In this document: in pieces, positions 1-64,000 of the stretch
Position numbering within the stretch: the first letter of the stretch is position 1
Layout of the letters: each line of letters opens with the position of its first letter
Assembly (NCBI RefSeq): GCF_017876595.1
Contig: NZ_JAGIOG010000001.1
Location: 3,472,001-3,536,000 of the forward strand
Direction of reading: 5' to 3'
DNA length: 64,000 nt
DNA from: Aeromicrobium fastidiosum
GTDB lineage: Bacteria; Actinomycetota; Actinomycetes; Propionibacteriales; Nocardioidaceae
The notes under the pieces: generated by a model
Databases searched by the model: none
What the model saw: only the letters and a program-made list of their open reading frames with translations
Told to the model about the DNA's origin: nothing
Made by a program: the position numbers and the translations under genes

Positions 1-181
1 TGGCCTCCGGGGCTGAGATCTGTCCAGACGTCGTGCAGTCTGGCGGGACGGTCTGCGGGACGGCCTGGACGGCCCTCCGGGGAAGGTCTCCAGAGTAGTC
101 GAGCGGTCCGACGAGAATCAGCACCGCGCCGCATCCGTCCCGGCCTCCGAGCCAAAAGATCACCGCACCCATACTGGAGGC
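1..181. other. Non-coding left edge
   Basis: No convincing gene is seen here. The only notable signal is just before position 182, where CATACT is followed 6 nt later by the ATG and GGAGG lies 4 nt before it, so the next gene could use either a leaderless or a Shine-Dalgarno start. Confidence 0.5.
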
Positions 182-589
182 ATGACTGGGCACCCGGACC
201 GCGAGAAGCAGACCTACCTGAGCGTCGACGACTACCTCGCCGCGGCGACGTACGACGTCGAGCCGCGCCTGGTCGAGATGCGCCGGGTCGTCACGGAGGC
301 GTTGCCGGACGCCGAGGAGACCATCAGCCACAACATCCCGGCGTACGAGCAGCACGGGGTCGTCGTGGTGCAGTTCGCCGCGACCGGCGAGCACACCTCG
401 CTCAACTTCTTTCCGACCGCCGGCGTCCGGGTCCGGTTCGACGCCGAGCTCACGCCCTACAAGGTGACCAAGTCGGGCGTCCGGTTCCCGCACGAGGACC
501 CGCTGCCCGTCGACCTCATCGCCGACATCGCGGCGTTCAGGCTCTCCGAGGCCGCCGAGTTCGCGGCCCGGCGGCGCTCGGGTCAGTAA
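182..589 (+). CDS. DUF1801 (YdhG/YdeI-like) family protein
   Basis: A 135-residue soluble protein of the DUF1801 fold. Family members such as B. subtilis YdhG have been proposed as iron chaperones, but the biochemical role is not settled. Visible signatures are ETISHNIPAY in the middle and the C-terminal pattern YKVTKSGVRFPHEDPLP, where a Lys/Gly stretch precedes FP and PLP; both are typical of the family. There is no signal peptide or membrane segment. It ends 3 bp from the stop of the convergent ABC permease gene, so the two transcripts must overlap or share a terminator. Function beyond family membership cannot be read from the sequence. Confidence 0.8.
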   Translation: MTGHPDREKQTYLSVDDYLAAATYDVEPRLVEMRRVVTEALPDAEETISHNIPAYEQHGVVVVQFAATGEHTSLNFFPTAGVRVRFDAELTPYKVTKSGVRFPHEDPLPVDLIADIAAFRLSEAAEFAARRRSGQ

Positions 590-592
590 TCG

Positions 593-1399
593 TCAGCGGC
601 TGCTCGCGATGCGGTACTGACGGATCGACAGCGGGACGAAGACCGCGACGATGATGACGACCCAGATCAGCGTGTACAGCACGGGGTTCTGCAGCGACCA
701 GGCATCGGATGCCGCCGGCCGGCCGTTGGTGTTGCCGAACAGCTCCCGAGAGGCCTGCGTGACGGTCGACACCGGGTTCCACTCGGCGAACACCTGCAGG
801 GCCTTCGGGAACCCGTCGAGCGGCACGAACGCGTTGGACACGAACGTCAACGGCATGATGACGATGAACGAGGCGTTGTTGATGACCTCGACGCTCGGCA
901 CCAGCAGGCCGATGTAGGCCATGATCCAGCTGATCGCGTAGGCGAACACCAGGAGCAGCAGGAACCCGCCGACCGCGTCGACGACTCCCTCGCGCATGCG
1001 CCAGCCGACCAGCAGGCCCGTCAGCGCCATGATGACCAGCGACAGCACGTTGTAGACGATGTCGGACGTCGTGCGGCCCACCAGCACCGCGGAGCGTGAC
1101 ATCGGCAGCGACCGGAACCGGTCGATGATGCCCTTCTGCATGTCCTCGGCGAGGCCGGCACCCGTGAACGTCGCGCCGAACACGACGGTCTGGGCGAAGA
1201 TGCCGCCGATCAGGAACTCCCGGTAGTTGACGCCGTCGCCCGGGTCGATCGCGCCGCCGAAGACGTAGGCGAACAGCAGCACGAACATGATCGGCGAGAT
1301 CAGGACGAACACCAGGATCTCGGGGACGCGGATGATCTTGATGAGGTTGCGCTTGGCGACGACCCATCCGTCGGTCGCGTGGCGGGTCAGGGTCGTCAT
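593..1399 (-). CDS. ABC-2 type transporter permease (DrrB-like)
   Basis: A 268-residue integral membrane protein of the ABC-2 permease family, best matching DrrB-type exporters that pump out lipophilic drugs or lipids. About six hydrophobic segments are visible: near residues 28-50, 60-75, 105-135, 140-165, 170-190 and a C-terminal one near 235-255. The motif GAGLAEDMQKGIIDRFRSLP around residues 85-100 is characteristic of this family. The start ATG overlaps the stop of the upstream ATPase gene (ATGA), which means translational coupling and a two-component exporter. The substrate is unknown; daunorubicin-like specificity should not be assumed from the family name. Confidence 0.9.
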   Translation of the reverse strand: MTTLTRHATDGWVVAKRNLIKIIRVPEILVFVLISPIMFVLLFAYVFGGAIDPGDGVNYREFLIGGIFAQTVVFGATFTGAGLAEDMQKGIIDRFRSLPMSRSAVLVGRTTSDIVYNVLSLVIMALTGLLVGWRMREGVVDAVGGFLLLLVFAYAISWIMAYIGLLVPSVEVINNASFIVIMPLTFVSNAFVPLDGFPKALQVFAEWNPVSTVTQASRELFGNTNGRPAASDAWSLQNPVLYTLIWVVIIVAVFVPLSIRQYRIASSR

Positions 1400-2382
1400 G
1401 CCGGCACCTCCGTGCTCTCGTCGGAATCGTCGGTCGGTGCCGTCTCGGCGGCCCGCCCGGTCAGCGTCAGGAAGACGTCGTCGAGCGTCGGTCGACGCAG
1501 GCCGACGTCGAGCACGTCGATGCCCCGGTCGTCGAGCTCGGACAGCACCGTGCGCAGCTGCGGCACTCCCCCGACGACGGCTGCCGTGAGCTCGCGTCCG
1601 TTGTCGCCGACCTGCACCTCGCCGACCGCGACGGCGGCCAGGATGCGGGCGGCGTCGTCACGCTGGGCCGCGTCGCCCAGCAGCACCTCGATGCGCTCGC
1701 CGCCGGTCTGCGACTTGAGCTCGTCGGCCGTGCCCCGTGCGATGGCCTTGCCGTGGTCGATCACGACGATGTCGTCGGCCAGCAGGTCTGCCTCCTCGAG
1801 GTACTGCGTCGTGAGCAGCAGCGTCGACCCCGACGAGACGAGATCGCGGATGACGGTCCACATCTGCTGACGACTGCGTACGTCGAGTCCCGTCGTGGGC
1901 TCGTCGAGGATCAGCACGGGCGGGGCGGCGACCAGCGCGCCTGCGAGGTCGAGACGCCGCCGCATGCCGCCCGAGTACGTCTTGGACGGTCGGTCGCCCG
2001 CGTCGTCAAGACCGAACCGCTCGAGCAGCTCACGGGCCCGTGCGGACGCCTTGGCCTTGGGCATGCCGTAGAGCCGCCCGACCATCTGCAGGTTCTCGAA
2101 ACCCGTGAGGTGCTCGTCGACCGCCGCGTACTGGCCCGACAGGCCGATGCGCGCGCGGACGCCGTCCGGGTCCTTCGCGACGTCGATGCCGGCGATCTCG
2201 GCCGTGCCGGACGTCGCCTTGAGCAGTGTCGCGAGGATGCGCACCGCAGTGGTCTTGCCGGCGCCGTTGGGTCCGAGCAGGCCCAGCACCTTGCCCTCGG
2301 GCACATTCAGGTCGAGCCCCGAGAGGGCCTCGACCCCCTTGTACGTCTTCACCAGCCCGGTCGCCCGGATCATGTCGGCCAT
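1396..2382 (-). CDS. ABC transporter ATP-binding protein (DrrA-like)
   Basis: A 328-residue ATPase subunit that drives the exporter whose permease follows. Walker A is GPNGAGKTT near residue 38, the ABC signature is YSGGMRRRLDL near 135, and Walker B is LILDEPTTGLD near 155, followed by the switch His region. After the nucleotide-binding domain comes the roughly 100-residue C-terminal extension typical of DrrA proteins (residues about 220-320), which helps assemble the complex with DrrB. It is the first gene of a two-gene operon. An imperfect dyad sits just upstream of its start. No TetR-type regulator gene is adjacent, so any repressor would be encoded elsewhere. Confidence 0.93.
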   Translation of the reverse strand: MADMIRATGLVKTYKGVEALSGLDLNVPEGKVLGLLGPNGAGKTTAVRILATLLKATSGTAEIAGIDVAKDPDGVRARIGLSGQYAAVDEHLTGFENLQMVGRLYGMPKAKASARARELLERFGLDDAGDRPSKTYSGGMRRRLDLAGALVAAPPVLILDEPTTGLDVRSRQQMWTVIRDLVSSGSTLLLTTQYLEEADLLADDIVVIDHGKAIARGTADELKSQTGGERIEVLLGDAAQRDDAARILAAVAVGEVQVGDNGRELTAAVVGGVPQLRTVLSELDDRGIDVLDVGLRRPTLDDVFLTLTGRAAETAPTDDSDESTEVPA

Positions 2383-2392
2383 GCGTCAGACA

Positions 2393-2424
2393 CCTCTCAG
2401 TATTCCTATCAGGAACATCAGAGG
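2393..2424. promoter_or_regulatory. Imperfect dyad upstream of the ABC exporter operon
   Basis: Outer arms CCTCT (2393-2397) and AGAGG (2420-2424) enclose inner arms TTCCT (2403-2407) and AGGAA (2411-2415). It lies 10-40 bp upstream of the ATPase start, where a TetR- or MarR-type operator would be expected. The two arm pairs are offset by one base, so the symmetry is not perfect. Confidence 0.35.
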
Positions 2425-2475
2425 TCATCATGCCGCACACCACCGACAGAACGCGAGACCCGACGTCACGGCCCG

Positions 2476-3807
2476 TCAGGCACGCAGCCACTTCTGCGTC
2501 GCGGCGAACAATCCGTCCTCGTCGACGCCGAGAACTGAGGCCACCGTGTCGGCGTCGTCGTTGCCGTAGAAGGTGCTCGCCACCTCGATGACCCGCTCGC
2601 GGCCTTCGGTGCGGGCCAGGTGCTCGAACACCGCTGCCCCGCACTCGTAGTTCAGACCGTCGGGATCGTCCGTGTAGAACTCCTCGACCGCGGACCTGGG
2701 CATCCGCCGCCGGAACCCCGGGAAGGAACGGGCGATGGCATCACGCTGCTGCTGGAACGCGCCGGCGTCGGCTTGGTTCTCGACCCACCGAGCCAGTCCT
2801 TCGACCACCCAGCGCGGGGCGTCACGACCCCACTGGTTGGCCAGCGCGTGCACTGCCTCGTGACACGCCACGTCGCCGACCGAACCGGACTCGAAGGCGC
2901 TGGGATTGACGGCGATGCGCGCCGTGGCCACCGGCTGCCCGTCACCGACGACGGCGACGGTCTGCCCCTGGGCGAGCTCGGCCGGATCGACGTAGAGGTG
3001 CGAATAGGCCACCCCTTGGGCCTCGATGAGGTTCGAGCCACCCCACAGCGTGTCGCGAACCTCGTCCCACGCCACCGCGATGAACACCTTCTCGACCCCC
3101 GCCGGCCTGGGCATGAGGTCGAACGCCCGCGCGACACCCGCGTCGAACTCCGTCACGGACCGCCGCACCACGTCACGGTCCTGGGACCTGAAGGCAAGGA
3201 CCGCATGGTCGGTGACGGCGATGTCGACCTTCGCGACGTCCCAGATCGCTGGAGCGAATCCCTCTGGTGTCTCGCTCACCCGGTCGATCACGAGGGGTGC
3301 CGTCGCCGAGTCCTTGACGAAGGTGGCGTCGAAGACCTCCACGACGTCTCTGGAGTCACAGTCACGGATGCGGTGACCGAACACCACGTTGCTGCGGTAC
3401 TCGAGCGGTCCACCCGAGGAGTTGCGGGCTCGCCCCTCGGGCAGCCCCACGAAGAACTCGCCGGAGACGATGTCGTTGCGCTCGAAGTTGTCCAGGCGAT
3501 AGGCCCAGCGCTCACGGAGATCCTTGTCGCCTGGCGTCACGGTCGTCGCCCCGACCAGCTCGAGCAGGCGGTCGAGGTCTCGGCCCTCGAACGCGGCGTT
3601 GAGCGCTGCCACCAGCACCGCGACGTCCTTGGGGGTGACGGCGTTGCCGGCGTCCTGCTCGTTGATGACCGGCCCGTCGTCCTGCTTCGCGGTCGGCACG
3701 ATCTTCGTGCCGTCGGACCCGCCACCGCAGGCAGACAGGAACATCAGTCCCGCAGAACCCATGAGGAGGGTCCGGCGGTGGACGTGCACGGTTTCTTGGT
3801 CAGTCAC
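2476..3807 (-). CDS. Lipoprotein with HExxH metallopeptidase (peptidase MA-like) domain
   Basis: A 443-residue predicted exported lipoprotein. The N-terminus has HRRTLLMG followed by a hydrophobic stretch and the lipobox LSAC at about residue 27, so export may be by Tat. A central domain of unknown function is followed by a zinc peptidase motif, HEAVH at about residues 316-320, then WVVEG 15 residues later whose Glu would be the third ligand (HExxH-x15-E, as in peptidase MA-like gluzincins). The start is GTG with AGGAG upstream. It lies 9 bp downstream of the beta-propeller lipoprotein, probably in one operon. A second protein with the same ligand spacing is encoded at 49684-50934. The substrate is unknown. 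Confidence 0.75.
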   Translation of the reverse strand: MTDQETVHVHRRTLLMGSAGLMFLSACGGGSDGTKIVPTAKQDDGPVINEQDAGNAVTPKDVAVLVAALNAAFEGRDLDRLLELVGATTVTPGDKDLRERWAYRLDNFERNDIVSGEFFVGLPEGRARNSSGGPLEYRSNVVFGHRIRDCDSRDVVEVFDATFVKDSATAPLVIDRVSETPEGFAPAIWDVAKVDIAVTDHAVLAFRSQDRDVVRRSVTEFDAGVARAFDLMPRPAGVEKVFIAVAWDEVRDTLWGGSNLIEAQGVAYSHLYVDPAELAQGQTVAVVGDGQPVATARIAVNPSAFESGSVGDVACHEAVHALANQWGRDAPRWVVEGLARWVENQADAGAFQQQRDAIARSFPGFRRRMPRSAVEEFYTDDPDGLNYECGAAVFEHLARTEGRERVIEVASTFYGNDDADTVASVLGVDEDGLFAATQKWLRA

Positions 3808-3816
3808 GTCCGACTC

Positions 3817-5334
3817 CTACCTCTGCTTGGGCCAGCTGAACAGGCCGATGTCGTAGACGTCTGCGCCATCGGCACCGGGGGCTTCACCGACGAGTTCTGC
3901 GCCGAGGTCGTCGACGAAGTTGCGCGTGAGCGCGATACCTCCGGGGAAGGGCACCACGACCGGGTCGAGGGTCAGACCGGTCCGGTACTTCTCGGGCACC
4001 GGCCACCGCCCGACCACGGCACCGGTCTTGGCGTCGAGCGCGAAGACCTCGACCGAGCTCTGTCCCGAAGCCGTCGCGATGACGTACCGGCCATCCGAGG
4101 TCAGCGACTTGGGCCGGACAACGACCCGATACCGGTCGCCGTCAGGCACCCCGTCGACCAGTAGCTCTGCAGCGTCGAACCGCCAGACGAGCTTGCCGCT
4201 GGTCATCGAGTACCGCGCGATGCTGCGCACCTGTGGCATGACGAGGTCGCCGTCGACCGCCAGCGTCTGGTCATTCTCGAGCGCGTACAGACTGGGTTGA
4301 TCCGCGGGCACCTCCTGATCGACCCCGTCGGCCTGGGTGACGCTGCCGATGACCTTGCCCGTCGTGGCGTCCAGCTGAGCGATGCTGTTCCTCACACCGT
4401 CCTCGGCGTAGATCCATGTGCCGTCGTGAGGTGACAGCGACATCAGACAGTCGCTGGACGACCTTCCCGGGAACACCGAGCTGAAGCGGGTCGTCCAGGA
4501 CTTCTCGAACGCCGGCAAGGCAAAGCCGCTGATCGTGCAGGCGCTGTCGCCGTCGGCATCATCACCGGTCGCGACGACGAGTACAGGGGCCGCGGCAGCC
4601 GGGCTGACGCTCTTGACGTCCGTCCCGAGTACCGCCTTGAGGACCGGCTTGCCGTCGTCTACCGCATACATGCCGACGTCCTCGGAACGCCCGACCTGGC
4701 CCAGAAGATGGTCGGTCTTGCCGATCGTCACGATGTCGTCGTCAGCCGAGTACAGCGCCTGCTCGGTGTCGTCCTCGGCGGCCAGCTGGCCGAGATCGAC
4801 GTCCGTCAGCACTTTCCCATCGGCCACTGACACCGTCGCAAGCCCTTCACAGCCGGCTCCGTCGGTGTCGTACAGCACGGTGAACGTCTTGACGTCCGCG
4901 GTCTCTGGTTGGGACAGCGAGCAGGTGGTCCCCGTGCCCATGTCGAGCTTGGCGGTCCAGAGCGTCTTGCCGGTCTTGGGGTCGTAGCCGGACACGTTGG
5001 CGACCGAGTAGGCCACGACGACGTCGTCGGTCACCAAGGCACCGGAGCGGCCCTCGGCCGCCAGCGCCTGGACGCTCTGGCCCACTTGGTCGTCCAGCTG
5101 GTCCGATGCCTTCACCAGGCCCACAGGCTCGAGGGCGGGACCGGTGGCAAGCCCTCGTGCCGACGGGGGCGTGCTCGGGAGAATGATCGACGAGGCCGTG
5201 TCGTCCTTCTTGTCGCGCGCTTCGCTCCCGTCATCACCGCCGCCGCTGCAGCCGGCCAGCACGAGCGCGGCACCCGTCAGGACGACCCACCACCGCGCGC
5301 GCGATGTCGATGACGCTTGTGCCAACATGCCCAT
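3817..5334 (-). CDS. PQQ-like beta-propeller lipoprotein
   Basis: A 505-residue lipoprotein: a charged start, a hydrophobic segment and the lipobox LAGC near residue 29, then a Gly/Ser-rich linker. The rest consists of repeated blades with motifs such as DPKTGKTLWTA, TSGKLVWRFD and DAKTGAVVGRWP, which are the signature of PQQ-dehydrogenase/BamB-like seven- or eight-bladed propellers. No enzyme active site is visible, so it is likely an extracytoplasmic binding or scaffold protein. A candidate -10 (TAGTCT, 5369-5374) lies 34 bp upstream of the ATG, leaving a short leader with a purine-rich GGGGGAAG ribosome site. The HExxH lipoprotein gene follows directly. Confidence 0.8.
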   Translation of the reverse strand: MGMLAQASSTSRARWWVVLTGAALVLAGCSGGGDDGSEARDKKDDTASSIILPSTPPSARGLATGPALEPVGLVKASDQLDDQVGQSVQALAAEGRSGALVTDDVVVAYSVANVSGYDPKTGKTLWTAKLDMGTGTTCSLSQPETADVKTFTVLYDTDGAGCEGLATVSVADGKVLTDVDLGQLAAEDDTEQALYSADDDIVTIGKTDHLLGQVGRSEDVGMYAVDDGKPVLKAVLGTDVKSVSPAAAAPVLVVATGDDADGDSACTISGFALPAFEKSWTTRFSSVFPGRSSSDCLMSLSPHDGTWIYAEDGVRNSIAQLDATTGKVIGSVTQADGVDQEVPADQPSLYALENDQTLAVDGDLVMPQVRSIARYSMTSGKLVWRFDAAELLVDGVPDGDRYRVVVRPKSLTSDGRYVIATASGQSSVEVFALDAKTGAVVGRWPVPEKYRTGLTLDPVVVPFPGGIALTRNFVDDLGAELVGEAPGADGADVYDIGLFSWPKQR

Positions 5335-5388
5335 GTCTTCCCCCGACGCTCGACACCTGTCTGGTGGAAGACTAGCTGTCTTCGGCTG

Positions 5389-6612
5389 TCACACCTGGCG
5401 GTAGCTGCTCAGGAAGTTGCCGAGGCGCTGGATGGCCTCGGCGAGGTCGCGGGCCCACGGCAGCGTCACGATGCGCAGGTGGTCGGGATCGGGCCAGTTG
5501 AAGCCCGTGCCCTGCGTCAGCAGGATCTTCTCCTGCAGCAGCAGGTCGAGCACGAGCTGCTGGTCGTCCTTGACCGGGTGGACCTCGGGGTCCAGCCGCG
5601 GGAAGGCGTACAGCGCACCCTTGGGGGTGACGACGCTGACGCCGGGGATCTTGCGCAGCTCGTCGACCGCGGTGTCGCGCTGCTCGAGCAGGCGTCCGCC
5701 GGGCAGGATCAGCTCCTTGATCGACTGGTATCCGCCGAGCGCCACCTGGATCGCGTTCTGCGCCGGCACGTTGGGGCACAGCCGCATCGAGCACAGCAGC
5801 GTGATGCCCTCGAGGTAGTCCTGCGCCCGCTGCAGCGGACCCGTGACGACGAGCCACCCCGCGCGGTAGCCGCACACCCGGTACGCCTTCGACAGGCCGT
5901 TGAACGTCAGGGTCAGCACGTCGGGGGCGACGCTCGCCAGCGGGATGTGCACCGCGTCGTCGTAGAGGATCTTGTCGTAGATCTCGTCGGCCATCAGCAC
6001 GAGGTCGTGGCGGCGGGCCAGGTCGGCGATGCCGGCCAGCGTCTCGCGCGAGTAGACCGCACCCGTCGGGTTGTTGGGGTTGATCACGACGATGACCTTG
6101 GTGCGGTCGGTGATCTTGGACTCGAGGTCGGCCAGGTCGGGGTTCCAGTCGTCCTGCTCGTCGCAGCGGTAGTGCACCGGCACGCCGCCCGCGAGGTTGG
6201 TGACCGCGGTCCACAGCGGGTAGTCGGGGACGGGGATCAGCACCTCGTCGCCGTTGTCGAGCAGCGCCTGCAGCGCGATCTGGATCAGCTCGGAGACCCC
6301 GTTGCCGATCCACACGTCGTCGACGTCGATCTCCGGGAAGCCGTCCTGCAGCTGGTAGTGGTGCACGACCGCGCGACGGGCCGACTGGATGCCGCGCGAG
6401 TCGGAGTATCCGGCCGAGCCGGGCAGTGCCGCGATGACGTCCTGCAGGATCTCGGCGGGCGCGTCGAAGCCGAACGGCTGCGGGTTGCCGATGTTGAGCT
6501 TGAGGATGCGGTGGCCCTCGGCCTCCAGCTGGGCGGCTCGCGTGCTGACGGGTCCGCGGATGTCGTAGAGGACATCCCTGAGCTTCTCGGACTGGCGCAC
6601 GATGGAGGACAT
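5389..6612 (-). CDS. Class I pyridoxal-phosphate aminotransferase (AlaA-like)
   Basis: A 407-residue cytosolic aminotransferase of the fold-type I aspartate aminotransferase family. NPNNPTGAVYS near residue 180 is the cofactor/substrate-binding signature. The Lys in GLSKAYRVCGYRAGW (near residue 245) is the expected Schiff-base lysine, and the final Arg of that segment also fits the family. Length and the N-terminal pattern LNIGNPQPFGFDAP closely resemble AlaA/YfbQ-type glutamate-pyruvate aminotransferases, so alanine synthesis is the likely role. It stands alone, separated from rluD by a palindromic repeat. Confidence 0.88.
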   Translation of the reverse strand: MSSIVRQSEKLRDVLYDIRGPVSTRAAQLEAEGHRILKLNIGNPQPFGFDAPAEILQDVIAALPGSAGYSDSRGIQSARRAVVHHYQLQDGFPEIDVDDVWIGNGVSELIQIALQALLDNGDEVLIPVPDYPLWTAVTNLAGGVPVHYRCDEQDDWNPDLADLESKITDRTKVIVVINPNNPTGAVYSRETLAGIADLARRHDLVLMADEIYDKILYDDAVHIPLASVAPDVLTLTFNGLSKAYRVCGYRAGWLVVTGPLQRAQDYLEGITLLCSMRLCPNVPAQNAIQVALGGYQSIKELILPGGRLLEQRDTAVDELRKIPGVSVVTPKGALYAFPRLDPEVHPVKDDQQLVLDLLLQEKILLTQGTGFNWPDPDHLRIVTLPWARDLAEAIQRLGNFLSSYRQV

Positions 6613-6665
6613 GGCGACATTCTTCCATCCGGCGAACTGCCGCCACGCGCGAGTGGTGCGTTCAC

Positions 6666-6732
6666 GTCCCCGAATGGTGCGTCGTGGACCGACACGCCGT
6701 CTCAGAGTGTCCAGGCCGCACCACTCGGGGAC
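6666..6732. repeat. 67-bp intergenic palindrome (type A)
   Basis: The arms GTCCCCGAATGGTGCG (6666-6681) and CGCACCACTCGGGGAC (6717-6732) match at 15 of 16 positions. The stem continues internally with TGGAC/GTCCA (6685-6689 and 6709-6713) around the same centre. An extra partial copy, GAGTGGTGCG, precedes it at 6651-6660. It lies between the end of rluD and the start of the aminotransferase gene and may serve as the rluD terminator, although no T-tract follows. Confidence 0.8.
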
Positions 6733-6741
6733 AGGGGTGGG

Positions 6742-7713
6742 TCAGCGAGGCAGGGGGTTGTCGTCGATCGTGCGGACGATCTCGAGGGCGTGCACGAGAT
6801 CGGCCGGATAGGGCGACTCGAACTCGACGTACTCGCCCGTGCGCGGGTGGATGAAGCCCAGCTTGTGGGCATGCAGCCACTGCCGGTCGAGGTCGACGCG
6901 CTTGGCCAGCGTGGGGTCGGCCCCGTACATCAGGTCGCCGACGCAGGGGTGGTGGACAGCGCTCATGTGGACGCGGATCTGGTGCGTGCGGCCCGTCTCG
7001 AGCTTGATCGTGAGCAGGCTCGCGAAGCGGTGCGCCTCGAGGGTGTCGTAGTGCGTGATGCTGTCGCGGCCGCCGTCCTTGACCGTGAACTTGAAGTCGT
7101 GGCGGGGGTGCCGCGCGATGGGGGCGTCGATCGTGCCGGTGTGCGGGTCGGGGTGGCCCTGCACCAGCGCGTGGTACGTCTTGTCGACGACCCGGTCGCG
7201 GAACGCCTGCTTGAGCACGGTGTAGGCGTGCTCGGACTTGGCCACGGCCATGAGTCCGCTGGTGCCGACGTCGAGACGGTGGACGATGCCCTGACGCTCG
7301 GGTGCCCCGGACGTCGAGATGCGGATGCCGACACCGGCCAGGTGGTCGAGCACGGTCGGGCCGCTCCAGCCGACGGACGGGTGCGCTGCGACGCCGACCG
7401 GCTTGTCGACGACGACGATGTCGTCGTCCTGGAACACGATGCGCATGCCCTCGACCTCGGTGGCGACGACGACAGCGCGGCGCGGGGCCGGGATCGACGC
7501 CTCGAGCACCGAGCCGGCCATGACGCGGTCGGACTTGGCGGGCGTGTCGCCATCGAGCGTCACGTGCCCCTCGGCCACGAGTTCGCTGGCGCGGGTGCGC
7601 GACAACCCCAGCAAGCGGGCCAAGGCGCTGTCGACCCGCTCGCCCTCGAGGCCCTCGGGCACCTGGATGACCCGGTGCTCGAGCTGCGTGTCGGTGCCGT
7701 GGTCGGCCGTCAT
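6742..7713 (-). CDS. rluD: Pseudouridine synthase, RluA/RluD family
   Basis: A 323-residue RNA pseudouridine synthase. An N-terminal S4 RNA-binding domain (residues about 15-75, ending in [12 protein letters not shown]) precedes the catalytic domain, which contains [16 protein letters not shown] near residue 140; its Asp is the catalytic residue of the RluA group. The C-terminal motif [12 protein letters not shown] is also diagnostic. The likely role is isomerising uridines in 23S rRNA, as RluD does for helix 69, but the exact sites cannot be read. The ATG overlaps the lspA stop (ATGA). A longer reading starting near 7935 would run inside lspA and is rejected. Confidence 0.92.
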
Positions 7714-8258
7714 GACTTCTCCTCGCGAGTGCCGTCGATGCGCACGCCACGCCACGCACGCCAGACGATGATGAGTGCGGCCAGCGTCAGCGCGATGTCG
7801 GCGACGTTGCCCACGAAGACCCCGTAGTCGATGAAGTCGACTACGTGTCCCTTGAGCGGCGACGGCTCGCGGAAGATGCGGTCCATGAGGTTGCCGAGCG
7901 CGCCGGCCAGCAGCAGGCCGAGGCCCACGGCCCAACCGCGGTCGCGCAGGCGTGGGGCGATGCGGATGACGCCGATGCAGACCGCGATCGCGATGAGGCT
8001 GAGCACCAGCGTGAACCCGGCACCCGTGCTGAGCGCGGCACCCGGGTTGCGCAGAAAGCTCAGCGACAGCAGACCCGGGATGAGCTCGATCGAGTCGCGA
8101 CCCTGGAGCTTCTCGACGGCCAGGACCTTGGTGACCTGGTCGAGGACGAGTGCCACGAGCGCGACGGCCGCGAACAGCCGTACGTGTGTCCTCGTGGTCG
8201 CACCCTGGTCGTCGCCAGGGTTCAGCGACGCTCCTCGCGCTGCTTGCATGTCATGCAC
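7710..8258 (-). CDS. lspA: Lipoprotein signal peptidase (signal peptidase II)
   Basis: A 182-residue membrane aspartyl protease that removes signal peptides from prolipoproteins after diacylglyceryl transfer; the lipoproteins in this window would be substrates. Four hydrophobic segments are seen. Conserved boxes are LDQVTK near residue 40, [10 protein letters not shown] near 70, GNLMDR near 122 and VVDFIDYG followed by NVADIA near 140-155. The two catalytic Asp residues lie in the last two boxes. The gene starts 37 bp inside the 3' end of the traR-like gene; no better in-frame start was found downstream. It is coupled to rluD, an arrangement common in actinobacteria. Confidence 0.95.
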
Positions 8259-8623
8259 AGTGTGGCACGCGGGAACGCCATCAGACGATTCTTGCCGATC
8301 GGCTCACCGCAGAACTCGCACTGGCCGTAGGTGCCCTTCTCGAGCCGGTCGAGGGCCTTCTCGGTCTGCAGCAGCAGCTCGCTCTGGTTGGCGCGCAACG
8401 ACATCTCGGCATCGCGCTCGAGGCCCTTGGACCCCACGTCGGCCTGGTCGTTGCCGGCTCCGTCGACGCCGTCGCGGAGCAGGTCCTGCAGCTCACGCGC
8501 GGACTGGTCGAGCTCGACCTTGAGGCGCACGAGGTCACCCTCCAGCTCGCTGCGGACCTCCTTGGTCTCGGCTGCGGTCCAGGGGGTCTCGTCCGCTCGC
8601 ACGGCGAGCTTGGTGTTTGGCAT
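8222..8623 (-). CDS. TraR/DksA-type zinc-finger protein
   Basis: A 133-residue protein of the DksA/TraR C4 zinc-finger family. The N-terminal half (residues about 20-95) is a charged helical, probably coiled-coil, region. The C-terminus holds [11 protein letters not shown] and LCMTCKQ, giving the CxxC...CxxC zinc site. DksA relatives bind the RNA polymerase secondary channel; actinobacterial homologues of this size are often annotated as regulators without a tested role. It overlaps lspA by 37 bp and heads a traR-lspA-rluD operon. A TAACCT -10 box (8630-8635) lies 6 nt from the ATG, so the mRNA is probably leaderless. Confidence 0.88.
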
Positions 8624-8629
8624 GCACGA

Positions 8630-8635
8630 AGGTTA
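8630..8635 (-). promoter_or_regulatory. -10 box of a leaderless promoter (traR-lspA-rluD operon)
   Basis: On the minus strand TAACCT fits TANNNT and lies 6 nt before the ATG at 8623, so transcription would start at or next to the start codon. Confidence 0.6.
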
Positions 8636-8702
8636 GACCCCTGTCAGGACAAAGCCAACTCGAACGACGTCGCACCGCCGAGGGCGACGGCAGTGACACC
8701 CG

Positions 8703-8708
8703 TAGAAT
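8703..8708 (+). promoter_or_regulatory. -10 box of a leaderless promoter (ileS)
   Basis: TAGAAT lies 7 nt before the GTG at 8716. It decides the ileS start and leaves no room for a leader RNA or T-box. Confidence 0.65.
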
Positions 8709-8715
8709 TGGACGG

Positions 8716-11700
8716 GTGACTTCGCCCGCGTCTGAGCGCCCCTCGTACAAGCCGGTTCCCGCCCACGTCGATCTGCCGGTGCTGGAACGCGAGATCCTCG
8801 ATCTGTGGTCCGAGCAGGGCACGTTCGCGGCGAGTCTCGACACCCCCGCCGACGCCCCCCGCTGGACGTTCTACGAGGGCCCGCCGACGGCCAACGGCAC
8901 GCCCGGCACGCACCATGTCGAGGCCCGGGTGTTCAAGGACGTCTTCCCGCGGTTCAAGACCATGCAGGGCTACCACGTCGACCGCAAGGCCGGTTGGGAC
9001 TGCCACGGCCTGCCCGTCGAGATCGCGGTCGAGAAGGAGCTGGGCTTCAACGGCAAGCCCGACATCGAGGCCTACGGCATCGCCGAGTTCAACGCCAAGT
9101 GTCGCGAGGCCGTGGTCCGCAACGTCGATCTCTTCGAGGAGATGACCGACCGGATGGGCTACTGGGTCGACATGGAGCACCCGTACCGCACGATGGAGCC
9201 GTCGTACGTCGAGAGCGTCTGGTGGGCGCTGTCGACGATCTTCAAGAAGGGCCTGCTGACCGAGGACTACCGGGTCGCGCCCTACTGCCCCCGGTGCGGC
9301 ACGACGCTGTCCGACCACGAGCTGGCGCAGGGCTACGAGACCATCACCGACCCCTCGGTGTACGTCCGGTTCCCGCTGACGTCGGGGCCGCTCGCTGGCC
9401 GCGCCTCGATGCTGGTGTGGACCACGACGCCCTGGACCCTGGTCTCCAACACCGCCGTCGCGGTCAATCCCGAGTTCACCTACGTCCTGGCGACCAACGG
9501 CGACGAGACGCTGCTGGTCGCCGAGTCGCTGGTCGGCAAGGCGCTCGGCGAGGGCTGGACCACGACCGGCGAGACCTTCGCCGGCCGCGACATGGAGCGC
9601 TGGACGTACCAGCGTCCGTTTGAGCTGATCGCCTTCCCGGCAGGGAATGATGGGCAGGGGCCCGTGCCGGCCCACTTCGTCGTGCTGGCCGACTACGTGA
9701 CGGCCGAGGACGGCACGGGGCTCGTCCACCAGTCGCCCGCCTTCGGTGCCGACGACATGGCGGTCTGCAAGGCGTACGACCTGCCGGTCGTCAACCCGAT
9801 CCGCGCCGACGGCCACTTCGAGGACGACGTGCCGCTCGTCGGCGGTCAGTTCTTCAAGGCCGCCGACCGTGTCCTGGCCGACGACCTCGCGTCCCGCGGC
9901 CTGATGTTCAACGAGCTGGCCTACGAGCACGCCTACCCGCACTGCTGGCGCTGCCACACGCCGCTGATGTACTACGCGCTGCCCGCCTGGTACATCCGCA
10001 CCACCGCGGTCAAGGACCGCCTGCTGGCCGAGAACGCCGACACCAACTGGTTCCCCGGCACGATCAAGAACGGCCGCTACGGCGACTGGCTGACCAACAA
10101 CATCGACTGGTCCCTGTCGCGCAGCCGCTACTGGGGCACTCCCCTGCCGATCTGGCGCAACGACGCCGATCCGTCCCGGCTCGTGTGCATCGAGTCGCTG
10201 GCCGAGCTGTCGAGCCTCACGGGCCGCGACCTGTCCGACCTCGACCCCCACCGCCCCTACATCGACGACGTCACGTTCGAGGTGGACGGCGAGGCCGGCA
10301 CCTACCGCCGCGTCCCCGACGTCATCGACGCCTGGTTCGACTCCGGCTCGATGCCGTTCGCGCAGTGGGGCTACCCGCACGCGCCCGGCTCCAAGGAGAA
10401 GTTCGAGCAGGCCTACCCCGCGCAGTACATCGCCGAGGCGATCGACCAGACCCGGGGCTGGTTCTACTCGCTGATGGCCGTCGGCACCCTGGTGTTCGAC
10501 CAGAGCTCGTACGAGAACGTCGTCTGCCTGGGCCACATCCTGGCCGAGGACGGCAAGAAGATGAGCAAGCACCTGGGCAACATCCTGCTGCCCATGCCCC
10601 TCATGGACGAGCACGGCGCCGACGCGCTCCGCTGGTTCATGGCGTGCTCCGGATCACCGTGGGCACCGCGCCGCATCGGCAACACCGCGCTGTCCGAGAT
10701 CGTCCGCAAGGTGCTGCTGACCTACTGGAACACCACGGCGTTCCACGTGCTCTACGCCCGCACGGAGGGCTGGACGCCCACGGCCGGCGACGTGCCCCCC
10801 GTCGCCGAGCGCGAGGTGCTCGACCAGTGGCTGCTGTCCGAGCTGCACACGCTGACGCGCGACGTCACGGTCGCACTCGAGCAGTTCGACACCCAGGCCG
10901 CGGGCACGCGCATCGCGGGCTTCGTCGACGACATGTCCAACTGGTACGTCCGTCGCTCGCGCCGGCGCTTCTGGCGCGGTGACACCGCGGCCTTCGCGAC
11001 GCTGCACGAGACGCTCGACGTGCTGACCCGCCTCATGGCACCCCTGACGCCGTTCATCGCCGAGCGGGTCTGGCAGGACGTCATCGTGCCCGTCACGCCC
11101 GATGCTCCGGCGTCCGTGCACCTGGCCACCTGGCCGGTCGCCGACGAGTCGCTGATCGTCGACGGCCTCGGGGCACGGGTCGACCTGGCCCGCCGCGTCA
11201 CCGAGCTCGGACGCGCCGCCCGCGCCGAGGCCAAGGTGCGCACCCGCCAGCCCCTGCGGCGGGCCCTCGTGGCGTCGGGTGCGTGGCAGCAGCTCGGCGA
11301 CGACCTGCGCGCCCAGGTGTGCGAGGAGCTCAACGTCGGCACCCTGGAGTCGCTCGCCGACGCCGGTGGCGAGCTCGTCGACCACTCCGCCAAGGGCAAC
11401 TTCCGCAACCTCGGCAAGCGGTTCGGCAAGCAGACCCCGCAGGTCGCGACGGCCATCGCCGCAGCCGACGCGGGTGCGCTCGCCGCCGCCCTGGGCTCCG
11501 CCGGCGTCGCGACGGTCGACCTCGACGGCACCCCGATCGAGGTCGGGCCCGATGACGTCATCATCTCCGAGCGTCCGCGCGAGGGCTGGTCGGTCGTCAA
11601 CGACCAGGGCGAGACCGTCGCCCTCGACCTCGAGCTCGACGAGGCGCTGCGGCTGGCCGGCTCGGCCCGCGAGGCCATCCGGGTCGTGCAGGAGGCCCGC

Positions 11701-11895
11701 AAGTCGTCGGGTCTCGACATCAGCGACCGCATCGTCGTCACCTGGACGGCCGAGGGGGCCATGGCCGAGGCCCTGCGCGCCCACAGCGGCCTGATCGCCG
11801 ACGAGGTGCTCGCCACCTCGATCACCGAGACGTCCGACGCTTCGGCGTTCCGCGACGACGACCTGGGCTTCGCCTTCACCATCACCAAGGCCTGA
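8716..11895 (+). CDS. ileS: Isoleucyl-tRNA synthetase, eukaryote-like (IleS2) type
   Basis: A 1059-residue class I aminoacyl-tRNA synthetase that charges tRNA-Ile. The HIGH-equivalent is GTPGTHHVEA at residues about 61-70, the editing (CP1) domain follows from about 190, and the KMSKS loop is KMSKH near residue 615. A long C-terminal anticodon-binding region completes it. The GxxHHVEA form, the length and the absence of a C-terminal zinc finger place it with the eukaryote-like IleRS2 group, as in mycobacteria; that group is known for low mupirocin sensitivity. The GTG start is fixed by the TAGAAT box 7 nt upstream. A start 99 bp earlier is possible but would run through that promoter. Confidence 0.96.
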   Translation: MTSPASERPSYKPVPAHVDLPVLEREILDLWSEQGTFAASLDTPADAPRWTFYEGPPTANGTPGTHHVEARVFKDVFPRFKTMQGYHVDRKAGWDCHGLPVEIAVEKELGFNGKPDIEAYGIAEFNAKCREAVVRNVDLFEEMTDRMGYWVDMEHPYRTMEPSYVESVWWALSTIFKKGLLTEDYRVAPYCPRCGTTLSDHELAQGYETITDPSVYVRFPLTSGPLAGRASMLVWTTTPWTLVSNTAVAVNPEFTYVLATNGDETLLVAESLVGKALGEGWTTTGETFAGRDMERWTYQRPFELIAFPAGNDGQGPVPAHFVVLADYVTAEDGTGLVHQSPAFGADDMAVCKAYDLPVVNPIRADGHFEDDVPLVGGQFFKAADRVLADDLASRGLMFNELAYEHAYPHCWRCHTPLMYYALPAWYIRTTAVKDRLLAENADTNWFPGTIKNGRYGDWLTNNIDWSLSRSRYWGTPLPIWRNDADPSRLVCIESLAELSSLTGRDLSDLDPHRPYIDDVTFEVDGEAGTYRRVPDVIDAWFDSGSMPFAQWGYPHAPGSKEKFEQAYPAQYIAEAIDQTRGWFYSLMAVGTLVFDQSSYENVVCLGHILAEDGKKMSKHLGNILLPMPLMDEHGADALRWFMACSGSPWAPRRIGNTALSEIVRKVLLTYWNTTAFHVLYARTEGWTPTAGDVPPVAEREVLDQWLLSELHTLTRDVTVALEQFDTQAAGTRIAGFVDDMSNWYVRRSRRRFWRGDTAAFATLHETLDVLTRLMAPLTPFIAERVWQDVIVPVTPDAPASVHLATWPVADESLIVDGLGARVDLARRVTELGRAARAEAKVRTRQPLRRALVASGAWQQLGDDLRAQVCEELNVGTLESLADAGGELVDHSAKGNFRNLGKRFGKQTPQVATAIAAADAGALAAALGSAGVATVDLDGTPIEVGPDDVIISERPREGWSVVNDQGETVALDLELDEALRLAGSAREAIRVVQEARKSSGLDISDRIVVTWTAEGAMAEALRAHSGLIADEVLATSITETSDASAFRDDDLGFAFTITKA

Positions 11896-11906
11896 AACCC
11901 GCCCGC

Positions 11907-11970
11907 GGGGGACCGATATCGCTGCGTTTCGGTAGCCCTGACACCGCATACGCAGCAACATCGGTCCCCC
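11907..11970. repeat. Palindrome doublet B, copy 1 (64 bp)
   Basis: Arms GGGGGACCGAT (11907-11917) and ATCGGTCCCCC (11960-11970), plus GCTGCGT (11921-11927) and ACGCAGC (11950-11956) on the same centre, give a near-perfect 21-bp stem with two mismatches. The loop side carries GTTTCGGTAGC. It sits between convergent ileS and wag31, immediately followed by copy 2. Confidence 0.9.
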
Positions 11971-11978
11971 ACCGTCCC

Positions 11979-12043
11979 GGGGCGACCGATGTCGCTGCGT
12001 TTCGGTAGCACCGGCACCGCAAACGCAGCAAGATCGGTCCCCC
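11979..12043. repeat. Palindrome doublet B, copy 2 (65 bp)
   Basis: A second tandem copy with arms GACCGATGTCGCTGCGT (from 11984) and ACGCAGCAAGATCGGTC (to 12039). Its core GTTTCGGTAGC-A-CCGGCA-CC-G-CAAACGC recurs, inverted, in the doublet at 41326-41449. Confidence 0.9.
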
Positions 12044-12050
12044 GCAACAC

Positions 12051-12082
12051 GAACGGCCCGCCTCCGAGGAGGCGGGCCGTTC
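12051..12082. terminator. Hairpin terminator between ileS and wag31
   Basis: A perfect 14-bp GC-rich stem (12051-12064 with 12069-12082) and a CGAG tetraloop lie 18 bp past the wag31 stop. There is no U-tract on either strand, so it probably works as a bidirectional stem-only terminator or mRNA end protector. Confidence 0.8.
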
Positions 12083-12099
12083 GGGTGAAGCAGGTGTGG

Positions 12100-12900
12100 C
12101 TAGAGGTTCTCGTCGTCGCCGAGCAGCGAGCGGAGACGGCGCGGGGCCGCGTCTGCCGGTGCCTGGACGGGCGTCGATGCCGTCGTGCTCTCGTTGGCCG
12201 CGAGCTGGTCCAGCTGGCTCTGGAAGTAGTTCTTGAGCCGTGCGCGGTACTCACGCTCGTAGGCCCGCAGGTGCTCGACCTCGCGCTGGATCTCGTACCG
12301 ATCGCGCTCGATCGTCGCGACAGCAGCGGTGCGACGCTCGTTGGTCTCCTCGTCGAGCTTCTGCGCGCGGATGCGGGCATCGGTCTCGAGCCGGTCGGCC
12401 TTGCCACGCGCCTCGTTGGTGATGCGCTCAGCCTTGGCACGAGCCTCTCCGACCATGCGGTCGGCCTCTTCCTTGGCCGCGTCCATGAGCTGGTCGGCGT
12501 TGGTGGAGGCGATCTCGAGCAGACGCGCAGCGGCGGACGAGGCATCGCCCATCGACGGACGCGGGGCCGCGACGGGCGCAGGAGCCGCGGCGACCGGCAC
12601 GGGGGCCGGCTCGGGCTCGGGCGCCGGCGTCGGCTCGACCTTGACCGGCTCCTGCACGGCAGGGGTCGGCGCGGCCTGGGCGGCGGGGGCGGGTGACGAG
12701 AGAGCCGGGATGAGACCGGTCGGCTCGCCGGTCGATGCGGCAGCTACCTTGGCGCGAAGTTCTTCGTTCTCGACCGTCAGACGCTCGAGCTCGGCCTCGA
12801 CCTCGTCGAGGAACTGGTCAACTTCGCCCATGTCATAGCCCTCGCGAAGACGGACTGGCGTAAAACGCTTGTTACGCACGTCCTCTGGCGTCAGTGGCAT
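12100..12900 (-). CDS. wag31: Polar growth and division protein Wag31/DivIVA
   Basis: A 266-residue cytoplasmic coiled-coil scaffold that binds curved membrane at the poles and septum and recruits the wall machinery. The N-terminal DivIVA motif is clear: PLTPEDVRNKRF then LREGYDMGEVDQFLDEVE. A coiled coil (about 30-55) is followed by a Pro/Ala-rich linker (about 70-120) and a long second coiled coil with heptads rich in Glu, Arg and Ala (about 125-240). The linker is the usual variable region between the two coils. It is the last gene of the sepF-yggT-wag31 block and ends at the hairpin terminator. Confidence 0.96.
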   Translation of the reverse strand: MPLTPEDVRNKRFTPVRLREGYDMGEVDQFLDEVEAELERLTVENEELRAKVAAASTGEPTGLIPALSSPAPAAQAAPTPAVQEPVKVEPTPAPEPEPAPVPVAAAPAPVAAPRPSMGDASSAAARLLEIASTNADQLMDAAKEEADRMVGEARAKAERITNEARGKADRLETDARIRAQKLDEETNERRTAAVATIERDRYEIQREVEHLRAYEREYRARLKNYFQSQLDQLAANESTTASTPVQAPADAAPRRLRSLLGDDENL

Positions 12901-12998
12901 GAGTGCACCTCGGGTTTCGGGGTAGTCGTGGGACTCGGAGTATCCACCGTACTCGGTGGTCGATCACTTCTGCCACAGGCGTACCGAGATCGGTCGAC
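12901..12998. other. wag31-yggT intergenic region
   Basis: A 98-bp gap upstream of wag31. It contains a small perfect hairpin, CCACCG/CGGTGG (12944-12949 and 12954-12959) with a TACT loop. GAGG lies about 9 nt before the wag31 ATG as its ribosome site. No clear -10 was identified. Confidence 0.4.
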
Positions 12999-13289
12999 CT
13001 ACAGCAGCACGTTCCGGTTGATGGCCTGCAGGATGTAGATGCCGATGATCAGGACCATCGGCGAGAGGTCGAGCATCACCGAGCCGAGTCGCAGCGGCGG
13101 GATGACCCGACGCACGGCGCGCAGTGGCGGATCGGTCACGGAGTACAGGCCCTCGCAGAGGACGGCGACGAGGCCCCGTGGACGCCAGTTGCGTGCCAGC
13201 ATCTGCACCCAGTCGAGGACGAACCGGGCGATCAGGAGCAGGAACGCGATCCACAGGACCAGGTCGATGACTTGGCCCACAGTTTGCAT
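12999..13289 (-). CDS. YggT family membrane protein
   Basis: A 96-residue integral membrane protein of the YggT family (RipX, DUF552-neighbour). Two hydrophobic segments are seen: residues about 8-25 (VIDLVLWIAFLLLIARFVLD) and about 75-92. Between them lies the conserved VTDPPLRAVRRVIPP, characteristic of YggT. Its position between sepF and wag31 is conserved across actinobacteria and Gram-positives, which suggests a role in division or polar growth, but the molecular function is unknown. It starts 5 bp after the sepF stop. Confidence 0.9.
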   Translation of the reverse strand: MQTVGQVIDLVLWIAFLLLIARFVLDWVQMLARNWRPRGLVAVLCEGLYSVTDPPLRAVRRVIPPLRLGSVMLDLSPMVLIIGIYILQAINRNVLL

Positions 13290-13294
13290 GTCGC

Positions 13295-13801
13295 TCAGTT
13301 CTGGTTGAAGAATCCGCCGGCAGCGATGCGCTGCTTGTCCTCGTCGGTGACCGAGATGTTCTCGGGCGACAACAGGAAGACCTTGGCGGTGACGCGGTTG
13401 ATCGATCCGTGCACCGCGAACACGAGCCCTGCGGCGAAGTCGACGAGCCGCTTGGCGTCGTCGTCATCGATCTCGGACAGGTTCATGATGACAGGCACCC
13501 CCGAACGGTAGTGCTCGCCGACGGTGCGGGCGTCGTTGTAGGTCAGCGGGGTGACCGTCTCGATGCGAGCCAGGTCGGACGCCGTGGAGGCGCGTCGCTC
13601 GGGGCGCTCGGCACGCTCGGGACGGCGGCGCTCATCGATGCTGGACACCGCGGACGGGCGCACGACGGGGGCAGGTGCCTGACGGCTCACGACCTGTCGC
13701 TGGGGAGCCTCGTCGGGCTCGAGCTCGTCGAACTCGTCGTCGAAGTCGGCCTGTTCGACCAGGCCGAGGTACTCGCCGACCTTACGCATTGCGCCAGCCA
13801 T
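13295..13801 (-). CDS. sepF: Cell division protein SepF
   Basis: A 168-residue protein that links FtsZ filaments to the membrane. The N-terminus MAGAMRKVGEYLGL is the amphipathic membrane-binding helix. A disordered acidic and Arg/Pro-rich linker (about 20-75) precedes the globular domain (about 80-165) with TPLTYNDARTVGEHYRSG and FAAGLVFAVHGSINRV, the hallmark of SepF. In actinobacteria lacking FtsA and ZipA it is the main FtsZ anchor, and neither of those is present here. The ribosome site is GGAG; a TAATCT -10-like box overlaps the stop of the preceding gene, so it may also have its own promoter. Confidence 0.95.
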   Translation of the reverse strand: MAGAMRKVGEYLGLVEQADFDDEFDELEPDEAPQRQVVSRQAPAPVVRPSAVSSIDERRRPERAERPERRASTASDLARIETVTPLTYNDARTVGEHYRSGVPVIMNLSEIDDDDAKRLVDFAAGLVFAVHGSINRVTAKVFLLSPENISVTDEDKQRIAAGGFFNQN

Positions 13802-13840
13802 GGTTACTCCGTTGTCCGAGGCGGTGTTGACATCTTGAGA

Positions 13841-14545
13841 TTACCCGTTGGAAGGGCGCTCGCCGAGCACCGAACGCCCGATCCGCAGGTGTGTCGCGCC
13901 GGCGATCACCGCGGCCTCCAGGTCGCCGCTCATGCCGGCCGACACGATCGTCGCGTCGGGGTGGTCCCGGCGCAGGTCGATCGAGAGGCGGACGAGGTGG
14001 TCGAAGTGCGGGGCGGGGTCGTCGCCGAGCGGCGCGACGGTCATGAGACCACCGAGCACGAGCCCAGGTGCCTGCGCGATCGCGTCGGCCACGATGCCGA
14101 CATCGGCCGGAACGACGCCCGCGCGGCCCGGGTTGGTGGCGTCGAAGTCGACCTGCACGAGGCACGTCAACGAGCGGTCGGCAGCCTCGGCACCGCGAGA
14201 CAGCGAGTTGACCAGCTTGACCCGGTCGACACTGTGCACCATGTCGGCGTAGCGCGCGACGGCACCGGCCTTGTTGGTCTGAAGACCGCCCAGGAAGTGC
14301 CACTGCATCGCGGCCCCGACGGCGTCGGCCTTGTCACCGGCCTCGGGGTGGCGGTTCTCGCCCACGTCGACGACCCCGAGCTCGGCGAGGATCTCGACGT
14401 CGGATGCCGGGTAGGTCTTGGTCACGACGACGAGCGTGATCTCGTCGCGCGAGCGTCCGGCCGCGTCGCACGCCTCGACGATGCGCCGCTCGGTGTCGGC
14501 CAGGTTGGCTGCCAGCTCGGCTCGCCGGTCGAGGACGCCGCTCAT
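13841..14545 (-). CDS. YggS family pyridoxal-phosphate homeostasis protein
   Basis: A 234-residue alanine-racemase-like barrel protein of the YggS/PLPBP family, which binds PLP without known enzyme activity and helps PLP homeostasis. The PLP lysine lies in LVVVTKTYP near residue 40. GENRHPEAGDKA, WHFLGGLQTNKA and GLMTVAP follow, as does SAGMSGDLEAAVIAGATHLRIG at the C-terminus (the phosphate-binding region). The ATG overlaps the pgeF stop (ATGA); the longer reading to 14719 would lie within pgeF. Its place between ftsZ and sepF is conserved in actinobacteria. Confidence 0.93.
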   Translation of the reverse strand: MSGVLDRRAELAANLADTERRIVEACDAAGRSRDEITLVVVTKTYPASDVEILAELGVVDVGENRHPEAGDKADAVGAAMQWHFLGGLQTNKAGAVARYADMVHSVDRVKLVNSLSRGAEAADRSLTCLVQVDFDATNPGRAGVVPADVGIVADAIAQAPGLVLGGLMTVAPLGDDPAPHFDHLVRLSIDLRRDHPDATIVSAGMSGDLEAAVIAGATHLRIGRSVLGERPSNG

Positions 14546-15261
14546 CGGACCACCGCCACGGCACCGAAGCGCCCTGAGCGCTGCCCCTGACGACGGTACG
14601 AGAACCAGCGCTCGTGCTCGATCGTGCACTCGTCGGCCCCCAGGTCGACGGTCTCGACGCCGGCGGACGCGAGCTGGGCCAGCACACCGGCCCCCACGTC
14701 GACCGCGGGAGTGCCCCACGACGTCGTGGATCGGGCCGCGGGGACGACGTCGGCGACCGCGTCGGCGAGACCGGCGGGCAGCTCGTAGCAGCGCCCGCAG
14801 GCGCGGGGCCCGACCCAGGCGTGGATGGTGGTGGCACCGCGCCGGCGCAGGGCGTCGACGGCGGCGGGGACGACACCCCGCACGAGCCCCTCACGGCCGC
14901 TGTGCACCACGCCGGCCAGCGACTCGCCAGGTGCAGCCAGGACGACGGGCGTGCAGTCGGCGACCCGCACCATGACCGCGACGCCCGGGACGCTCGTGAG
15001 CAGGGCGTCGGCGACCGGGACGTCGTCGTCAGCCACCGCCTCGGCCCACACCACGTCGCGTCCGTGCACCTGCGTCATGCGCACCAGGCGGTCGGCCGCG
15101 ACGGCCTCGCCGACCGCTGCGATGTTGCGCTCGACGACCGACGGGTCGTCGCCGTTGGACGTCCCGAGGTTGAGCGAGCCCCACGGCCCCTCACTGGCAC
15201 CGCCGAGACGATCCGTGAACGCGAACGCGACCGGTCCGTCCGTGCCCTCGTACCAGATCAC
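14542..15261 (-). CDS. pgeF: Peptidoglycan editing factor PgeF (YfiH/laccase-domain)
   Basis: A 239-residue protein of the YfiH/COG1496 family. E. coli YfiH removes L-Ser wrongly inserted into muropeptides by MurC, which fits its place right after ftsZ and close to murC. Motifs are MTQVHGRDVV near residue 62, VADCTPV near 100 (metal-ligand Cys) and GVVHSGREG near 117. The family consensus at the last site is VHAGWRG, so the Trp is replaced here by Glu and the metal-binding His is kept. It starts 17 bp after the ftsZ stop and is coupled to yggS. Confidence 0.9.
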   Translation of the reverse strand: MIWYEGTDGPVAFAFTDRLGGASEGPWGSLNLGTSNGDDPSVVERNIAAVGEAVAADRLVRMTQVHGRDVVWAEAVADDDVPVADALLTSVPGVAVMVRVADCTPVVLAAPGESLAGVVHSGREGLVRGVVPAAVDALRRRGATTIHAWVGPRACGRCYELPAGLADAVADVVPAARSTTSWGTPAVDVGAGVLAQLASAGVETVDLGADECTIEHERWFSYRRQGQRSGRFGAVAVVR

Positions 15262-15278
15262 TCGGTTCGTCGCGCCGG

Positions 15279-16451
15279 TCAGCGCAGGAAGTCGGGCACG
15301 TCGAGGTCGTCGCCGTAGTCGGCCGGCATCGGCTCGGGCGGCACGGTCTTGTTGCCAGCACCGTCACGCGGCGGCAGCGGGCGTGCGTCGAGGTACGGGT
15401 CGGGCGGCAGGTAGCTCTCGGCGGTGGGCGGAGCGACCGGTGCGACGGGCGGGTCGGCCGGGGTCTCGCGCAGCAGCGCGGGCTTGGTCGCGTCGCGCAG
15501 CATCGGCTCTCCCCCGTCGAAGCCGGCGGCGATGACCGTCACGCGCACCTCGTCGCCGAGTGCGTCGTCGATCACGGCACCGAAGATGATGTTGGCGTCG
15601 GGGTGCACCGCGTCGGCGACCAGGCCGGCGGCCTCGTTGATCTCGAACAGACCGAGGTCGGAGCCACCCGCGATCGACAGCAGCACGCCGCGCGCGCCCT
15701 CGATGGACGCCTCGAGGAGCGGGCTGGACACTGCGCTCTCGGCCGCCACAGCGGCGCGGTGCTCACCGCGCGCCGAGCCGATGCCCATGAGGGCCGATCC
15801 GGCGTCGGACATGACCGACTTGACGTCGGCGAAGTCGAGGTTGATCAGGCCCGGTGTCGTGATGAGGTCGGTGATGCCCGAGACGCCCTGGTGCAGCACC
15901 TGGTCGGCCTGACGGAACGAGTCGAGCAGGCTGACGTTGGGATCGCTGATCGAGAGCAGCCGGTCGTTGGGGATCACGATGAGGGTGTCGACCTCGTCGC
16001 GCAACGCCTGGATGCCGGCATCGGCTTGGCCCGAGCGGTTGCGACCCTCGAACTTGAACGGCCGGGTCACGACACCGATCGTCAGTGCGCCGAGCGACCG
16101 CGCGATGCGGGCCACGACGGGGGCTCCGCCGGTGCCGGTGCCGCCGCCCTCGCCTGCCGTCACGAACACCATGTCGGCACCCTTGATGGCAGCCTCGATC
16201 TCCTCGGCGTGGTCCTCCGCGGCCTGCTTGCCGATCTCGGGGTTGGCCCCGGCACCGAGGCCACGGGTGGAGTCGCGGCCGACGTCGAGCTTGACGTCGG
16301 CGTCGCTCATGAGCAGCGCCTGCGCGTCGGTGTTGATCGCGATGAACTCGACACCCTTGAGTCCGACCTCGATCATCCGGTTGACGGCGTTGACGCCGCC
16401 ACCTCCGATGCCGACGACCTTGATCACGGCGAGGTAGTTCTGGACCGCCAT
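15279..16451 (-). CDS. ftsZ: Cell division GTPase FtsZ
   Basis: A 390-residue tubulin-like GTPase that forms the division ring. The nucleotide loop [14 protein letters not shown] is near residues 13-26 and the tubulin signature [10 protein letters not shown] near 102-111; the T7 catalytic loop is around [12 protein letters not shown] short Pro-rich linker (about 315-375) leads to the conserved C-terminal peptide [10 protein letters not shown], which binds SepF. The ATG at 16451 follows AAGGGA; a start 27 bp further upstream is possible but lacks a ribosome site. A 169-bp AT-richer gap to ftsQ suggests separate promoter control. Confidence 0.98.
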
Positions 16452-16620
16452 CGTGTGTCCCTTCCGAGGATCTTGCACTGCGTGGACGAGTCTCGTTGAC
16501 GAGCTCGTGAATGAAGTCTTGAACTGTAACCCTGAGGTGAAGAGTTATAGTTATGTCAACCTGCGACCTATCCAGAACGGTACGCGGGCGCGCACCGCCA
16601 GTCGGGACGACACGCCGCGC
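16452..16620 (-). promoter_or_regulatory. ftsZ upstream region with an AT-rich promoter island
   Basis: On the minus strand this 169-bp gap contains TTGACA directly followed by TAACTATAACT (around 16540-16565), an AT-rich island in otherwise GC-rich DNA. TATAAC is a good -10, whereas TTGACA lies too close to be its -35, so the exact promoter is uncertain. Independent ftsZ promoters in this gap are usual in actinobacteria. Confidence 0.5.
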
Positions 16621-17346
16621 CTACGGCGTCGTGGTGGGCTGGTCGGGCGCGCTGACGTCGTAGCGCGTCGCCTCGATCCGCAGCAACGCCTCGAGCACCT
16701 GCAGCTTGCGTCGGCCGTCGGCGCTGCTCCCCCACACGACGGTGCGGCCCTTGGTGAGCCTCAGCTCGATCGAGTCCTTCGTCGCGGCGGTGACCGACTC
16801 GATCTCCCGGCGCAGCGCGGCGTCGCGCTCCCCGATCTCGACGACGACCGCGGCGAGGGCCTCCGACGTCTGCAGGCGGTCGCGTGCGTCGGGGATGTCG
16901 ATTGCCGCCTCCAGGAGGCCGTCGGGAGGCGACGCGTACGACCTGTAGGCGATGCCGTTGCGGTCGATGCCGCGCACCTGCCCGTTGAGCCGTGCCCACA
17001 TGACCGCCTTGCGCTCGACCACGGTGATCGACAGCGTGTGCGGCCACGATCGCGACACCTCGACCGTGTCGACGCGGTTGAGGGCCGAGACACGGCCCTC
17101 GATCGCGTCGACGTCGACCCGCGCCAACGGGCGTCCCTTCGGCACCTGGGCGGCCCGCAGCACCTGCGACTCCTTGAGGGTCGTGCGGCCGGCGACCTCG
17201 ACGTCGCGCACCGTCAGGACGCTCGAGAACCACACGAGCCACACGAGACCGCCCACCGCAGCCACCGCCAGCACGCCCAGTGCGATGCGCAGCCAGCGGC
17301 GGCGCTTCTCCGAGCGGCTCCGCTCGAAGAAGCGGTCAGCCGTCAT
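16621..17346 (-). CDS. ftsQ: Cell division protein FtsQ
   Basis: A 241-residue single-pass division protein. A basic cytoplasmic N-terminus (RFFERSRSEKRRRWLR) precedes one membrane helix (residues about 20-42), then a POTRA domain starting VLTVRDVEVAGRTTLKESQVL with VPKGRPLARVDVDAIEGRV, and a beta domain up to residue about 235. FtsQ connects early and late divisome proteins through FtsL. The start overlaps the murC stop (ATGA). It closes the mraY-to-ftsQ run and is followed by the ftsZ promoter region. Confidence 0.93.
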   Translation of the reverse strand: MTADRFFERSRSEKRRRWLRIALGVLAVAAVGGLVWLVWFSSVLTVRDVEVAGRTTLKESQVLRAAQVPKGRPLARVDVDAIEGRVSALNRVDTVEVSRSWPHTLSITVVERKAVMWARLNGQVRGIDRNGIAYRSYASPPDGLLEAAIDIPDARDRLQTSEALAAVVVEIGERDAALRREIESVTAATKDSIELRLTKGRTVVWGSSADGRRKLQVLEALLRIEATRYDVSAPDQPTTTP

Positions 17347-18737
17347 CGCAGCGCCTCGAGCACCGCCGGGCCGACCGTCGTGATGTCACCCGCCCCCAGG
17401 GTCAGCAGGAGATCGCCGGCACGCAGCTCGGGCAGCAGGACGTCTGCCAGCCCCGACACCGGCCCGCCGAGCGTAGCGACGGGGCCGTCGACCGCGTCGA
17501 CGACCAGCGCGGAGGTGACCGACGGATCTGCCTCCTCGCGCGCGAGGTAGATGTCGGCGACCACGACCAGGTCGGCCGCCGAGAGGGCACGACCCATGTC
17601 GGCGCCGTAGACACGGGTGCGGCTCACGAGGTGCGGCTGGTAGACCACGACGAGACGGTCGCTGCCGGCGACGGCCCGTGCGGCCGCGAGGTCGGCGCTG
17701 ATCTCGGTGGGGTGGTGCGCGTAGGAGTCGTAGACGCGCACGCCACCGGCCTCCCCCAGCGCCTGCATGCGCCGGTTGGCTCCCGTGTAGGCGCCGAGAC
17801 CGGCGATCAGCAGGTCGATGTTGTGGTCGAGCAGGATGCCCGTGCCCAGCGCGAGGAGGGCGTCGAGCGCGTAGTGCGCGCCCGGCACCGCGAGCGTGAC
17901 CGGGCCGAGATCGACGCCTCGCAGGGACGCCGTGAACGTCGTGGTCGTGCCCTCGACCCGCAGGTGGCTGCCGATCAGGTCGGCGTCGTCGGCGAAGCCC
18001 GCCGTCATGACCTCGAGCCCAGCGGAGCGCGCGGCGACGGCCAGGGCCTGGGTGCCGGGATCGTCGGCACTCAGCACGACGAAGCGCCCGATGTGGCCGA
18101 TGAACTCCTCGAAGGCCGCGGCATAGGCCTCGACCGTGCCGTAGTTGTCGAGGTGGTCGGCGTCGACGTTGGTGACGACGGCCCCCTCGGGCTCGTAGAC
18201 CAGGAAGGCACCGTCGCTCTCGTCGGCCTCGGCCACCAGCAGGTCACCCGAGCCCAGCCGGGCGTTCGCACCCAGGCTCGCGACCTCGGCACCGATCGCG
18301 AACGACGGCTCGGCACCGGCGGCGATCAGCGCGCACGTCAGCATCGCGGTCGTCGTCGTCTTGCCGTGCGTGCCGGCGACGGCGATCGTGCGGCGGCCGT
18401 CCATGACCGAGCGCAGGCCCGCCGACCGCGGCCACAGGCGCAGTCCTCGGCGCTGGGCCTCGACGACCTCGGGGTTGTCGTCACGCACTGCGGTCGACGC
18501 GATGACGGTGTCGACGCCGTCGAGGTGCGCCGCGTCGTGACCGACGAAGCACGTGATGCCCTCGGCACGCAGCGCCGTGACCACCGCCGAGTCGAAGGCG
18601 TCGCTGCCGCTGACGACGACGCCCTGCTGCGCCATCAGGCGGGCGATCGCCGACAGGCCCGCTCCCCCGATGCCGATGAAGTGCACGTGGCCCAGCTCGC
18701 TGACCGGCGGGACGTGCGCCGGCACCTCGATCTTCAC
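17343..18737 (-). CDS. murC: UDP-N-acetylmuramate--L-alanine ligase
   Basis: A 464-residue cytosolic Mur ligase adding L-Ala to UDP-MurNAc with ATP. The N-terminal Rossmann domain shows HFIGIGGAGLSAIARLM near residue 18, the ATP loop is AGTHGKTTTTAML near residue 120, and the central domain has ADESDGAFL and NVDADHLDNY. The C-terminal domain carries YDSYAHHPTEI, which is typical of MurC. The start overlaps murG and the end overlaps ftsQ, both as ATGA, so the three genes are translationally coupled. Confidence 0.97.
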   Translation of the reverse strand: MKIEVPAHVPPVSELGHVHFIGIGGAGLSAIARLMAQQGVVVSGSDAFDSAVVTALRAEGITCFVGHDAAHLDGVDTVIASTAVRDDNPEVVEAQRRGLRLWPRSAGLRSVMDGRRTIAVAGTHGKTTTTAMLTCALIAAGAEPSFAIGAEVASLGANARLGSGDLLVAEADESDGAFLVYEPEGAVVTNVDADHLDNYGTVEAYAAAFEEFIGHIGRFVVLSADDPGTQALAVAARSAGLEVMTAGFADDADLIGSHLRVEGTTTTFTASLRGVDLGPVTLAVPGAHYALDALLALGTGILLDHNIDLLIAGLGAYTGANRRMQALGEAGGVRVYDSYAHHPTEISADLAAARAVAGSDRLVVVYQPHLVSRTRVYGADMGRALSAADLVVVADIYLAREEADPSVTSALVVDAVDGPVATLGGPVSGLADVLLPELRAGDLLLTLGAGDITTVGPAVLEALR

Positions 18738-19819
18738 GACGTGCTCCCGGTCGACGCGACGTCGAGGATGATCGCCGCGAGCTTCTCGTCGGCGTCGCGG
18801 GCCACGATGCCCGACGCGGCAGCCGACATCGCCGCGAGGCGTCCCTCGTGCGACACCAGCGGGATCACGACGTTGTCGATCCAGGCGGGGGTCAGGGCCG
18901 CGTCGTCGATCAGCAGCGCTCCCCCGGCCCGCACGACCGGGTGGGCGTTGTGCGCCTGCTCGCCGTTGCCGATCGGCAGCGGCACGAACGCGGCCGGCAG
19001 GCCCACCGCGGCGACCTCGGTGACGGTGTTGGCGCCCGCACGGCAGACGATCAGGTCGGCCGCGGCGTAGGCGAGGTCGATGCGGTCGATGAAGGGCACC
19101 ACGACGTACGGAGGGTCGCCGGGACGCGGGTTGAGCGTGACCTCGTCGGGCCGTCCGGCGGCGTGGAGCACCTGCACGCCGGCATCGGCCAGGTCGCGGG
19201 CCGCCGCCGACACCGCGTGGTTGATGCGTCGGGCACCCTGCGATCCGCCCGTGACCAGCAGGGTCGGCCGGTCGGCGTCGAGCCCGAAGAACGCCCTGGC
19301 CTCGGCGCGGAGCGCCGCCCGGTCGAGCCGGGAGATCTCCCGGCGGATCGGCAGTCCGATCAGCTGGGCGTGGCGCAGGTCGGTGTCGGGGAAGCTCGTC
19401 GCGACGTGCCGGGTGAAGCGGGCTCCCAGCTTGTTGGCGATGCCGGGCACGGCGTTGCCCTCGTGGACGACCAGCGGGATGCCGCGTCGCCGCGCGACCA
19501 GGTAGGCCGGCACCGACACGTAGCCACCGAAGCCGACGATGACGTCGGGGCGCACGCGGTCGACGACCTCACCCGTCGCCCGCACCGCGGCACGCAACCT
19601 GGCCGGGACCTGCACCATGGCCTTGCCGGGACGCCGCGGCAGCGGCACCGGCGGCACGAGCTCGAGCGGGTAGCCGGCCTGCGGCACCAGCGTCACCTCG
19701 AGCCCGCGGGGCGTGCCGAGGCAGGTGATCTCGACCCCGGCATCGGCCAGGACAGCGGCGGTCGCGAGCAGGGGTGATGTGTGGCCGGCGGTTCCTCCAC
19801 CGGCGAGCAGGACGCGCAC
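18734..19819 (-). CDS. murG: UDP-GlcNAc:lipid I N-acetylglucosaminyltransferase
   Basis: A 361-residue membrane-associated GT-B glycosyltransferase that adds GlcNAc to lipid I, forming lipid II on the inner leaflet. The first G-loop is LLAGGGTAGHTSPLLA at residues 4-19, FGGYVSVPAYL and VVHEGNAVPGIANK are in the N-terminal domain, and TGGSQGARRIN near residue 190 is the second G-loop. CRAGANTVTEVAAVG and PLPIGNGEQAHNA mark the UDP-GlcNAc site. It starts 3 bp after ftsW and overlaps murC. Confidence 0.97.
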   Translation of the reverse strand: MRVLLAGGGTAGHTSPLLATAAVLADAGVEITCLGTPRGLEVTLVPQAGYPLELVPPVPLPRRPGKAMVQVPARLRAAVRATGEVVDRVRPDVIVGFGGYVSVPAYLVARRRGIPLVVHEGNAVPGIANKLGARFTRHVATSFPDTDLRHAQLIGLPIRREISRLDRAALRAEARAFFGLDADRPTLLVTGGSQGARRINHAVSAAARDLADAGVQVLHAAGRPDEVTLNPRPGDPPYVVVPFIDRIDLAYAAADLIVCRAGANTVTEVAAVGLPAAFVPLPIGNGEQAHNAHPVVRAGGALLIDDAALTPAWIDNVVIPLVSHEGRLAAMSAAASGIVARDADEKLAAIILDVASTGSTS

Positions 19820-19822
19820 GCG

Positions 19823-21043
19823 TCATCGCCTCCCTGCGACGCGCACGCGGGCGGGAGCCGGGGCAGCCGCGCGCTTGCGGCTGGTGCGACCCGCGGCCAG
19901 TGCACGCTTGGCACCCGGCTCGGTCGTCGCGAAGTTGAGCAGGACGCCGAGCGACACCAGCGTGACCAGCAGGCTCGACCCGCCGTACGAGATCAGGGGC
20001 AGCGGGATGCCGATGACGGGCAGCATCCCGAGCACCATGCCGATGTTGATGACGGCCTGGATCAGCAGCCAGATCGTGATGCCGGCGGCGCCGTAGCGGA
20101 CGAACGGGTCGCGGGTACGCATCGCGATGCGGATGCCGGCGAAGCCCAGCACGATGAACAGGGCCAGCACGACGAGCGTGCCGAGCAGGCCGAGCTCCTC
20201 GCCGATGACCGCGAGGATGAAGTCGGTGTGCGCCTCGGGCAGCGAGCCCCACTTCTGCCTGCTGCCACCCAGGCCCACGCCCCAGAAGCCGCCGCGGGCC
20301 AGCGCCATCATGCCGTGGATGGCCTGGAAGCCGGCGCTGTCGGGATCGGCCTGCGGGTTGGTGAAGTTGAGCATGCGCGCGACGCGGTGGGGCGAGTTGG
20401 CGACCGCGACGACGAGGCCGACGAACAGCACCGCCAGGATGCCGCCCATGTGACGCCGCGGGAGGCCCGCGATCCAGAGCATCCCGACGATGACCGCGAA
20501 GATCACGACAGCGGTGCCGAGGTCGTGCTGCAGGACGACGAGCATCGCGACGGAACCGGCCACGGGGACCATCGGCGTCAGGACGTAGCGCGGCGTGCCG
20601 AGGTACTTCTGCCGCCGTGCGTAGAGATCGGCGATCCACAGCACGAGAGCCAGCTTGGCGAACTCCGACGGCTGCAGCTGGAAGCCGCCGAACAGCGGGA
20701 GCCAGTTGCGGTTGCCGTTGACCGTGATGCCGACCCCGGGGATGAAGGTGGCACCGATGAGCGCGACCGAGACCAGGAGGGCCGGCCGGATCAGCCGGCG
20801 CATGAGCGGCAGCGGCATGCGGGACGCGATGACCGCGCCCGTCACGCCGATCACCGCGAAGATCAGCTGGCGGATGACGATCGAGAACGAGCTGCCGTAG
20901 TTGACCAGGGCGAAGATCGAGCTGGCACTGAGCACCATGACCAGTCCGATGCCGAGCAGCAGCGCCGAGGTGCCGAGCACCAGCTGGTAGGACGCCAGCG
21001 GACGCTCGAGCGTCCGGCGTACCGCCTCGCTCATGCTCCGCAT
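19823..21043 (-). CDS. ftsW: Septal lipid II polymerase FtsW (SEDS family)
   Basis: A 406-residue SEDS glycosyltransferase that polymerises lipid II with its partner FtsI. About ten membrane helices are visible. LQPSEFAKLALVLW holds the conserved QPSE motif, and VVLQHDLGTAVV carries the catalytic Asp region; PEAHTDFILAVIGEELG and IPLPLISYGGSS are the other SEDS boxes. The ATG at 21043 is chosen because GAGGA lies before it and it clears the murD stop by 26 bp; a longer reading inside murD is rejected. The basic C-terminal tail (about 375-406, rich in Ala/Arg/Pro) is a common actinobacterial addition. Confidence 0.96.
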   Translation of the reverse strand: MRSMSEAVRRTLERPLASYQLVLGTSALLLGIGLVMVLSASSIFALVNYGSSFSIVIRQLIFAVIGVTGAVIASRMPLPLMRRLIRPALLVSVALIGATFIPGVGITVNGNRNWLPLFGGFQLQPSEFAKLALVLWIADLYARRQKYLGTPRYVLTPMVPVAGSVAMLVVLQHDLGTAVVIFAVIVGMLWIAGLPRRHMGGILAVLFVGLVVAVANSPHRVARMLNFTNPQADPDSAGFQAIHGMMALARGGFWGVGLGGSRQKWGSLPEAHTDFILAVIGEELGLLGTLVVLALFIVLGFAGIRIAMRTRDPFVRYGAAGITIWLLIQAVINIGMVLGMLPVIGIPLPLISYGGSSLLVTLVSLGVLLNFATTEPGAKRALAAGRTSRKRAAAPAPARVRVAGRR

Positions 21044-21069
21044 GTGATCGTCCTCTGCGTCGGGGAAGG

Positions 21070-22554
21070 TCAGGACCTGTCGCGCAACCGGTGCACCGCC
21101 GCGGCGAAGCTGTCGCCCCGGGCGGAGTAGTTGCGGAACTGGTCCATGGACGCGCATCCCGGGGCCAGCAGCACGGTGTCACCCTCACGGGCGAGCGATG
21201 CCGCGACCTCGACGACGCGATCCATGGGATCAGTCTCGCCGGTGTCGACCTCCACGACCGGCACATCAGGCGCGTGTCGCCTCAGCGCGTCGGCGACGAC
21301 GTCGCGGTCGGCACCGATCAGCACGACGGCGCGCAGCCGGTCGCGCGCAGCGGCCACGAGATCGTCGAACGTCGCCCCCTTGGCGAGACCTCCGGCGACC
21401 CACACGACGTTCTCGAAGGCCTGCAGCGAGGCCTGCGCGGCATGGGCGTTGGTGGCCTTGGAGTCGTCGACCCACCGCACACCGCCGATGTCGGCGACGT
21501 CGGCGATGCGGTGCGCGTCGGGAGTGAAGCCACGGAGGCCGTCGCGGACGGCTCGCGGATCGACGCCGTGCGCTCGGGCGAGCGCCGCGGCGGCCAGCGC
21601 GTTGGCGACGACGTGGGGGGCGGGCACGCGGTCGGCGTCGCCTCCGGCTGCGACCCGGGCGGTCAGACCGATGTCGTGGACGCTGCCGAGCTCGGCGGCG
21701 TTCGAGATGCGTCCAGCGATGTACGCGCGGTCGGCGATCGCGTCGTCGACCAGGCCGATCATGCCGGCGGCCGGCACCCCGAGGGTGAAGCCGATCGCCC
21801 GGCACCCCTCGACGACGTCGGCCTCCTCGACCATGTGCTCGGTGACGGGGTCCTGCACGTTGTAGACGCACGCGACCCGGGTGCGCGCGTAGATGCGGGC
21901 CTTGTCGGCGGTGTAGGCGTCGAGACCGCCGTGCCAGTCGATGTGATCGGGTGCCAGGTTGAGCACGGCGCTGGCCTGCGCGGAGATCGACTGGCTCCAG
22001 TGCAGCTGGTAGCTCGAGAGCTCGACCGCGAGCACGTCGAACGGCTCGGGGTTCATGACGGCCTCGAGCACCGGGGTGCCGACGTTGCCGACGGCCAGCG
22101 CGTTGAGCCCCTGCGCCCGCAGGATCGACTCGAGCATCTGCACCGTCGTGGTCTTGCCGTTGGTGCCGGTGACGGTGAGCCACGGCGCGGCGTCCTCGCC
22201 CCGCAGTCGCCAGGCCAGCTCGACCTCGCCCCACACGGGGACGGCGCGGGCGGCGGCCTCGGCCAGCAGCGGGGTCGTGGGCGACCAGCCGGGCGACGTC
22301 ACGAACAGGTCGACGCCCTCGGGGAACGTCGCGGTCGAGCCGGGTCCGATGCGCACGTCGACGCCGAGGATCTCGAGCAGCGTCGCCTTCTCGCGCAACG
22401 CCTCGTCGTCGCCGTCATCGAGCACGACGACGTCGGCACCGAGGTGCTGCAGCGTGTCGGCCGCGGCGAATCCGCTGACCCCCAGGCCCCCGACGGCCGC
22501 GCGAACGCCCTCCCAGGACGACTCGCGTCCCAGGGTGGAGATGTCGATCGTCAT
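21070..22554 (-). CDS. murD: UDP-N-acetylmuramoylalanine--D-glutamate ligase
   Basis: A 494-residue Mur ligase adding D-Glu to UDP-MurNAc-L-Ala. The N-terminal domain shows VGGLGVSGFAAADTL (substrate-binding Rossmann). The ATP loop is VTGTNGKTTTVQML near residue 127, followed by ELSSYQLHW and NLAPDHIDWHGG; the C-terminal domain has WVDDSKATNAHAA, the MurD signature. Slightly longer than typical (about 450) because of an Ala/Asp-rich insertion around 255-310. It lies between mraY and ftsW with a 79-bp gap upstream. Confidence 0.96.
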   Translation of the reverse strand: MTIDISTLGRESSWEGVRAAVGGLGVSGFAAADTLQHLGADVVVLDDGDDEALREKATLLEILGVDVRIGPGSTATFPEGVDLFVTSPGWSPTTPLLAEAAARAVPVWGEVELAWRLRGEDAAPWLTVTGTNGKTTTVQMLESILRAQGLNALAVGNVGTPVLEAVMNPEPFDVLAVELSSYQLHWSQSISAQASAVLNLAPDHIDWHGGLDAYTADKARIYARTRVACVYNVQDPVTEHMVEEADVVEGCRAIGFTLGVPAAGMIGLVDDAIADRAYIAGRISNAAELGSVHDIGLTARVAAGGDADRVPAPHVVANALAAAALARAHGVDPRAVRDGLRGFTPDAHRIADVADIGGVRWVDDSKATNAHAAQASLQAFENVVWVAGGLAKGATFDDLVAAARDRLRAVVLIGADRDVVADALRRHAPDVPVVEVDTGETDPMDRVVEVAASLAREGDTVLLAPGCASMDQFRNYSARGDSFAAAVHRLRDRS

Positions 22555-22633
22555 GCGCCAGCCGTCCTGAGAAGGGCACGGTAGGACGACCGGCGCACGA
22601 ACACGTGCACATGATTCACTCGCTCGCGCTCGC
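22555..22633. other. mraY-murD gap with short GAGCGAG palindrome
   Basis: A 79-bp gap. Near the mraY stop the plus strand reads CTCGCTCGCGCTCGCTC (about 22619-22635), a self-complementary run related in composition to the GAGCGCAGCGAG hairpins at 28.0 and 42.0 kb. No promoter is evident. Confidence 0.4.
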
Positions 22634-23722
22634 TCATGCGCCGGTGACCCACTCGCTGTAGAAGATGCCCAGGCCCGTCGCGACGCACAGGCCGCTGATG
22701 ATCCAGAACCGCACCACGATCGTGATCTCGGCCCACCCCAGCAGCTCGAAGTGATGTTGCAGGGGTGCCATGCGGAAGATGCGCTTGCCGCCGGAGATCT
22801 TGAACCAGCCGACCTGCAGGATCACCGACATCGTGATCGCCACGAACAGTCCGCCGATGATGACCAGGAGCAGCTCGGTGCGCGTCATGAGCGCGAAGCC
22901 GGCCATCGCGCCGCCGAGCGAGAGCGAGCCCGTGTCACCCATGAAGATCTTGGCGGGCGAGGCGTTCCACCACAGGAATCCGAAGCAGGCACCCGTCAAC
23001 GCCGAGGCGACGACAGCGAGGTCGAGCGGGTCGCGCACCTCGTAGCACTTCATGCCGGGGTTGAACGAGCAGTTCTGGCCGCTCTGCCAGATGTTGATGA
23101 AGACGTAGGCGCCGAACACCATCATCGCCGCGCCGGTCGCGAGGCCGTCGAGCCCGTCGGTCAGGTTGACACCGTTGCTGGTGCCCGCCACGAGCAGCAG
23201 CACCCACACGACCAGCAGGGCGGTCGGCAGCTTCCAGCCGTCGATGTCGCGGGTGAACGAGATGGCGTGCGTGATCGGGGTGCGGCCCGTGTCGTCCTCC
23301 CAGCCGATCGCGAGCCACGCGAACACCAGGCCGATGACGGTCTGGCCGATCAGCTTGGCCTTGCTGCGGAGCCCGAGGTTGCGCTGCTTGGACACCTTGA
23401 TGAAGTCGTCGAGGAAGCCGATCGCGCCGAGACCCACGAACAGGAACAGCAGCAGCAGGGCCGATGCGCTGGGTGCCCAGCCGGGCTCGAAGTCGGTCGA
23501 GATGCCGGTCACCAGCTTGGCCGAGAAGTAGCCGACGAGGACCGCCACGATGATGACGAGGCCGCCCATCGTGGGGGTGCCGCGCTTGGTGTGGTGGGAC
23601 GTCGGTCCGTCGTCGCGGATCAGCTGGCCGTAGTTCTGCTTGACCAGCACCGAGATCGCGAACCGCGTGCCGATCAGGGTGACCAACAACGACAGCGCTC
23701 CTGCGATCAGGATGGCCTTCAT
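22634..23722 (-). CDS. mraY: Phospho-N-acetylmuramoyl-pentapeptide transferase
   Basis: A 362-residue polytopic enzyme of about ten helices that attaches the UDP-MurNAc-pentapeptide to undecaprenyl phosphate, making lipid I. Conserved boxes are [14 protein letters not shown] near residue 40, FLDDFIKV near 105 (Asp-Asp of the active site), [12 protein letters not shown] near 190 and [12 protein letters not shown] near 255. [11 protein letters not shown] at the C-terminus is the HHH-like loop. The purine-rich GAGAGGACC precedes the ATG. A 72-bp gap separates it from murF. Confidence 0.97.
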
Positions 23723-23794
23723 CGCGTCGTGGTCCTCTCGGGGGGCTCGGGTCGGTGTGCGTCGGGTCGGCGTCGAATGCGCCTCAGTATGGTC

Positions 23795-25141
23795 TCAGGC
23801 CTCGAGCAGCGCCTCGGCGACGCGCTCCAGCCGGACGCCTCTCGATGCTTTCACAAGCACGACGTCGTCCCCGGTCAGGCTCGCGGGGAGTGTGCGGCTT
23901 GCCACACCGACGTCGTCGACGACCTCGGCGATCGCACCGGCACCGTCGGCGATGGCTCGGGCGTCCTGGCCGACGACGACGACCCGCGCGTAGCCCAGCT
24001 CGGCCGCCAGCTCACCGACGTGCCGGTGCGCGGCCTCGGACTCGGCACCCAGCTCGAGCATCGCGCCCAGCACCGCGACCCCCCTGCCGTGCGCGATCGC
24101 GGCCACGGCGCGCAGCGCAGCCTCGACCGACTCGGGGTTGGCGTTGTAGGCGTCGTTGACGACGACCAGCCCGTCGGCGCGCACGTGCCGCTCCATCCGC
24201 ATGGGCGTCACGACTCCCGCGCCGGCGAGTCGCTCGACGACCGTCGGCAGGTCGACGTTGAGGGCGAGCGCGACGGAGGCCGCGGCGGCGGCGTTCATGG
24301 CGTGGTAGGCGCCGATCAGCGGGACGTGCGCCGGCACCTGACGGCGGTCGTGACCGAGCACGAACCGGGGCGTTCCGTCGGCGTCGAGGGCGACGTCGCT
24401 CACCTCGACGTCGCCCTGCAGGCCGAACGTCATGACGGACGCCTGCGTGCGGCTCGCCATCGCCGCGACGCGGGGGTCGTCGGCGTTGAGGACGACGACC
24501 CCGTCGGGGGCGACCGCCTCGGCGAGCTCGCCCTTGGCGACGGCGATGGCGTCGGCGGAGCCGAACTCCCCCACGTGCGCGTGCCCGACGTTGAGGACCA
24601 CGCCGATCTCGGGCGGGGCAATGTCGCACAGCGCGCGGATGTCGCCGATGGCCCGAGCACCCATCTCGACGACGAGGTAGCGGGTGAGCTCGTCGACGCG
24701 CAGCACCGTCAGCGGCACGCCGAGCTCGTTGTTGAGGTTGCCGCGGGTCGCGACGGTGGCCCCCTCGGGCTCGAGGAGGCGCGCGATGAGGTCCTTGACG
24801 CTGGTCTTGCCGCTCGAGCCGGTCAGTGCGACGACGTGGACGTCCTCGCGCACGTCGAGCACGTGTCGCGCCAGCCGGCCGAGCGCGCGCGTCACGTCGA
24901 GCACGACGATGCCGGGCAGGTCGGTGCTCCGCGAGCCCAGCACTGCCGCAGCCCCGTTGCCGATCGCCTGGGCCGCGAAGTCGTGACCGTCGACGTGGTC
25001 GCCGGCGATGGCCACGAACAGGCCGCCGGCCTCGACGGCCCGGGAGTCGAGCGTCGCGGGAGCGTCGACGACGATCGTGGGGTCGCCGACGACGACGCCG
25101 TCGGTGACGACCGCGATCTCGGCCAGCGTCAGCGGGATCAC
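23795..25141 (-). CDS. murF: UDP-N-acetylmuramoyl-tripeptide--D-alanyl-D-alanine ligase
   Basis: A 448-residue Mur ligase adding D-Ala-D-Ala to complete the pentapeptide. The N-terminal domain has DSRAVEAGGLFVA, the ATP loop is ALTGSSGKTSVKDL near residue 105, and NLNNELGVPLTVL is the characteristic MurF box. NVGHAHVGEFGS and VVNDAYNANPESVEAAL follow, the latter in the C-terminal domain. The ATG overlaps the murE stop (ATGA). There is no sign of a fused partner. Confidence 0.96.
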   Translation of the reverse strand: MIPLTLAEIAVVTDGVVVGDPTIVVDAPATLDSRAVEAGGLFVAIAGDHVDGHDFAAQAIGNGAAAVLGSRSTDLPGIVVLDVTRALGRLARHVLDVREDVHVVALTGSSGKTSVKDLIARLLEPEGATVATRGNLNNELGVPLTVLRVDELTRYLVVEMGARAIGDIRALCDIAPPEIGVVLNVGHAHVGEFGSADAIAVAKGELAEAVAPDGVVVLNADDPRVAAMASRTQASVMTFGLQGDVEVSDVALDADGTPRFVLGHDRRQVPAHVPLIGAYHAMNAAAAASVALALNVDLPTVVERLAGAGVVTPMRMERHVRADGLVVVNDAYNANPESVEAALRAVAAIAHGRGVAVLGAMLELGAESEAAHRHVGELAAELGYARVVVVGQDARAIADGAGAIAEVVDDVGVASRTLPASLTGDDVVLVKASRGVRLERVAEALLEA

Positions 25142-26631
25142 GAGGTGGCCCCGATCAGCTCGACCAGCACCTCGCGGTCGTCGAACGGGTGCACGACGCC
25201 GTCGACGTCCTGTCCACGCTCGTGTCCCTTGCCCGCGACCACGACCGTGTCGCCCAGGTGCGCCATCGCGACGGCGTGGGCGATGGCCTCCCGGCGGTCG
25301 CCGATCTCGACGACGACGCCCGGGCCCGCGGCGGCACCCTCGATGACGGCGGCCCGGATCGCTCCGGGTCGCTCCGATCGCGGGTTGTCGTCGGTGACGA
25401 TGACGACGTCGGCATGACGCGCCGCGGCCTCGCCCATCAGCGGCCGCTTGCCGTGGTCACGGTCGCCGCCGGCGCCGATCACGACGATGAGCCGTCCGGC
25501 GGTGACGGGTCGCAGCGCGGAGAGCACCGCCGTCACGGCGTCGGGCTTGTGGGCGTAGTCGACGATCGCCGTGAACGGCTGGCCCGCGTCGACGCGCTCC
25601 ATGCGTCCCGGCACGCCCGTGCTGGCGGCGATGCCGGCCGCCAGGGACGCCGGGTCGTGTCCGGCCGCCGCGAGACCGGCGATGACGGCCAGCGCGTTGG
25701 AGACGTTGAAGACGCCCGGCAGCGGCACGGACAGGTCGATCGCGAGGCCGTCGGGGCCGAGCACCTCCAGATCGGTGCCGAGACGGTGCGGCCGGATGTT
25801 GGCGGCGCGCCAGTCGGCAGCGTTGCCGTCGGTCGAGAACGTCGTGACCGGGAGCGGGGTGAGCTGCTGCAGGCGCCTGCCGTGGGCGTCGTCGACGTTG
25901 ATGACGGCGTGGCGGGCGCGGTCTGCGGTGAACAGCGCGGCCTTGGCCAGGAAGTACTCCTCGAGGTCGTGGTGGAAGTCGAGGTGGTCGCGGCCGAGGT
26001 TGAGGAACACGGCAACGTCGAACGTGAAGCCGTCGACCCGTCCCTGCACGAGGGCGTGGCTCGATACCTCCATGGCGCAGAGCTCGACCTGCTCCTCGCG
26101 CATGACGGCGAACAGCGCCTGCAGCTGGGGAGCTTCCGGCGTGGTCAGCGTCGAGGCCGCCGGCACCTTGCCGATCCGGGTGCCGATCGTGCCGACGACC
26201 GCCGAGACCTTGTCGCCCAGAGCAGCCTCGGCCAGGTAGGTCGTGGTCGTCTTGCCCTGCGTGCCGGTGACGCCCAGGGTCGTGAGCGACTCGGCCGGGT
26301 GCCCGTAGAACGCGGCGCTGAGACCGGCCAGGCGGTGGCGGGGCTCGTCGACCACGACGGTCGGCAGTCGTCCGTCGACCAGCGCGGCCCCGGCCTCGTC
26401 GGTCAGGACGGCGACGGCACCGCGATCGGCTGCGTCGCCCACGAACGACGCCCCGTGCGTCCGGATGCCCGGCAGAGCGGCGTACAGGTCGCCCGGCTGG
26501 ACGTGCGCGGTGTTGAGCGAGATGCCCGTGACGACGACGTCGTCTGCGGCTGTCGCACCGACCAGGTCGGCGAGCTCTGCCAGCTGCCACCGAGGGGTCT
26601 GCCGGGGTCGCACCCGCATCGCATCCGTCAC
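25138..26631 (-). CDS. murE: UDP-N-acetylmuramoyl-tripeptide synthetase, diaminopimelate-adding
   Basis: A 497-residue Mur ligase adding the third amino acid of the stem peptide. The ATP loop is VTGTQGKTTTTYL near residue 122. YAHKPDAVTAVL and GAGGDRDHGKRPLM are in the C-terminal domain, and TDDNPRSERP near residue 415 contains the DNPR motif that selects diaminopimelate rather than Lys. In Nocardioidaceae this would be LL-DAP, which the sequence alone cannot distinguish from meso-DAP. The GTG start is fixed by a TAGGGT -10 (26638-26643) 6 nt upstream, so murE begins its own leaderless transcript after the interruption of the cluster. Confidence 0.95.
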   Translation of the reverse strand: MTDAMRVRPRQTPRWQLAELADLVGATAADDVVVTGISLNTAHVQPGDLYAALPGIRTHGASFVGDAADRGAVAVLTDEAGAALVDGRLPTVVVDEPRHRLAGLSAAFYGHPAESLTTLGVTGTQGKTTTTYLAEAALGDKVSAVVGTIGTRIGKVPAASTLTTPEAPQLQALFAVMREEQVELCAMEVSSHALVQGRVDGFTFDVAVFLNLGRDHLDFHHDLEEYFLAKAALFTADRARHAVINVDDAHGRRLQQLTPLPVTTFSTDGNAADWRAANIRPHRLGTDLEVLGPDGLAIDLSVPLPGVFNVSNALAVIAGLAAAGHDPASLAAGIAASTGVPGRMERVDAGQPFTAIVDYAHKPDAVTAVLSALRPVTAGRLIVVIGAGGDRDHGKRPLMGEAAARHADVVIVTDDNPRSERPGAIRAAVIEGAAAGPGVVVEIGDRREAIAHAVAMAHLGDTVVVAGKGHERGQDVDGVVHPFDDREVLVELIGATS

Positions 26632-26637
26632 CCAGCA

Positions 26638-26643
26638 ACCCTA
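26638..26643 (-). promoter_or_regulatory. -10 box of a leaderless promoter (murE)
   Basis: TAGGGT on the minus strand, 6 nt from the GTG at 26631. It gives the murE-to-ftsQ part of the dcw cluster an independent promoter downstream of the inserted nuclease gene. Confidence 0.6.
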
Positions 26644-26719
26644 CCGACCCCGACCCGCTGGACGTGGTCACCGGTGAAACGTGTTCCACGCGGACACCGC
26701 GCGCCCCGCCGCACAGCCG

Positions 26720-27871
26720 TCAGGGCAGCCAGATCGTGGCGCGCACCGGGTGGTGGTCCGAGGCAAGGGGGCGAACGTTCTTGCCGCGACGCAACGGAGC
26801 GACGACCTCCCAGCCGGACACGCCGAGCGAAGCGGGAACGAGGATGCGGTCGATGTGGTCGCCGTATCGAAGCTCACGTCGCGGACGTGCCGCGAAACCG
26901 TTCGAGCTACTGACCCACGCCTTCGTGTGGGACACCGATTGTTGATAGGCGTCGACGTAGCCCGCCCGGCGGAACACGCGACCGACACCGTCGCCGCGAC
27001 GCGCCCGGCTCGAGTTGAAGTCGCCCGAGTAGAGCACCGGCCCCTCGGCGCGTGTGCCGGGCATGAGCGCGAGCAGTCTCGCCGCTTCCCGCTTCCGCTG
27101 ACGGTCGGCCGCGAGCGACCGTCCAGCCGTGAAGTGCGTCGACACCACGGTGAACCTCTTGCCCGTACCGAGGAGCTCGAACGTGGTCCAGCCTGCGGTC
27201 GTCGCCGGCCCAGGCACCACCGTCCCCCACGGGAGCTGGATCGAGGCGACACGCCCTGCCGGACTGACCGTCGCCATCCGGTAGAGGACCATCTCGTTCT
27301 GGGTGTCATGGGCCAGCCGGTAGCCCTGACGACGGAGAGCGCCGAGCAGCTTGGTGTCACGCCCACGACGGGTCGTCTCCTGCAGCGCGACGACGTCGGC
27401 CCCGGAGTCCAGGATGCGCCGCACGACTGCCGGCCGGCGGCCGGCCCAGCCCTCGCACACGTGACCACAGATGTTGAACGTGACCACGGTGACGGGAGTC
27501 GCTCCGGCTGCCGGAACCACTGAGGGCGTGGAGTGGCAGTACACACCCGAACGCCCGGACCGGTTGGCGCGAGCGACCTGGAAGCAGTACTCGGTGCCGG
27601 GTCGTAGACCCGTCACGGCGAGGCGCGACGTCGCCGGTCGCGTCCGCTGCGCCTGCGTCGCGCGACGCACCTCAGAGGGAGTTCGTCCGTGCACGACGCG
27701 GTAGCGGCCGGCCTCGCCGGCGGCGGGCCAGTCGAGAGTCATGGATGTCGGTGATGCGGCGACTACCCATGGGACACCGACGGCCCCAGATGCGACCGCT
27801 GATGCCGGCAGCGACGCGGTCGCCGCGGCTCCGATGACAGCCAGAACCACGAGCTTCGATGTCAGACGCAT
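26720..27871 (-). CDS. Secreted endonuclease/exonuclease/phosphatase-family protein
   Basis: A 383-residue exported protein. A signal peptide (about 1-28, MRLTSKLVVLAVIGAAATA then ASAVASG) is followed by a fibronectin-III-like domain (about 33-115, with SPTSMTLDWPAAGEAGRYRV and LRPGTEYCFQV) and an EEP-fold domain (about 125-383). Metal and catalytic residues appear in TFNICGH, LQETTRRGRD, YSGDFNSSR and SDHHPVRATI. Family members cleave DNA, phosphodiesters or sphingomyelin; the substrate here is unknown. It sits between ftsI and murE, where the dcw cluster is normally unbroken. No ribosome site is seen; TACTGT lies 7 nt before the ATG, so the mRNA may be leaderless. Confidence 0.85.
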   Translation of the reverse strand: MRLTSKLVVLAVIGAAATASLPASAVASGAVGVPWVVAASPTSMTLDWPAAGEAGRYRVVHGRTPSEVRRATQAQRTRPATSRLAVTGLRPGTEYCFQVARANRSGRSGVYCHSTPSVVPAAGATPVTVVTFNICGHVCEGWAGRRPAVVRRILDSGADVVALQETTRRGRDTKLLGALRRQGYRLAHDTQNEMVLYRMATVSPAGRVASIQLPWGTVVPGPATTAGWTTFELLGTGKRFTVVSTHFTAGRSLAADRQRKREAARLLALMPGTRAEGPVLYSGDFNSSRARRGDGVGRVFRRAGYVDAYQQSVSHTKAWVSSSNGFAARPRRELRYGDHIDRILVPASLGVSGWEVVAPLRRGKNVRPLASDHHPVRATIWLP

Positions 27872-27964
27872 GAACAGCACAGTAGACACCAGGTCGATGC
27901 CACGCTCGTGATCCGTGACGCCCGACATCCCGGCCATGCCCCACGAAGGGCGGGGTCCAGACGA

Positions 27965-28141
27965 CCACCTGTCGAGGTGTCATCTCCGAGAAACCCCGCG
28001 ACCCACCGCGACTCGAGCGCAGCGAGACAGGACCCACCCCAAGTCCGAGCGAGCGCAGCGAGCGAAGGACAGGCGGCCGGATCCGAGCGCAGCGAGGAGC
28101 CGGATGAGTGCGAGGAACGAGCACGGGCCGGCGAAGCCGGC
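27965..28141. repeat. Mini-hairpin repeat block (GCGAAGC/GAGCGCAGCGAG type), 3' of ftsI
   Basis: The dodecamer GAGCGCAGCGAG occurs three times (28015-28026, 28051-28062, 28085-28096), and a perfect hairpin GCCGGC-GAA-GCCGGC lies at 28127-28141, ending 5 bp from the ftsI stop. The flanks of the second copy (AAGTCC/AAGGAC) and third copy (CCGGATCC/GGAGCCGG) also pair. A CACCT/AGGTG hairpin lies at about 27967-27979. No gene is seen in the block. Confidence 0.75.
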
Positions 28142-28146
28142 ACCGC

Positions 28147-29895
28147 CTACCAGGTCTGCTCGACCTTGGGGCTCTTCGATCCGCTGGGCGCGACGCCGAA
28201 CCGCTCGAGCGCCATCGACATGATGTCGTGGAACACGGGTGCCGCGGTCGAGCCGCCACCGGCGTTGCTGTACGGCTTGTCGAGCACGATGTAGGTCAGG
28301 AAGCGCGGGTTGTCGGCCGGGGCGAACCCCATGAACGAGACGGTGTTCTGGCCGCGGATGTAGCGGCCCGTGGCGGGATCGACGCGCCAGGCGGTGCCGG
28401 TCTTGCCGGCGACACGATAGCCCTCGATCTGGGCGGCGGGCGCAGTTCCGTCGTCGGCCGTGACGGCCTCCATCATGCGGGTGACGGTCGCGGCGGCGTC
28501 CTTGGAGACGACGCGGCGGCCGGGCGTCGACGCGACGGGGCTCTCCTTGCCGTCGTGGTCGATCGTGCTGCTGACGACGGTCGGCTCGCACATCGTGCCG
28601 GCGTTGGCGATGGCACCGACGGCGCGCATCATCTGCATCGCGGTGACCGAGATTCCCTGGCCGAACGAGATCGTCGCGTGGTTGGCCTTGGTCCACGACT
28701 TGCCGTCCGTCAGGATGCCGTTCGACTCGCCGGGCAGGTCGACGCCCGACTTCTGGCCGAAGCCGAACTTGCTGAAGTAGTCGTACATCGTCTGGTCGCT
28801 CATCTGCTGCGAGGCGACGATCGTGCCGAGGTTGGACGACAGCGCGATGACGCCGGCCGCCGTGAGCTTGATGTTGCCGTGCTCCCAGTAGTCGCCGATG
28901 CGGAACTTGTCGATCGTCAGGCTCGACGGCACCGAGATGGGGGTGTCTGCGGCGATCTTGCCCTGGTCGGCGAGAGCAGCCATCGTGACGGTCTTCATGA
29001 CGCTGCCGGGCTCGTAGACGTTCTGCACCGCGCGCGAGACGGTGTTGGAGTCGTCCATGCCGGTGCGGGTGTCGGCGTCGAAGGTCGGGGCCTGCGACAT
29101 CTGCACGATCTGGCAGGTCTTGACGTCCATCGTGATCGCGAGACCCCAGTCGGAGCTCGACGAGCGCACCGCGTCGGTGAGTCGCTGGTCGGCGTACCAC
29201 TGCAGGTCGCGGTCGATCGTGGTCTTGACGTCCTCGCCCGGCACCATCTTGGTGATGCGGCTGTCGGCCATCGGGATGCGCTGTCCCGTCGGGGAGACCT
29301 CGTAGGTGCTCGAGCCGTCGGTACCGGTCAGGGTCTTGTCGTACTGCTGCTCGAGGCCCGCGACGCCCTTGCCGGCGCCGTTGACGTAGCCGAGCAGGTT
29401 GGCCGCGAGCGAGCCGCCCGGGTAGGTGCGGATGTTGCCCTTCTGGGCGAAGACGCCGGTGAGCTTGGCGTCCGACAACGCGTCGAGCGCCTTGTCGGCC
29501 GTCCACTTGGGCACGTCGCGCACGAGGTAGACGAAGCGCGAGTCGGGCGTCCGCAGCTTGTCGATCGTGTCGAAGTAGTCGACATCGTCACCGAGCTTCT
29601 CGCGCAGGATGCGTGCGATCTGCGGAGCGTTCTCGGCCGTCATGCTGGGATCGGCCGTGATCGTGAGCCCCGCGACGCTGGTGGCGAGCTGCGCCCCGTT
29701 GCGGTCGAGGATGTTGCCGCGCGGTGCCGGCTCGGTCTTGGGCTGCGTGCCGGCGGCGATCGAGGCCGCGGCATAAGCGCTGGAGTCGATGCCCTGGATC
29801 TGGAACAGCCGAGCCCCGAAGACGCCGAACACGACGAACACGAAGATCGTGCACAGCCGCAGCCGGCGACGGGTCAGGATCACGCGTTCTGTCAT
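28147..29895 (-). CDS. ftsI: Septal transpeptidase FtsI (class B penicillin-binding protein, PBP3-like)
   Basis: A 582-residue class B PBP that crosslinks septal peptidoglycan made by FtsW. One N-terminal membrane helix (about 12-32) precedes the dimerisation domain (about 55-240, containing RGNILDRNGAQLA), then the transpeptidase domain. The catalytic motifs are SVMK near residue 300 (nucleophile Ser), SSN near 355 and KTGTA near 495. The start overlaps the ftsL-like stop (ATGA). It is followed by the mini-hairpin block, which probably ends the mraZ-rsmH-ftsL-ftsI transcript. Confidence 0.96.
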   Translation of the reverse strand: MTERVILTRRRLRLCTIFVFVVFGVFGARLFQIQGIDSSAYAAASIAAGTQPKTEPAPRGNILDRNGAQLATSVAGLTITADPSMTAENAPQIARILREKLGDDVDYFDTIDKLRTPDSRFVYLVRDVPKWTADKALDALSDAKLTGVFAQKGNIRTYPGGSLAANLLGYVNGAGKGVAGLEQQYDKTLTGTDGSSTYEVSPTGQRIPMADSRITKMVPGEDVKTTIDRDLQWYADQRLTDAVRSSSSDWGLAITMDVKTCQIVQMSQAPTFDADTRTGMDDSNTVSRAVQNVYEPGSVMKTVTMAALADQGKIAADTPISVPSSLTIDKFRIGDYWEHGNIKLTAAGVIALSSNLGTIVASQQMSDQTMYDYFSKFGFGQKSGVDLPGESNGILTDGKSWTKANHATISFGQGISVTAMQMMRAVGAIANAGTMCEPTVVSSTIDHDGKESPVASTPGRRVVSKDAAATVTRMMEAVTADDGTAPAAQIEGYRVAGKTGTAWRVDPATGRYIRGQNTVSFMGFAPADNPRFLTYIVLDKPYSNAGGGSTAAPVFHDIMSMALERFGVAPSGSKSPKVEQTW

Positions 29896-30317
29896 CGGGT
29901 CACGCTCCTGATGTTGCTGCCGCGCTCGGCCGCCTGGGGCTTGCCGAGCAGCTTGCCGTCCGACAGGCGGAGGAAGGCCGGGTTGGCGGGGGGCACCATG
30001 CCGATCGCGATCGCGCGGCTCGCCACGTTCGCGGGGCTCTGCAGCCGGTCGACCTCGCGGGCGATGGACTGCTGACGTGTCTCGAGGGCTGCCGCCTCAC
30101 GGTCGAGGCGCGCCGACTCGAACGACTGGGCCTGCAGCACCGTGCTCATCAGCACCAGGCCGACGAGCCCCGCTCCGAGGACGCTCATGACGACCACGAC
30201 GAAGGGTGCCTTGCGAGCCCGGCTCCGCACGGGGCGGACGAGTCGAAGACCCGCCGCCTTGGCCTCGTCGAGGGTTCTGGGTGCGGGAGAGAGCGCCCGC
30301 GCGACCATCGAGCTCAT
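29892..30317 (-). CDS. ftsL: FtsL-like septum formation protein
   Basis: A 141-residue single-pass protein. The cytoplasmic N-terminus (about 1-40, basic) is followed by one membrane helix (about 40-62, FVVVVMSVLGAGLVGLVLM) and an extracytoplasmic coiled coil (about 65-105, with ARLDREAAALETRQQSIARE). The tail contains ANVASRAIAIGMVPP, typical of actinobacterial FtsL/Rv2164c-like proteins. It bridges FtsQ with FtsW-FtsI. AGGTGG precedes the ATG at 30317; another ATG overlapping the rsmH stop is out of frame. FtsL proteins diverge quickly, so position and topology are the main evidence. Confidence 0.85.
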   Translation of the reverse strand: MSSMVARALSPAPRTLDEAKAAGLRLVRPVRSRARKAPFVVVVMSVLGAGLVGLVLMSTVLQAQSFESARLDREAAALETRQQSIAREVDRLQSPANVASRAIAIGMVPPANPAFLRLSDGKLLGKPQAAERGSNIRSVTR

Positions 30318-30330
30318 GCCGCCACCTGTG

Positions 30331-31293
30331 TCATGCCGCTGTCCTCTCGACCACGCGGAGTCGGACTGACCGCGCCCGGGGGTTCTCATCGACCTCGTCA
30401 TCGGTCGCCATCTCGGCACCACGCGTCACGAGGGCGAACTTGGCCTCGTGGCCTGCCGGGACGAACGGCATGTCGCGCGGCACGTCGGTCGTGGTGACCT
30501 CGGCGAAGGCGCGCTTGGTGATGCGGTCCTCGAGCGAGTGGTACGCCAGCACCGCGACGCGGCCGCCTGGCGCCAGCACCTCCAGCGAAGCCGGCAGCGC
30601 CCGCCGGTAGACACCGAGCTCGTCGTTGACCTCGATGCGCAGCGCCTGGAACGTCCGCTTGGCGGGGTTGCCTCCCGTGCGACGTGCGGCCTGCGGGATC
30701 GAGTCGCGGATCAGGTCGACCAGACGAGCGCTGGTCGTGAAGGGCTCCTCGGCACGGGCCGCCACCACGTTGTCGGCGATCCGCTTGGCGAACTTCTCCT
30801 CGCCGTACTCGCGCAGGACCCGTGACAGATCGCGCGCGCTGTAGGTGTTGAGGATGTCGGCGGCCGTGAGCTCGTCGTCGCCGTTCATCCGCATGTCGAG
30901 CGGCGCGTCCTGCGCATAGGCGAAGCCGCGGTCGGCGAGGTCGAGCTGCATCGACGACACCCCGAGATCGAACAGCACGCCCGACACGGTCGGGAACCCC
31001 GCGTCGCGGACGACGTCGGCGATCTCGTCGTACACCGCGTGGGCGAACGTCACTCGACCCTCGTACGGCGCCAGACGCGCACCGGCCCGGGCCAGCGCCT
31101 CGGGATCGCGATCGATGCCGATGACGTGGACGTCCGGGAAGCGCTGCAGCATCGCCTCGGTGTGACCGCCGAGACCCAGCGTCGCATCGACGACGACGGG
31201 ACGCTCAGCGGTGAGCGAGGGAGCGAGCACGTCGAGCACGCGCTCCAGCAGGACGGGGACGTGGCTCGCGTCGGAACCCGTCGACGAGGTCAC
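30331..31293 (-). CDS. rsmH: 16S rRNA (cytosine-1402-N4)-methyltransferase RsmH
   Basis: A 320-residue SAM-dependent methyltransferase acting on C1402 of 16S r[18 protein letters not shown] opens the domain, [15 protein letters not shown] (near residue 40) is the SAM loop, and [20 protein letters not shown] is the family signature. [13 protein letters not shown] and [14 protein letters not shown] follow in the C-terminal half. The GTG at 31293 overlaps the stop of the small membrane protein (GTGA), so translation is coupled. A reading reaching 31479 would cover that small gene and is rejected. Confidence 0.95.
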
Positions 31294-31418
31294 AGGCGAC
31301 CCAGGCCGATCGAGATCAGCACCGCGAGGACGACCGACGAGCCCAGCGAAAAGGCCATCAGACGCACGCCGTCGGCGAGCTCGTGCCGCACGCGGCGGTG
31401 ATCGGTGCTGGTCGTCAT
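31290..31418 (-). CDS. Small membrane protein upstream of rsmH (42 aa)
   Basis: A short gene encoding 42 residues: a basic cytoplasmic N-terminus ([18 protein letters not shown]) and one hydrophobic helix at about residues 20-41 ([19 protein letters not shown]). Support comes from the TGA that overlaps the rsmH GTG by GTGA, from a purine-rich site GGGGGAGGG before the ATG, and from the otherwise too large mraZ-rsmH gap. I do not recognise the family. Its position among division genes and its topology suggest a small divisome-associated or translation-coupling protein; the function is unknown. Confidence 0.65.
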
Positions 31419-31561
31419 GTCCCTCCCCCTGTCGTCCATGTGGTTCGCGTGTGTGTGGTCTGTGTGCCCGGTGTTCCATGTGGCCAGATCCACGACCGCT
31501 GGGTCTGACACCGGGGAAGTGATGTCAGAACCATGCGGGCGCAGATCTCGCCGCACGGAGG
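31419..31561. other. mraZ to small-ORF intergenic region
   Basis: This 143-bp gap holds a GT-rich stretch on the plus strand (31437-31490) with two copies of TCCATGTGG (31435-31443 and 31475-31483). No terminator is apparent. A start for the downstream small gene 21 bp earlier (beginning MDDRGRD) is possible. Confidence 0.4.
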
Positions 31562-32011
31562 TCAGAAGATCCCGGGCATCACTTCTTCCGACATGTCCGC
31601 GAACGGACCCTGCTGCGAGGCCTCGAACTCGGCCCATCGGCCCGAGTCCCAGATCTCGATCCGGTCCATGGCTCCGACGACCGTGCACTCCTTGTCGAGC
31701 TGCGCCCAGGTGCGGAGCACGGCCGGCACGGAGATGCGGCCCTGCTTGTCGGGCACCTCGGACGACGCGCCGGAGAAGAACATGCGGCTGAAGTTGCGGG
31801 CCGCCTGGTTGGTGAAGGGCGTGTTGCGGATGCGATCGGTGAACTCGTTGAACGCCTCGGTCGTCCACCCGTAGATGCAGTTCTCCTGACCGCGGGTGAG
31901 GACGATGCCCGTCTCGAGCCGCGGACGGAACTTGGCCGGCAGGAACAGGCGTCCCTTGTCGTCGAGGCGCGGGGTGTACGTGCCGAAGAAGTTCGAGACA
32001 TCCGGGTTCAC
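31562..32011 (-). CDS. mraZ: Transcriptional regulator MraZ
   Basis: A 149-residue double AbrB/SpoVT-like DNA-binding protein that controls the dcw cluster. The first swapped-hairpin repeat is TYTPRLDDKGRLFLPAKFR (about 10-28) and the second is SSEVPDKQGRISVPAVLR (about 85-102). The GTG at 32011 is chosen because GAGGAGGAG lies 6-7 nt upstream and the resulting length fits the family (about 143); an ATG at 32083 would place the operator inside the gene. Four exactly spaced MraZ boxes lie just upstream, which indicates autoregulation. Confidence 0.94.
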   Translation of the reverse strand: MNPDVSNFFGTYTPRLDDKGRLFLPAKFRPRLETGIVLTRGQENCIYGWTTEAFNEFTDRIRNTPFTNQAARNFSRMFFSGASSEVPDKQGRISVPAVLRTWAQLDKECTVVGAMDRIEIWDSGRWAEFEASQQGPFADMSEEVMPGIF

Positions 32012-32039
32012 CTCGCTCCTCCTCGTCGACGGCCATGCG

Positions 32040-32074
32040 CTCCATTTCACACCACTGTACTCCACATTGCCCCA
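32040..32074 (-). promoter_or_regulatory. MraZ operator: four TGGNG boxes at 10-bp spacing
   Basis: On the minus strand TGGGG, TGGAG, TGGTG and TGGAG occur at plus coordinates 32070-32074, 32060-32064, 32050-32054 and 32040-32044, exactly one helical turn apart. E. coli MraZ binds three TGGGN boxes separated by 5 bp before its own gene, and this is the same architecture with one extra box. A TACAGT -10-like hexamer (32054-32059) lies among the boxes, so binding would block the promoter. Confidence 0.85.
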
Positions 32075-32162
32075 CTCAGGCACCTTTCAGGGCCAGTTTT
32101 CGGGCATGTCGGCATGAGTCCCCCACGGCGGCAGGACGCGTGAAAGAGCTGCCGTGACAACG

Positions 32163-32188
32163 AAAAAACCGCCCCCGAGGGGGCGGTT
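32163..32188 (-). terminator. Rho-independent terminator of the DUF3040 transcript
   Basis: AACCGCCCCC (32167-32176) pairs with GGGGGCGGTT (32179-32188), and the run of A at 32163-32168 gives a T-tract on the minus strand right after the hairpin. This is the only classical intrinsic terminator with a T-tract seen in the window. It isolates the mraZ promoter from the gene upstream. Confidence 0.9.
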
Positions 32189-32247
32189 CACGTGGTGGTG
32201 GAGTGAAGTGGAGGGATTTGGCCTCGAAGGCCGTCTCCCGTCAGGGG

Positions 32248-32643
32248 CTAGAGGCCGTCCTCGTCACGGCGACGCTGCCAGCGCTCCTCCATGCGATCGA
32301 CGAACGATCCCGACGCCTTGGGCTGTCCGCCGCCGCGACCCGACGGGGCTGCCGGCGTCTCGTCACGGTTGCCAATACCGCGCTTCCAGGCCTGGCTGAA
32401 CAAGAAGGCCGTGCCGACCATCGCGAGGAAGCCGATCACGCCGATCCAGGTCATCTTGGTGACGGCACCGGAGAACATCACCACGAGCCCGGCGACGAAG
32501 CCGAGGCCCGACAGCACGGCGACCCGTCGGTTGCGGGCCATGAACTTCGAGCCGCGCAGCGTCGAGGCGAAGTCGGGGTCTTCGGCCGCCAGCGACTGCT
32601 CGAGCTGCTGGAGCAGCCTGGCCTCTTCGTCAGAGAGTGGCAC
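32248..32643 (-). CDS. DUF3040 family membrane protein
   Basis: A 131-residue protein of the DUF3040 family, widespread and of unknown function in actinobacteria. The N-terminal motif PLSDEEARLLQQLEQSLAAEDP is the family hallmark. Two membrane helices follow (about 42-60 and 65-85), then a polar, basic C-terminal tail. The start is GTG preceded by AGGAGG at 6 nt. It overlaps the 3' end of the methyltransferase gene by 14 bp, so the two form an operon ending at the terminator upstream of mraZ, a conserved arrangement in actinobacteria. Confidence 0.9.
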   Translation of the reverse strand: MPLSDEEARLLQQLEQSLAAEDPDFASTLRGSKFMARNRRVAVLSGLGFVAGLVVMFSGAVTKMTWIGVIGFLAMVGTAFLFSQAWKRGIGNRDETPAAPSGRGGGQPKASGSFVDRMEERWQRRRDEDGL

Positions 32644-33400
32644 TGTTGCCTCCTGGATCGGGTGATGCTGATGTCAAGTCTAGGCGGGCTATCGTGTGCA
32701 AGCCAGCGGAAAGACCTGTGAAGTCGGGCGACGTCCTCAGGATCCGCTCGAGGTCGAACAAGGCCTCGCGCGCACCGGGCTCGGTGTCGACGATCGCGCT
32801 GGGCACCAGATCGGCGAAGACCCGCAGCCCCTGGCTCTGGATCGACTCGAAGCCGCGCGCCGTCAGCAGCTCGTCGACCTCGTCGCGGACGAACCGGCGC
32901 GGACCCATCGACCGGATGTCCCACGCGGCGGCCGTGCGCGCCAGCAGGGTCTGCGCCGTGACGAAGTCTCCGGCCAGGGCCCGTGCGGCGACGGCAGCAT
33001 GCCGACCCGCGACCACGACGCTGACGTGCCCGCCGGGGCGCAGCGCCGTCGCGACCGCCGAGAGCGCCTGCCCCGGGTCGTCGACGTGCTCGAGGACCCC
33101 GTGGCAGACCAACAGGTCGAAGGACGCGGGCGCGACGTGGTCGAGCAGATCGGCCGAGTCGCCCAGCACCCCGGTGACAGGTGCGTCGAGTCCGGCCTCG
33201 ACCCCGCGACGGTGCAACGACGCGAGGGCGTCGGGACTCGGGTCGACCACCGTGACCCGGTGACCCAGCTGCGCGAGGCGCACCGCATCTCCCCCGGTTC
33301 CGCCACCCAGGTCAAGCACGTCGAGCAGTGCTCCACCGCCCGCGATCTGGACCGCGTCGGCGACGGCCTGCCACATCAGCTCGGAGCGCACCGGACCCAT
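32630..33400 (-). CDS. Class I SAM-dependent methyltransferase
   Basis: A 256-residue Rossmann-fold methyltransferase. The SAM loop is VLDLGGGTGGDAVRLAQLG near residue 28, the acidic residue at the end of strand 2 is in VTVVDPSPDAL, and VCHGVLEHVDDPG is post-motif II as in UbiE/COQ5- and small-molecule methyltransferases. No membrane segment is present. The substrate is not identifiable. The ATG at 33400 is preferred; a longer reading to 34189 would lie on the opposite strand of the flavoprotein gene. It shares an intergenic region with that divergent gene. Confidence 0.85.
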   Translation of the reverse strand: MGPVRSELMWQAVADAVQIAGGGALLDVLDLGGGTGGDAVRLAQLGHRVTVVDPSPDALASLHRRGVEAGLDAPVTGVLGDSADLLDHVAPASFDLLVCHGVLEHVDDPGQALSAVATALRPGGHVSVVVAGRHAAVAARALAGDFVTAQTLLARTAAAWDIRSMGPRRFVRDEVDELLTARGFESIQSQGLRVFADLVPSAIVDTEPGAREALFDLERILRTSPDFTGLSAGLHTIARLDLTSASPDPGGNSATL

Positions 33401-33457
33401 GACGGACACTGTAGCCACAGCACCAACGCACCCTGATGGCCGCGCCGTCCGACCCCG

Positions 33458-33463
33458 TAGTCT
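33458..33463 (+). promoter_or_regulatory. -10 box of a leaderless promoter (flavoprotein)
   Basis: TAGTCT lies 6 nt before the ATG at 33470. Confidence 0.6.
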
Positions 33464-33469
33464 GCGCGC

Positions 33470-34726
33470 ATGGCGAACGTCGTGGTGGTCGGTGGCGGCT
33501 TCGCCGGACTCTCGGCAGCCGCGCGCCTGGCCAAGCTCCGGCACCGGGTGACCGTCGTCGAGTCCGGTGATCGGCTCGGCGGACGCCTCCACGGACATGT
33601 CGTTGACGGCAGCAGTTGGCCCCTCGAGCTCGACACCGTGACGTTGCCGGGTGTGTTCCGCGATCTCTTCCGCAAGTCCGGCCGTCCGATCGACAAGGCG
33701 ATCGGGTTCGAGAAGACCGTCGGCCGTCGTCATCTCTTCACGGACGGGTCGAGCCTCGACCTGCCACTCGGCAACCGGGGCGACCAGCACGAGGCGATCA
33801 CGGACGTCTTCGGCGAGGACGAGTGGTCGCCATGGGTCGACCGGTTCGCCGAGCCGTGGAACGTCGTCCGCCTCATGGCGCTCGACGAGGTGTTCGCGGG
33901 ACGCAAGGACGTCGACCGCTCGGTGCGCAAGATGCTGCGGCCCCGCCGCACGATCGGGTCGATCGACCGCGAGTTCGCCGACGAGCGCCTCGCCAAGGTC
34001 GTCCTCGACCCCGTGCGGCTGGCCGGTCACGACCGACGGTCGACGCCGGCCTTCCTGGCGGTCAGCCACTACCTCGAACGGTCGTTCGGACGGTGGCGGT
34101 TCGAGGGCGGCCTGCCGGGCCTCGCCGCGGCGCTCGAGCAGCGGCTCGTCGAGCGACGCGTGACCGTCGAGCTGGGCGAGGCCGCCCACGACGTCACCCG
34201 CTCGGGCCCCCAGGTCACCGGCGTGGTGACCAATCGCCGCACCCTGCCGGCCGATGTCGTGGTGTGGTGCGCGCCCACGCTGCCGGCCTCGCTGCCACGC
34301 CCCCGGATGCTCCCGGTCATCCCGGCGTCACGCACGTTCGTGACGCTCGGCCCGGGCGCGCCCGACATCGCCGACGACACCCTGGTGCACGGCAACCCGC
34401 CCGTGCGCCTCTACACCGCGGGCGACTCACGCTGGACGATCGAGCACCACAGCGGCGAGGACCCGCTCGTGGCACTGGCCCGACTCGGTCTCGACCTGCG
34501 GGCCCACGTCGAGACGCGGTCGACAATGACACCGGGCGAGCTCGTCACGCGAGGCCACTTCGGCTGGACGTGGAGCACCTGGACCACGGCGTTCGACCTG
34601 CCCGGAGTCGCCCCCAGGGGCGGGCTCTACCTCGCCGGGGCACACGCGCACCCGGGCGGCACGCTCGAGGGCATCGGCATGGCGACCTCGGCGATCGCCG
34701 CCGACGTCGGCGCGGCGTCGCGCTGA
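33470..34726 (+). CDS. FAD-dependent oxidoreductase (phytoene desaturase/amine oxidase-like)
   Basis: A 418-residue flavoprotein. The dinucleotide fold VVVVGGGFAGLSAAARLAKL at residues 4-23 is followed by VTVVESGDRLGGRLHG, the ribose-binding Glu and GG motif of the amine oxidase/carotenoid desaturase superfamily. The C-terminal GLYLAGAHAHPGGTLEGIGMATSA is the FAD-closing motif, as in CrtI-type desaturases. No membrane anchor is seen. It neighbours a polyprenyl diphosphate synthase but there is no phytoene synthase here, so a carotenoid role is only a possibility; hydroxysqualene or isoprenoid oxidases are alternatives. Confidence 0.8.
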   Translation: MANVVVVGGGFAGLSAAARLAKLRHRVTVVESGDRLGGRLHGHVVDGSSWPLELDTVTLPGVFRDLFRKSGRPIDKAIGFEKTVGRRHLFTDGSSLDLPLGNRGDQHEAITDVFGEDEWSPWVDRFAEPWNVVRLMALDEVFAGRKDVDRSVRKMLRPRRTIGSIDREFADERLAKVVLDPVRLAGHDRRSTPAFLAVSHYLERSFGRWRFEGGLPGLAAALEQRLVERRVTVELGEAAHDVTRSGPQVTGVVTNRRTLPADVVVWCAPTLPASLPRPRMLPVIPASRTFVTLGPGAPDIADDTLVHGNPPVRLYTAGDSRWTIEHHSGEDPLVALARLGLDLRAHVETRSTMTPGELVTRGHFGWTWSTWTTAFDLPGVAPRGGLYLAGAHAHPGGTLEGIGMATSAIAADVGAASR

Positions 34727-34743
34727 CGTCGGTCGCCGCTGCG

Positions 34744-35637
34744 TCAGACCAGGCCGTCGGCCCGCAGCTGCTCGAAGATCTCGCGCGTCGCCTTCGACCG
34801 GTTGAGCGTGATGAAGTGCAGGCCCGGCGCGCCCCCTGCGAGCAGATCGCGGCACAGCTGAGTCGCGAGCTCGATGCCCTTGACCCGGACCGCGGCCTTG
34901 TCGTCGGCGATGGGCTCGATCTGAGCCAGCACCTCGGCCGGCATCTCGGCCCCCGACAGCTCGGCCATGCGGGCGACCTGCGCGAAGTTGAGGATCGGCA
35001 TGATGCCCGGGACGATCGGGATGTCGCTGCCGAGTGCCCGCACGCGCTCGACCAGCCCGAAGTAGTCGGAGGCGCGGAAGAACAGCTGCGTGATGGCGTA
35101 GTCAGCGCCCGCACGCGCCTTGGCCACGAGCACCTCGGCGTCGTGGTCGAGGCTCGCCGCATCGGGGTGTCCCTCGGGGAATGCCGCGACGCCGATCTCG
35201 AAGCCGCCCAGCTGCCTGGCCAGCTCGACGAGGTCGACGGCGTACGTCATGCCGTCGGGGTGCGGCTCCCACGGGGCCCGCGGTCCGCCCTTGGGATCGC
35301 CCCGCAGCGCGAGGACGTTGTCGACGCCGGCGGCGGCGTACTGCTTGAGGACCGACTCGATCTCGCCCCTGGTCTGCGCCACGAGGGTCAGGTGCCCGAC
35401 AGGACGCATCGCCGTCTGCTCAGCGATGCGCGCCGTGATGCGCACGGTGCGCTCCTGGCTGGTTCCCCCGGCCCCGTACGTCACCGACACGAACGTCGGG
35501 TCGAGCGGCTCGAGGTCGGCGATGGTCTGCCACAGCAGGTCCTCGCCGTCGTCGTCCTTGGGCGGGAAGAACTCGAAGGAATAGCTCGGTGCGGGCGCCC
35601 GGAGGGCAGCCACGAGGGAGTGGTCATCGAAAGCCAT
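34744..35637 (-). CDS. metF: Methylenetetrahydrofolate reductase
   Basis: A 297-residue FAD barrel enzyme reducing 5,10-methylene-THF to 5-methyl-THF for methionine synthesis. SFEFFPPKDDDGE near residue 20 is the MetF N-terminal box with the catalytic Glu; SVTYGAGGTSQERTV and LALRGDPKGGPRAPW follow, the latter in the FAD site. VAAFPEGHPDA and YAITQLFF further confirm the family. It is about the size of bacterial MetF. It is transcribed divergently from the polyprenyl synthase from a shared palindromic -10 region and ends 17 bp from the flavoprotein stop. Confidence 0.95.
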   Translation of the reverse strand: MAFDDHSLVAALRAPAPSYSFEFFPPKDDDGEDLLWQTIADLEPLDPTFVSVTYGAGGTSQERTVRITARIAEQTAMRPVGHLTLVAQTRGEIESVLKQYAAAGVDNVLALRGDPKGGPRAPWEPHPDGMTYAVDLVELARQLGGFEIGVAAFPEGHPDAASLDHDAEVLVAKARAGADYAITQLFFRASDYFGLVERVRALGSDIPIVPGIMPILNFAQVARMAELSGAEMPAEVLAQIEPIADDKAAVRVKGIELATQLCRDLLAGGAPGLHFITLNRSKATREIFEQLRADGLV

Positions 35638-35642
35638 GCCGC

Positions 35643-35654
35643 AACGGTACCGTT
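35643..35654. promoter_or_regulatory. Palindromic bidirectional -10 (metF / polyprenyl synthase)
   Basis: AACGGTACCGTT is a perfect 12-bp palindrome in a 23-bp divergent gap. Each strand contains TACCGT (TANNNT): the minus copy at 35644-35649 is 6 nt from the metF ATG and the plus copy at 35648-35653 is 7 nt from the GTG at 35661. Both spacings match the leaderless rule seen elsewhere in the window. It could also be a shared operator. Confidence 0.6.
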
Positions 35655-35660
35655 CAGGAC

Positions 35661-36704
35661 GTGACCTCAGGCGCGGTTGACCCCGACTTCAGAGCCCGGA
35701 TCGATCACACCCTGGTCGAGTTCGTGGAGCGGCAGCGCGGGCTGTTCGCCGCGATGGGACCCGATCTCGACGAGCTCGCCGACGCGGCCGTCTCGTTCGT
35801 CGCGGGCGGCAAGCGCCTGCGCCCGCAGTTCTGCTTCGCCGGCTGGCTCGTCGCCGGCGGCCGTGCCGACGACCCGGCGATCGTCCCAGCCGCGGCGGCA
35901 CTGGAGTGGCTGCAGGGCAGCGCTCTGGTGCACGACGACCTCATGGACGGTTCCGACACGCGTCGCGGCAGGCCGAGCGTCCACCGCGAGTTCGAGGCAC
36001 GGCACCGTGACGGACGTCGTGAGGGTGACTCCGCCGGGTTCGGCGAGTCGGTCGCAGTCCTGCTGGGCGACCTGATGCTGTCGTGGTGCGACGAGATGTT
36101 CCGTGCCAGCGCGCTGCCCACCGTGCCAGCGGCCTTGGCCTTCCTCGACCTGTGCAAGACCGAGGTCGTGGCCGGACAGTTCCTCGACGTCGTCGGCCAG
36201 ACCCGCGCGACGCTCTCGGTCGCCGAGGCGATGCGGGTCGTGCGCTTCAAGTCGGCCAAGTACACCGTCGAACGTCCCCTCCACATGGGCGCGGCACTGG
36301 CCGGGGCGGGCGACGGCCTCATCGCGTCCCTGAGCGACGTGGCCCTCCCCCTCGGCGAGGCCTTCCAGCTGCGCGACGACGTGCTCGGCGTCTTCGGCGA
36401 CCCGGCCGTCACGGGCAAGCCCGCGGGCGACGACCTCCGCGAGGGCAAGCGCACCGTGCTCGTCGCCCGCACCCACGAGCTCACCGACGATGCCGGCCGT
36501 GCCCTCCTGGCCGAGGGGCTCGGCACCGCCGACGCCGTCGCGGCGCTCACCGATCTCATCCGCACCTCGGGGGCGTGGGACGCCGTCGAGGCCGACATCG
36601 CGCGTCTCGAGGCCGAGGCCGACGCGGCGATCGACCGCATCGGCGGCACGGCACCGGAGGTGCTCGGCCCCCTGGCCCTGATCGCGACCCGCCGGAGCCG
36701 CTGA
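35661..36704 (+). CDS. Polyprenyl (geranylgeranyl-type) diphosphate synthase
   Basis: A 347-residue trans-prenyltransferase that condenses isopentenyl diphosphate onto allylic primers. The first Asp-rich motif is DDLMD in VHDDLMDGSDTRRG near residue 95, and the second is DDVLGVFGD near residue 240, matching IdsA-type chain-length enzymes. GGKRLRPQF near residue 55 holds the pyrophosphate-binding Arg. It is most similar in pattern to actinobacterial IdsA/IdsA2 (C15-C20 products). The GTG start is fixed by the TACCGT box 7 nt upstream; a longer reading would run into the divergent gene. Confidence 0.9.
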   Translation: MTSGAVDPDFRARIDHTLVEFVERQRGLFAAMGPDLDELADAAVSFVAGGKRLRPQFCFAGWLVAGGRADDPAIVPAAAALEWLQGSALVHDDLMDGSDTRRGRPSVHREFEARHRDGRREGDSAGFGESVAVLLGDLMLSWCDEMFRASALPTVPAALAFLDLCKTEVVAGQFLDVVGQTRATLSVAEAMRVVRFKSAKYTVERPLHMGAALAGAGDGLIASLSDVALPLGEAFQLRDDVLGVFGDPAVTGKPAGDDLREGKRTVLVARTHELTDDAGRALLAEGLGTADAVAALTDLIRTSGAWDAVEADIARLEAEADAAIDRIGGTAPEVLGPLALIATRRSR

Positions 36705-36787
36705 GCGCCGTCCGCCGGTGCGGGCGAGATCACAGCGGCCGCGCAACACGCATCGATGCTGGTCACGGACCTGTGTGGCAGAGTCAT

Positions 36788-36793
36788 TAGAAT
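36788..36793 (+). promoter_or_regulatory. -10 box of the PASTA kinase gene
   Basis: TAGAAT lies 47 bp before the GTG at 36841, leaving a leader of about 40 nt with the ribosome site GAGGAAGGG. No convincing -35 is seen. Confidence 0.5.
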
Positions 36794-36840
36794 GCGTCCA
36801 GGGCCTGCCGGGGTCCACTGCGCGACGAGGAAGGGCTGAC

Positions 36841-38880
36841 GTGGCAATCACAGGCGACGACGCTCTCGTCGGCACGGTGCTCAACGAGCGCTACCTCATG
36901 GGCGAACGCATTGCCCGTGGCGGCATGGCGAGCGTCTTCAAGGCGACCGACCAGCGGCTCGACCGCGAGGTCGCGATCAAGGTCATGCACCGCGGACTCG
37001 GCGACGACCAGCAGTTCACGCAGCGCTTCGTGCGCGAGGCCAAGTCGGCGGCCAAGCTCAACCACCGCAACGTCGTGTCGGTGTTCGACCAGGGCACCGA
37101 CGGCGAGGTCACGTACCTCGTGATGGAGTACGTGCCCGGCAACACGCTCCGCGACCTGATGCGCGCCGAGGCACCCATGCCCCCCTACCGCGCGCTCGAG
37201 CTGCTCGAGCAGGTGCTCATCGCCCTGTCCGCGGCCCACGCCGCGCGCATCATCCACCGGGACGTCAAGCCCGAGAACGTCCTGATCACCCCCGACGGCG
37301 ACGTCAAGGTCGCCGACTTCGGCCTTGCGCGGGCCGTCAGCGCCGCGACCACCGCGACCGGCGGCACCCTGATCGGCACCGTCTCGTACCTGGCACCCGA
37401 AATCGTCACCAACGACGGGGTCGACGCCCGCTCCGACGTCTACGCGTGCGGCGCGATGCTCTACGAGATGCTGACGGGCTTCAAGCCGCACTCCGGCGAG
37501 TCGCCGATCCAGGTGGCCTACAAGCACGTCCACGAGGACATCGGCAAGCCGTCCGCCGTGCAGCGCGGCATCCCGCCCTACGTCGACGCACTCGTCGCGC
37601 GGGCCACGGTGCGCGACCGCGACCAGCGCTCGACCGACGCACGGGTGCTGCTGCAGCAGGTGCGGTCGGTCCAGCGGGCCCTGGCCGCCGGCCTCGAGGA
37701 CGATCCCGAGCTCGTGGCCGACCTCCTCCCCGGCGGACGTGTCGACGTCGACGCGCAGGCCCCGACCGTCGCCGTCCCGCGCGCTGCCCTCGGCACCCCG
37801 GTCGCATCGCCGGCGTCGGCCTCGGCCGTCACCACGGCGACCGTCGCCGGGCCCGAGCACACGATGCAGTGGAGTGCCGGCGGCCCGACTCCCCCGCCGC
37901 CCCCCGCGCCGATCGAGGGCGCGGCCAAGCCGGCCGGCCTCCACCCGCCGATGTCGCGCGAGGAGTACGGCCAGGTCGCCAGCAAGAAGCACTCGCGTCG
38001 CGGACGCAACCTGCTCGTCGCCGCGGTCGTCGTGGCCCTGCTCGCCGGGCTGCTGACGTGGTACGTCACCGACCTGCGCTACGACGAGACGCCGTTCCTG
38101 GTCAACAACGCCGAGACCGTCGCCAAGGAGAACGCCGAGCAGGCGGGCTTCGACTTCAAGGTCAGCAAGCGATCCTTCTCCGAGACGGTGCTCGCCGGCA
38201 CGATCATCAGCACCGATCCGGCACCCGGCGAGAAGATCCTGCCCGGCAGCACGATCGACGCCGTCGTCTCCAAGGGTCCCGACCGGGTCTCGATCCCCGA
38301 GGGCGATCTCAAGGGCATGACGATCGAGGACGCCACAGCGGCTCTCGAGGCGCAAGACCTCAAGCTGGGCGAGCAGAAGCCCACCTACAGCGAGTCGATC
38401 GCCGAGGGCCTGGTCATCCGCGCCGACGGCGTCACCTCCGCCGATCAGCTCAAGCGGGGCGACACCGTCAACGTCCGGGTCAGCCGCGGCCGCCGCCCGA
38501 TCGACATCCCCAACGTCGAGGGCGATCCGCTCGATGCCGCGCGCAAGGCCCTCGAAGAGGCCGGCTTCACGGTCGACAGCGGCGAGGACTTCAGCGACAC
38601 CGTGCCGCAGGGCGCGGTCATCTCGCAGTCGCCGGCCGGCGGCCAGGCATTCAAGAACGACCAGATCTCGCTGACCGTGTCGAAGGGTCCCGAAGCCATC
38701 CCGATCCCGTCGGTCGTCGGCATGAAGAAGTCCGACGGTCGCGCGACGCTCGAGGCCGCGGGCTTCAAGGTGCGGGCGTTCTCGTTCCCGGGTGCCGGCA
38801 ACTACGTCATCCAGCGGCAGGTTCCGGGAGCCGGTGACACCGCCAAGCGCGGTGCCACGATCACGATCTCGCCGCTCTGA
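36841..38880 (+). CDS. PASTA-domain Ser/Thr protein kinase (PknB family)
   Basis: A 679-residue Hanks-type kinase. The kinase domain (about 20-285) contains GERIARGGMASVF, the ATP lysine in VAIKVMH, the catalytic HRDVKPENV and the metal-binding DFG in VADFGLARA. A Pro/Ala-rich linker leads to one membrane helix (about 390-408, NLLVAAVVVALLAGLL). Four PASTA repeats (about 415-679) follow, with recurrent SKGPDRVSIP-like and VSRGRRPIDIPNV boundaries, expected to bind muropeptides or lipid II. Its neighbours (aroG, polyprenyl synthase) match the M. tuberculosis pknL locus, but that kinase lacks PASTA repeats. It probably signals wall status to division genes. Confidence 0.93.
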   Translation: MAITGDDALVGTVLNERYLMGERIARGGMASVFKATDQRLDREVAIKVMHRGLGDDQQFTQRFVREAKSAAKLNHRNVVSVFDQGTDGEVTYLVMEYVPGNTLRDLMRAEAPMPPYRALELLEQVLIALSAAHAARIIHRDVKPENVLITPDGDVKVADFGLARAVSAATTATGGTLIGTVSYLAPEIVTNDGVDARSDVYACGAMLYEMLTGFKPHSGESPIQVAYKHVHEDIGKPSAVQRGIPPYVDALVARATVRDRDQRSTDARVLLQQVRSVQRALAAGLEDDPELVADLLPGGRVDVDAQAPTVAVPRAALGTPVASPASASAVTTATVAGPEHTMQWSAGGPTPPPPPAPIEGAAKPAGLHPPMSREEYGQVASKKHSRRGRNLLVAAVVVALLAGLLTWYVTDLRYDETPFLVNNAETVAKENAEQAGFDFKVSKRSFSETVLAGTIISTDPAPGEKILPGSTIDAVVSKGPDRVSIPEGDLKGMTIEDATAALEAQDLKLGEQKPTYSESIAEGLVIRADGVTSADQLKRGDTVNVRVSRGRRPIDIPNVEGDPLDAARKALEEAGFTVDSGEDFSDTVPQGAVISQSPAGGQAFKNDQISLTVSKGPEAIPIPSVVGMKKSDGRATLEAAGFKVRAFSFPGAGNYVIQRQVPGAGDTAKRGATITISPL

Positions 38881-38900
38881 GACAGGCGTACGACTCCGCG

Positions 38901-38906
38901 TACGCT
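38901..38906 (+). promoter_or_regulatory. -10 box of a leaderless promoter (CMD-family gene)
   Basis: TACGCT lies 6 nt before the ATG at 38913 and just downstream of the kinase stop. Confidence 0.55.
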
Positions 38907-38912
38907 GACGGC

Positions 38913-39440
38913 ATGGACCAGCCCCGTATCGCCCCCGGCGGACTCCGCGAGCTCGGCGTCGTCAACTACGCGTTCTGCACCATCGCCGGCCGCGTCATCG
39001 GCGGCGAGCGTCCCCATGTCTTCACCACGCTGGGGCGTCAGCGACGGCTCTTCAGGGGCTGGCTGCACTTCAGCGGCCGGCTGATGCCCGGCGGCCTGCT
39101 GCCGCGTCGCGAGTCCGAGCTCGTGATCCTGCGCATCGCGACGCTGCGCGACTGCGAGTACGAGCGCCGGCACCACGTGCGCATCGGACGTCGAGCGGGC
39201 GTCACGCAGCAGCAGATCGACCACCTCGACGACCTCACGTGGTCGGGGTGGACGTCCCGTGAGCTGGCGCTGCTGCAGGCGACGACCCAGGTCGTCGAGA
39301 CCAAGGGCATCGACGACGCCGCCTGGGCCGAGCTGGCCGCCCATCTCGACGAGCCCCGGCTCATCGAGCTGCTGCTGCTGTGCGGTCAGTACGACTCACT
39401 GGCCACGACCCTGCTGACGCTGCGGGTGCAGCCGGAGTAG
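38913..39440 (+). CDS. Carboxymuconolactone decarboxylase (AhpD-like) family protein
   Basis: A 175-residue protein of the CMD/AhpD fold. RRESELVILRIATLRDCEYERRHHVRIGRRAG (about 63-95, conserved elements ELVILR, C, E and HH) is the family core. AhpD enzymes use ExxxCxxCxxxH; here a single Cys is followed by Glu three residues later, so the redox Cys pair is missing and peroxidase activity of that type is unlikely. Many actinobacterial relatives have this one-Cys form and no assigned function. It is a single-gene unit converging on the DUF1990 gene with a 16-bp gap. Confidence 0.8.
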   Translation: MDQPRIAPGGLRELGVVNYAFCTIAGRVIGGERPHVFTTLGRQRRLFRGWLHFSGRLMPGGLLPRRESELVILRIATLRDCEYERRHHVRIGRRAGVTQQQIDHLDDLTWSGWTSRELALLQATTQVVETKGIDDAAWAELAAHLDEPRLIELLLLCGQYDSLATTLLTLRVQPE

Positions 39441-39456
39441 TCGGAGCCCCAGCTCG

Positions 39457-39933
39457 TCAGCGTGCCAGCGCCGCGAGGTAGCGGCGCGCCATCCAGGTCT
39501 GCACCACGACGCCCAGGGGCCCGAGCAGTCGCGCGATCGGCGTGCCCGGACGGGAGAAGGCCGTGATCGTGGCGGTCACGACACCCGTCGCGGGGTCACG
39601 CTGCAGCTCGAACCGTTCCTCGCCGCACTCGGGATGGCCCGGCAGCGTGCCGTACGTGAAGCCCTGGCGGTCAGCCTCGTCGACGACCGACACGACGCGG
39701 CACGGGATCGTCCGACCCGCGAACCTGAACGTGACGTCCTGCCCTGGCGTGGCCCGAGGGACGTCACCGAGCGGCTTGACCCCGGCGCGGCGGTGCATCT
39801 GCCACGTCATCAGCACCGTGGCCGCCGCCTCGAGGTCGACGGCCCCGAGCACCTGCCGCTCGTGGAGGTGGTGGTAGCCGGCAGGCAGCTCGTCGCGCCC
39901 CGTCGCACCCACCTCGGGATACGTCAGGTCCAT
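39457..39933 (-). CDS. DUF1990 family protein
   Basis: A 158-residue soluble protein of the DUF1990 (YndB-like) family. Typical patterns are LTYPEVGAT at the N-terminus, GAVDLEAAATVLMTWQMHRRAG near residue 45, and TYGTLPGHPECGEERFEL near 100. The C-terminus (LGPLGVVVQTWMARRYLAAL) is also conserved. The function is unknown; homologues occur with lipid or START-like proteins. It begins 3 bp after the aroG stop, so it is co-transcribed with the DAHP synthase gene. That coupling seems local rather than functional. Confidence 0.85.
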   Translation of the reverse strand: MDLTYPEVGATGRDELPAGYHHLHERQVLGAVDLEAAATVLMTWQMHRRAGVKPLGDVPRATPGQDVTFRFAGRTIPCRVVSVVDEADRQGFTYGTLPGHPECGEERFELQRDPATGVVTATITAFSRPGTPIARLLGPLGVVVQTWMARRYLAALAR

Positions 39934-39936
39934 GCG

Positions 39937-41274
39937 TCAGTCGCGGCCCGCGAGCATCTCGGCGACGAGGAACGCCAGCTCGAGCGACTGGGCCCGGTTG
40001 AGGCGGGGGTCGCACAGCGTCTCGTAGCGGTGCGTGAGGTCCTCGGCCGACAGCTTCGCGCCGCCGCCGACGCACTCCGTGACGTCGTCGCCCGTGAGCT
40101 CGACGTGGACGCCGCCGGGCCACGTGCCGAGCGCGCGGTGCACCTCGAAGAAGCCGCGCACCTCGTCGATGACGTCGTCGAACTCACGCGTCTTGTAGCC
40201 GTTGGACGTCTCGAAGGTGTTGCCGTGCATGGGATCGCAGATCCAGGCGACCTCGATGCCCGCAGCGGTGACCTTCTCGACCAGGTTGGGCAGCCCATCG
40301 CGGATCTTGCCGGCACCGAACCGGGTGATGAAGCTGACCTTGCCCGGGATGCGGTCGGGGTTGAGCTTCTCGTAGAGGGCGATCGCGTCGTCGGCCGTCG
40401 TGGTGGGCCCGAGCTTGACGCCGATCGGGTTGGCGATGCGGCTCAGCAGCTCGACGTGGGCACCGTCCAGCTGACGGGTGCGCTCACCGATCCACACGAA
40501 GTGGCTCGACACGTCGTACGGCTGCTCGGTGCGCGAGTCGATGCGCGTCAGCGCGTGCTCGTACTCCATGATGAGCGCCTCGTGCGACGAGAAGAAGTCG
40601 ACGGTGTGGAACTCGTCGGGATCGACGCCGATCGCGTCCATGAACGCCAGGGCGCGGTCGATCTCGGCACCGATGCGCTCGTAGCGCTGACCGACGGGGC
40701 TGGTCTTGACGAAGTCGGTGTTCCACGCGTGCATCTGGCGCAGATCGGCGTAACCACCGGTCGTGAAGGCGCGCGCCAGGTTGAGCGTCGCGGCCGAGGC
40801 GTTGTAGACGTCGACGAGCCTCTGCGGGTCGTGCGCGCGCGATTCGGGGGTGAAGTCGAAGCCGTTGACCGCGTCACCGCGGTAGGCCGGCAGCGTCACG
40901 CCGTCGCGGGTCTCGGTGTCGCTGGAGCGCGGCTTGGCGTACTGACCGGCCAGTCGGCCGACCTTGACGACGGGGACGCTGGCCGCGTAGGTCAGCACGA
41001 CGGCCATCGACAGCAGCACTCGCAGCTTGTTGCGGACGTTCTCGGCGGTGACGCCCTCGAAGGTCTCGGCGCAGTCGCCGCCCTGCAGCAGGAACGCCTC
41101 GCCGCGGGCCACGTCGGCCAGACGGTCGCGCAGCGCGTCGCACTCCCCCGCAAAGACCAGTGGCGGCATCTTGCGCAGGGTCTGCACCGCGGCGTCGCGG
41201 GCGGACTGGTCGACGTACGTGGGCTGCTGGGCAGCGCCGATCGCACGAAGTTCGTCAAGACTCGGAATGCTCAC
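39937..41274 (-). CDS. aroG: 3-deoxy-7-phosphoheptulonate (DAHP) synthase, class II
   Basis: A 445-residue plant-like (type II) DAHP synthase that condenses PEP and erythrose-4-phosphate, the entry to aromatic amino acids. GGDCAETF near residue 80, VKVGRLAGQYAKPRS near 120 and VWIGERTRQLDGAHVEL near 270 contain conserved metal and substrate residues; EVAWICDPMHGNT near 345 has the metal His and Asp. The last part GGGAKLSAEDL is also typical. The GTG start is fixed by TAGAAT (41281-41286) 6 nt upstream. DUF1990 follows at 3 bp. Confidence 0.95.
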   Translation of the reverse strand: MSIPSLDELRAIGAAQQPTYVDQSARDAAVQTLRKMPPLVFAGECDALRDRLADVARGEAFLLQGGDCAETFEGVTAENVRNKLRVLLSMAVVLTYAASVPVVKVGRLAGQYAKPRSSDTETRDGVTLPAYRGDAVNGFDFTPESRAHDPQRLVDVYNASAATLNLARAFTTGGYADLRQMHAWNTDFVKTSPVGQRYERIGAEIDRALAFMDAIGVDPDEFHTVDFFSSHEALIMEYEHALTRIDSRTEQPYDVSSHFVWIGERTRQLDGAHVELLSRIANPIGVKLGPTTTADDAIALYEKLNPDRIPGKVSFITRFGAGKIRDGLPNLVEKVTAAGIEVAWICDPMHGNTFETSNGYKTREFDDVIDEVRGFFEVHRALGTWPGGVHVELTGDDVTECVGGGAKLSAEDLTHRYETLCDPRLNRAQSLELAFLVAEMLAGRD

Positions 41275-41280
41275 CCGAGA

Positions 41281-41286
41281 ATTCTA
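41281..41286 (-). promoter_or_regulatory. -10 box of a leaderless promoter (aroG)
   Basis: TAGAAT on the minus strand, 6 nt from the GTG at 41274. Confidence 0.65.
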
Positions 41287-41325
41287 CGCCGAGCCGGCAC
41301 CCGCCCCGTCCCCGCCATATGGCGT

Positions 41326-41384
41326 GGACCGACGATGAGCGTTTGTGGCTGCCGAAGCGACACGAAACCCTCATCCTCGGTCCC
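41326..41384. repeat. Palindrome doublet C, copy 1 (59 bp)
   Basis: GGACCGACGATGAG (41326-41339) pairs with CTCATCCTCGGTCC (41370-41383) at 13 of 14 positions. The reverse complement carries GGGTTTCG in its core, as do the other copies. It lies upstream of the aroG promoter. Confidence 0.88.
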
Positions 41385-41387
41385 GCT

Positions 41388-41449
41388 GGGGACTGACGAT
41401 GAGCGTTTGTGGCTGCCGGAGCTACCCGAAACCCTCATCTTCGGTCCCC
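41388..41449. repeat. Palindrome doublet C, copy 2 (62 bp)
   Basis: GGGGACTGACGATGAG (41388-41403) pairs with CTCATCTTCGGTCCCC (41434-41449), with one T-G wobble and one mismatch. Its reverse complement core GTTTCGGGTAGC-T-CCGGCAG-CC-A-CAAACGC is the same as in doublet B apart from two 1-nt insertions and two substitutions. Confidence 0.9.
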
Positions 41450-41465
41450 GGCGGAGCCGCCGCGC

Positions 41466-41945
41466 TCACCAGCCGAGGGTGCCCGGCGCTCCCTTGAACG
41501 GGCCGGTGACCCGTGACGTGATCCAGCCGCCGTAGAAGTCGCCCTCCTGTGCCTGCACCTGCTCGTCGTCGATCCAGCAGGAGTCGACCTTGCCGGGATA
41601 GATCGCGACGTGCCCCTCGAGGTCGCGGTAGCCACCGCTGGGTGCCTCGTACGTCCAGGCCCCGGCGGGGATCGTGCGCTCGGGCGTCACGACGTCGAAG
41701 TACGACGCGGCACCCTTCCACTCGCACCACGTCGAGCCGTCGATCGGGCGGAGGACGCCCTCGGCGAACGCGGAGACGGGAAGGTAGTACGTCGGCGGGT
41801 GGCTGGTCTCGCAGATCCGGTACGACGTCGTGGTGTCGGCGATCGTCACGCCACCGACCACGACGACGAGGTGCTCGTCACTGGGCTCGATCGACGGCGG
41901 CCGCGGGTAGTCCCACACGTTCTCAACAGGCCGGGAGGAAGTCAT
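41466..41945 (-). CDS. DUF427 family protein
   Basis: A 159-residue soluble protein of DUF427, a small beta-tent-like fold common in actinobacteria and fungi, with no established function. Typical sequences are VENVWDYPRPP at the N-terminus, CETSHPPTYYLP near residue 50, CEWKGAASYFDV near 80 (conserved CEWKG) and the C-terminal CWIDDEQVQAQ. The ATG at 41945 is chosen because TAGCGT (41953-41958) lies 7 nt upstream; a GTG 9 bp earlier would fall inside that promoter. It stands between two repeat blocks. Confidence 0.88.
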   Translation of the reverse strand: MTSSRPVENVWDYPRPPSIEPSDEHLVVVVGGVTIADTTTSYRICETSHPPTYYLPVSAFAEGVLRPIDGSTWCEWKGAASYFDVVTPERTIPAGAWTYEAPSGGYRDLEGHVAIYPGKVDSCWIDDEQVQAQEGDFYGGWITSRVTGPFKGAPGTLGW

Positions 41946-41952
41946 GCAAGTC

Positions 41953-41958
41953 ACGCTA
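41953..41958 (-). promoter_or_regulatory. -10 box of a leaderless promoter (DUF427 gene)
   Basis: TAGCGT on the minus strand, 7 nt from the ATG at 41945. Confidence 0.55.
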
Positions 41959-42004
41959 CCGACACCACGTCGTCACCACAGGCCGAGCGAGCCCTGCTGG
42001 GGGT

Positions 42005-42112
42005 CCCCCCACGAGCGAAGCGAGTAGGGGGCGCGAGGCACGCGCCCGGGCGAAGCCCGGCAGCGGCGAGGCACGAGCCGCTGGAGCGGCGACGAAGGAG
42101 CCGCGCGCGGCT
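42005..42112. repeat. Mini-hairpin repeat block (GCGAAGC type), 3' of pfkA
   Basis: GAGCGAAGCGAG (42013-42024) sits between CCCCC and GGGGG runs; a perfect CCGGGC-GAA-GCCCGG hairpin lies at 42046-42060; and AGCCGCGCGCGGCT, a perfect 14-bp palindrome, lies at 42099-42112, touching the pfkA stop. The layout is like the block at 27965-28141: GAGCGNAGCGAG plus a GGCGAAGCC hairpin next to a stop codon. Confidence 0.75.
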
Positions 42113-43140
42113 TAGCCGAAGAACACCTCGGCCTCCTCGTAGAGGTCGGCGCGGACAGTCTTGAGCTTCTCGGTGCCGTCGGCCAGTGGGACGCGCGCGA
42201 TCTCCGTGCCGCGCAGCGACATCATCGTGCCGAAGTCGCCCTCGTGGACCGCCGTGATGGCGTGCAGGCCGAACCGGGTGGCCAGCCACCGGTCGAACGC
42301 CGTGGGCGACCCTCCGCGCTGCACATGACCCAGCACCACGGCGCGTGCCTCCTTGCCGGTGCGGTGCTCGATCTCGGACGCGAGCCGGTCGCCGATGCCA
42401 CCGAGCCGGACGTGCCCGAAGGCGTCCTTCTGCCCGCTCACGAGCGACATGTCGCCGCCCTCGGCCGGCACGGCACCCTCCGAGACGACGATGATCGGTG
42501 CGTAGTGGGTCGCGAACCGGCTCTCGACCTGGGCGCAGACCTGCTCGATGTCGAAGGGGCGCTCGGGGATCAGGATGATGTTGGCCCCGCCGGCCAGGCC
42601 GCTGTGCAGCGCAATCCAGCCGGCGTGACGCCCCATGACCTCCACGACGAGCACGCGGTGGTGCGACTCGGCTGTCGTGTGCAGCCGGTCGATCGCCTCC
42701 GTCGCGATGTTGACGGCCGTGTCGAAGCCGAAGGTGAAGTCGGTGCCCGACAGATCGTTGTCGATCGTCTTCGGCACGCCCACGACCGCGACGCCGAGAT
42801 CGGCGAGCTTCGTCGCGACGCCGAGGGTGTCCTCACCGCCGATCGCGATGAGGGCGTCGCAGCCGTTCCTGTCGAGATTGTCCTTGATGCGCTGCACACC
42901 GTCGTCGATCGCGAACGGGTTGGTGCGCGACGACCCCAGGATCGTGCCGCCGCGGGGCAGTATGCCTCGCACCTCGTCGACGCCGAGCGTCATGGTGTCG
43001 TCCTCGAGCGGCCCCCGCCAGCCGTCGCGGAAGCCGATGAACTCGTGCCGGTACTGCTGGACGCCCTTGCGGACAGCGGCCCGGATCACGGCGTTCAGAC
43101 CGGGGCAGTCACCTCCCCCGGTCAGCATGCCGACGCGCAT
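42112..43140 (-). CDS. pfkA: 6-phosphofructokinase, ATP- or PPi-dependent group III type
   Basis: A 342-residue glycolytic enzyme phosphorylating fructose 6-phosphate. The N-terminal GMLTGGGDCPGLNAVIRA has GGGD in place of the GGDSPG of E. coli. IGGEDTLGVA near residue 100 has the phosphate loop, and PKTIDNDLSGTDFTFGFDTA holds the catalytic TIDND. VEVMGRHAGWIAL near residue 170 is the substrate box. The GGEDT form, with Glu-Asp after GG, is typical of actinobacterial PFKs, where ATP and PPi use must be tested. AGGAGG precedes the ATG, and a perfect 8-bp inverted repeat lies in the promoter. Confidence 0.93.
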   Translation of the reverse strand: MRVGMLTGGGDCPGLNAVIRAAVRKGVQQYRHEFIGFRDGWRGPLEDDTMTLGVDEVRGILPRGGTILGSSRTNPFAIDDGVQRIKDNLDRNGCDALIAIGGEDTLGVATKLADLGVAVVGVPKTIDNDLSGTDFTFGFDTAVNIATEAIDRLHTTAESHHRVLVVEVMGRHAGWIALHSGLAGGANIILIPERPFDIEQVCAQVESRFATHYAPIIVVSEGAVPAEGGDMSLVSGQKDAFGHVRLGGIGDRLASEIEHRTGKEARAVVLGHVQRGGSPTAFDRWLATRFGLHAITAVHEGDFGTMMSLRGTEIARVPLADGTEKLKTVRADLYEEAEVFFG

Positions 43141-43151
43141 CGAGCCTCCTG

Positions 43152-43174
43152 AGTGTCGTGTGACCTACGACACT
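43152..43174. promoter_or_regulatory. Inverted-repeat operator candidate upstream of pfkA
   Basis: AGTGTCGT (43152-43159) and ACGACACT (43167-43174) are perfect 8-bp arms separated by 7 bp. On the minus strand TAGTGT at the edge fits a -10, so a bound repressor would cover the start of transcription. The regulator is not identified. Confidence 0.6.
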
Positions 43175-43199
43175 AACGCGCCGTTCGGCGCGAGCTCGG

Positions 43200-43952
43200 T
43201 CAGACCGGCTTGATCTCGTCCCAGACCTCGTCGGACTCGGCGGCGGCGGCGGCCTTGGCGGCCTCCTTCTCGCGCGCCTGGTCGCGCTTCTTGGCCTCCT
43301 GCGCGTACAGGTCGACGTACTCCTGGTCGGACAGCCGCATGATCTCGTACATGATCTCGTCGGTGATGGCACGCAGGATGTAGCGGTCGTCCTGCATGCC
43401 CTCGTAGCGGCTGAAGTCGAGCGGCTTGCCGAAGCGGACGCCGGGGCGCGCGAACGTGCCGAAGATCTTGCCCGGAGGGGCGACGACGTTGGTGCCGATG
43501 ACGGCCAGCGGGATGACGGGCACGCCGGCCTCGAGCGCGAGCCGCGCGACGCCCGTGCGTCCGCGGTAGAGCTTGCCGTCATGTGACCGCGTGCCCTCGG
43601 GGTAGATGCCGCACACCTCGCCGTCGGCGAGCAGCCGCAGCTGGGTCTTGATCGCACCGGCGGCGGCCGAGCCGCTCGTGCGGTCGATCGGCACCTGGCC
43701 GGCACCGGAGAAGAATGTCTTCTGCAGCCAGCCCTTGATGCCGACGCCCTCGAAGTACTCGGCCTTGGCCACGAACGTCACGCGGCGCGGGATGACGAGC
43801 GGCATGAACAGCCAGTCGCTGTACGACAGGTGGTTGCTGGCCAGGATGACCGGGCCCTCCTTGGGCACGTTCTCGGTGCCTTCTGCCCATGGCCTGAAGA
43901 TCAGCTTGAGCAACGGACCCAGCGCGAGGAACTTCAGGAACCAATAGAACAC
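43200..43952 (-). CDS. 1-acyl-glycerol-3-phosphate acyltransferase (PlsC family)
   Basis: A 250-residue membrane-associated acyltransferase of phospholipid synthesis. The N-terminal hydrophobic segment (VFYWFLKFLALGPLLKLIF, about 1-19) anchors it. NHLSYSDW near residue 42 is the HX4D catalytic motif, and YPEGTRSHDGKLYRG near 115 is the lysophosphatidate-binding block. VIPLAVIG further supports the family. The acidic and Lys-rich tail after residue 215 is variable. The GTG start is fixed by TAGTCT (43960-43965) 7 nt upstream. A reading extending to 44786 is antisense to the lipase gene and rejected. Confidence 0.9.
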   Translation of the reverse strand: MFYWFLKFLALGPLLKLIFRPWAEGTENVPKEGPVILASNHLSYSDWLFMPLVIPRRVTFVAKAEYFEGVGIKGWLQKTFFSGAGQVPIDRTSGSAAAGAIKTQLRLLADGEVCGIYPEGTRSHDGKLYRGRTGVARLALEAGVPVIPLAVIGTNVVAPPGKIFGTFARPGVRFGKPLDFSRYEGMQDDRYILRAITDEIMYEIMRLSDQEYVDLYAQEAKKRDQAREKEAAKAAAAAESDEVWDEIKPV

Positions 43953-43959
43953 GCACAGG

Positions 43960-43965
43960 AGACTA
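43960..43965 (-). promoter_or_regulatory. -10 box of a leaderless promoter (plsC-like gene)
   Basis: TAGTCT on the minus strand, 7 nt from the GTG at 43952. Confidence 0.55.
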
Positions 43966-44042
43966 CTCCGTGCCGGTGGTGCCGCGCACGACCAGACGCG
44001 CGGCACATTCCGAGGTCGCCGCAGATGATGGATGATGGACGC

Positions 44043-44804
44043 ATGACGTCGCAGCCGAAGCCCGGAGCAGAGCCCTTCGCCGCCGAGGGCGGACGCACCG
44101 GTGTGCTGCTCAGCCACGGCTTCACGGGCTCCCCCGCGTCGATGACGCCATGGGCCCGGCACCTGGCCGGCCGTGGCCACACCGTGCGCGTCCCGCTGCT
44201 GCCGGGACACGGCACGACGTGGCAGCACATGAACCGCACCCGCTGGGACGACTGGTACGGCGAGCTCGACGCAGTCCTCACCGACCTGCGTTCTCGGTGC
44301 GACCGGGTGGTCGTCGCGGGCCTGTCGATGGGTGGGTGCCTCGCGCTGCGCCTGGCCGAGCAGCGTCCGGACGACGTCGACGCGATCGTGCTGGTCAACC
44401 CGGCGGTCAACGTCCGACGACTCGACATCAAGCTCGTGCCCGCGCTGCAGTGGATCGTGCCGTCGATGCCCGGCATCGGCAACGACATCAAGATGCCCGG
44501 CCAGGACGAGGTCGGCTACGACCGCACCCCCCTGAAGGCGCTGGCGTCTCAGCTCGTGATGTGGAAGGACGTGCGAGCGCACCTCCCGAGCGTCACCCAG
44601 CCGCTGCTGATGTTCCGCTCGGACGACGACCACGTCGTCGACGCGTCGTCGCAGTCGATCATCCTCGACGGGGTCTCCTCTGCCGTGGCCGAGCTGGTGC
44701 CCCTCGCCGACAGCTTCCACGTCGCGACACTCGACCACGACGCCGAGCTGATCTTCGAGCGCACCGACGCCTTCATCGCCGAGCACGTGAGCGAGCCGGC
44801 ATGA
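44043..44804 (+). CDS. Alpha/beta hydrolase (carboxylesterase or monoacylglycerol lipase type)
   Basis: A 253-residue alpha/beta-hydrolase. The oxyanion region is LSHGFTGSPASM near residue 24, the nucleophile elbow GLSMGG near residue 97, the catalytic Asp in SDDDHVVD near 202 and His in FHVATLDHD near 230. RVPLLPGHGTTWQHM near residue 48 is the Est30/monoglyceride-lipase pattern. It has no signal peptide, so it is cytosolic, and is probably active on short-chain esters or monoacylglycerols. It lies next to the plsC-like gene, divergently, which suggests a lipid theme. The stop overlaps the next start (ATGA). Confidence 0.87.
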   Translation: MTSQPKPGAEPFAAEGGRTGVLLSHGFTGSPASMTPWARHLAGRGHTVRVPLLPGHGTTWQHMNRTRWDDWYGELDAVLTDLRSRCDRVVVAGLSMGGCLALRLAEQRPDDVDAIVLVNPAVNVRRLDIKLVPALQWIVPSMPGIGNDIKMPGQDEVGYDRTPLKALASQLVMWKDVRAHLPSVTQPLLMFRSDDDHVVDASSQSIILDGVSSAVAELVPLADSFHVATLDHDAELIFERTDAFIAEHVSEPA

Positions 44805-45184
44805 CCGAGCGCGACGACTTCGACCGCATCGTCGAGGGGCTCGACCTCGACCTGTCGTTCCCGGACGACCCCCTCGACCCGGTTCCCGAGCGACCCGCCG
44901 AGGTGCGCCGCGACGCCGACGCGGAGCAGGACGAGCCGTTCTACCGTCGCGTCGACTCGTCGCCGCTCGTGCCTCGCCGACGCGGCATCATCCTGGCCTG
45001 GGCCGGTGTGGTCGGCGCGCCGATGGTGCTCGTGCTCGCGACGCTTGCGCACGTGTTCCTCGACCGGCCGATCGTGGCCGGTGCCGTGCTCACCTTCGTG
45101 GCTTCGGCGATCTACCTGTTCTTGCAGCTGCCCGAACACGGGCCCGCGCGCCCGGACTGGCCGGACGACGGCGCCGTGCTGTGA
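44801..45184 (+). CDS. Small two-helix membrane protein (127 aa), unknown family
   Basis: A 127-residue protein. The N-terminal part (about 1-60) is acidic and unstructured (FPDDPLDPVPERPAEVRR), followed by two membrane helices (about 65-88 and 92-110) and a short Pro-rich tail. Homologues of this layout follow an esterase gene in related actinobacteria, but I do not recognise a named family. It is translationally coupled to the lipase gene. Its last 95 bp overlap the 3' end of the opposite-strand sugar kinase gene, an unusually long convergent overlap that constrains both proteins. Confidence 0.7.
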   Translation: MTERDDFDRIVEGLDLDLSFPDDPLDPVPERPAEVRRDADAEQDEPFYRRVDSSPLVPRRRGIILAWAGVVGAPMVLVLATLAHVFLDRPIVAGAVLTFVASAIYLFLQLPEHGPARPDWPDDGAVL

Positions 45185-46127
45185 TGCGAGCCATGTCGGC
45201 GGCACCGATCAGGCCTGCCTCGGGTCCGAGGTGCGCCCGCACGATACGGGCCTCGGCGCGGTAGCCCCGCCCGGTCAGGGTGCGGGAGAACGCCGCACGC
45301 GCCGGGTCGATCAGCAGGCGGTCGGCGTCGCTGACGCCGCCGCCGATCACGAACATGCCGGGATCGAGCGCCGCCGCGAGGTTGGCGATGCCGACCCCGA
45401 GCCAGTCGCCGACGTCGGCGATCCACTCCGTCGCCTCGGCATGACCCGCCTTGGCGTGTGCCGTGACGAGGTGACCCTCGATGCGGTCGACCGTGCCGCC
45501 GGCGTCGGCCAGCAGCTGCTTGCCGAACTCCGTGCCGTCGGTGGCGGCCGCCCGTGCGCGCCGGGTCAGCACGCGTCCGCTGGCGTACTGCTCCCAGCAG
45601 CCATGGTTGCCGCACTCGCACTTGTTGCCGTTGGGCACGACCTGCATGTGGCCGAACTCGCCGGCGATGCCGAACTGGCCGCGGTAGGGCTGGCCGTCGA
45701 TCACGATGGCGCCGCCGATGCCGGTGCCGAGGGTGATGAGCACCAGATCGGCCTCGTTCTGCGCCGCACCGAAGCGCCACTCGGCCCAGCCGGCGGCGTT
45801 CGCGTCGTTGTCGACCAGCACGGGCAGTCCGGTGCGGCGGGCGACGGAGTCACGCAAGGGCTCGTGTCGCCACGCCAGGTGTGGGGCGAACAGCACCGTC
45901 GACTGCGTCGCGTCGACGAAGCCGGCCGCGCCGACACCGATCGCGCGGATGTGGTGCTCGCGACGGAACTCCTCGGTGATCGAGGCGATCGCGTCGATGA
46001 CCTCGAGGGGCTCGGTGGTGGGCGTCTCGCGCTTGAGGCGCGCCAGCACGTGCCCGTCCTCGTCGACGACGCCGGCAGCGATCTTGGTGCCGCCGATGTC
46101 GATGCCCACGGCCAGCTTGTCGGCCAT
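45090..46127 (-). CDS. ROK family sugar kinase (glucokinase-like), downstream copy
   Basis: A 345-residue ROK kinase. The N-terminal phosphate loop is VGIDIGGTKIAAGVVDEDG, NDANAAGWAEW near residue 105 contains the catalytic Asp, LGTGIGGAI is the second phosphate loop, and GEFGHMQVVPNGNKCECGNHGCWEQY is the ROK signature with Cys and His zinc ligands. Glucose is the likely sugar. After the usual end (GLIGAADMAR) there is an Arg/Pro-rich tail of about 30 residues, encoded across the convergent gene, which may be an extension peculiar to this strain. The TGA of the upstream ROK gene and this ATG overlap by one base. Confidence 0.9.
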   Translation of the reverse strand: MADKLAVGIDIGGTKIAAGVVDEDGHVLARLKRETPTTEPLEVIDAIASITEEFRREHHIRAIGVGAAGFVDATQSTVLFAPHLAWRHEPLRDSVARRTGLPVLVDNDANAAGWAEWRFGAAQNEADLVLITLGTGIGGAIVIDGQPYRGQFGIAGEFGHMQVVPNGNKCECGNHGCWEQYASGRVLTRRARAAATDGTEFGKQLLADAGGTVDRIEGHLVTAHAKAGHAEATEWIADVGDWLGVGIANLAAALDPGMFVIGGGVSDADRLLIDPARAAFSRTLTGRGYRAEARIVRAHLGPEAGLIGAADMARITARRRRPASPGARARVRAAARTGRSPKPRR

Positions 46128-47092
46128 CAGGCCACGCCCCTCGAGGTCGTCGGTTCGGTGCGCGCGAGATCGGCGGCACCGATGATGCCGGCCTCGTTGC
46201 CGAGGGCGGCGATGCGCAGTGCTGCCTGGGGCCGGTGCGCGCGGGCCGGCAGGTGCGTCTCGAACGCCTCGATGACGTGCGGCAGCAGCAGGTCGCGCGC
46301 GGCGGCCACTCCTCCACCGATCGCGATGACGCTGGGGTCGAGGATCGTGGCCAGCACGGCCGCGCCCTCCCCGATCCACCGGCCGAGATCGCCCAGCAGG
46401 TCGATCGACATGGGGTCGCCGTCCTGGGCCAGCTGGGTGACGCCCGGCCCCGTGATGCGACTGAGGTCGCCGTCCGCGAGAGCCGCGATCGCCTCGGAGC
46501 CGGGGTCGCGGTTGGTGACGCGCTCGCGGGCGTCGCGCACGAGGGCGCTGCCGCTGCCGTACTGCTCGTAGCAACCGCGCTGACCGCATCCGCACAGGAT
46601 GCCGTCGGGGACGATGCGCATGTGGCCGATCTCGGCCGCGACGCCGAAGCCCCCGCGGAACAGCCGGCCGCGGTGCACGATCCCGCCGCCGATGCCGGTG
46701 CCGACCGTGATGAGCAGCAGGTCGTCGGTGTCCTCGCCAGCGCCGAAGCGAAACTCGCCCCACGCCGCCGCGTTGGCGTCGTTCTCGACGACGACGGTCA
46801 GGTCGACCAGGGCCGCGACCTGCTGGCCGAGCGGCTCCTCGCGCCAGTCGATGTTGGGCGCGAAACGCACCGTGGAACGGTCCTCGCCGACGAAGCCGGC
46901 GGCACCGATGCCGATGCCGGCCGCCTTCTCCTCGCCCGTGAGCCGGTCGACCAGGTCGGCGACGACGGCCGGGATCTTGGTCGCGTCGGACGGCGTGGGC
47001 TCGGCCACGGAATCGAGGATCTCCCCCGCCTCCGAGACGAGGCCCGCCGCGATCTTGGTGCCGCCGATGTCGACGCCGATGGCCAGGGTCAC
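46127..47092 (-). CDS. ROK family sugar kinase (glucokinase-like), upstream copy
   Basis: A 321-residue ROK kinase, paralogous to the next gene downstream. The phosphate loop is VDIGGTKIAAGLVSEAG, NDANAAAWGEF near residue 112 carries the catalytic Asp, and AEIGHMRIVPDGILCGCGQRGCYEQY holds the zinc CxCGxxGC motif. It lacks the Arg-rich tail of its neighbour and ends with GIIGAADLAR. The GTG at 47092 overlaps the stop of the CPVC protein (GTGA); an earlier start would overlap that gene heavily. Tandem ROK copies may phosphorylate different sugars, or one may be a regulator without a DNA-binding domain. Confidence 0.9.
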   Translation of the reverse strand: MTLAIGVDIGGTKIAAGLVSEAGEILDSVAEPTPSDATKIPAVVADLVDRLTGEEKAAGIGIGAAGFVGEDRSTVRFAPNIDWREEPLGQQVAALVDLTVVVENDANAAAWGEFRFGAGEDTDDLLLITVGTGIGGGIVHRGRLFRGGFGVAAEIGHMRIVPDGILCGCGQRGCYEQYGSGSALVRDARERVTNRDPGSEAIAALADGDLSRITGPGVTQLAQDGDPMSIDLLGDLGRWIGEGAAVLATILDPSVIAIGGGVAAARDLLLPHVIEAFETHLPARAHRPQAALRIAALGNEAGIIGAADLARTEPTTSRGVA

Positions 47093-47439
47093 TTCTTCTC
47101 CTCCGGGGCGAGGGCCGTGTCGACGAGGTCGCGCAGCGAGCGCGCCAGGTCGGTGGCCGACCGCTTCACCGACGCGATGGCGTCGGGGTTGTCGCGCACG
47201 AATCCGACGACCTGGCACACGGGGCACCACGTCGTCGAGCACACGTGGTCGTGGGCTGCGTGGTCCTGCGCTGCCTGGTCGTGCGAGGGGCGGTCGTCGC
47301 CGGTCGACGCTCCGACACCCTGGGCCGTCACGGCGCGCAGCAGCTTGAACGCCTCCTGAGCGACGGAGCCGACGGGCTCCGACTCGTGGGGCGTCGAGGG
47401 GGTGTCGACGTCCGGGGCGGCCGAGTCCGGCCCGCTCAC
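47089..47439 (-). CDS. Small conserved protein with CPVC motif (DUF5304-like)
   Basis: A 116-residue polypeptide. An acidic, Pro/Ser-rich N-terminus (about 1-30) precedes a helical stretch (EAFKLLRAVTAQ), a His/Asp-rich segment (DQAAQDHAAHDHVC) and CSTTWCPVCQVVGFVRDNPDAI, where the three Cys and nearby His could bind a metal. The final region is helical (SATDLARSLRDLVDTAL). It resembles the DUF5304 proteins found beside SRPBCC and glucokinase genes in streptomycetes; that assignment is from context and motif only. The GTG overlaps the SRPBCC stop, and the TGA overlaps the ROK start (GTGA). Confidence 0.65.
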   Translation of the reverse strand: MSGPDSAAPDVDTPSTPHESEPVGSVAQEAFKLLRAVTAQGVGASTGDDRPSHDQAAQDHAAHDHVCSTTWCPVCQVVGFVRDNPDAIASVKRSATDLARSLRDLVDTALAPEEKK

Positions 47440-47873
47440 CGGGCCTCGACCTGTTTCTTCAACCCCTTGAGAGCGGTGTCGATGATGACCTTCTCGGCCT
47501 TGCGCTTGAGCATGCCGAGCAGCGGGATCGAGACGTCGACCGCCAGCTGGTAGGTGACGCGGGTCGTGCCGTCGCCTGCCGGGTCGAGCGTGTAGGCGCC
47601 GTCCATCGACTTGAGCATCGAACCCGGCTCGACCAGGCTCCACGACACGGAGCGGTCGCCGTCCCAGACGTAGCCGAGGTCGTACTCGTCGCGGATGGGC
47701 GTCGCATCGAGCACGAAGTGCACCTGCTCGGCGCGTCCGTGGTCGCCGGTCGCGACGACGTCGGCGGTCTTCATGCCCGTGGCCCACGAGGGATAGGACG
47801 CGAAGTCGGCGATGACGTCCATGATCTCGTCAGCCGATGCCTCGATGACGATGTCGCTGGTGGTCCGCGCCAT
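47436..47873 (-). CDS. SRPBCC (START-like) domain protein
   Basis: A 145-residue protein of the SRPBCC/polyketide-cyclase fold. The N-terminal strand SDIVIEASADEIMDVIADFASYPSWATGM is the classic pattern, with a conserved Trp in YPSWA. VTYQLAVDVSIPLLGMLKRKAEKVIIDTALKGLKKQ forms the long C-terminal helix over a hydrophobic ligand cavity. It is probably a lipid or steroid binder or a membrane-associated accessory. It resembles mycobacterial Rv2185c, which has a similar neighbourhood near fadD15. It opens the four-gene operon; TAGCAT (47909-47914) is a likely -10, and the ribosome site is GAGGAGGGG. Confidence 0.85.
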   Translation of the reverse strand: MARTTSDIVIEASADEIMDVIADFASYPSWATGMKTADVVATGDHGRAEQVHFVLDATPIRDEYDLGYVWDGDRSVSWSLVEPGSMLKSMDGAYTLDPAGDGTTRVTYQLAVDVSIPLLGMLKRKAEKVIIDTALKGLKKQVEAR

Positions 47874-47964
47874 CACCCCTCCTCGTGCCGCACCCAGTGT
47901 GAGACTCCATGCTAGTGGCTCTCCCGCCCCCGCAGCCCGTCGGCTCGCCCCTCCCGACAGCGAG

Positions 47965-47970
47965 TAGCGT
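47965..47970 (+). promoter_or_regulatory. -10 box of a leaderless promoter (fadD-like gene)
   Basis: TAGCGT lies 7 nt before the GTG at 47978. Confidence 0.55.
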
Positions 47971-47977
47971 TCCGTAG

Positions 47978-49717
47978 GTGACCGAGCACCTGACGCCCAG
48001 CGTGGGCAACCTCAGCGACGACATCCTGGACCGTCTTCCCGAGCACGCCGACGACGTCGCGCTCGCCCGCGCCGGCGACGACGGCTCCTCCTGGGTCGAC
48101 GTGACGCTGGCCGAGTTCCACCGCGACGTCATCGCCGTCGCCAAGGGCCTGCTCGGGTCGGGCGTCGCCGCCGGCGACCGCGTGGCGCTGCTGTCGAAGA
48201 CCCGCTACGAATGGACCGTCGCCGACTACGCGATCTGGTGGACCGGTGCCGTGACGGTCCCGATCTACGAGACGTCGTCGGCAGCGCAGATCGCGTGGAT
48301 CCTGTCCGACTCCGGCACGGTCGCGGCGATCGTCGAGAACGACGGCCACCTCACCAAGGTCGAGCAGGCGCGAGACGAGGCACCCGAGCTGCGGCACGTG
48401 TGGACGATCGACGCGGGCGGGCTGGACGACCTGAGGGCTGCGGGCTCCGACGTCTCGGAGGACGCCGTCGAGCAGCGTCGCTCCACCCTCACCAGCGAGA
48501 GCCTCGCGACGCTGATCTACACGTCGGGCACCACGGGGCGTCCCAAGGGCTGCCGCCTCACGCACGGCAACTTCCGCTACGAGCTGGACGCCGCCACCGA
48601 GCAGCTCAGCGACCTGTTCGCCAAGGACGACGCGTCGACGCTGCTGTTCCTGCCCCTGGCCCACGTCTTCGCCCGCATCATCCAGGTCGGTGCCATCCGT
48701 TCGGGTGCCAAGCTCGGCCACACCGCCGACGTCAAGGACCTCGTGACGCACCTCGGCACCTTCCACCCGTCGTTCGTGCTGGCCGTGCCGCGCGTGTTCG
48801 AGAAGGTCTTCAACTCCGCCAGCGGCAAGGCGTACGCCGACGGCAAGGGCAAGATCTTCGACCGCGCGGTGCAGACCGCGATCGGCTACAGCCGCGCCCT
48901 CGACGACGGCAAGCCGGGCATCGCACTGCGCGCCCGTCACGCCCTGTTCGACCGGCTCGTCTACGGCAAGCTGCGTGACGCCCTCGGCGGCGAGGCCGAG
49001 TGGGCGATCTCCGGTGGCGCGCCGCTCGGCGACCGGCTCGCGCACTTCTACCGCGGTATCGGGGTGACGGTGCTCGAGGGCTACGGGCTCACCGAGACGA
49101 CGGCGGCCCTGTGCGTCAACACGCCGGACGACCAGCGCATCGGCTCGGTCGGTCGTCCGCTGCCCGGCACCGAGGTGCGGGTCGGCGATGACGGCGAGCT
49201 GAGCTTCCGGGGCCCGCAGGTGTTCGATGGCTACTGGCACAACGACGAGGCCACCGCCGAGGCGGTCGACCCCGACGGCTGGTTCGCGACGGGCGACCTC
49301 GGCGAGGTCGACGACGACGGGTTCGTCCGCATCACGGGCCGCAAGAAGGAGATCATCGTCACCGCCGGCGGCAAGAACGTGGCCCCGGCGGTGCTCGAGG
49401 ACCGCGTGCGCGCCCACCCGCTGGTCAGCCAGTGCCTCGTGGTCGGCGACGGCAAGCCGTTCGTGGCCGCGCTCGTCACAATCGACGACGAGGCGTGGAC
49501 GGGACGCCTCGACGACCCCGAGCTCAAGATCGAGGTGCAGAAGGCAGTCGACGACGCCAACTCGCAGGTCTCGCAGGCCGAGTCGATCCGCAAGTTCGAG
49601 ATCCTGTCCGAGGACTGGACCGAGGAGAACGGCTACCTGACCCCGTCGTTCAAGGTCAAGCGCAACGCCGTCCTGCGCGACTTTCACGACACCGTCGAGG
49701 CACTCTTCGTCAGGTAG
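47978..49717 (+). CDS. Long-chain acyl-CoA synthetase (FadD15-like)
   Basis: A 579-residue AMP-forming acyl-CoA ligase that activates fatty acids as acyl-AMP and transfers them to CoA. Motif A3 is LIYTSGTTGRPKGCRLTH near residue 180, A5 is GYGLTETTAAL near residue 370, A7-8 covers WFATGDLGEVDDDGFVRITGRKKEIIVTAGGKN near 420-465 (TGD is the hinge), and the C-terminal Lys is in the segment TPSFKVKRNAVLRDF. It matches Rv2187/FadD15 in position relative to the SRPBCC gene. Its 3' end overlaps by 34 bp the opposite-strand peptidase gene. Confidence 0.92.
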   Translation: MTEHLTPSVGNLSDDILDRLPEHADDVALARAGDDGSSWVDVTLAEFHRDVIAVAKGLLGSGVAAGDRVALLSKTRYEWTVADYAIWWTGAVTVPIYETSSAAQIAWILSDSGTVAAIVENDGHLTKVEQARDEAPELRHVWTIDAGGLDDLRAAGSDVSEDAVEQRRSTLTSESLATLIYTSGTTGRPKGCRLTHGNFRYELDAATEQLSDLFAKDDASTLLFLPLAHVFARIIQVGAIRSGAKLGHTADVKDLVTHLGTFHPSFVLAVPRVFEKVFNSASGKAYADGKGKIFDRAVQTAIGYSRALDDGKPGIALRARHALFDRLVYGKLRDALGGEAEWAISGGAPLGDRLAHFYRGIGVTVLEGYGLTETTAALCVNTPDDQRIGSVGRPLPGTEVRVGDDGELSFRGPQVFDGYWHNDEATAEAVDPDGWFATGDLGEVDDDGFVRITGRKKEIIVTAGGKNVAPAVLEDRVRAHPLVSQCLVVGDGKPFVAALVTIDDEAWTGRLDDPELKIEVQKAVDDANSQVSQAESIRKFEILSEDWTEENGYLTPSFKVKRNAVLRDFHDTVEALFVR

Positions 49718-50934
49718 GCGCGCCACTGGGCCGTGAGCTCGTCGACCGTGAGGCCGAAGGACTCCTCGAGGGCGCGCTCGACCGGGGCACCGTCGATGAC
49801 GGCACGGTAGAACGCCACGACGTCGGTGTCGGGGTGCTGCTCGCCGAGCATCCGGAAGATCATCCACGCCGACTCGTACACGGCACCGAGGCCGTGCTGC
49901 GTGGAGCCGAAGTCGGCGTCGGTGGGCAGCGCACGGGGGGCACCGTCGGCGCGGACGCGGGCCAGCGCCTGTCCCGCGCTGACCGACAGCGGCGCGGTGT
50001 CGTCCCGCAGGGCCACGTAGTCGGCGAAGCCCTCGACGACCCAATTGACCGCACTCGTGCCGACGGCCGAGGTCAGGGCGTGGGTGGCCTCGTGGCTCAG
50101 CACCACCTGCGCGGCGCGCCGGTCCATCGTGGCGAACACCGCGGGGTTGAGCACCACGACGGGGTCGACGCCGGCGGAGTCACCGTCGACGCCCGTCGTG
50201 ACGGCAGCGATCTGGGCGACCGCGGCCTGGTCCTGGCCCACGATCGCGGCCATCTGCTGCTGGGTGCGTGGCGAGATGATCGTCAGCCGCCCCGCGACGC
50301 CCGGGACGGTCCGCTCGACGGCAGCCCGTGCCGTGGTGGCCAGCTGGTCGACCGGCTCGGAGTCGTCGCCGCCGTCGATGCTGATGACCGATCGTCCATC
50401 GGCGCTGTCGACCGTCACGGCACCCAGCAGCCAGATCGGGACGGCTCCGTCGGCGGGAGCGGCGTCGACGATCGAGAAGCCGCCGGCGCGCTCGGGAGCC
50501 ACCCGCAGGGCGACCGTCGACCGGTGCGTCACCTCGGGGTCGAGCCCCGACGCGTCGGCAGGACGCCATGACACCTCGGCGGTCATCGTGGCCGAGCCGT
50601 CGGCGCGGTCGGCGACCTCTCCGCCGCTGATGTAGCGCAGCGACGCTCCGGGCTGCGCCACCGCCCGCAGCGCCTGCCACGTGCGTCGACCGAAGTCTCG
50701 TCCGGCCGGCAGATCGCCGGCGGCGGCGACGAAGGCGTCCCGCGACTGCGCCTCCGACAGCTCACGCAGCTGCGCAGTGAGCTGGGACGAGGCGTCGGCC
50801 GGGATCGGCACGACGCGCTCGTCCGGAGCGTCCGTGTGCCATGGCTGCTGCCACAGCAGCAGGGCAGCCCCGAGCACGGCCAGAACGAGGGCTGCCGCCA
50901 GGTTGGGCGACAGCCGCAGTCGTCGCTCAGCCAA
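49684..50934 (-). CDS. Membrane-anchored HExxH metallopeptidase (peptidase MA-like)
   Basis: A 416-residue protein with one N-terminal membrane helix (about 9-30, LAAALVLAVLGAALLLW). The extracytoplasmic part has a region of unknown fold (about 40-180) and a gluzincin motif: HEATH at about residues 281-285 followed 15 residues later by Glu in NWVVEGFADY, the same HExxH-x15-E spacing as at 2476-3807. The C-terminus (SFGLTVDELTAQWRAYLTK) is a typical peptidase MA-like closing. The start is a TTG overlapping the NlpC/P60 stop by 8 bp, so translation is probably coupled. Its partner context suggests a role in cell-wall or surface-protein processing. Confidence 0.8.
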   Translation of the reverse strand: MAERRLRLSPNLAAALVLAVLGAALLLWQQPWHTDAPDERVVPIPADASSQLTAQLRELSEAQSRDAFVAAAGDLPAGRDFGRRTWQALRAVAQPGASLRYISGGEVADRADGSATMTAEVSWRPADASGLDPEVTHRSTVALRVAPERAGGFSIVDAAPADGAVPIWLLGAVTVDSADGRSVISIDGGDDSEPVDQLATTARAAVERTVPGVAGRLTIISPRTQQQMAAIVGQDQAAVAQIAAVTTGVDGDSAGVDPVVVLNPAVFATMDRRAAQVVLSHEATHALTSAVGTSAVNWVVEGFADYVALRDDTAPLSVSAGQALARVRADGAPRALPTDADFGSTQHGLGAVYESAWMIFRMLGEQHPDTDVVAFYRAVIDGAPVERALEESFGLTVDELTAQWRAYLTKSASTVS

Positions 50935-51886
50935 CCCGCGCCGCGCGGGTGAAGCCGCCCAGACCCGTGATCTCGACGCTCTTGCCGGGGCGCGGCGCGT
51001 GGACCACGCGGCCGTTGCCGAGGTAGAGGCCGTCGTGCGACATGTCGCCGTAGGCCACGATGTCGCCCGGCTGCAGCTGGTCCATGGGGACCGCCGTGCC
51101 GGCCGCGATCTGCGGACCGACGACGCGCGGGATGGAGACGCCCGCCGCGGCCCACGACTTCATGACCAGGCCGGAGCAGTCCCAGCTGTTGGGCCCCGTG
51201 CCGCCGTACACGTACGGGTCGCCGATCTGCGCCAGCGCGAAGTCGAGAGCGGCCTTGGCCCGGCCGGAGGCCTTGAGCTCGAAGTCGATGTCGAGGTTGC
51301 TCTTGTTGAACGCGGCCTGCTGCTCGGCGGTCAGTCGTGCGAGCTCGGCCTTCGCCGCCTCGTACTTGGTGCGGATCTCCGCCCGACGCGCATCGGCGTC
51401 GCGGGTGGCCTCGGTGAGCGCCTGCTTGCGGTCCTTGAGCTGGGCGCGACGGTTCTGGAGCTGCTTGCTCGTGCGGCCGAACTGCTCGAGCGCGTCGGCG
51501 CGGGTGTTGTTGAGGGCACGGACGGCACCGAGCCCGGCCAGGAACTGGTCGGGGTCGTCGCTGCTCAGCAGGTTGGCGGTCGGCCCGAGCGGGGCGTCAA
51601 GCTGCTGCTGGACGATCGCGCCGCTCAGCTCGTCCTTCTGCGCCGTGTAGACCGCGAGTCCGCTCGCGATGTCGGAGGAGATGTCGTCGATCTCGGCCTG
51701 CGTCTGCTTGACCTGCTCGCCGAGCGCGTTGACCTGCTCGTTGGCGGCCTCGACCTGGCTGAACGCGGCCTCGACGTCCTTGACCGTGACCTTGGGGGCG
51801 GCTTCGGCCGACGGCAGCGCCATCAGCCCGCCTGCGAGCGCGAGGCTCGCCATCATCGCGAGACCGCGACGTCGTGGCATGCGCAC
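50927..51886 (-). CDS. NlpC/P60 peptidoglycan endopeptidase (RipC-like)
   Basis: A 319-residue secreted hydrolase that cleaves stem peptides. A signal peptide (about 1-29, ending SAEAA) is followed by a long coiled coil (about 30-205, a regulatory and FtsX-type interaction arm in RipC-like proteins), then the NlpC/P60 domain. The catalytic Cys is in WDCSGLV near residue 235 and His in SHDGLYLG near 287, with HAP nearby as the third residue. Start GTG with AGGAG 6 nt upstream. The mRNA carries a c-di-AMP riboswitch in a leader of about 215 nt. The position and architecture match Rv2190c. Confidence 0.92.
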   Translation of the reverse strand: MRMPRRRGLAMMASLALAGGLMALPSAEAAPKVTVKDVEAAFSQVEAANEQVNALGEQVKQTQAEIDDISSDIASGLAVYTAQKDELSGAIVQQQLDAPLGPTANLLSSDDPDQFLAGLGAVRALNNTRADALEQFGRTSKQLQNRRAQLKDRKQALTEATRDADARRAEIRTKYEAAKAELARLTAEQQAAFNKSNLDIDFELKASGRAKAALDFALAQIGDPYVYGGTGPNSWDCSGLVMKSWAAAGVSIPRVVGPQIAAGTAVPMDQLQPGDIVAYGDMSHDGLYLGNGRVVHAPRPGKSVEITGLGGFTRAARVG

Positions 51887-51902
51887 GTAGTTCTCCTGGG
51901 AT

Positions 51903-52060
51903 CCTCGACGTCTACCGGGTGAGCTGACGGGTTCGGGCCTCGGATTGCCCTACGTGCTGAGCGCCCATGACGGCGTGCGCGACACGATTCACCCCACTTG
52001 CGTGGTTCCCCGGTTCGCCTCAGACATCTTCCCCATGGCTGCGACGACTCGACGGTGCGT
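51903..52060 (-). promoter_or_regulatory. ydaO/yuaA c-di-AMP riboswitch
   Basis: On the minus strand the leader contains GGGGAACC (52004-52011), GGGGTGAATC (51986-51995), GTAGGGCAA and CCCGAACCCGTCAGCTCACC (51918-51937), ending in GGTAGACGTCGAGG. These are the conserved elements of the ydaO aptamer in the right order and spacing. Such riboswitches bind c-di-AMP and are known before wall hydrolase genes such as rpf and nlpC/P60 in actinobacteria. The 5' limit is approximate. Confidence 0.93.
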
Positions 52061-52107
52061 CCGCCACCGTCCTGGGAGGACGGCGTTCACCGGACGCACA
52101 AGAACTC

Positions 52108-52136
52108 ATTCTAGGCCTCGCCACGGGTCAGTTCAA
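52108..52136 (-). promoter_or_regulatory. Promoter of the riboswitch-NlpC/P60 transcript
   Basis: TTGAAC (52131-52136) and TAGAAT (52108-52113) are separated by exactly 17 bp on the minus strand, the best sigma-70-like promoter in the window. Transcription would start near 52101, giving a leader of about 215 nt that contains the riboswitch. Confidence 0.8.
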
Positions 52137-52173
52137 CCTCATCAACCCGATGTCAGGAGATGTTCAGCAACCG

Positions 52174-52443
52174 TCACACGGCCTGGGTCTCGGGGCCTGC
52201 GACCGGTGTGACCAGCCGTAGCGGCGGCGTGAGGCCCGCCTCGGACAGGACGCCCAGCGCAGCCATCTCGTCGGCGTCGATCTCGATGCCGGCCGGCGGC
52301 GCTCCGAGCAGGAAGGTGACGACGCAGTCGCCGCAGGCGCTCGGACCACGGACCAGGCAGCGGTCGCAGTCGACCACCACCGAGTCGGCGGGATGTGAGT
52401 CGTGCTCTCCGTGAGCCGTGCTGTTCATGCCTGTGTTGTTCAT
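52174..52443 (-). CDS. Small conserved Cys-rich protein (89 aa)
   Basis: A short protein whose centre holds VDCDRCLVRGPSACGDCVV, a Cx2C-x9-Cx2C-like set that could bind zinc or an iron-sulfur cluster. The C-terminal half (GAPPAGIEIDADEMAALGVL) looks like a small helical cap. Homologues of this size occur beside the DEDD/GIY-YIG nuclease gene in actinobacteria, but the function is unknown. The ATG at 52443 is chosen because AGGAG lies 7 nt upstream; other starts are at 52488 and 52428. It is transcribed away from the nuclease gene. Confidence 0.7.
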   Translation of the reverse strand: MNNTGMNSTAHGEHDSHPADSVVVDCDRCLVRGPSACGDCVVTFLLGAPPAGIEIDADEMAALGVLSEAGLTPPLRLVTPVAGPETQAV

Positions 52444-52572
52444 GCATGTGCTCCTGGTGCGGGGGAAGACCCCGTCGTTCGGGGACATCCATGACGCTAG
52501 GAGCCGCCCCCGACAGAAACGCCGCGAACGCCGGGAGCACCCGCGACGTCCCGCTCTGTCGGTGGCGGTGCC

Positions 52573-52578
52573 TACCGT
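52573..52578 (+). promoter_or_regulatory. -10 box of a leaderless promoter (DEDD nuclease gene)
   Basis: TACCGT lies 7 nt before the GTG at 52586, which therefore is the preferred start over the in-frame GTG at 52577 that it overlaps. Confidence 0.55.
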
Positions 52579-52585
52579 GTGGGAC

Positions 52586-54289
52586 GTGGAAGCCGTGCAG
52601 GGAACGTTCGACGAGCTGGGCCGTCATCTGGCCGATGTCACGTTCTGCGTCGTCGACCTCGAGACGACCGGCGGATCAGCGACCAAGGGGTCCAAGATCA
52701 CCGAGTTCGGCGCGGTCAAGGTGCACGGCGGCGAGGTGCTCGGCGAGTTCCAGAGCCTCGTCAACCCTGACGAGGCGATCCCGGCCTACATCACGGTGCT
52801 GACGGGCATCACGAACCAGATGGTCGTCCACGCCCCCCGCATCGCCGAGGTGCTGCCGAGCTTCCTGGAGTTCGCGCGCGGCAGCGTGCTCGTGGCCCAC
52901 AACGCCCCGTTCGACATCGGCTTCCTCAAGCACTTCGCCCGTGAGCTCGACATCCCCTGGCCCGGGTTCGAGACCCTCGACACGGCGGTGCTGGCGCGTC
53001 GCGTCCTGAGCCGCGAGGAGGTGCCCAACTGCAAGCTCTCGACGCTGGCCGCAGCGTTCTCGGCCACCACGACGCCCAACCACCGGGCCCTGTCCGACGC
53101 GCGGGCCACGGTCGACGTCCTGCACGCGCTGTTCGAGCGGCTGGGGCCCCTGGGGGTCACGACGCTCGAGGAAGTGTCGACGTACACGGCCAAGGTCAAG
53201 CCCGAGCAGCGCAAGAAGCGGCACCTCGCCGAGCACCTGCCCGAGTCCCCCGGGGTCTACCTGTTCCGCGACGCCAACGACGCGATCCTCTACGTCGGCA
53301 CGTCCCGCAACCTGCGCAGCCGCACCCGGTCCTACTTCACCAAGGCCGAGACGCGCACGCGCATGGGCGAGATGGTCATGCTGACCCAGCGCATCGAGGG
53401 CATCGTGTGCGCCACGTCGCTCGAGGCCCACGTGCGCGAGCTCCGTCTGATCGGCCACCACCGCCCGCCGTACAACCGCCGGTCGAAATTTCCCGACCGG
53501 CTCACGTGGCTCAAGCTCACGCGGGAGCCCTGGCCACGGCTGTCGATCGTCCGCGCGATCCTCGACGACGACGCCGACTACATCGGCCCCTTCCGCGGAC
53601 GTGCTGCCGCCGATGCCGCCCTCACCGCGCTGCACGACTCGTTCCGCATCCGCCAGTGCACTCCGCGGCTGGCCAAGAAGTCGCGGTCGTCCCCCTGCGC
53701 CCTGGCCGAGATGGGTCACTGCCTGTCCCCGTGCGACGGCTCGGCCGATGCCGACGAGTACGCCGCCGAGGTGCAGCGCGTCCGACAAGCCATGACCGGC
53801 GACCCCGAGCCGCTCGTGACGTCCGTGCGTCAGCACATGCTCGACCTCGCCCGGTCCGAGCGCTTCGAGGACGCCGCGGTGTGGCGCGACCGGCTCACCT
53901 CGTTCCTGCGTGCCGCCGTGCGCACGCAGCGGCTGCGCGAGCTCACGAGCGTCGACGAGCTCGTCGCGGCAGCTCCCCACCCCGGCGGCTACGAGATCCA
54001 CGTCATCCGCTTCGGCCGGCTCGCAGCGTCCGGGGTGCTCCCGCGAGGCGTGCACCCCACCGGCTGGGTCGACGCCCTACTGGCCACGGCCGAGACCGTC
54101 GAGGGAGGATTCGGCCCCATCCCGTCCGCGACGGCCGAGGAGACCGAGACGCTGCTGCGCTGGCTCGACACCCCGGGCCTGCGCATGGTGCGCGGCTCCT
54201 GGCACGTGCCGCTCGAGAGCGCCGCGCGGCACCTCACCCCGTTCGAGCAGGCCACCGCCACGTGGAACGACCTCCAGCGACCAGGCTGA
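52586..54289 (+). CDS. DEDD exonuclease fused to GIY-YIG nuclease (PolIII-epsilon/UvrC-like)
   Basis: A 567-residue two-domain nuclease. The DEDDh domain (about 15-190) has VVDLETTGG (D and E), HNAPFDIGFL (D) and HRALSDARATVDVL (H and D), like DnaQ. The second part (about 210-300) is a UvrC-type GIY-YIG domain, PESPGVYLFRDANDAILYVGTS, with Arg and Tyr conserved and NRRSKFPDR near 300. A Cys-rich segment (QCTPRLAKKSRSSPCALAEMGHCLSPC) follows, as in UvrC-like Cho proteins. It resembles Rv2191. It is likely a DNA repair nuclease, but the substrate is not proven. Confidence 0.92.
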   Translation: MEAVQGTFDELGRHLADVTFCVVDLETTGGSATKGSKITEFGAVKVHGGEVLGEFQSLVNPDEAIPAYITVLTGITNQMVVHAPRIAEVLPSFLEFARGSVLVAHNAPFDIGFLKHFARELDIPWPGFETLDTAVLARRVLSREEVPNCKLSTLAAAFSATTTPNHRALSDARATVDVLHALFERLGPLGVTTLEEVSTYTAKVKPEQRKKRHLAEHLPESPGVYLFRDANDAILYVGTSRNLRSRTRSYFTKAETRTRMGEMVMLTQRIEGIVCATSLEAHVRELRLIGHHRPPYNRRSKFPDRLTWLKLTREPWPRLSIVRAILDDDADYIGPFRGRAAADAALTALHDSFRIRQCTPRLAKKSRSSPCALAEMGHCLSPCDGSADADEYAAEVQRVRQAMTGDPEPLVTSVRQHMLDLARSERFEDAAVWRDRLTSFLRAAVRTQRLRELTSVDELVAAAPHPGGYEIHVIRFGRLAASGVLPRGVHPTGWVDALLATAETVEGGFGPIPSATAEETETLLRWLDTPGLRMVRGSWHVPLESAARHLTPFEQATATWNDLQRPG

Positions 54290-54316
54290 GCCCCGCCCCG
54301 GCGCCGCCGGCATCGG

Positions 54317-54322
54317 TACGCT
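54317..54322 (+). promoter_or_regulatory. -10 box of a leaderless promoter (Lrp-type gene)
   Basis: TACGCT lies 6 nt before the ATG at 54329. Confidence 0.55.
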
Positions 54323-54328
54323 CGAGAC

Positions 54329-54604
54329 ATGATCACCGCCATCGTCTTCATCCAGGCCGAGGTCGCACGGCTGTCCGACATCGCCGAGCAGATCGCCGAC
54401 ATCGACGGCGTCAGCGAGGTCTACTCCGTCACGGGCGAGCTCGACCTGGTCGCGATGGTGCGCGTCCGCGAGATCGACGACGTCGCCGCGGTCGTCGCCG
54501 ACCGGCTCAACAAGGTCGACGGCGTCGTGTCGACGCAGACCCAGATCGCCTACCGGGCCTACAGCCAGCACGACCTCGAGGACGCCTTCAGCATCGGCCT
54601 CTGA
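54329..54604 (+). CDS. Lrp/AsnC-type ligand-binding (RAM) domain protein
   Basis: A 91-residue protein containing only the RAM/Lrp C-terminal effector domain. ITAIVFIQAEVARLSDIAEQIADIDGVSEVYSVTGELDLVAMVRV is the alpha-beta sandwich with the conserved G-D/E-Y-D region. There is no helix-turn-helix. Stand-alone versions bind amino acids and modulate full-length Lrp proteins. It is next to trpD, converging, which may be chance. The end is followed by the palindromic repeat. Confidence 0.88.
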   Translation: MITAIVFIQAEVARLSDIAEQIADIDGVSEVYSVTGELDLVAMVRVREIDDVAAVVADRLNKVDGVVSTQTQIAYRAYSQHDLEDAFSIGL

Positions 54605-54608
54605 CCCA

Positions 54609-54725
54609 CCTCGCGAGTCGCTGCCGCACCGCCCGCGAGCCACTGACGCACGCGTCGCGAGTCATCCCGCGGTTCGCGAGCCGTGACCCGGCGACTCGTC
54701 GCACGTACGCGAGCGACTCGCGAGG
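54609..54725. repeat. 117-bp palindromic repeat (type E) between Lrp-type gene and trpD
   Basis: Outer arms CCTCGCGAGTCGCT (54609-54622) and AGCGACTCGCGAGG (54712-54725) are a perfect 14-bp inverted repeat. Inside are several shorter copies of GCGAG-C/T-C-A/G followed by GCAC, on both strands (for example around 54635, 54655, 54675 and 54690). It fills the convergent gap and ends 1 bp from the trpD stop. No gene is seen. Confidence 0.75.
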
Positions 54726-54726
54726 A

Positions 54727-55764
54727 TCAGCCCGCGAGCTCCTGGGTGGCAGCAGCCCACCGCTCGAGCGACGTCGCCGCCGCGCCTGAATCGATCGAGG
54801 TGCGGGCGCGCTCGACCCCCGCGGCGAGACGCTCCACGAGCGTGCCATCGCCACCGGCATGGGCGGCGATCGCGGCTCCCGCATTGAGCAGCACCGCGTC
54901 GCGCACCGGCGAGACCTCTCCCCCGACGACGCGGCGGAACACGTCGGCGTTGAACGCCGGATCGGCACCCACGAGGCTCTCGGGCGGGGCCAGCTCGAAG
55001 CCGAGCTCGGTGGGGTCGAGGACGCTCGCGACGACGGTGCCGTCCGACACCTCCCACACCTGGGTCGTGGTCGTGATCGTGATCTCGTCGAGGCCGTCGT
55101 CGCCGCGGAAGACGAAGGCGTCACGTCCGCGCGACGCCAGCACCTCGGCCATCAACGGTGCCATCCGCACGTCGGCGCAGCCGATCGCCGACGCCGCCGG
55201 CTGGGCGGGGTTGGTCAGCGGGCCGAGGAAGTTGAACGGCGTCGCGATGCCGAGCTCGCGCCGTGGCACCGCGGTGTGCCGGAACGAGGGATGGAACACG
55301 GGGGCGAAGCAGAACGTGATGCCGCTGCGCGCGAAGACGTCGGGGATGCGCGCCGCCGGCACGTCGAGGCGGATGCCCAGCACCTCGAACACGTCGGCCG
55401 TGCCGCTCGAGCTGGACGCCGCACGGTTGCCGTGCTTGACGACGCCCACGCCGGCACCCGCGGCGACCACGGCCGACATCGACGAGATGTTGACCGTCAT
55501 CGACCGGTCTCCGCCCGTGCCGACGATGTCGACGAACCGGCCGGGGATGTCGAGGCGCGTCGCGCGGGCCAGCATCGCATCGGCCAGACCACCCAGCTCG
55601 GCGGCCGTCGGTCCCTTGGCATGCAGCGCGACGGCGAACCCGGCGATCTGCGAATCGGTCGCCGAGCCGGCCAGGATCTGGTCCATGGCCCACACGGTCG
55701 TGGACGCGTCGAGGTCGTGACCGGCCACGAGTGCGGTCAGCACATCGGGCCACGTCTGTGGCAT
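54727..55764 (-). CDS. trpD: Anthranilate phosphoribosyltransferase
   Basis: A 345-residue enzyme of tryptophan synthesis, joining anthranilate to PRPP. The PRPP loop is VGTGGDRSMTVNISS near residue 80, KHGNRAASSSSGTADVFE near 108 is the classic anthranilate/PRPP motif, and FNFLGPLTNPA near 178 with GDDGLDEITI follows. It is of full length. It begins 10 bp after the receiver-like gene, so the two are co-transcribed. No other trp gene is near, which is usual in this group. Confidence 0.95.
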   Translation of the reverse strand: MPQTWPDVLTALVAGHDLDASTTVWAMDQILAGSATDSQIAGFAVALHAKGPTAAELGGLADAMLARATRLDIPGRFVDIVGTGGDRSMTVNISSMSAVVAAGAGVGVVKHGNRAASSSSGTADVFEVLGIRLDVPAARIPDVFARSGITFCFAPVFHPSFRHTAVPRRELGIATPFNFLGPLTNPAQPAASAIGCADVRMAPLMAEVLASRGRDAFVFRGDDGLDEITITTTTQVWEVSDGTVVASVLDPTELGFELAPPESLVGADPAFNADVFRRVVGGEVSPVRDAVLLNAGAAIAAHAGGDGTLVERLAAGVERARTSIDSGAAATSLERWAAATQELAG

Positions 55765-55774
55765 GACCCCCGCC

Positions 55775-56179
55775 TCAGCCGGGCTGCAGCACGCCGCGCG
55801 CGAGCGCGATGACGGCCTCGGCGAGCCGGATCGGCTCGATGGGGTGCGAGACCGCGGCCTCGGCGCGCGACCACGTGGCCAGCCAGGCGTCCTGAGGACG
55901 TCCGGTGATGACGAGCACGGGAGGAGCTTGGAAGATCTCGTCCTTGACCTGGCGGGCGATGCCCATGCCGCCGACCGGCACGGCCTCGCCGTCGAGGATC
56001 ACGAGGTCGATGCCGCCGGCGTCGAGGTGCTGGAAGACCACCGGCTCAGTCGCGACCTCGACGTACTCGAAGGGCGGAAGATCGGGGTGGGGACGGGCCC
56101 CGAGAGCCGAAAGCACCGCGGAACGGACGTCTCGATCATCGCTGTAGACCAGGACACGTAGGGGCTTGTCTGCGCTCAC
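55775..56179 (-). CDS. Atypical stand-alone receiver-domain protein
   Basis: A 134-residue CheY-like domain without an output module. The acidic pair is in [12 protein letters not shown] near residue 12, the phosphorylatable Asp in [11 protein letters not shown] near residue 62 and a Thr in [10 protein letters not shown] near 92. The switch Lys (normally K-P) is replaced: SHPIEPIRL has Ile at that place, so normal phosphorylation signalling is doubtful. The GTG start is set by TACGAT 6 nt upstream; starting at the ATG 15 bp earlier would overlap that box. It shares a divergent promoter with ctaE and is coupled to trpD. The neighbour suggests a role in respiration or redox control. Confidence 0.75.
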
Positions 56180-56185
56180 GAGTTG

Positions 56186-56197
56186 ATCGTACATAAT
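56186..56197. promoter_or_regulatory. Back-to-back -10 boxes (receiver-like gene / ctaE)
   Basis: On the minus strand TACGAT (56186-56191) is 6 nt from the GTG at 56179; on the plus strand CATAAT (56192-56197) is 6 nt from the GTG at 56204. The two boxes abut with no spacer, so the two leaderless genes share one promoter core. Confidence 0.55.
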
Positions 56198-56203
56198 GAA
56201 CTC

Positions 56204-56842
56204 GTGACGACTACCTCGGTGATTCCCGCTTCCCGCCTCCACGGCCAGGAAGGCCGTCCCTCGATGGTCACGGTGGGAACCATCGTCTGGCTGTCCAGCG
56301 AGCTCATGTTCTTCGCCGGACTGTTCGCGGCGTACTTCACGATCCGCAACATCTCCCCCGAGCTGTGGGCCCAGGAGACGGAGGTGCTCAACGTCCCCTT
56401 CGCGACGGCGAACACCACGATCCTCGTGCTCTCGTCGGTGACCTGCCAGTTCGGCGTGTTCGCCGCCGAGCGCGGCAAGGCCGGGCGCTCCGGCAAGCTG
56501 TTCCAGATCAGCCTGTGGGGCATGCGTGAGTGGTTCGTCCTCACATACCTGATGGGCGCGATCTTCATCGGCGGCCAGGCCACCGAGTACGCCGAGCTCG
56601 TCCGCGAGGGCATCACGATCCCCAGCTCGCCCTACGGCAGCCTCTTCTACCTCGCCACCGGGTTCCACGGCATCCACGTGATCGGCGGCCTGCTCGCCTT
56701 CCTGCTCGTGATCGGCCGCACCTTCGCGGCCCGCAAGTTCACGCACGAGCAGGCGATCTCGGCGATCGTCGTGTCGTACTACTGGCACTTCGTCGACATC
56801 GTGTGGGTCGGGCTCTTCGCCACGATCTACCTCATCAAGTAG
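56204..56842 (+). CDS. ctaE: Cytochrome c oxidase subunit III
   Basis: A 212-residue subunit of the aa3-type oxidase with five hydrophobic segments. [25 protein letters not shown] (about 23-47) is the first helix with the conserved Glu, and [20 protein letters not shown] (about 145-165) has FHG and H residues typical of the family, followed by [15 protein letters not shown] (HFVD). The GTG at 56204 is chosen from the CATAAT box and from family length. It opens the ctaE-qcrC-qcrA-qcrB operon, which makes the bc1-aa3 supercomplex. Confidence 0.96.
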
Positions 56843-56935
56843 CCACCCCCGGGCGGGCCCCTAAGGCTTGCCTGACTCCAGAACTTCGGCGTGCCGAAAG
56901 GTACGCTGGCTCCACTTCCAGGAATGAGGTCCGCG

Positions 56936-57766
56936 GTGCGGAAACTGTCCACCAGACGCCGGCATCCACTCGCCGGATTCGTCGCGCTCTTGCTCGGGCT
57001 CGTGATCGCCGGCGGCGCTTACTACGCGTTCGCCCCCAAGCCCGCGGAGGCGCAGGAGGTCACGGCCAACGACGTCGAGGCCGGGCAGAAGCTGTTCCAG
57101 ATCGGATGCGCGAGCTGCCACGGCAAGAACGCCACCGGCATCGAGACGCAGCGCGGCAAGAACTACGGCCCGTCCCTGATCGGCGTGGGCGCTGCCTCCG
57201 TCGACTTCCAGGTCGGCACCGGCCGCATGCCGATGGCGCAGACCGCGCCTCAGGCCCCGGCCAAGACGCCTGAGTACTCCGCCGAGGAGACCCGCCAGCT
57301 GGCGGCCTACATCGCGTCGCTGGCCCCCGGACCGGCCATCCCCGACGGTGAGTACACCGACATCGACAAGGCCAACGTCGACGACGTCCGCGAGGGCGGC
57401 GAGCTGTTCCGTGCCAACTGCACGGCGTGCCACAACTCGGTGGGTGCCGGCGGCGCCATGCCGGGCGGCAAGTACGCCCCGTCCCTCAAGGGCGTCAGCG
57501 AGAAGCACATCGCCGAGGCCATGATCACCGGCCCGCAGCAGATGCCCGTGTTCTCCGACGACGTCATCACGCCTGAGGACAAGCGCAACATCATCGCGTA
57601 CGTCAAGCAGGTCCAGGGCCAGCCCAACTACGGCGGTCTCGGCGGCGGTGGCCTCGGCCCCGTGGTCGACGGCATGTTCACCTGGATCATCGGCATCGGC
57701 GGCCTGGTCATCGCATCCATCTGGATCGGTGCGCACGGGGCGAGAGTGAAGAAGAGGAAGTCATGA
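56936..57766 (+). CDS. qcrC: Cytochrome bc1 complex di-haem cytochrome c subunit QcrC
   Basis: A 276-residue membrane-anchored di-haem cytochrome c. An N-terminal membrane helix (about 14-32, FVALLLGLVIAGGAYYAF) precedes two cytochrome c domains with CASCHG (near residue 55) and CTACHN (near 155), and a C-terminal helix (about 245-268) ends in a basic tail. Replacing soluble cytochrome c, it passes electrons directly to the aa3 oxidase. The GTG at 56936 is favoured by GAGG 6 nt upstream and by RKLSTRRRHPLAG, which aligns to the start of known QcrC; an ATG at 56924 is the alternative. A TACGCT -10-like box is at 56901-56906. Overlap with qcrA is ATGA. Confidence 0.93.
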   Translation: MRKLSTRRRHPLAGFVALLLGLVIAGGAYYAFAPKPAEAQEVTANDVEAGQKLFQIGCASCHGKNATGIETQRGKNYGPSLIGVGAASVDFQVGTGRMPMAQTAPQAPAKTPEYSAEETRQLAAYIASLAPGPAIPDGEYTDIDKANVDDVREGGELFRANCTACHNSVGAGGAMPGGKYAPSLKGVSEKHIAEAMITGPQQMPVFSDDVITPEDKRNIIAYVKQVQGQPNYGGLGGGGLGPVVDGMFTWIIGIGGLVIASIWIGAHGARVKKRKS

Positions 57767-58812
57767 GCGACGAGCTGCAGCCGATCCCCGACACCGAGCC
57801 CATCAAGGACCCGGGTCTGGCCGAGCACCAGTTCCGCCCGCAGGACGTCGACGAGTCGCAGGCCAAGCGCACCGAGCGTCAGATCGCCTGGATGTTCCGC
57901 GTCGCCGGTCTGCTCTTCCTGGGATTCTGCTTCGCCTACTTCCTGATCGACATCGACGACACCTTCCTCGGCTGGTCCGCGCAGAACTTCGCGTTCGGCA
58001 TGACCCTGGGCGGCGGACTGCTGCTCGTCGGCGTCGGCATCATCCAGTGGGCCAAGAAGCTCATGGGCGATCACGAGATGGTCGAGATGCGGCACCCCTC
58101 GGCCTCGTCCGAGGAGGACCGCGTCGCGGTCATGAAGGACATCAACGCAGGCATCGAGGAGTCGGGCTTCGGACGGCGTCCCATGATCCGCAACAGCCTG
58201 CTGGGCTCGATGGCCCTGCTGGGCCTGCCGGCCGTCGTGCTGCTGCGCGACCTCGGACCGCTCCCCCACTCCCAGCGCGAGACGGTCTGGAAGAAGGGCA
58301 TGCGCTTGGTCAACGACGTCACCGGCACCCCGATCAAGCCCTCCGACATGCAGGTCGGCCAGCTGGTCAACGGCCAGCCCGCGATCGTCTACGAGACCGA
58401 CGCCGACGGCGAGGCCGTCCTGCACGGCACCGAGCTGCTGCAGGTCAAGTCGAAGGCGTCGATCATCGTCGTCCGCATGCGCCCCGAGGACGTCACACCG
58501 TCCAAGGGCCGCGAGAACTGGGGCGTCGACGGCATCCTGTGCTTCTCCAAGATCTGCACGCACGTCGGCTGCCCGATCAGCCTGTGGGAGCAGCAGACGC
58601 ACCACCTGCTGTGCCCCTGCCACCAGTCGACCTTCGACCTCGGCGACAACGGCAAGGTCATCTTCGGGCCTGCCCACCGTCCGCTCCCGCAGCTGCCGCT
58701 GGGCGTCGACGACGAGGGCTACCTCATCGCCATGAGCGACTTCCCCGAGATCGTCGCGCCGAGCTATCCAGAACTCGCGCGTGACCAGAAGAAGTTGGAC
58801 AATAAGTCATGA
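57763..58812 (+). CDS. qcrA: Cytochrome bc1 complex Rieske iron-sulfur subunit QcrA
   Basis: A 349-residue Rieske protein with three membrane helices (about 45-68, 75-95 and 145-165, the last after an insertion of about 45 residues) typical of actinobacterial QcrA. The 2Fe-2S site is CTHVGCP (near residue 267) and CPCHQS (near 286), the two boxes separated by about 15 residues. AMSDFPEIVAPSYPELAR ends it. The ATG overlaps the qcrC stop, and the stop overlaps qcrB (ATGA), so the three subunits are translationally coupled. Confidence 0.96.
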   Translation: MSDELQPIPDTEPIKDPGLAEHQFRPQDVDESQAKRTERQIAWMFRVAGLLFLGFCFAYFLIDIDDTFLGWSAQNFAFGMTLGGGLLLVGVGIIQWAKKLMGDHEMVEMRHPSASSEEDRVAVMKDINAGIEESGFGRRPMIRNSLLGSMALLGLPAVVLLRDLGPLPHSQRETVWKKGMRLVNDVTGTPIKPSDMQVGQLVNGQPAIVYETDADGEAVLHGTELLQVKSKASIIVVRMRPEDVTPSKGRENWGVDGILCFSKICTHVGCPISLWEQQTHHLLCPCHQSTFDLGDNGKVIFGPAHRPLPQLPLGVDDEGYLIAMSDFPEIVAPSYPELARDQKKLDNKS

Positions 58813-60515
58813 GCACCACTGAGCAGTACACACCGATCGAGCAGACAGGTGTTGGCAAGAAGGCAGCCGGTCCGGTGGGCTGGCTCGATGACCGCCTCGG
58901 CCTCGCCGGAGTGGCCAAGAAGAACCTCCGCAAGGTGTTCCCCGAGCACTGGTCGTTCATGCTCGGTGAGATCGCGCTGTGGAGCTTCGTCGTCCTGCTG
59001 CTGACGGGCGTCTTCCTGACGTTCTGGTTCCAGCCCAGCATGACCGAGGTCGAGTACCACGGCTCCTACCTGCCGTTCAACGGCCTCGAGATGTCCCAGG
59101 CGTACAAGTCGACGCTCGACATCTCGTTCGACATCCGCGGCGGCCTGCTGATCCGGCAGATCCACCACTGGGCGGCAGCCCTGTTCATCGCCGCGATGAT
59201 CGCCCACATGCTCCGCGTGTTCTTCACGGGCGCCTACCGCAAGCCGCGCGAGATCAACTGGCTGATCGGTGTCGGGCTCTTCTCGCTGGGTCTGGTCGAA
59301 GGCTTCGCCGGGTACTCCCTTCCCGACGACCTCCTGTCCGGAACGGGCCTGCGGTTCGTCGACGGCCTGATCCGTTCGATCCCGCTGGTCGGCTCGTACC
59401 TCGAGTTCTTCATCTTCGGCGGCGAGTTCCCCGGCGACGAGATCATTCCCCGCCTCTACATGGCGCACATCCTGCTCATCCCGGCGATTCTCCTGGGACT
59501 GATCGGCGCCCACATGCTGCTGCTCGTCTACCACAAGCACACGCAGTGGCCTGGGCCCGGACGCACCGAGCAGAACGTGGTCGGCTACCCCATGCTCCCC
59601 GTCTATGCGGCCAAGGCCGGCGGCTTCTTCTTCGTCGTCTTCGGCTTCACGGCGCTCATGGGTGCCCTGCTGCAGATCAACCCGGTGTGGGTCTACGGGC
59701 CGTACAACCCGTCCGAGGTCACCGCCGGTTCGCAGCCCGACTGGTACATGGGCTTCTCCGAGGGCCTGGTCCGCCTGATGCCGGGCTGGGAGAGCACGTT
59801 CTTCAACTACACCTGGAGCTGGAACGTCTTCATCCCCGCCGTGGGTGGCCTGACTGGGCTGTTCGTGGTGCTGGGTGCCTGGCCGTTCATCGAGCAGTGG
59901 ATCACCGGCGACAAGCGTGACCACCACCTGCTGCAGCGTCCGCGCAACGCCCCGTTCCGCACTGCCATCGGCGTCGCCGGAATGACGGCGTACGGCGTGG
60001 CCTGGGCCGCGGGCGGCAACGACATCATCGCCACCAAGTTCCACATGGACATCTACACGCTGACGAACATCTTCCGGGTCGGCTTCTTCGTCTTCCCGGT
60101 CATCGCGTTCATGATCACCAAGCGGATCTGCATCGGACTGCAGCGTGCGGACGCCAACCGCATCCTGCACGGCTACGAGACCGGCGTCATCGAGCGGTCG
60201 CCCGACGGTGGCTTCTCGGAGCGCCACGCTCCCCTGCCGGCTGGTCAGCAGTACACCCTGACTGCCCATGATCGCGTGCCCGTTCTCGAGGCTCCGGCCG
60301 AGACGGACGAGAACGGCGTCGCTGCCCCTCACTCCCGCAAGGAGAAGGTGCGGTCCTGGTTGCAGACGAAGTACTACCGCGACACGCTCGACAAGCCGAC
60401 GGTCGAGGACGTCCACCACGCCGAGGAGCACCTCGGTGAGATCGACGGTCACCCCGTCGAGCTGGGTGACGAGTTCCAGGGCGTCTCGGAGACGGGTGTC
60501 CCCCGGGTCCACTGA
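58809..60515 (+). CDS. qcrB: Cytochrome bc1 complex cytochrome b subunit QcrB
   Basis: A 568-residue cytochrome b that carries quinol oxidation and two b haems. RQIHHWAAALFIAAMIAHMLRVFF (near residue 115-138) holds the first His pair (HH and H), and AHILLIPAILLGLIGAHMLLLVYHKHTQ (about 218-245) the second. PSEVTAGSQPDWYMGF (near residue 300) is the PEWY-like motif at the Qo site, here PDWY as in actinobacteria. The long C-terminal extension after residue 430 is typical of QcrB and is soluble. It is the target of telacebec-like inhibitors in mycobacteria. Confidence 0.97.
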   Translation: MSTTEQYTPIEQTGVGKKAAGPVGWLDDRLGLAGVAKKNLRKVFPEHWSFMLGEIALWSFVVLLLTGVFLTFWFQPSMTEVEYHGSYLPFNGLEMSQAYKSTLDISFDIRGGLLIRQIHHWAAALFIAAMIAHMLRVFFTGAYRKPREINWLIGVGLFSLGLVEGFAGYSLPDDLLSGTGLRFVDGLIRSIPLVGSYLEFFIFGGEFPGDEIIPRLYMAHILLIPAILLGLIGAHMLLLVYHKHTQWPGPGRTEQNVVGYPMLPVYAAKAGGFFFVVFGFTALMGALLQINPVWVYGPYNPSEVTAGSQPDWYMGFSEGLVRLMPGWESTFFNYTWSWNVFIPAVGGLTGLFVVLGAWPFIEQWITGDKRDHHLLQRPRNAPFRTAIGVAGMTAYGVAWAAGGNDIIATKFHMDIYTLTNIFRVGFFVFPVIAFMITKRICIGLQRADANRILHGYETGVIERSPDGGFSERHAPLPAGQQYTLTAHDRVPVLEAPAETDENGVAAPHSRKEKVRSWLQTKYYRDTLDKPTVEDVHHAEEHLGEIDGHPVELGDEFQGVSETGVPRVH

Positions 60516-60532
60516 TCGACCTGCACCGCCTC

Positions 60533-60566
60533 AGCGCCCCCGTCAGCCTCGGCTGACGGGGGCGCT
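60533..60566. terminator. Hairpin terminator of the ctaE-qcrCAB operon
   Basis: A perfect 15-bp stem (60533-60547 with 60552-60566) and a CTCG loop, 17 bp after the qcrB stop. No U-tract follows on the plus strand (GTCATGTG), so it is of the stem-only type. Confidence 0.85.
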
Positions 60567-60622
60567 GTCATGTGTGTGGCGCAGTCTCGATCGACGGGGA
60601 TCCCGCAGGCGACACCGTCGGA

Positions 60623-60673
60623 GGGGACGTCATCACATCAGTACCTACGTCAGCACCACTGTGATGACGTCCC
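60623..60673. repeat. Palindrome doublet D, copy 1 (51 bp)
   Basis: GGGACGTCATCAC (60624-60636) and GTGATGACGTCCC (60661-60673) are perfect 13-bp arms around a 24-nt loop. It lies between the qcrB terminator and the L,D-transpeptidase stop. Confidence 0.9.
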
Positions 60674-60681
60674 AAGTAGCG

Positions 60682-60739
60682 ACCGGGGACGTCATCACAT
60701 CGGTACCTAGGACAGCACCACCGTGATGACGTCCCCGGT
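60682..60739. repeat. Palindrome doublet D, copy 2 (58 bp)
   Basis: ACCGGGGACGTCATCAC (60682-60698) and GTGATGACGTCCCCGGT (60723-60739) are perfect 17-bp arms around a 24-nt loop that differs from copy 1 at only a few bases. The ends GGGGAC/GTCCCC are shared with doublets B and C. Confidence 0.92.
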
Positions 60740-60764
60740 GGGACCTCGGACGAGACCAGGAGCG

Positions 60765-61991
60765 TCAGTCGACGACGCCGGCGTCGGTAGCGGGCTGCTC
60801 GGCGGCGGAGGCCGCTGCGGCCTGGAGGGCGGAACCGGCCGTCCACGTCGACCACGGGACGTTCCAGTCGGTCCAGCCGTTGCGGTCCTCGAGCGGACGC
60901 GGGCTGTCGACGTACTCGACGACGTCACCCCGGCGAGAGCGGTCGTACAGCCACTTGGCGTCGGCCGTGCTCATGCCGGTGCAGCCGTGGCTGACGTTGT
61001 CGCGGCCTTGCGAGCCGACTGACCACGGAGCGGCGTGGATGAACTCCCCCGAGTTGGTCAGGCGCATCGCCCACCGCACGTCGGAGATGTTGTAGTAGCC
61101 GGGGTCCTCGGAGTCGACGCCGGTCGTCGCGGCGTCCATGTCGACCGAGGAGAACTTCTCCATGATGACCTTGACGCCTTCGCGCGTGCGGTGCTGGTCG
61201 TCGCCGGTGGTCACCGGCATCGTCCGCTCAGGCTTGTCGTTGACCGTGTAGGTCAACTCGTGCTTGCCGACGTCGACCTTGGTGACGACCTTCTGGCCGA
61301 CCTGGAAGCTGATGTCCTGGTCCTGCTGTCCGTACACGCCGTTGCCGGCGGGCAGGCTGTTGAGGTTGAGGCGCACGTTGACCTTGGTGTTGGCAGGCCA
61401 GTACTGCTCAGGCCTGAAGTGCGCCTCGTTGTCGCTGAACCACGTCCAGGATCCCGTGACGCCGTTGTCGGTCGTGACCTTCATGTACTTCTCGTACAGG
61501 GCACGGTTCTTGACCGGCAGATCGAACGTCACGATGACAGGCATGCCGACGCCGACGGTCTCGCCCTGCAGCGGAGCCACGGCCGGGTAGGTCTGCTGGT
61601 CGAGAGTCAGCGCCTGGGTCGTGAACGCGCGGGTCACGGTGGCCGCCTTGCCGTCCTCGCCCGTGCCGGTCACCGAGAGCTGGTACGCGGTGCCGGGCTC
61701 GAGCCGGCTGTTGGCACGCCAGCCGTTGTCGGTGACCTTGCCCTCGATCGCGCCGCTGCCATCGGCCGTGGTGAGCATCGCCGACGACACCGTGCCGTCC
61801 TCGGCCAGCACCTTGACGAAGGTGCTGACCTTCACGTCGGATGCTCCGTCGGCGACGTTGGGCGTCAGGCTGATGCTGTCGAGACCGCCGTCATCGGGCG
61901 TCACGGCGTCCTTGGCGTCCTTGATCGAGCAGGACGACAGGGCGATCATCGTGGCGCAGATCAGCGCGACGGGGAGACGAAGGTGCTTCAC
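60765..61991 (-). CDS. L,D-transpeptidase lipoprotein (Ig-like domains plus YkuD)
   Basis: A 408-residue exported lipoprotein that makes 3-3 crosslinks or anchors proteins to peptidoglycan. Lipobox LSSC near residue 21, then two Ig-like domains (about 45-130 and 130-245), and the YkuD domain (about 245-380). The catalytic region is IHAAPWS then SHGCTGMS near residue 340, with the Cys nucleophile and upstream His; VKVIMEKFSSVDM is the preceding strand. It has the architecture of mycobacterial LdtMt2/LdtMt1. The GTG start is fixed by TAAACT (61998-62003) 6 nt upstream. Confidence 0.93.
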   Translation of the reverse strand: MKHLRLPVALICATMIALSSCSIKDAKDAVTPDDGGLDSISLTPNVADGASDVKVSTFVKVLAEDGTVSSAMLTTADGSGAIEGKVTDNGWRANSRLEPGTAYQLSVTGTGEDGKAATVTRAFTTQALTLDQQTYPAVAPLQGETVGVGMPVIVTFDLPVKNRALYEKYMKVTTDNGVTGSWTWFSDNEAHFRPEQYWPANTKVNVRLNLNSLPAGNGVYGQQDQDISFQVGQKVVTKVDVGKHELTYTVNDKPERTMPVTTGDDQHRTREGVKVIMEKFSSVDMDAATTGVDSEDPGYYNISDVRWAMRLTNSGEFIHAAPWSVGSQGRDNVSHGCTGMSTADAKWLYDRSRRGDVVEYVDSPRPLEDRNGWTDWNVPWSTWTAGSALQAAAASAAEQPATDAGVVD

Positions 61992-61997
61992 TCCGAC

Positions 61998-62003
61998 AGT
62001 TTA
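61998..62003 (-). promoter_or_regulatory. -10 box of a leaderless promoter (L,D-transpeptidase)
   Basis: TAAACT on the minus strand, 6 nt from the GTG at 61991. Confidence 0.6.
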
Positions 62004-62046
62004 CGTGGCGGGTCCATCTGCATCGCGCACGTTAGCGACACGACGA

Positions 62047-62085
62047 AGCGGGCGGCACGATCCCGGAGGATGCGTGCCGCCCGCT
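62047..62085. terminator. Hairpin terminator after ctaF
   Basis: AGCGGGCGGCACG (62047-62059) and CGTGCCGCCCGCT (62073-62085) form a perfect 13-bp stem with a 13-nt loop, 20 bp beyond the ctaF stop. No T-tract is present. Confidence 0.82.
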
Positions 62086-62104
62086 GGCGTGTGTCAGGTG
62101 CAGC

Positions 62105-62500
62105 TCAGTGCGCGTGGATGCCGCGGTAGTACTCGAAGATCCAGCCGCACACCATCACGGCACCTATGCCGCAGCCGATGATGAACAGCCACCAGCCGAT
62201 GACGACACCGAGAACGCAGACCGCGAGGGCCGCGGCGCAGAACAGCGGCCACCAGCTGTAGGGCGGGAAGAAGCCCTGCTCACCGGCACCGTCGGCGATC
62301 TCGCCGTCGCTGCGATCCTCGGGACGATCGGGAATCTGCTTGGCGACGACGCCGAGGTAGAACCCCAGCAGCACGCACAGCAGGGTCGTCATGACCAGTG
62401 CGGTGGTGCCGGTCGGGTCCTTGGTCAGCACCCAGTAGACGGGCGCGATCAGTGCGAAGAAGATTCCGCACGACAAGATGGTCCAGGTCTCGGCCTTCAT
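62105..62500 (-). CDS. ctaF: Cytochrome c oxidase subunit IV (actinobacterial CtaF)
   Basis: A 131-residue subunit with four hydrophobic helices: about 5-25, 32-52, 85-105 and 106-125. The opening KAETWTILSCGIFFALIAPVYW and the later FFPPYSWWPLFCAAALAVCVLGVVIGWWL are the pattern of the actinobacterial aa3 subunit IV (DUF4131-like CtaF), which is not homologous to the mitochondrial subunit. It starts 3 bp after the ctaD stop and is co-transcribed with it. It is essential for a stable bc1-aa3 supercomplex in corynebacteria. Confidence 0.92.
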   Translation of the reverse strand: MKAETWTILSCGIFFALIAPVYWVLTKDPTGTTALVMTTLLCVLLGFYLGVVAKQIPDRPEDRSDGEIADGAGEQGFFPPYSWWPLFCAAALAVCVLGVVIGWWLFIIGCGIGAVMVCGWIFEYYRGIHAH

Positions 62501-62503
62501 GGA

Positions 62504-64000
62504 TCAGTGGTCACCCTTCGCATCTTTGATGGCTTCGCCCTTGCCGCTCACATCGGGAGCATCGGCGAAGATCGAGTCCTCACCGGGGTTGTGCGCCAGC
62601 TCGAGCGCCGCGATCTCGGGGTGGTGCAGGTCGAAAGCTGGGCTCTCGGACCGGATGCGCGGCAGCGAGGTGAAGTTGTGGCGCGGCGGAGGCGAGGAGG
62701 TCGCCCACTCCAGCGAGCGTCCCCAGCCCCACGGGTCGTCGAGTCCGACCAGCGGAGCCTTGCGGGACTTCCAGACGTTGAAGAAGAACGGCAGGGTCGA
62801 CGCGCCCAGCAGGAACGCACCGATCGACGAGATCTCGTTGAGCGTCGTGAAGCCGTCACCCGGGCCGTAGTCGGCGTAGCGACGCGGGAAGCCCTCGACG
62901 CCGAGCCAGTGCTGCACGAGGAACGTCAGGTGGAAGCCGATGAACAGCAGCCAGAAGTGGATCTTGCCGAGCTTCTCGTCGAGCATGCGACCCGTGAGCT
63001 TGGGCCACCAGAAATAGAAGCCCGCGAACATCGCGAACACGACGGTGCCGAACACGACGTAGTGGAAGTGCGCGACCACGAAGTAGCTGTCGGACAGCTG
63101 GAAGTCGAGCGTCGGCGAGGCCAGGATGACGCCCGTCAGACCACCGAAGAGGAAGGTCGTCAAGAAGCCCAGCGAGAAGATCAGCGGGGTGTCGAAGGAC
63201 AGGGATCCGCCCCACAACGTGCCGATCCAGTTGAAGAACTTGACTCCTGTCGGCACCGCGATCAGGAACGTCATGAACGAGAAGAACGCGAGGTCGACCG
63301 AACCCGTCACGAACATGTGGTGGGCCCACACCGCGACCGACAGCGCCGCGATCATCAGGGTCGCGCCGACCAGGCCGACGTAGCCGAAGATCGGCTTGCG
63401 GCTGAAGACGGGCAGGATCTCGGTGATGATGCCGAAGAACGGCAGCGCGATGATGTAGACCTCGGGGTGCCCGAAGAACCAGAACAGGTGCTGCCACAGG
63501 ATCGGTCCGCCGTTGGCGGCGTCGAACACGTGGGCACCCAGTCGGCGATCGGCCTCGAGCGACAGCAGCGCCGCGGCGAAGATCGGGAACGCGATCAGCA
63601 CGAGCATGCTCGTGACCAGCGTGTTCCAGACGAAGATCGGCATGCGGAACATCGTCATGCCGGGGGCGCGCATCGTGAAGATCGTGGTGATGAAGTTGAC
63701 GCCACCGAGGATCGTGCCGAGGCCCGACATCCACAGGCCCATGACCCACAGGTCACCGCCGATGCCCGGTGAGTTGACCGCATCGCTGAGCGGCGCGTAG
63801 GCGAACCAGCCGAAGCTCGCGGCACCACCGGGCACGAAGAAGCCGGAGACGACGATCGTGCTGCCGAACAGGTACAGCCAGTAGCTGAACATGTTGAGGC
63901 GCGGGAACGCGACGTCGGGCGCACCGATCTGCAGAGGCATGATCGCGTTGCCGAAGCCGAAGAACAGCGGAGTCGCGAACATCAGCAGCATGATCGTGCC
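62504..64000 (-). CDS. ctaD: Cytochrome c oxidase subunit I, 5' end missing at the window edge
   Basis: The last 498 residues of the catalytic subunit; the 5' part lies beyond position 64000. Helices and ligands are clear: [20 protein letters not shown] (about 168-187 of the part seen) contains the CuB His and the His-Tyr crosslink (HPEVY), [10 protein letters not shown] has the next CuB His pair, and [10 protein letters not shown] contains the haem a3 and a His ligands. The C-terminal tail of about 70 residues, ending [14 protein letters not shown], is soluble. ctaC is not in the window. The fragment is the usual heme-copper type A oxidase. Confidence 0.97.

Follow-up and report, generated by a model that had tools for sequence, protein, structure and literature searches.

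The DNA analyzed here (the window) is a 64-kb stretch of the Aeromicrobium fastidiosum genome, in which the divergent genes metF and idsA are separated by only a short gap. The metF gene, taken from the open reading frame list and encoding a methylenetetrahydrofolate reductase of 297 aa (Pfam MTHFR, E=1.6e-92), occupies positions 34744-35637 on the minus strand and begins with an ATG at 35637, and idsA, encoding a polyprenyl (isoprenyl) diphosphate synthase of 347 aa (Pfam polyprenyl_synt, E=1.2e-48), occupies positions 35661-36704 on the plus strand and begins with a GTG at 35661. The intervening 23 bp (35638-35660) contain a perfect 12-bp palindrome, AACGGTACCGTT, which lies at 35643-35654, reads the same on both strands and encloses a conserved core, ANNNTANNNT, at 35644-35653. 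Each strand of the core carries TACCGT, a candidate -10 element of the TANNNT type. The metF hexamer is located at 35644-35649 on the minus strand, 6 nt before the ATG, the idsA hexamer is located at 35648-35653 on the plus strand, 7 nt before the GTG, and the bases T35648 and A35649 are common to both. The sequence, coordinates and spacings reported for this gap in the initial annotation were all found to be exact. On the basis of the -10 spacing, transcription of metF is predicted to start at the A of its ATG (35637, minus strand) and that of idsA at the G of its GTG (35661, plus strand), 24 bp away, and both messages are predicted to be leaderless. Use of the GTG as the idsA start was consistent with sequence comparison, as the distance between the -10 and the start codon matched in the loci of 48 relatives. 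Inspection of the gap revealed no Shine-Dalgarno sequence at a functional distance; the sole Shine-Dalgarno-like string, an AGGA 1 nt before the idsA GTG, is too close and is not conserved.

A TANNNT hexamer located ~12 bp before the start codon is the signal of actinobacterial leaderless genes (PMC3160421, PMC3898074) and the mapped start sites of Mycobacterium tuberculosis are described as having this signal and no -35 consensus (PMC3898074). The spacing statistics for A. fastidiosum were collected from 464 kb of the genome, made up of the 64-kb window and twenty 20-kb stretches. Before candidate start codons, TANNNT had 42 occurrences at an offset of 6 nt and 26 at 7 nt, whereas the other offsets from 0 to 30 nt averaged ~2.2 each, and 68 of the 256 conservatively called genes carried the hexamer at 6-7 nt. 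Judged from these counts, leaderless spacing is real in A. fastidiosum and TANNNT at 6-7 nt is its leaderless signal. Both metF and idsA carry TANNNT at this genome-wide peak, which is the mark of a leaderless gene. The figure of about 14 other genes with such spacing, given previously for the window, can be reconciled with the list of 10 other genes in the window that a strict caller produced.

The region upstream of metF was then compared among 47 Aeromicrobium genomes, named genomes, and genomes from elsewhere in the class (further genera, families and orders). The core ANNNTANNNT, which amounts to two TANNNT hexamers superimposed on one TA, was present in the gap at 46 of the 47 Aeromicrobium loci with metF and at two loci of sister genera (G062 and G065). 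In these 48 loci, the distance to metF was 6 or 7 nt, and the distance to idsA was 7 nt (rarely 6, and 8 in one case). The single genus locus lacking the element (L198) belongs to a MAG whose fragmented assembly does not include the metF start, and the absence of the element there is probably due to the broken assembly.

Alignment of the 46 distinct sequences in the metF orientation gave 85 columns, six of which were invariant, and all six lay within the 10-mer (A0, G2, T4, A5, C7 and T9). The bases A0, T4, A5 and T9 are the four that two overlapping TANNNT hexamers demand, leaving G2 and C7 as extra symmetric invariants. The stretches separating the -10 from the two start codons vary in sequence but hardly in length, and the predicted start sites lie 23-25 bp apart across the fused clade. 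No conserved -35-like motif was present at the expected columns on either side of the aligned fused-clade sequences. Conservation in relatives, which had been proposed as a check on the initial reading, was thus borne out for two superimposed TANNNT hexamers together with one G and one C, and not for perfect symmetry, which is limited to some species of the fused clade, most carrying AACGGTATCGTC. As judged by this comparison, it is the conserved form ANNNTANNNT with its fixed spacing on both sides, not the palindrome itself, that is beyond chance, and the perfect symmetry of AACGGTACCGTT may well be chance. The metF-idsA arrangement is, on the same comparative grounds, held across the genus Aeromicrobium.

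A divergent metF-idsA pair was recovered at almost every locus compared within the class Actinomycetes, although no functional connection between the two enzymes is evident. Among 89 non-fused loci, 66 had TANNNT at leaderless spacing before both metF and idsA, as two separate elements, and the non-fused gaps measured about 30-50 bp in some loci and at least 60 bp in others, reaching 100 bp and beyond. The metF -10 was retained in 83 non-fused relatives and the base that would complete the forward -10 was T in only eight of them, indicating that the double reading is no by-product of the metF promoter. Many Nocardioides species (within L052-L111), with metF-idsA gaps of 60-80 bp, were observed to carry a GTCCA-containing block in mid-gap, not clearly placed as a -35 for metF or idsA, and this block is possibly a regulator site. 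Further fused elements with different letters were identified in two Nocardioidaceae lineages (L057/L118 and L091/L119), the core being AGGCTAGGGT in L057 and AGCGTAGGGT in L091. When the fused state was placed on a quick idsA tree (FastTree), three changes were counted, at least two of which were forced by well-supported branches; this count does not separate gains from losses.

The fused design was also sought at other genes. The pattern CAY-N6-ANNNTANNNT-N7-RTG matched five times in the A. fastidiosum genome and not at all in the reversed control, and with this pattern and two other spacings the same design was found at further gene pairs whose two members both have credible coding, among them proC and an SBF-like transporter, a MarR regulator and an MMPL transporter, two S4-domain genes, and a hexapeptide transferase and a membrane protein. 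Genus-wide, 177 pattern matches, the metF site included, were obtained from 49 genomes compared with 52 matches in the reversed control, and of the 12 recurrent-looking sites that were inspected, nine were flanked in both directions by credible genes. A second fused geometry, TANNNTA (the 18-bp class), gave 120 matches compared with 57 in the control. The arrangement is less unusual than initially presented, given these other fused leaderless pairs in the genome and the genus, and given that prpD/Rv1129c of M. tuberculosis is reported as a divergent pair whose two mRNAs are both leaderless (PMC3898074).

Several fused pairs can be described individually. The proC/SBF-like transporter pair is a predicted divergent leaderless pair across a fused -10 (1501-1529 of L176, corresponding to 1710494-1710522 of the genome itself; also L200 and L202), and other Aeromicrobium species have the pair too, with the different cores ACACTAGTGT and ACAGTAGCCT. 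The two small genes for S4 RNA-binding domains (77 and 121 aa) diverge across a fused -10 (1501-1528 of L180, corresponding to 2570690-2570717 of the genome itself) with almost symmetric flanks, CATGCGGCGACTCTAGACTGGCCGCATG. A fused leaderless pair is also apparent in another Aeromicrobium species at about 1231-1259 of L203, where one side by eye resembles 5-formyltetrahydrofolate cyclo-ligase, and the core of this site recurs in several Aeromicrobium genomes.

The extra invariant bases G2 and C7 correspond to G35646 and C35651, and each occupies position -14 of one of the two promoters. As a pair, they are absent from the independent fusions. An extended -10 with G at -14 was considered as a genome-wide rule and found to be unsupported, since G occurs at this position in 25 of the 68 leaderless promoters of this genome, with no general preference. 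For the metF-idsA locus alone, the invariant bases may reflect either contacts of an extended -10 on the two strands or a bound single-target protein.

One interpretation of these data, which we regard as very probable, is that the 23-bp gap would act as a housekeeping (sigma-A type) bidirectional promoter, with the geometry of the 23-bp class, in which one shared -10, ANNNTANNNT, gives rise to leaderless mRNAs in both directions; this promoter was probably formed by contraction of older, separate -10s. The single element would be read as the -10 on both strands, with the central T-A in common as the key -12/-11 positions. We infer that a SigA-type RNA polymerase would bind in one orientation or the other, each transcript then beginning at, or within a base of, the start codon, which would make the metF and idsA mRNAs leaderless. 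The element would probably have arisen from an ancestral divergent leaderless pair whose separate -10s were contracted into a fused one. The proposal that one -10 serves two leaderless genes is strongly supported by the comparative evidence, with the start sites themselves deduced from spacing.

It could be that the palindrome is instead an operator for a dimeric regulator controlling both genes, the -10 resemblance being secondary. The core is indeed palindromic in some species, and the G2 and C7 found in all 46 distinct sequences go beyond what TANNNT asks for. However, an operator for a dimeric repressor would be marked by a conserved near-perfect dyad and usually by several targets, and here perfect symmetry is gone in most species. 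Moreover, the exact 12-mer AACGGTACCGTT occurs once in the 3.93-Mb genome and the relaxed form ACGRTAYCGT only three times, which argues against a regulon operator, and that version was rejected on these counts. The four bases required by the -10s (A, T, A and T) are also invariant and locked in spacing to the start codons, and the independent fusions in L057 and L091 were built on other cores. An operator is for these reasons considered improbable.

Even less probable is a situation in which one gene only uses the -10 and the other has a leader and a promoter inside the opposite gene. Both start sites at this locus are predictions, and bacteria often have further promoters inside genes. Nevertheless, the T at position -7 and the spacing are conserved for both genes in the fused clade, the base at the forward -7 position is rarely T in the non-fused relatives (the 8 of 83 given above), and the gap offers no Shine-Dalgarno sequence to a leadered message. 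Finally, the palindrome could have arisen by chance in a short gap; there are 45 perfect palindromes of 12 bp in the 64-kb window, and the palindrome was accordingly discarded as evidence on its own. For the overlap of the -10s, chance is refuted by conservation across the genus of both the superimposed hexamers and their spacing to the two starts, and chance as the whole explanation appears most improbable.

A shared bidirectional promoter thus being the preferred reading, a bolder version of it would hold that ancestral leaderless promoters were repeatedly fused in Actinobacteria, that the resulting obligate either/or transcription of a folate/methionine and an isoprenoid enzyme was selected as a coupling device, and that a symmetric extended -10 (G-14 on both strands) is an added recognition element. 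This version we regard as doubtful. Mutually exclusive binding of polymerase, as put forward in the initial annotation, is physically expected from the geometry. Note, however, that it need not matter for expression, because competition at the bidirectional promoters of Escherichia coli is negligible at basal activity (PMC12825309). CRP was also considered as a common regulator and rejected, as the M. tuberculosis CRP site lies 246.5 bp from the idsA2 start (PMC4117774), which is not an equivalent position.

The locus is of interest for the compactness of its divergent control region, whose shared -10, both start codons and both predicted start sites fit into 29 bp. Together with its relatives it would provide a natural evolutionary series, from separate to fused -10s, for studying if competition between polymerases at bidirectional promoters is under selection or simply tolerated. 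Such a series is easily read from sequence in leaderless bacteria, because the promoter lies at a constant distance from the start codon.

The published start-site maps with which this locus could be compared come from other bacteria, a literature search for Aeromicrobium having found none (the sole match was an sRNA study). Compared with actinobacterial leaderless promoters in general (PMC3160421, PMC3898074), the two metF-idsA promoters share the motif, the 6-7 nt spacing, the lack of a -35 consensus and the GTG or ATG starts, but differ in being superimposed on one T-A step. Bidirectional promoters with a symmetric -10 are known from Warman et al. 2021, work that PMC12825309 and PMC10268837 cite and extend. 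In E. coli, a start-site spacing of 18 bp is preferred, with 10 and 23 bp also frequent, and simultaneous binding of two polymerases is impossible (PMC12825309). The metF-idsA element resembles these promoters in its near-symmetric -10 for both strands, with overlapping key positions in 48 loci, in its predicted starts 24 bp apart (23-25 bp in the clade), which is near the 23-bp optimum and within the reported range of 7-25 bp, and in a geometry that would prevent polymerases from binding both ways simultaneously. In contrast to them, it is found in a high-GC actinobacterium, uses TANNNT rather than TATAAT, serves two protein-coding mRNAs whose predicted 5' ends coincide with the start codon, and is fixed throughout one genus. 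The closest leaderless parallel is the M. tuberculosis pair prpD/Rv1129c, divergent neighbors with mRNAs that are leaderless on both sides according to the mapped start sites (PMC3898074), as is predicted for metF-idsA; the genes are different, however, and the passage describing them indicates no single shared -10. The metF-idsA gap is thus no new kind of switch, and the shared -10 of its two leaderless genes is apparently a so far undescribed, strongly conserved variant that combines two known things, the bidirectional promoter and the leaderless gene.

Follow-up and report, generated by a model that had tools for sequence, protein, structure and literature searches.

Bidirectional promoters have been defined by Warman, Grainger and coworkers, and two of their papers (PMC12825309 and PMC10268837) provided the definition used in this study. 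Such promoters are called when the divergent start sites lie 7-25 bp apart (PMC10268837). In E. coli, the basal activity of five bidirectional promoters was too low for competition between the two directions, and activation in one direction repressed the opposite RNA (PMC12825309). Many closely juxtaposed divergent promoters are also found in M. tuberculosis, in which the -10 element is TANNNT without a conserved -35 and 26% of the genes with a primary transcription start site are leaderless, although leaderless mRNAs are nearly absent from the respiration genes (PMC3898074). In C. glutamicum, sigma-C binds the antisense strand of the ctaE promoter and represses ctaE-qcrCAB (PMC7337898). Furthermore, Rv3143 of M. 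tuberculosis binds NuoD and modulates complex I, and its gene was placed beside nuo in actinobacteria (PMC9274095).

Here, we describe a locus of Aeromicrobium at which ctaE-qcrCAB and a gene of the Rv3143 family diverge from two -10 boxes. Like the bidirectional promoters (Warman et al.; PMC12825309, PMC10268837), in which polymerases exclude each other and the genes are often functionally linked, the site would have opposite-strand starts no more than 25 bp apart. In contrast to them, it does not carry one symmetric common -10 element with starts usually 18, 10 or 23 bp apart, but has two complete abutting boxes with a predicted distance of 25 bp and presumed leaderless starts. The juxtaposed divergent leaderless promoters of M. 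tuberculosis, such as prpD/Rv1129c (PMC3898074), share with it TANNNT, no recognisable -35 and one gene that encodes a regulator; however, those pairs were mapped experimentally and respiratory genes there are rarely leaderless, whereas the Aeromicrobium site belongs to an oxidase operon, has touching boxes and is known from sequence alone. The sigma-C effect of C. glutamicum (PMC7337898) is similar in that ctaE-qcrCAB expression falls when a polymerase or sigma factor occupies the other strand of the ctaE promoter, but it involves a different sigma factor and no divergent receiver gene. Our search found no literature linking Aeromicrobium, the receiver and ctaE. We propose with good confidence that two independent, divergent promoters of sigma-A type, both leaderless, have been brought so close together here that their -10 hexamers meet, with no base in common. 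Such a juxtaposed pair would act like a bidirectional promoter and represents a particularly compact form of a promoter type already known.

Geometry of the proposed divergent promoters

In the window (the whole stretch of 64,000 nucleotides that was analysed), positions 56186-56197 read ATCGTACATAAT and consist of two -10 boxes in direct contact on opposite strands. The features of the locus are as follows.

54727..55764, minus strand: trpD, anthranilate phosphoribosyltransferase (TIGR01245, 334.6 bits), 10 nt past the receiver stop codon
55775..56179, minus strand: Rv3143-family orphan receiver-only response regulator (NF050825, 205.5 bits), putative leaderless GTG start
56186..56191, minus strand: putative -10 box of the receiver-trpD unit, TACGAT, invariant at 45/45 loci, 6 nt to GTG
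56192..56197, plus strand: putative -10 box of ctaE-qcrCAB, CATAAT, 6 nt to GTG, the first of these nucleotides (56198) a conserved G
56204..56842, plus strand: ctaE, cytochrome aa3 oxidase subunit III (NF050119, 317 bits), putative leaderless GTG start
56891..57766, plus strand: qcrC, cytochrome c subunit, open reading frame with start codon not fixed, downstream of ctaE also in relatives
57763..58812, plus strand: qcrA, Rieske iron-sulphur subunit, open reading frame assigned by sequence features and operon order
58809..60515, plus strand: qcrB, cytochrome b subunit, open reading frame assigned by sequence features and operon order

The order is thus ctaE, qcrC, qcrA, qcrB on the plus strand and receiver, trpD on the minus strand; the open frame of the receiver extends on through ctaE. 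The preliminary description had reported two abutting boxes, minus-strand TACGAT and plus-strand CATAAT, both at 6 nt from a GTG start, and trpD after the receiver gene. The window sequence agrees with both statements; trpD has the same direction as the receiver gene, and the gap before it is 10 nt.

The two start codons, GTG at 56179 (minus) and GTG at 56204 (plus), are 24 nt apart, and because of this short distance no Shine-Dalgarno leader is possible on either side. Both sides have the form of a leaderless promoter, namely NANNNT or TANNNT about 6-7 nt before the start codon. If both mRNAs are leaderless, the start sites are separated by 25 bp, the upper limit of the 7-25 bp range, and each box spans exactly -12 to -7. 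The key bases -11A and -7T correspond to 56193 and 56197 on the plus strand and to 56190 and 56186 on the minus strand, with none in common. No match was obtained on either side of the locus in a sigma-70 scan with a -35 element, and the hexamers 15-20 nt upstream of each box showed no resemblance to TTGACA.

Conservation and origin of the two boxes

Conservation was examined in 44 Aeromicrobium genomes and one genome of the sister genus (45 compact loci). Substitutions were counted by parsimony on a tree from the receiver and ctaE coding DNA, a procedure that accounts for the near-duplicates among the 45 genomes. Both boxes and the compact arrangement were kept at all of the loci. Exact abutment was observed in 43, including one with 7 nt on the receiver side (G029). 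In the two others (G012 and G036), the sequence is CATCATATGTACGAT, in which TATGAT and TACGAT are separated by 2 bp, and NANNNT is still 6 nt from each GTG despite the 2-bp insertion. Exact contact is therefore not required. The 12 box columns showed only 2 changes in total on the tree, both in the 2-bp-insertion lineage; 11 of the 12 spacer columns changed 6-13 times each (approximately 8.3 per variable column), and the twelfth, the G directly after CATAAT, did not change. The third codon positions changed on average 8.7 times in the receiver gene and 6.1 times in ctaE. The ctaE N-terminus and the spacing were conserved in the 45 genomes, and no species of the genus sample had re-expanded to more than 26 nt between the start codons. 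Because the invariance of the middle -10 positions exceeds the requirement of NANNNT, a further constraint on the 12-mer is possible.

The boxes were also found apart from each other. At 25 loci from other genera of the family, in which the receiver gene and ctaE are usually 0.1-1.2 kb apart, the receiver box was present as TANNNT-N6/7-GTG in 20 and the ctaE box as [CA]ATAATG-N5/6-GTG in 24, the one remaining ctaE locus having CATACT. The ctaE box was further detected in the order (16 of 17 loci) and in the class (23 of 31), and its distance to GTG stays the same at class loci with more widely spaced genes. As the boxes occur separately in relatives, each is assigned to its own gene and predates the abutment. 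The earlier reading of the two hexamers as -10 boxes is supported by this outgroup conservation together with that at the 45 compact loci, and both hexamers conform to the boxes of leaderless genes. On this comparison, the contact is a compaction of two old, apparently leaderless promoters in Aeromicrobium and its sister genus.

The arrangement is not one expected by chance. The pattern CAY-N6-ANNNTN-NANNNT-N6-RTG matched once in the 3.93 Mb genome, at the ctaE/receiver site; the reversed pattern had no match in the same genome, and the forward pattern had none in 100 shuffles of the window. The 12-mer of both boxes has no second genome copy at one mismatch or fewer. When 84,980 species were scanned with CAC-N6-ATTATGTACGAT-N6-GTG, 32 stretches were obtained, nearly all from Aeromicrobium or from Nocardioidaceae/Propionibacteriales bins, and four stray matches occurred in unrelated records. 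The compact arrangement thus appears essentially genus-specific.

The preliminary description had counted a site at metF as a second such arrangement and had suggested a recurrent promoter design.

35644..35653, both strands: metF / polyprenyl synthase divergent -10 boxes, ACGGTACCGT, TACCGT on each strand; ATG at 35637 and GTG at 35661

This site, which persists in most of 30 genus loci, is related to the ctaE/receiver site but not identical, because its symmetric boxes have 2 bp in common (35648-35649) and one of its spacers is 7 nt. For recurrence, a scan of 464 kb of the genome looked for neighbouring divergent coding starts, each preceded by a -10 box at the spacing of a leaderless gene. 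Four close dual-leaderless start pairs were detected, compared with 0 in each of three offset controls: two are in the window, one is 19 bp apart (L200:10400/10419) and one is 44 bp apart. Close dual-leaderless pairs therefore do recur, but exact abutment was confined to ctaE/receiver. At L200:10400-10419 (genome C1:206400-206419), DinB-like and trmB-like genes, named by eye, stand on opposite strands with overlapping -10 boxes.

In 63 outgroup ctaE promoters (loci L048-L130), a GGGGGTC-type element precedes the -10 box at a constant distance of 31-34 nt; GGGGGT was present in 34 of the 63 versus 3.9 expected from shuffles, and a broader match in 44. In Aeromicrobium (region 56130-56192 of the window), the place of GGGGGTC is occupied by receiver codons 6-7, and GGGG is mostly kept.

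56161..56164, plus strand: GGGG inside receiver codons 6-7, near the relatives' GGGGGTC upstream of the ctaE -10 box

Pro6 of the receiver is encoded by CCC in 33/33 sequences, with CCC making up 33% of the Pro codons elsewhere in the receiver gene and ctaE; the tree shows a single change at the third position of this codon. This pattern, suggestive and not significant on its own, points to GGGG at 56161-56164 as a possible retained upstream element of ctaE. Codon 3 of ctaE (56210-56212), which lies 16-18 nt upstream of the -10 box of the receiver, is ACT in 45/45 genomes; ACT represents 2.8% of the Thr codons of the window.

The receiver protein and complex I

The receiver consists of 134 amino acids and scored 205.5 bits against NF050825 (Rv3143 family; cut-off 200), with some relatives of the same genus scoring below the cut-off (e.g. 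185.1 for G007). Its match to PF00072 was weak (17.9 bits; cut-off 30.2). The phosphoacceptor Asp63 was present in 130 of 130 aligned homologues. The canonical Lys before the Pro in the last switch strand is replaced by His112, so that the protein departs from a canonical receiver, and the 130 homologues carry mostly His at this position (His 104, Gln 11, Tyr 8 and Leu 4). The receiver had been called atypical before, and the replaced Lys bears this out.

The arrangement of the receiver gene followed by trpD and divergent from ctaE was observed at 45/45 loci of the genus, 24/25 of the family, 16/20 of the order and 29/40 of the class; in one family (f7, five genomes sampled), the receiver gene is 1.9-3.5 kb from nuoD instead. 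Accordingly, the protein resembles Rv3143 of PMC9274095 in its NCBIfam family, its receiver-only structure and its invariant phosphoacceptor Asp, but differs in neighbourhood: here and in most of the sampled class the gene adjoins trpD and stands head-to-head with ctaE-qcrCAB, the nuo neighbourhood being found only in f7. nuoD is present in this genome. Another stretch resembling NuoD, with a score under the family cut-off, was also observed (genome C1:596151-597245; two matches in one open frame).

The only complete class genome without NuoD (G258) has no receiver, and neither has C. glutamicum, for which the NF050825 search as a control gave no match; both have kept CtaE. As NuoD and the receiver are absent together in these two cases while CtaE is kept, complex I is the probable partner of the receiver, also where the receiver gene adjoins the oxidase operon.

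Predicted polymerase exclusion and the meaning of the contact

In the proposed mechanism, a polymerase on CATAAT would start at the GTG of ctaE and produce the ctaE-qcrCAB mRNA, and one on TACGAT, facing the reverse direction, would start at the GTG of the receiver gene and produce the receiver-trpD mRNA. With a distance of 25 bp between the predicted start sites, occupancy would be mutually exclusive, and the site would hold one polymerase at a time. The first codons of each gene would then also be the upstream promoter region of the other gene. The boxes, their spacing, conservation and older origin, and the compaction in Aeromicrobium and its sister genus are evident from the sequences; we infer the start positions, leaderless translation and steric exclusion. 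The earlier idea that the two units compete for one polymerase can be retained in part: the spacing argues against simultaneous binding, but competition itself is a steric argument, and the E. coli study detected little of it at basal activity (PMC12825309).

What the contact means for regulation was considered in two ways. We incline, with some reserve, to the view that a deletion joined the two promoters and that selection keeps each box for itself, the abutment having no regulatory role. Boxes and spacings equal to those of the separated ancestors, tolerance of the 2-bp insertion and the minimal intergenic space are all consistent with such neutral compaction. However, no species of the genus sample has moved its start codons more than 26 nt apart again, and codon 6 of the receiver gene and codon 3 of ctaE show suggestive signs of constraint at the nucleotide level, both of which speak against this view. 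The other view, which adds a regulatory switch to the promoter pair, is that strong activation of ctaE-qcrCAB blocks receiver-trpD, so that the supply of complex III-IV and the complex I modulator are opposed; we regard this as tentative. At 25 bp, steric exclusion would be unavoidable, activated E. coli bidirectional promoters do repress the opposite RNA (PMC12825309), and the ctaE promoter of C. glutamicum is reported to be repressed from the opposite strand (PMC7337898). On the other hand, basal activity was too low for competition at all five E. coli promoters (PMC12825309), and the genes are separate in relatives, so coupling is not needed for their function. A still more specific version, in which compaction made a one-at-a-time switch between the receiver (as complex I modulator) plus trpD and the complex III-IV operon, with the ctaE upstream element inside the first receiver codons and the same bases serving coding and promoter function in both directions, seems to us speculative and rather unlikely.

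Two further explanations deny that the hexamers are two independent promoters. The 12-mer, or the perfect 8-bp inverted repeat CACGAGTT-N14-AACTCGTG around it (56177-56184 / 56199-56206), might be an operator for a regulator of both genes. The near invariance of the 12-mer would fit this, but the repeat is particular to this species, its arms vary and the spacer columns change 6-13 times; the 12-mer is without another genome copy at 0-1 mismatches, and its halves stand separately before their own genes in relatives. Hence, we consider an operator improbable. The inverted repeat was rejected as an operator because its arms are not conserved, and the 12-mer as a regulon motif because it has a single genome copy. 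Similarly improbable is one common -10 element driving both directions as a strict symmetric bidirectional promoter with -7/-11 overlapping or paired between the strands, since, despite a start distance at the edge of the 7-25 bp range (PMC10268837), the boxes share no base, are 2 bp apart in two species and are 0.1-1.2 kb apart in relatives.

Taken together, two independent, divergent leaderless promoters compacted into contact would best account for the locus. The ctaE-qcrCAB promoter is old, conserved and apparently leaderless. In most of the class, the Rv3143-type respiratory regulator, studied beside the complex I genes in mycobacteria, has its gene next to the oxidase operon. Furthermore, the class offers a natural spacing series of the two promoters, from more than 1 kb through approximately 100 bp and 2 bp to contact, which suits testing of polymerase exclusion in vivo.
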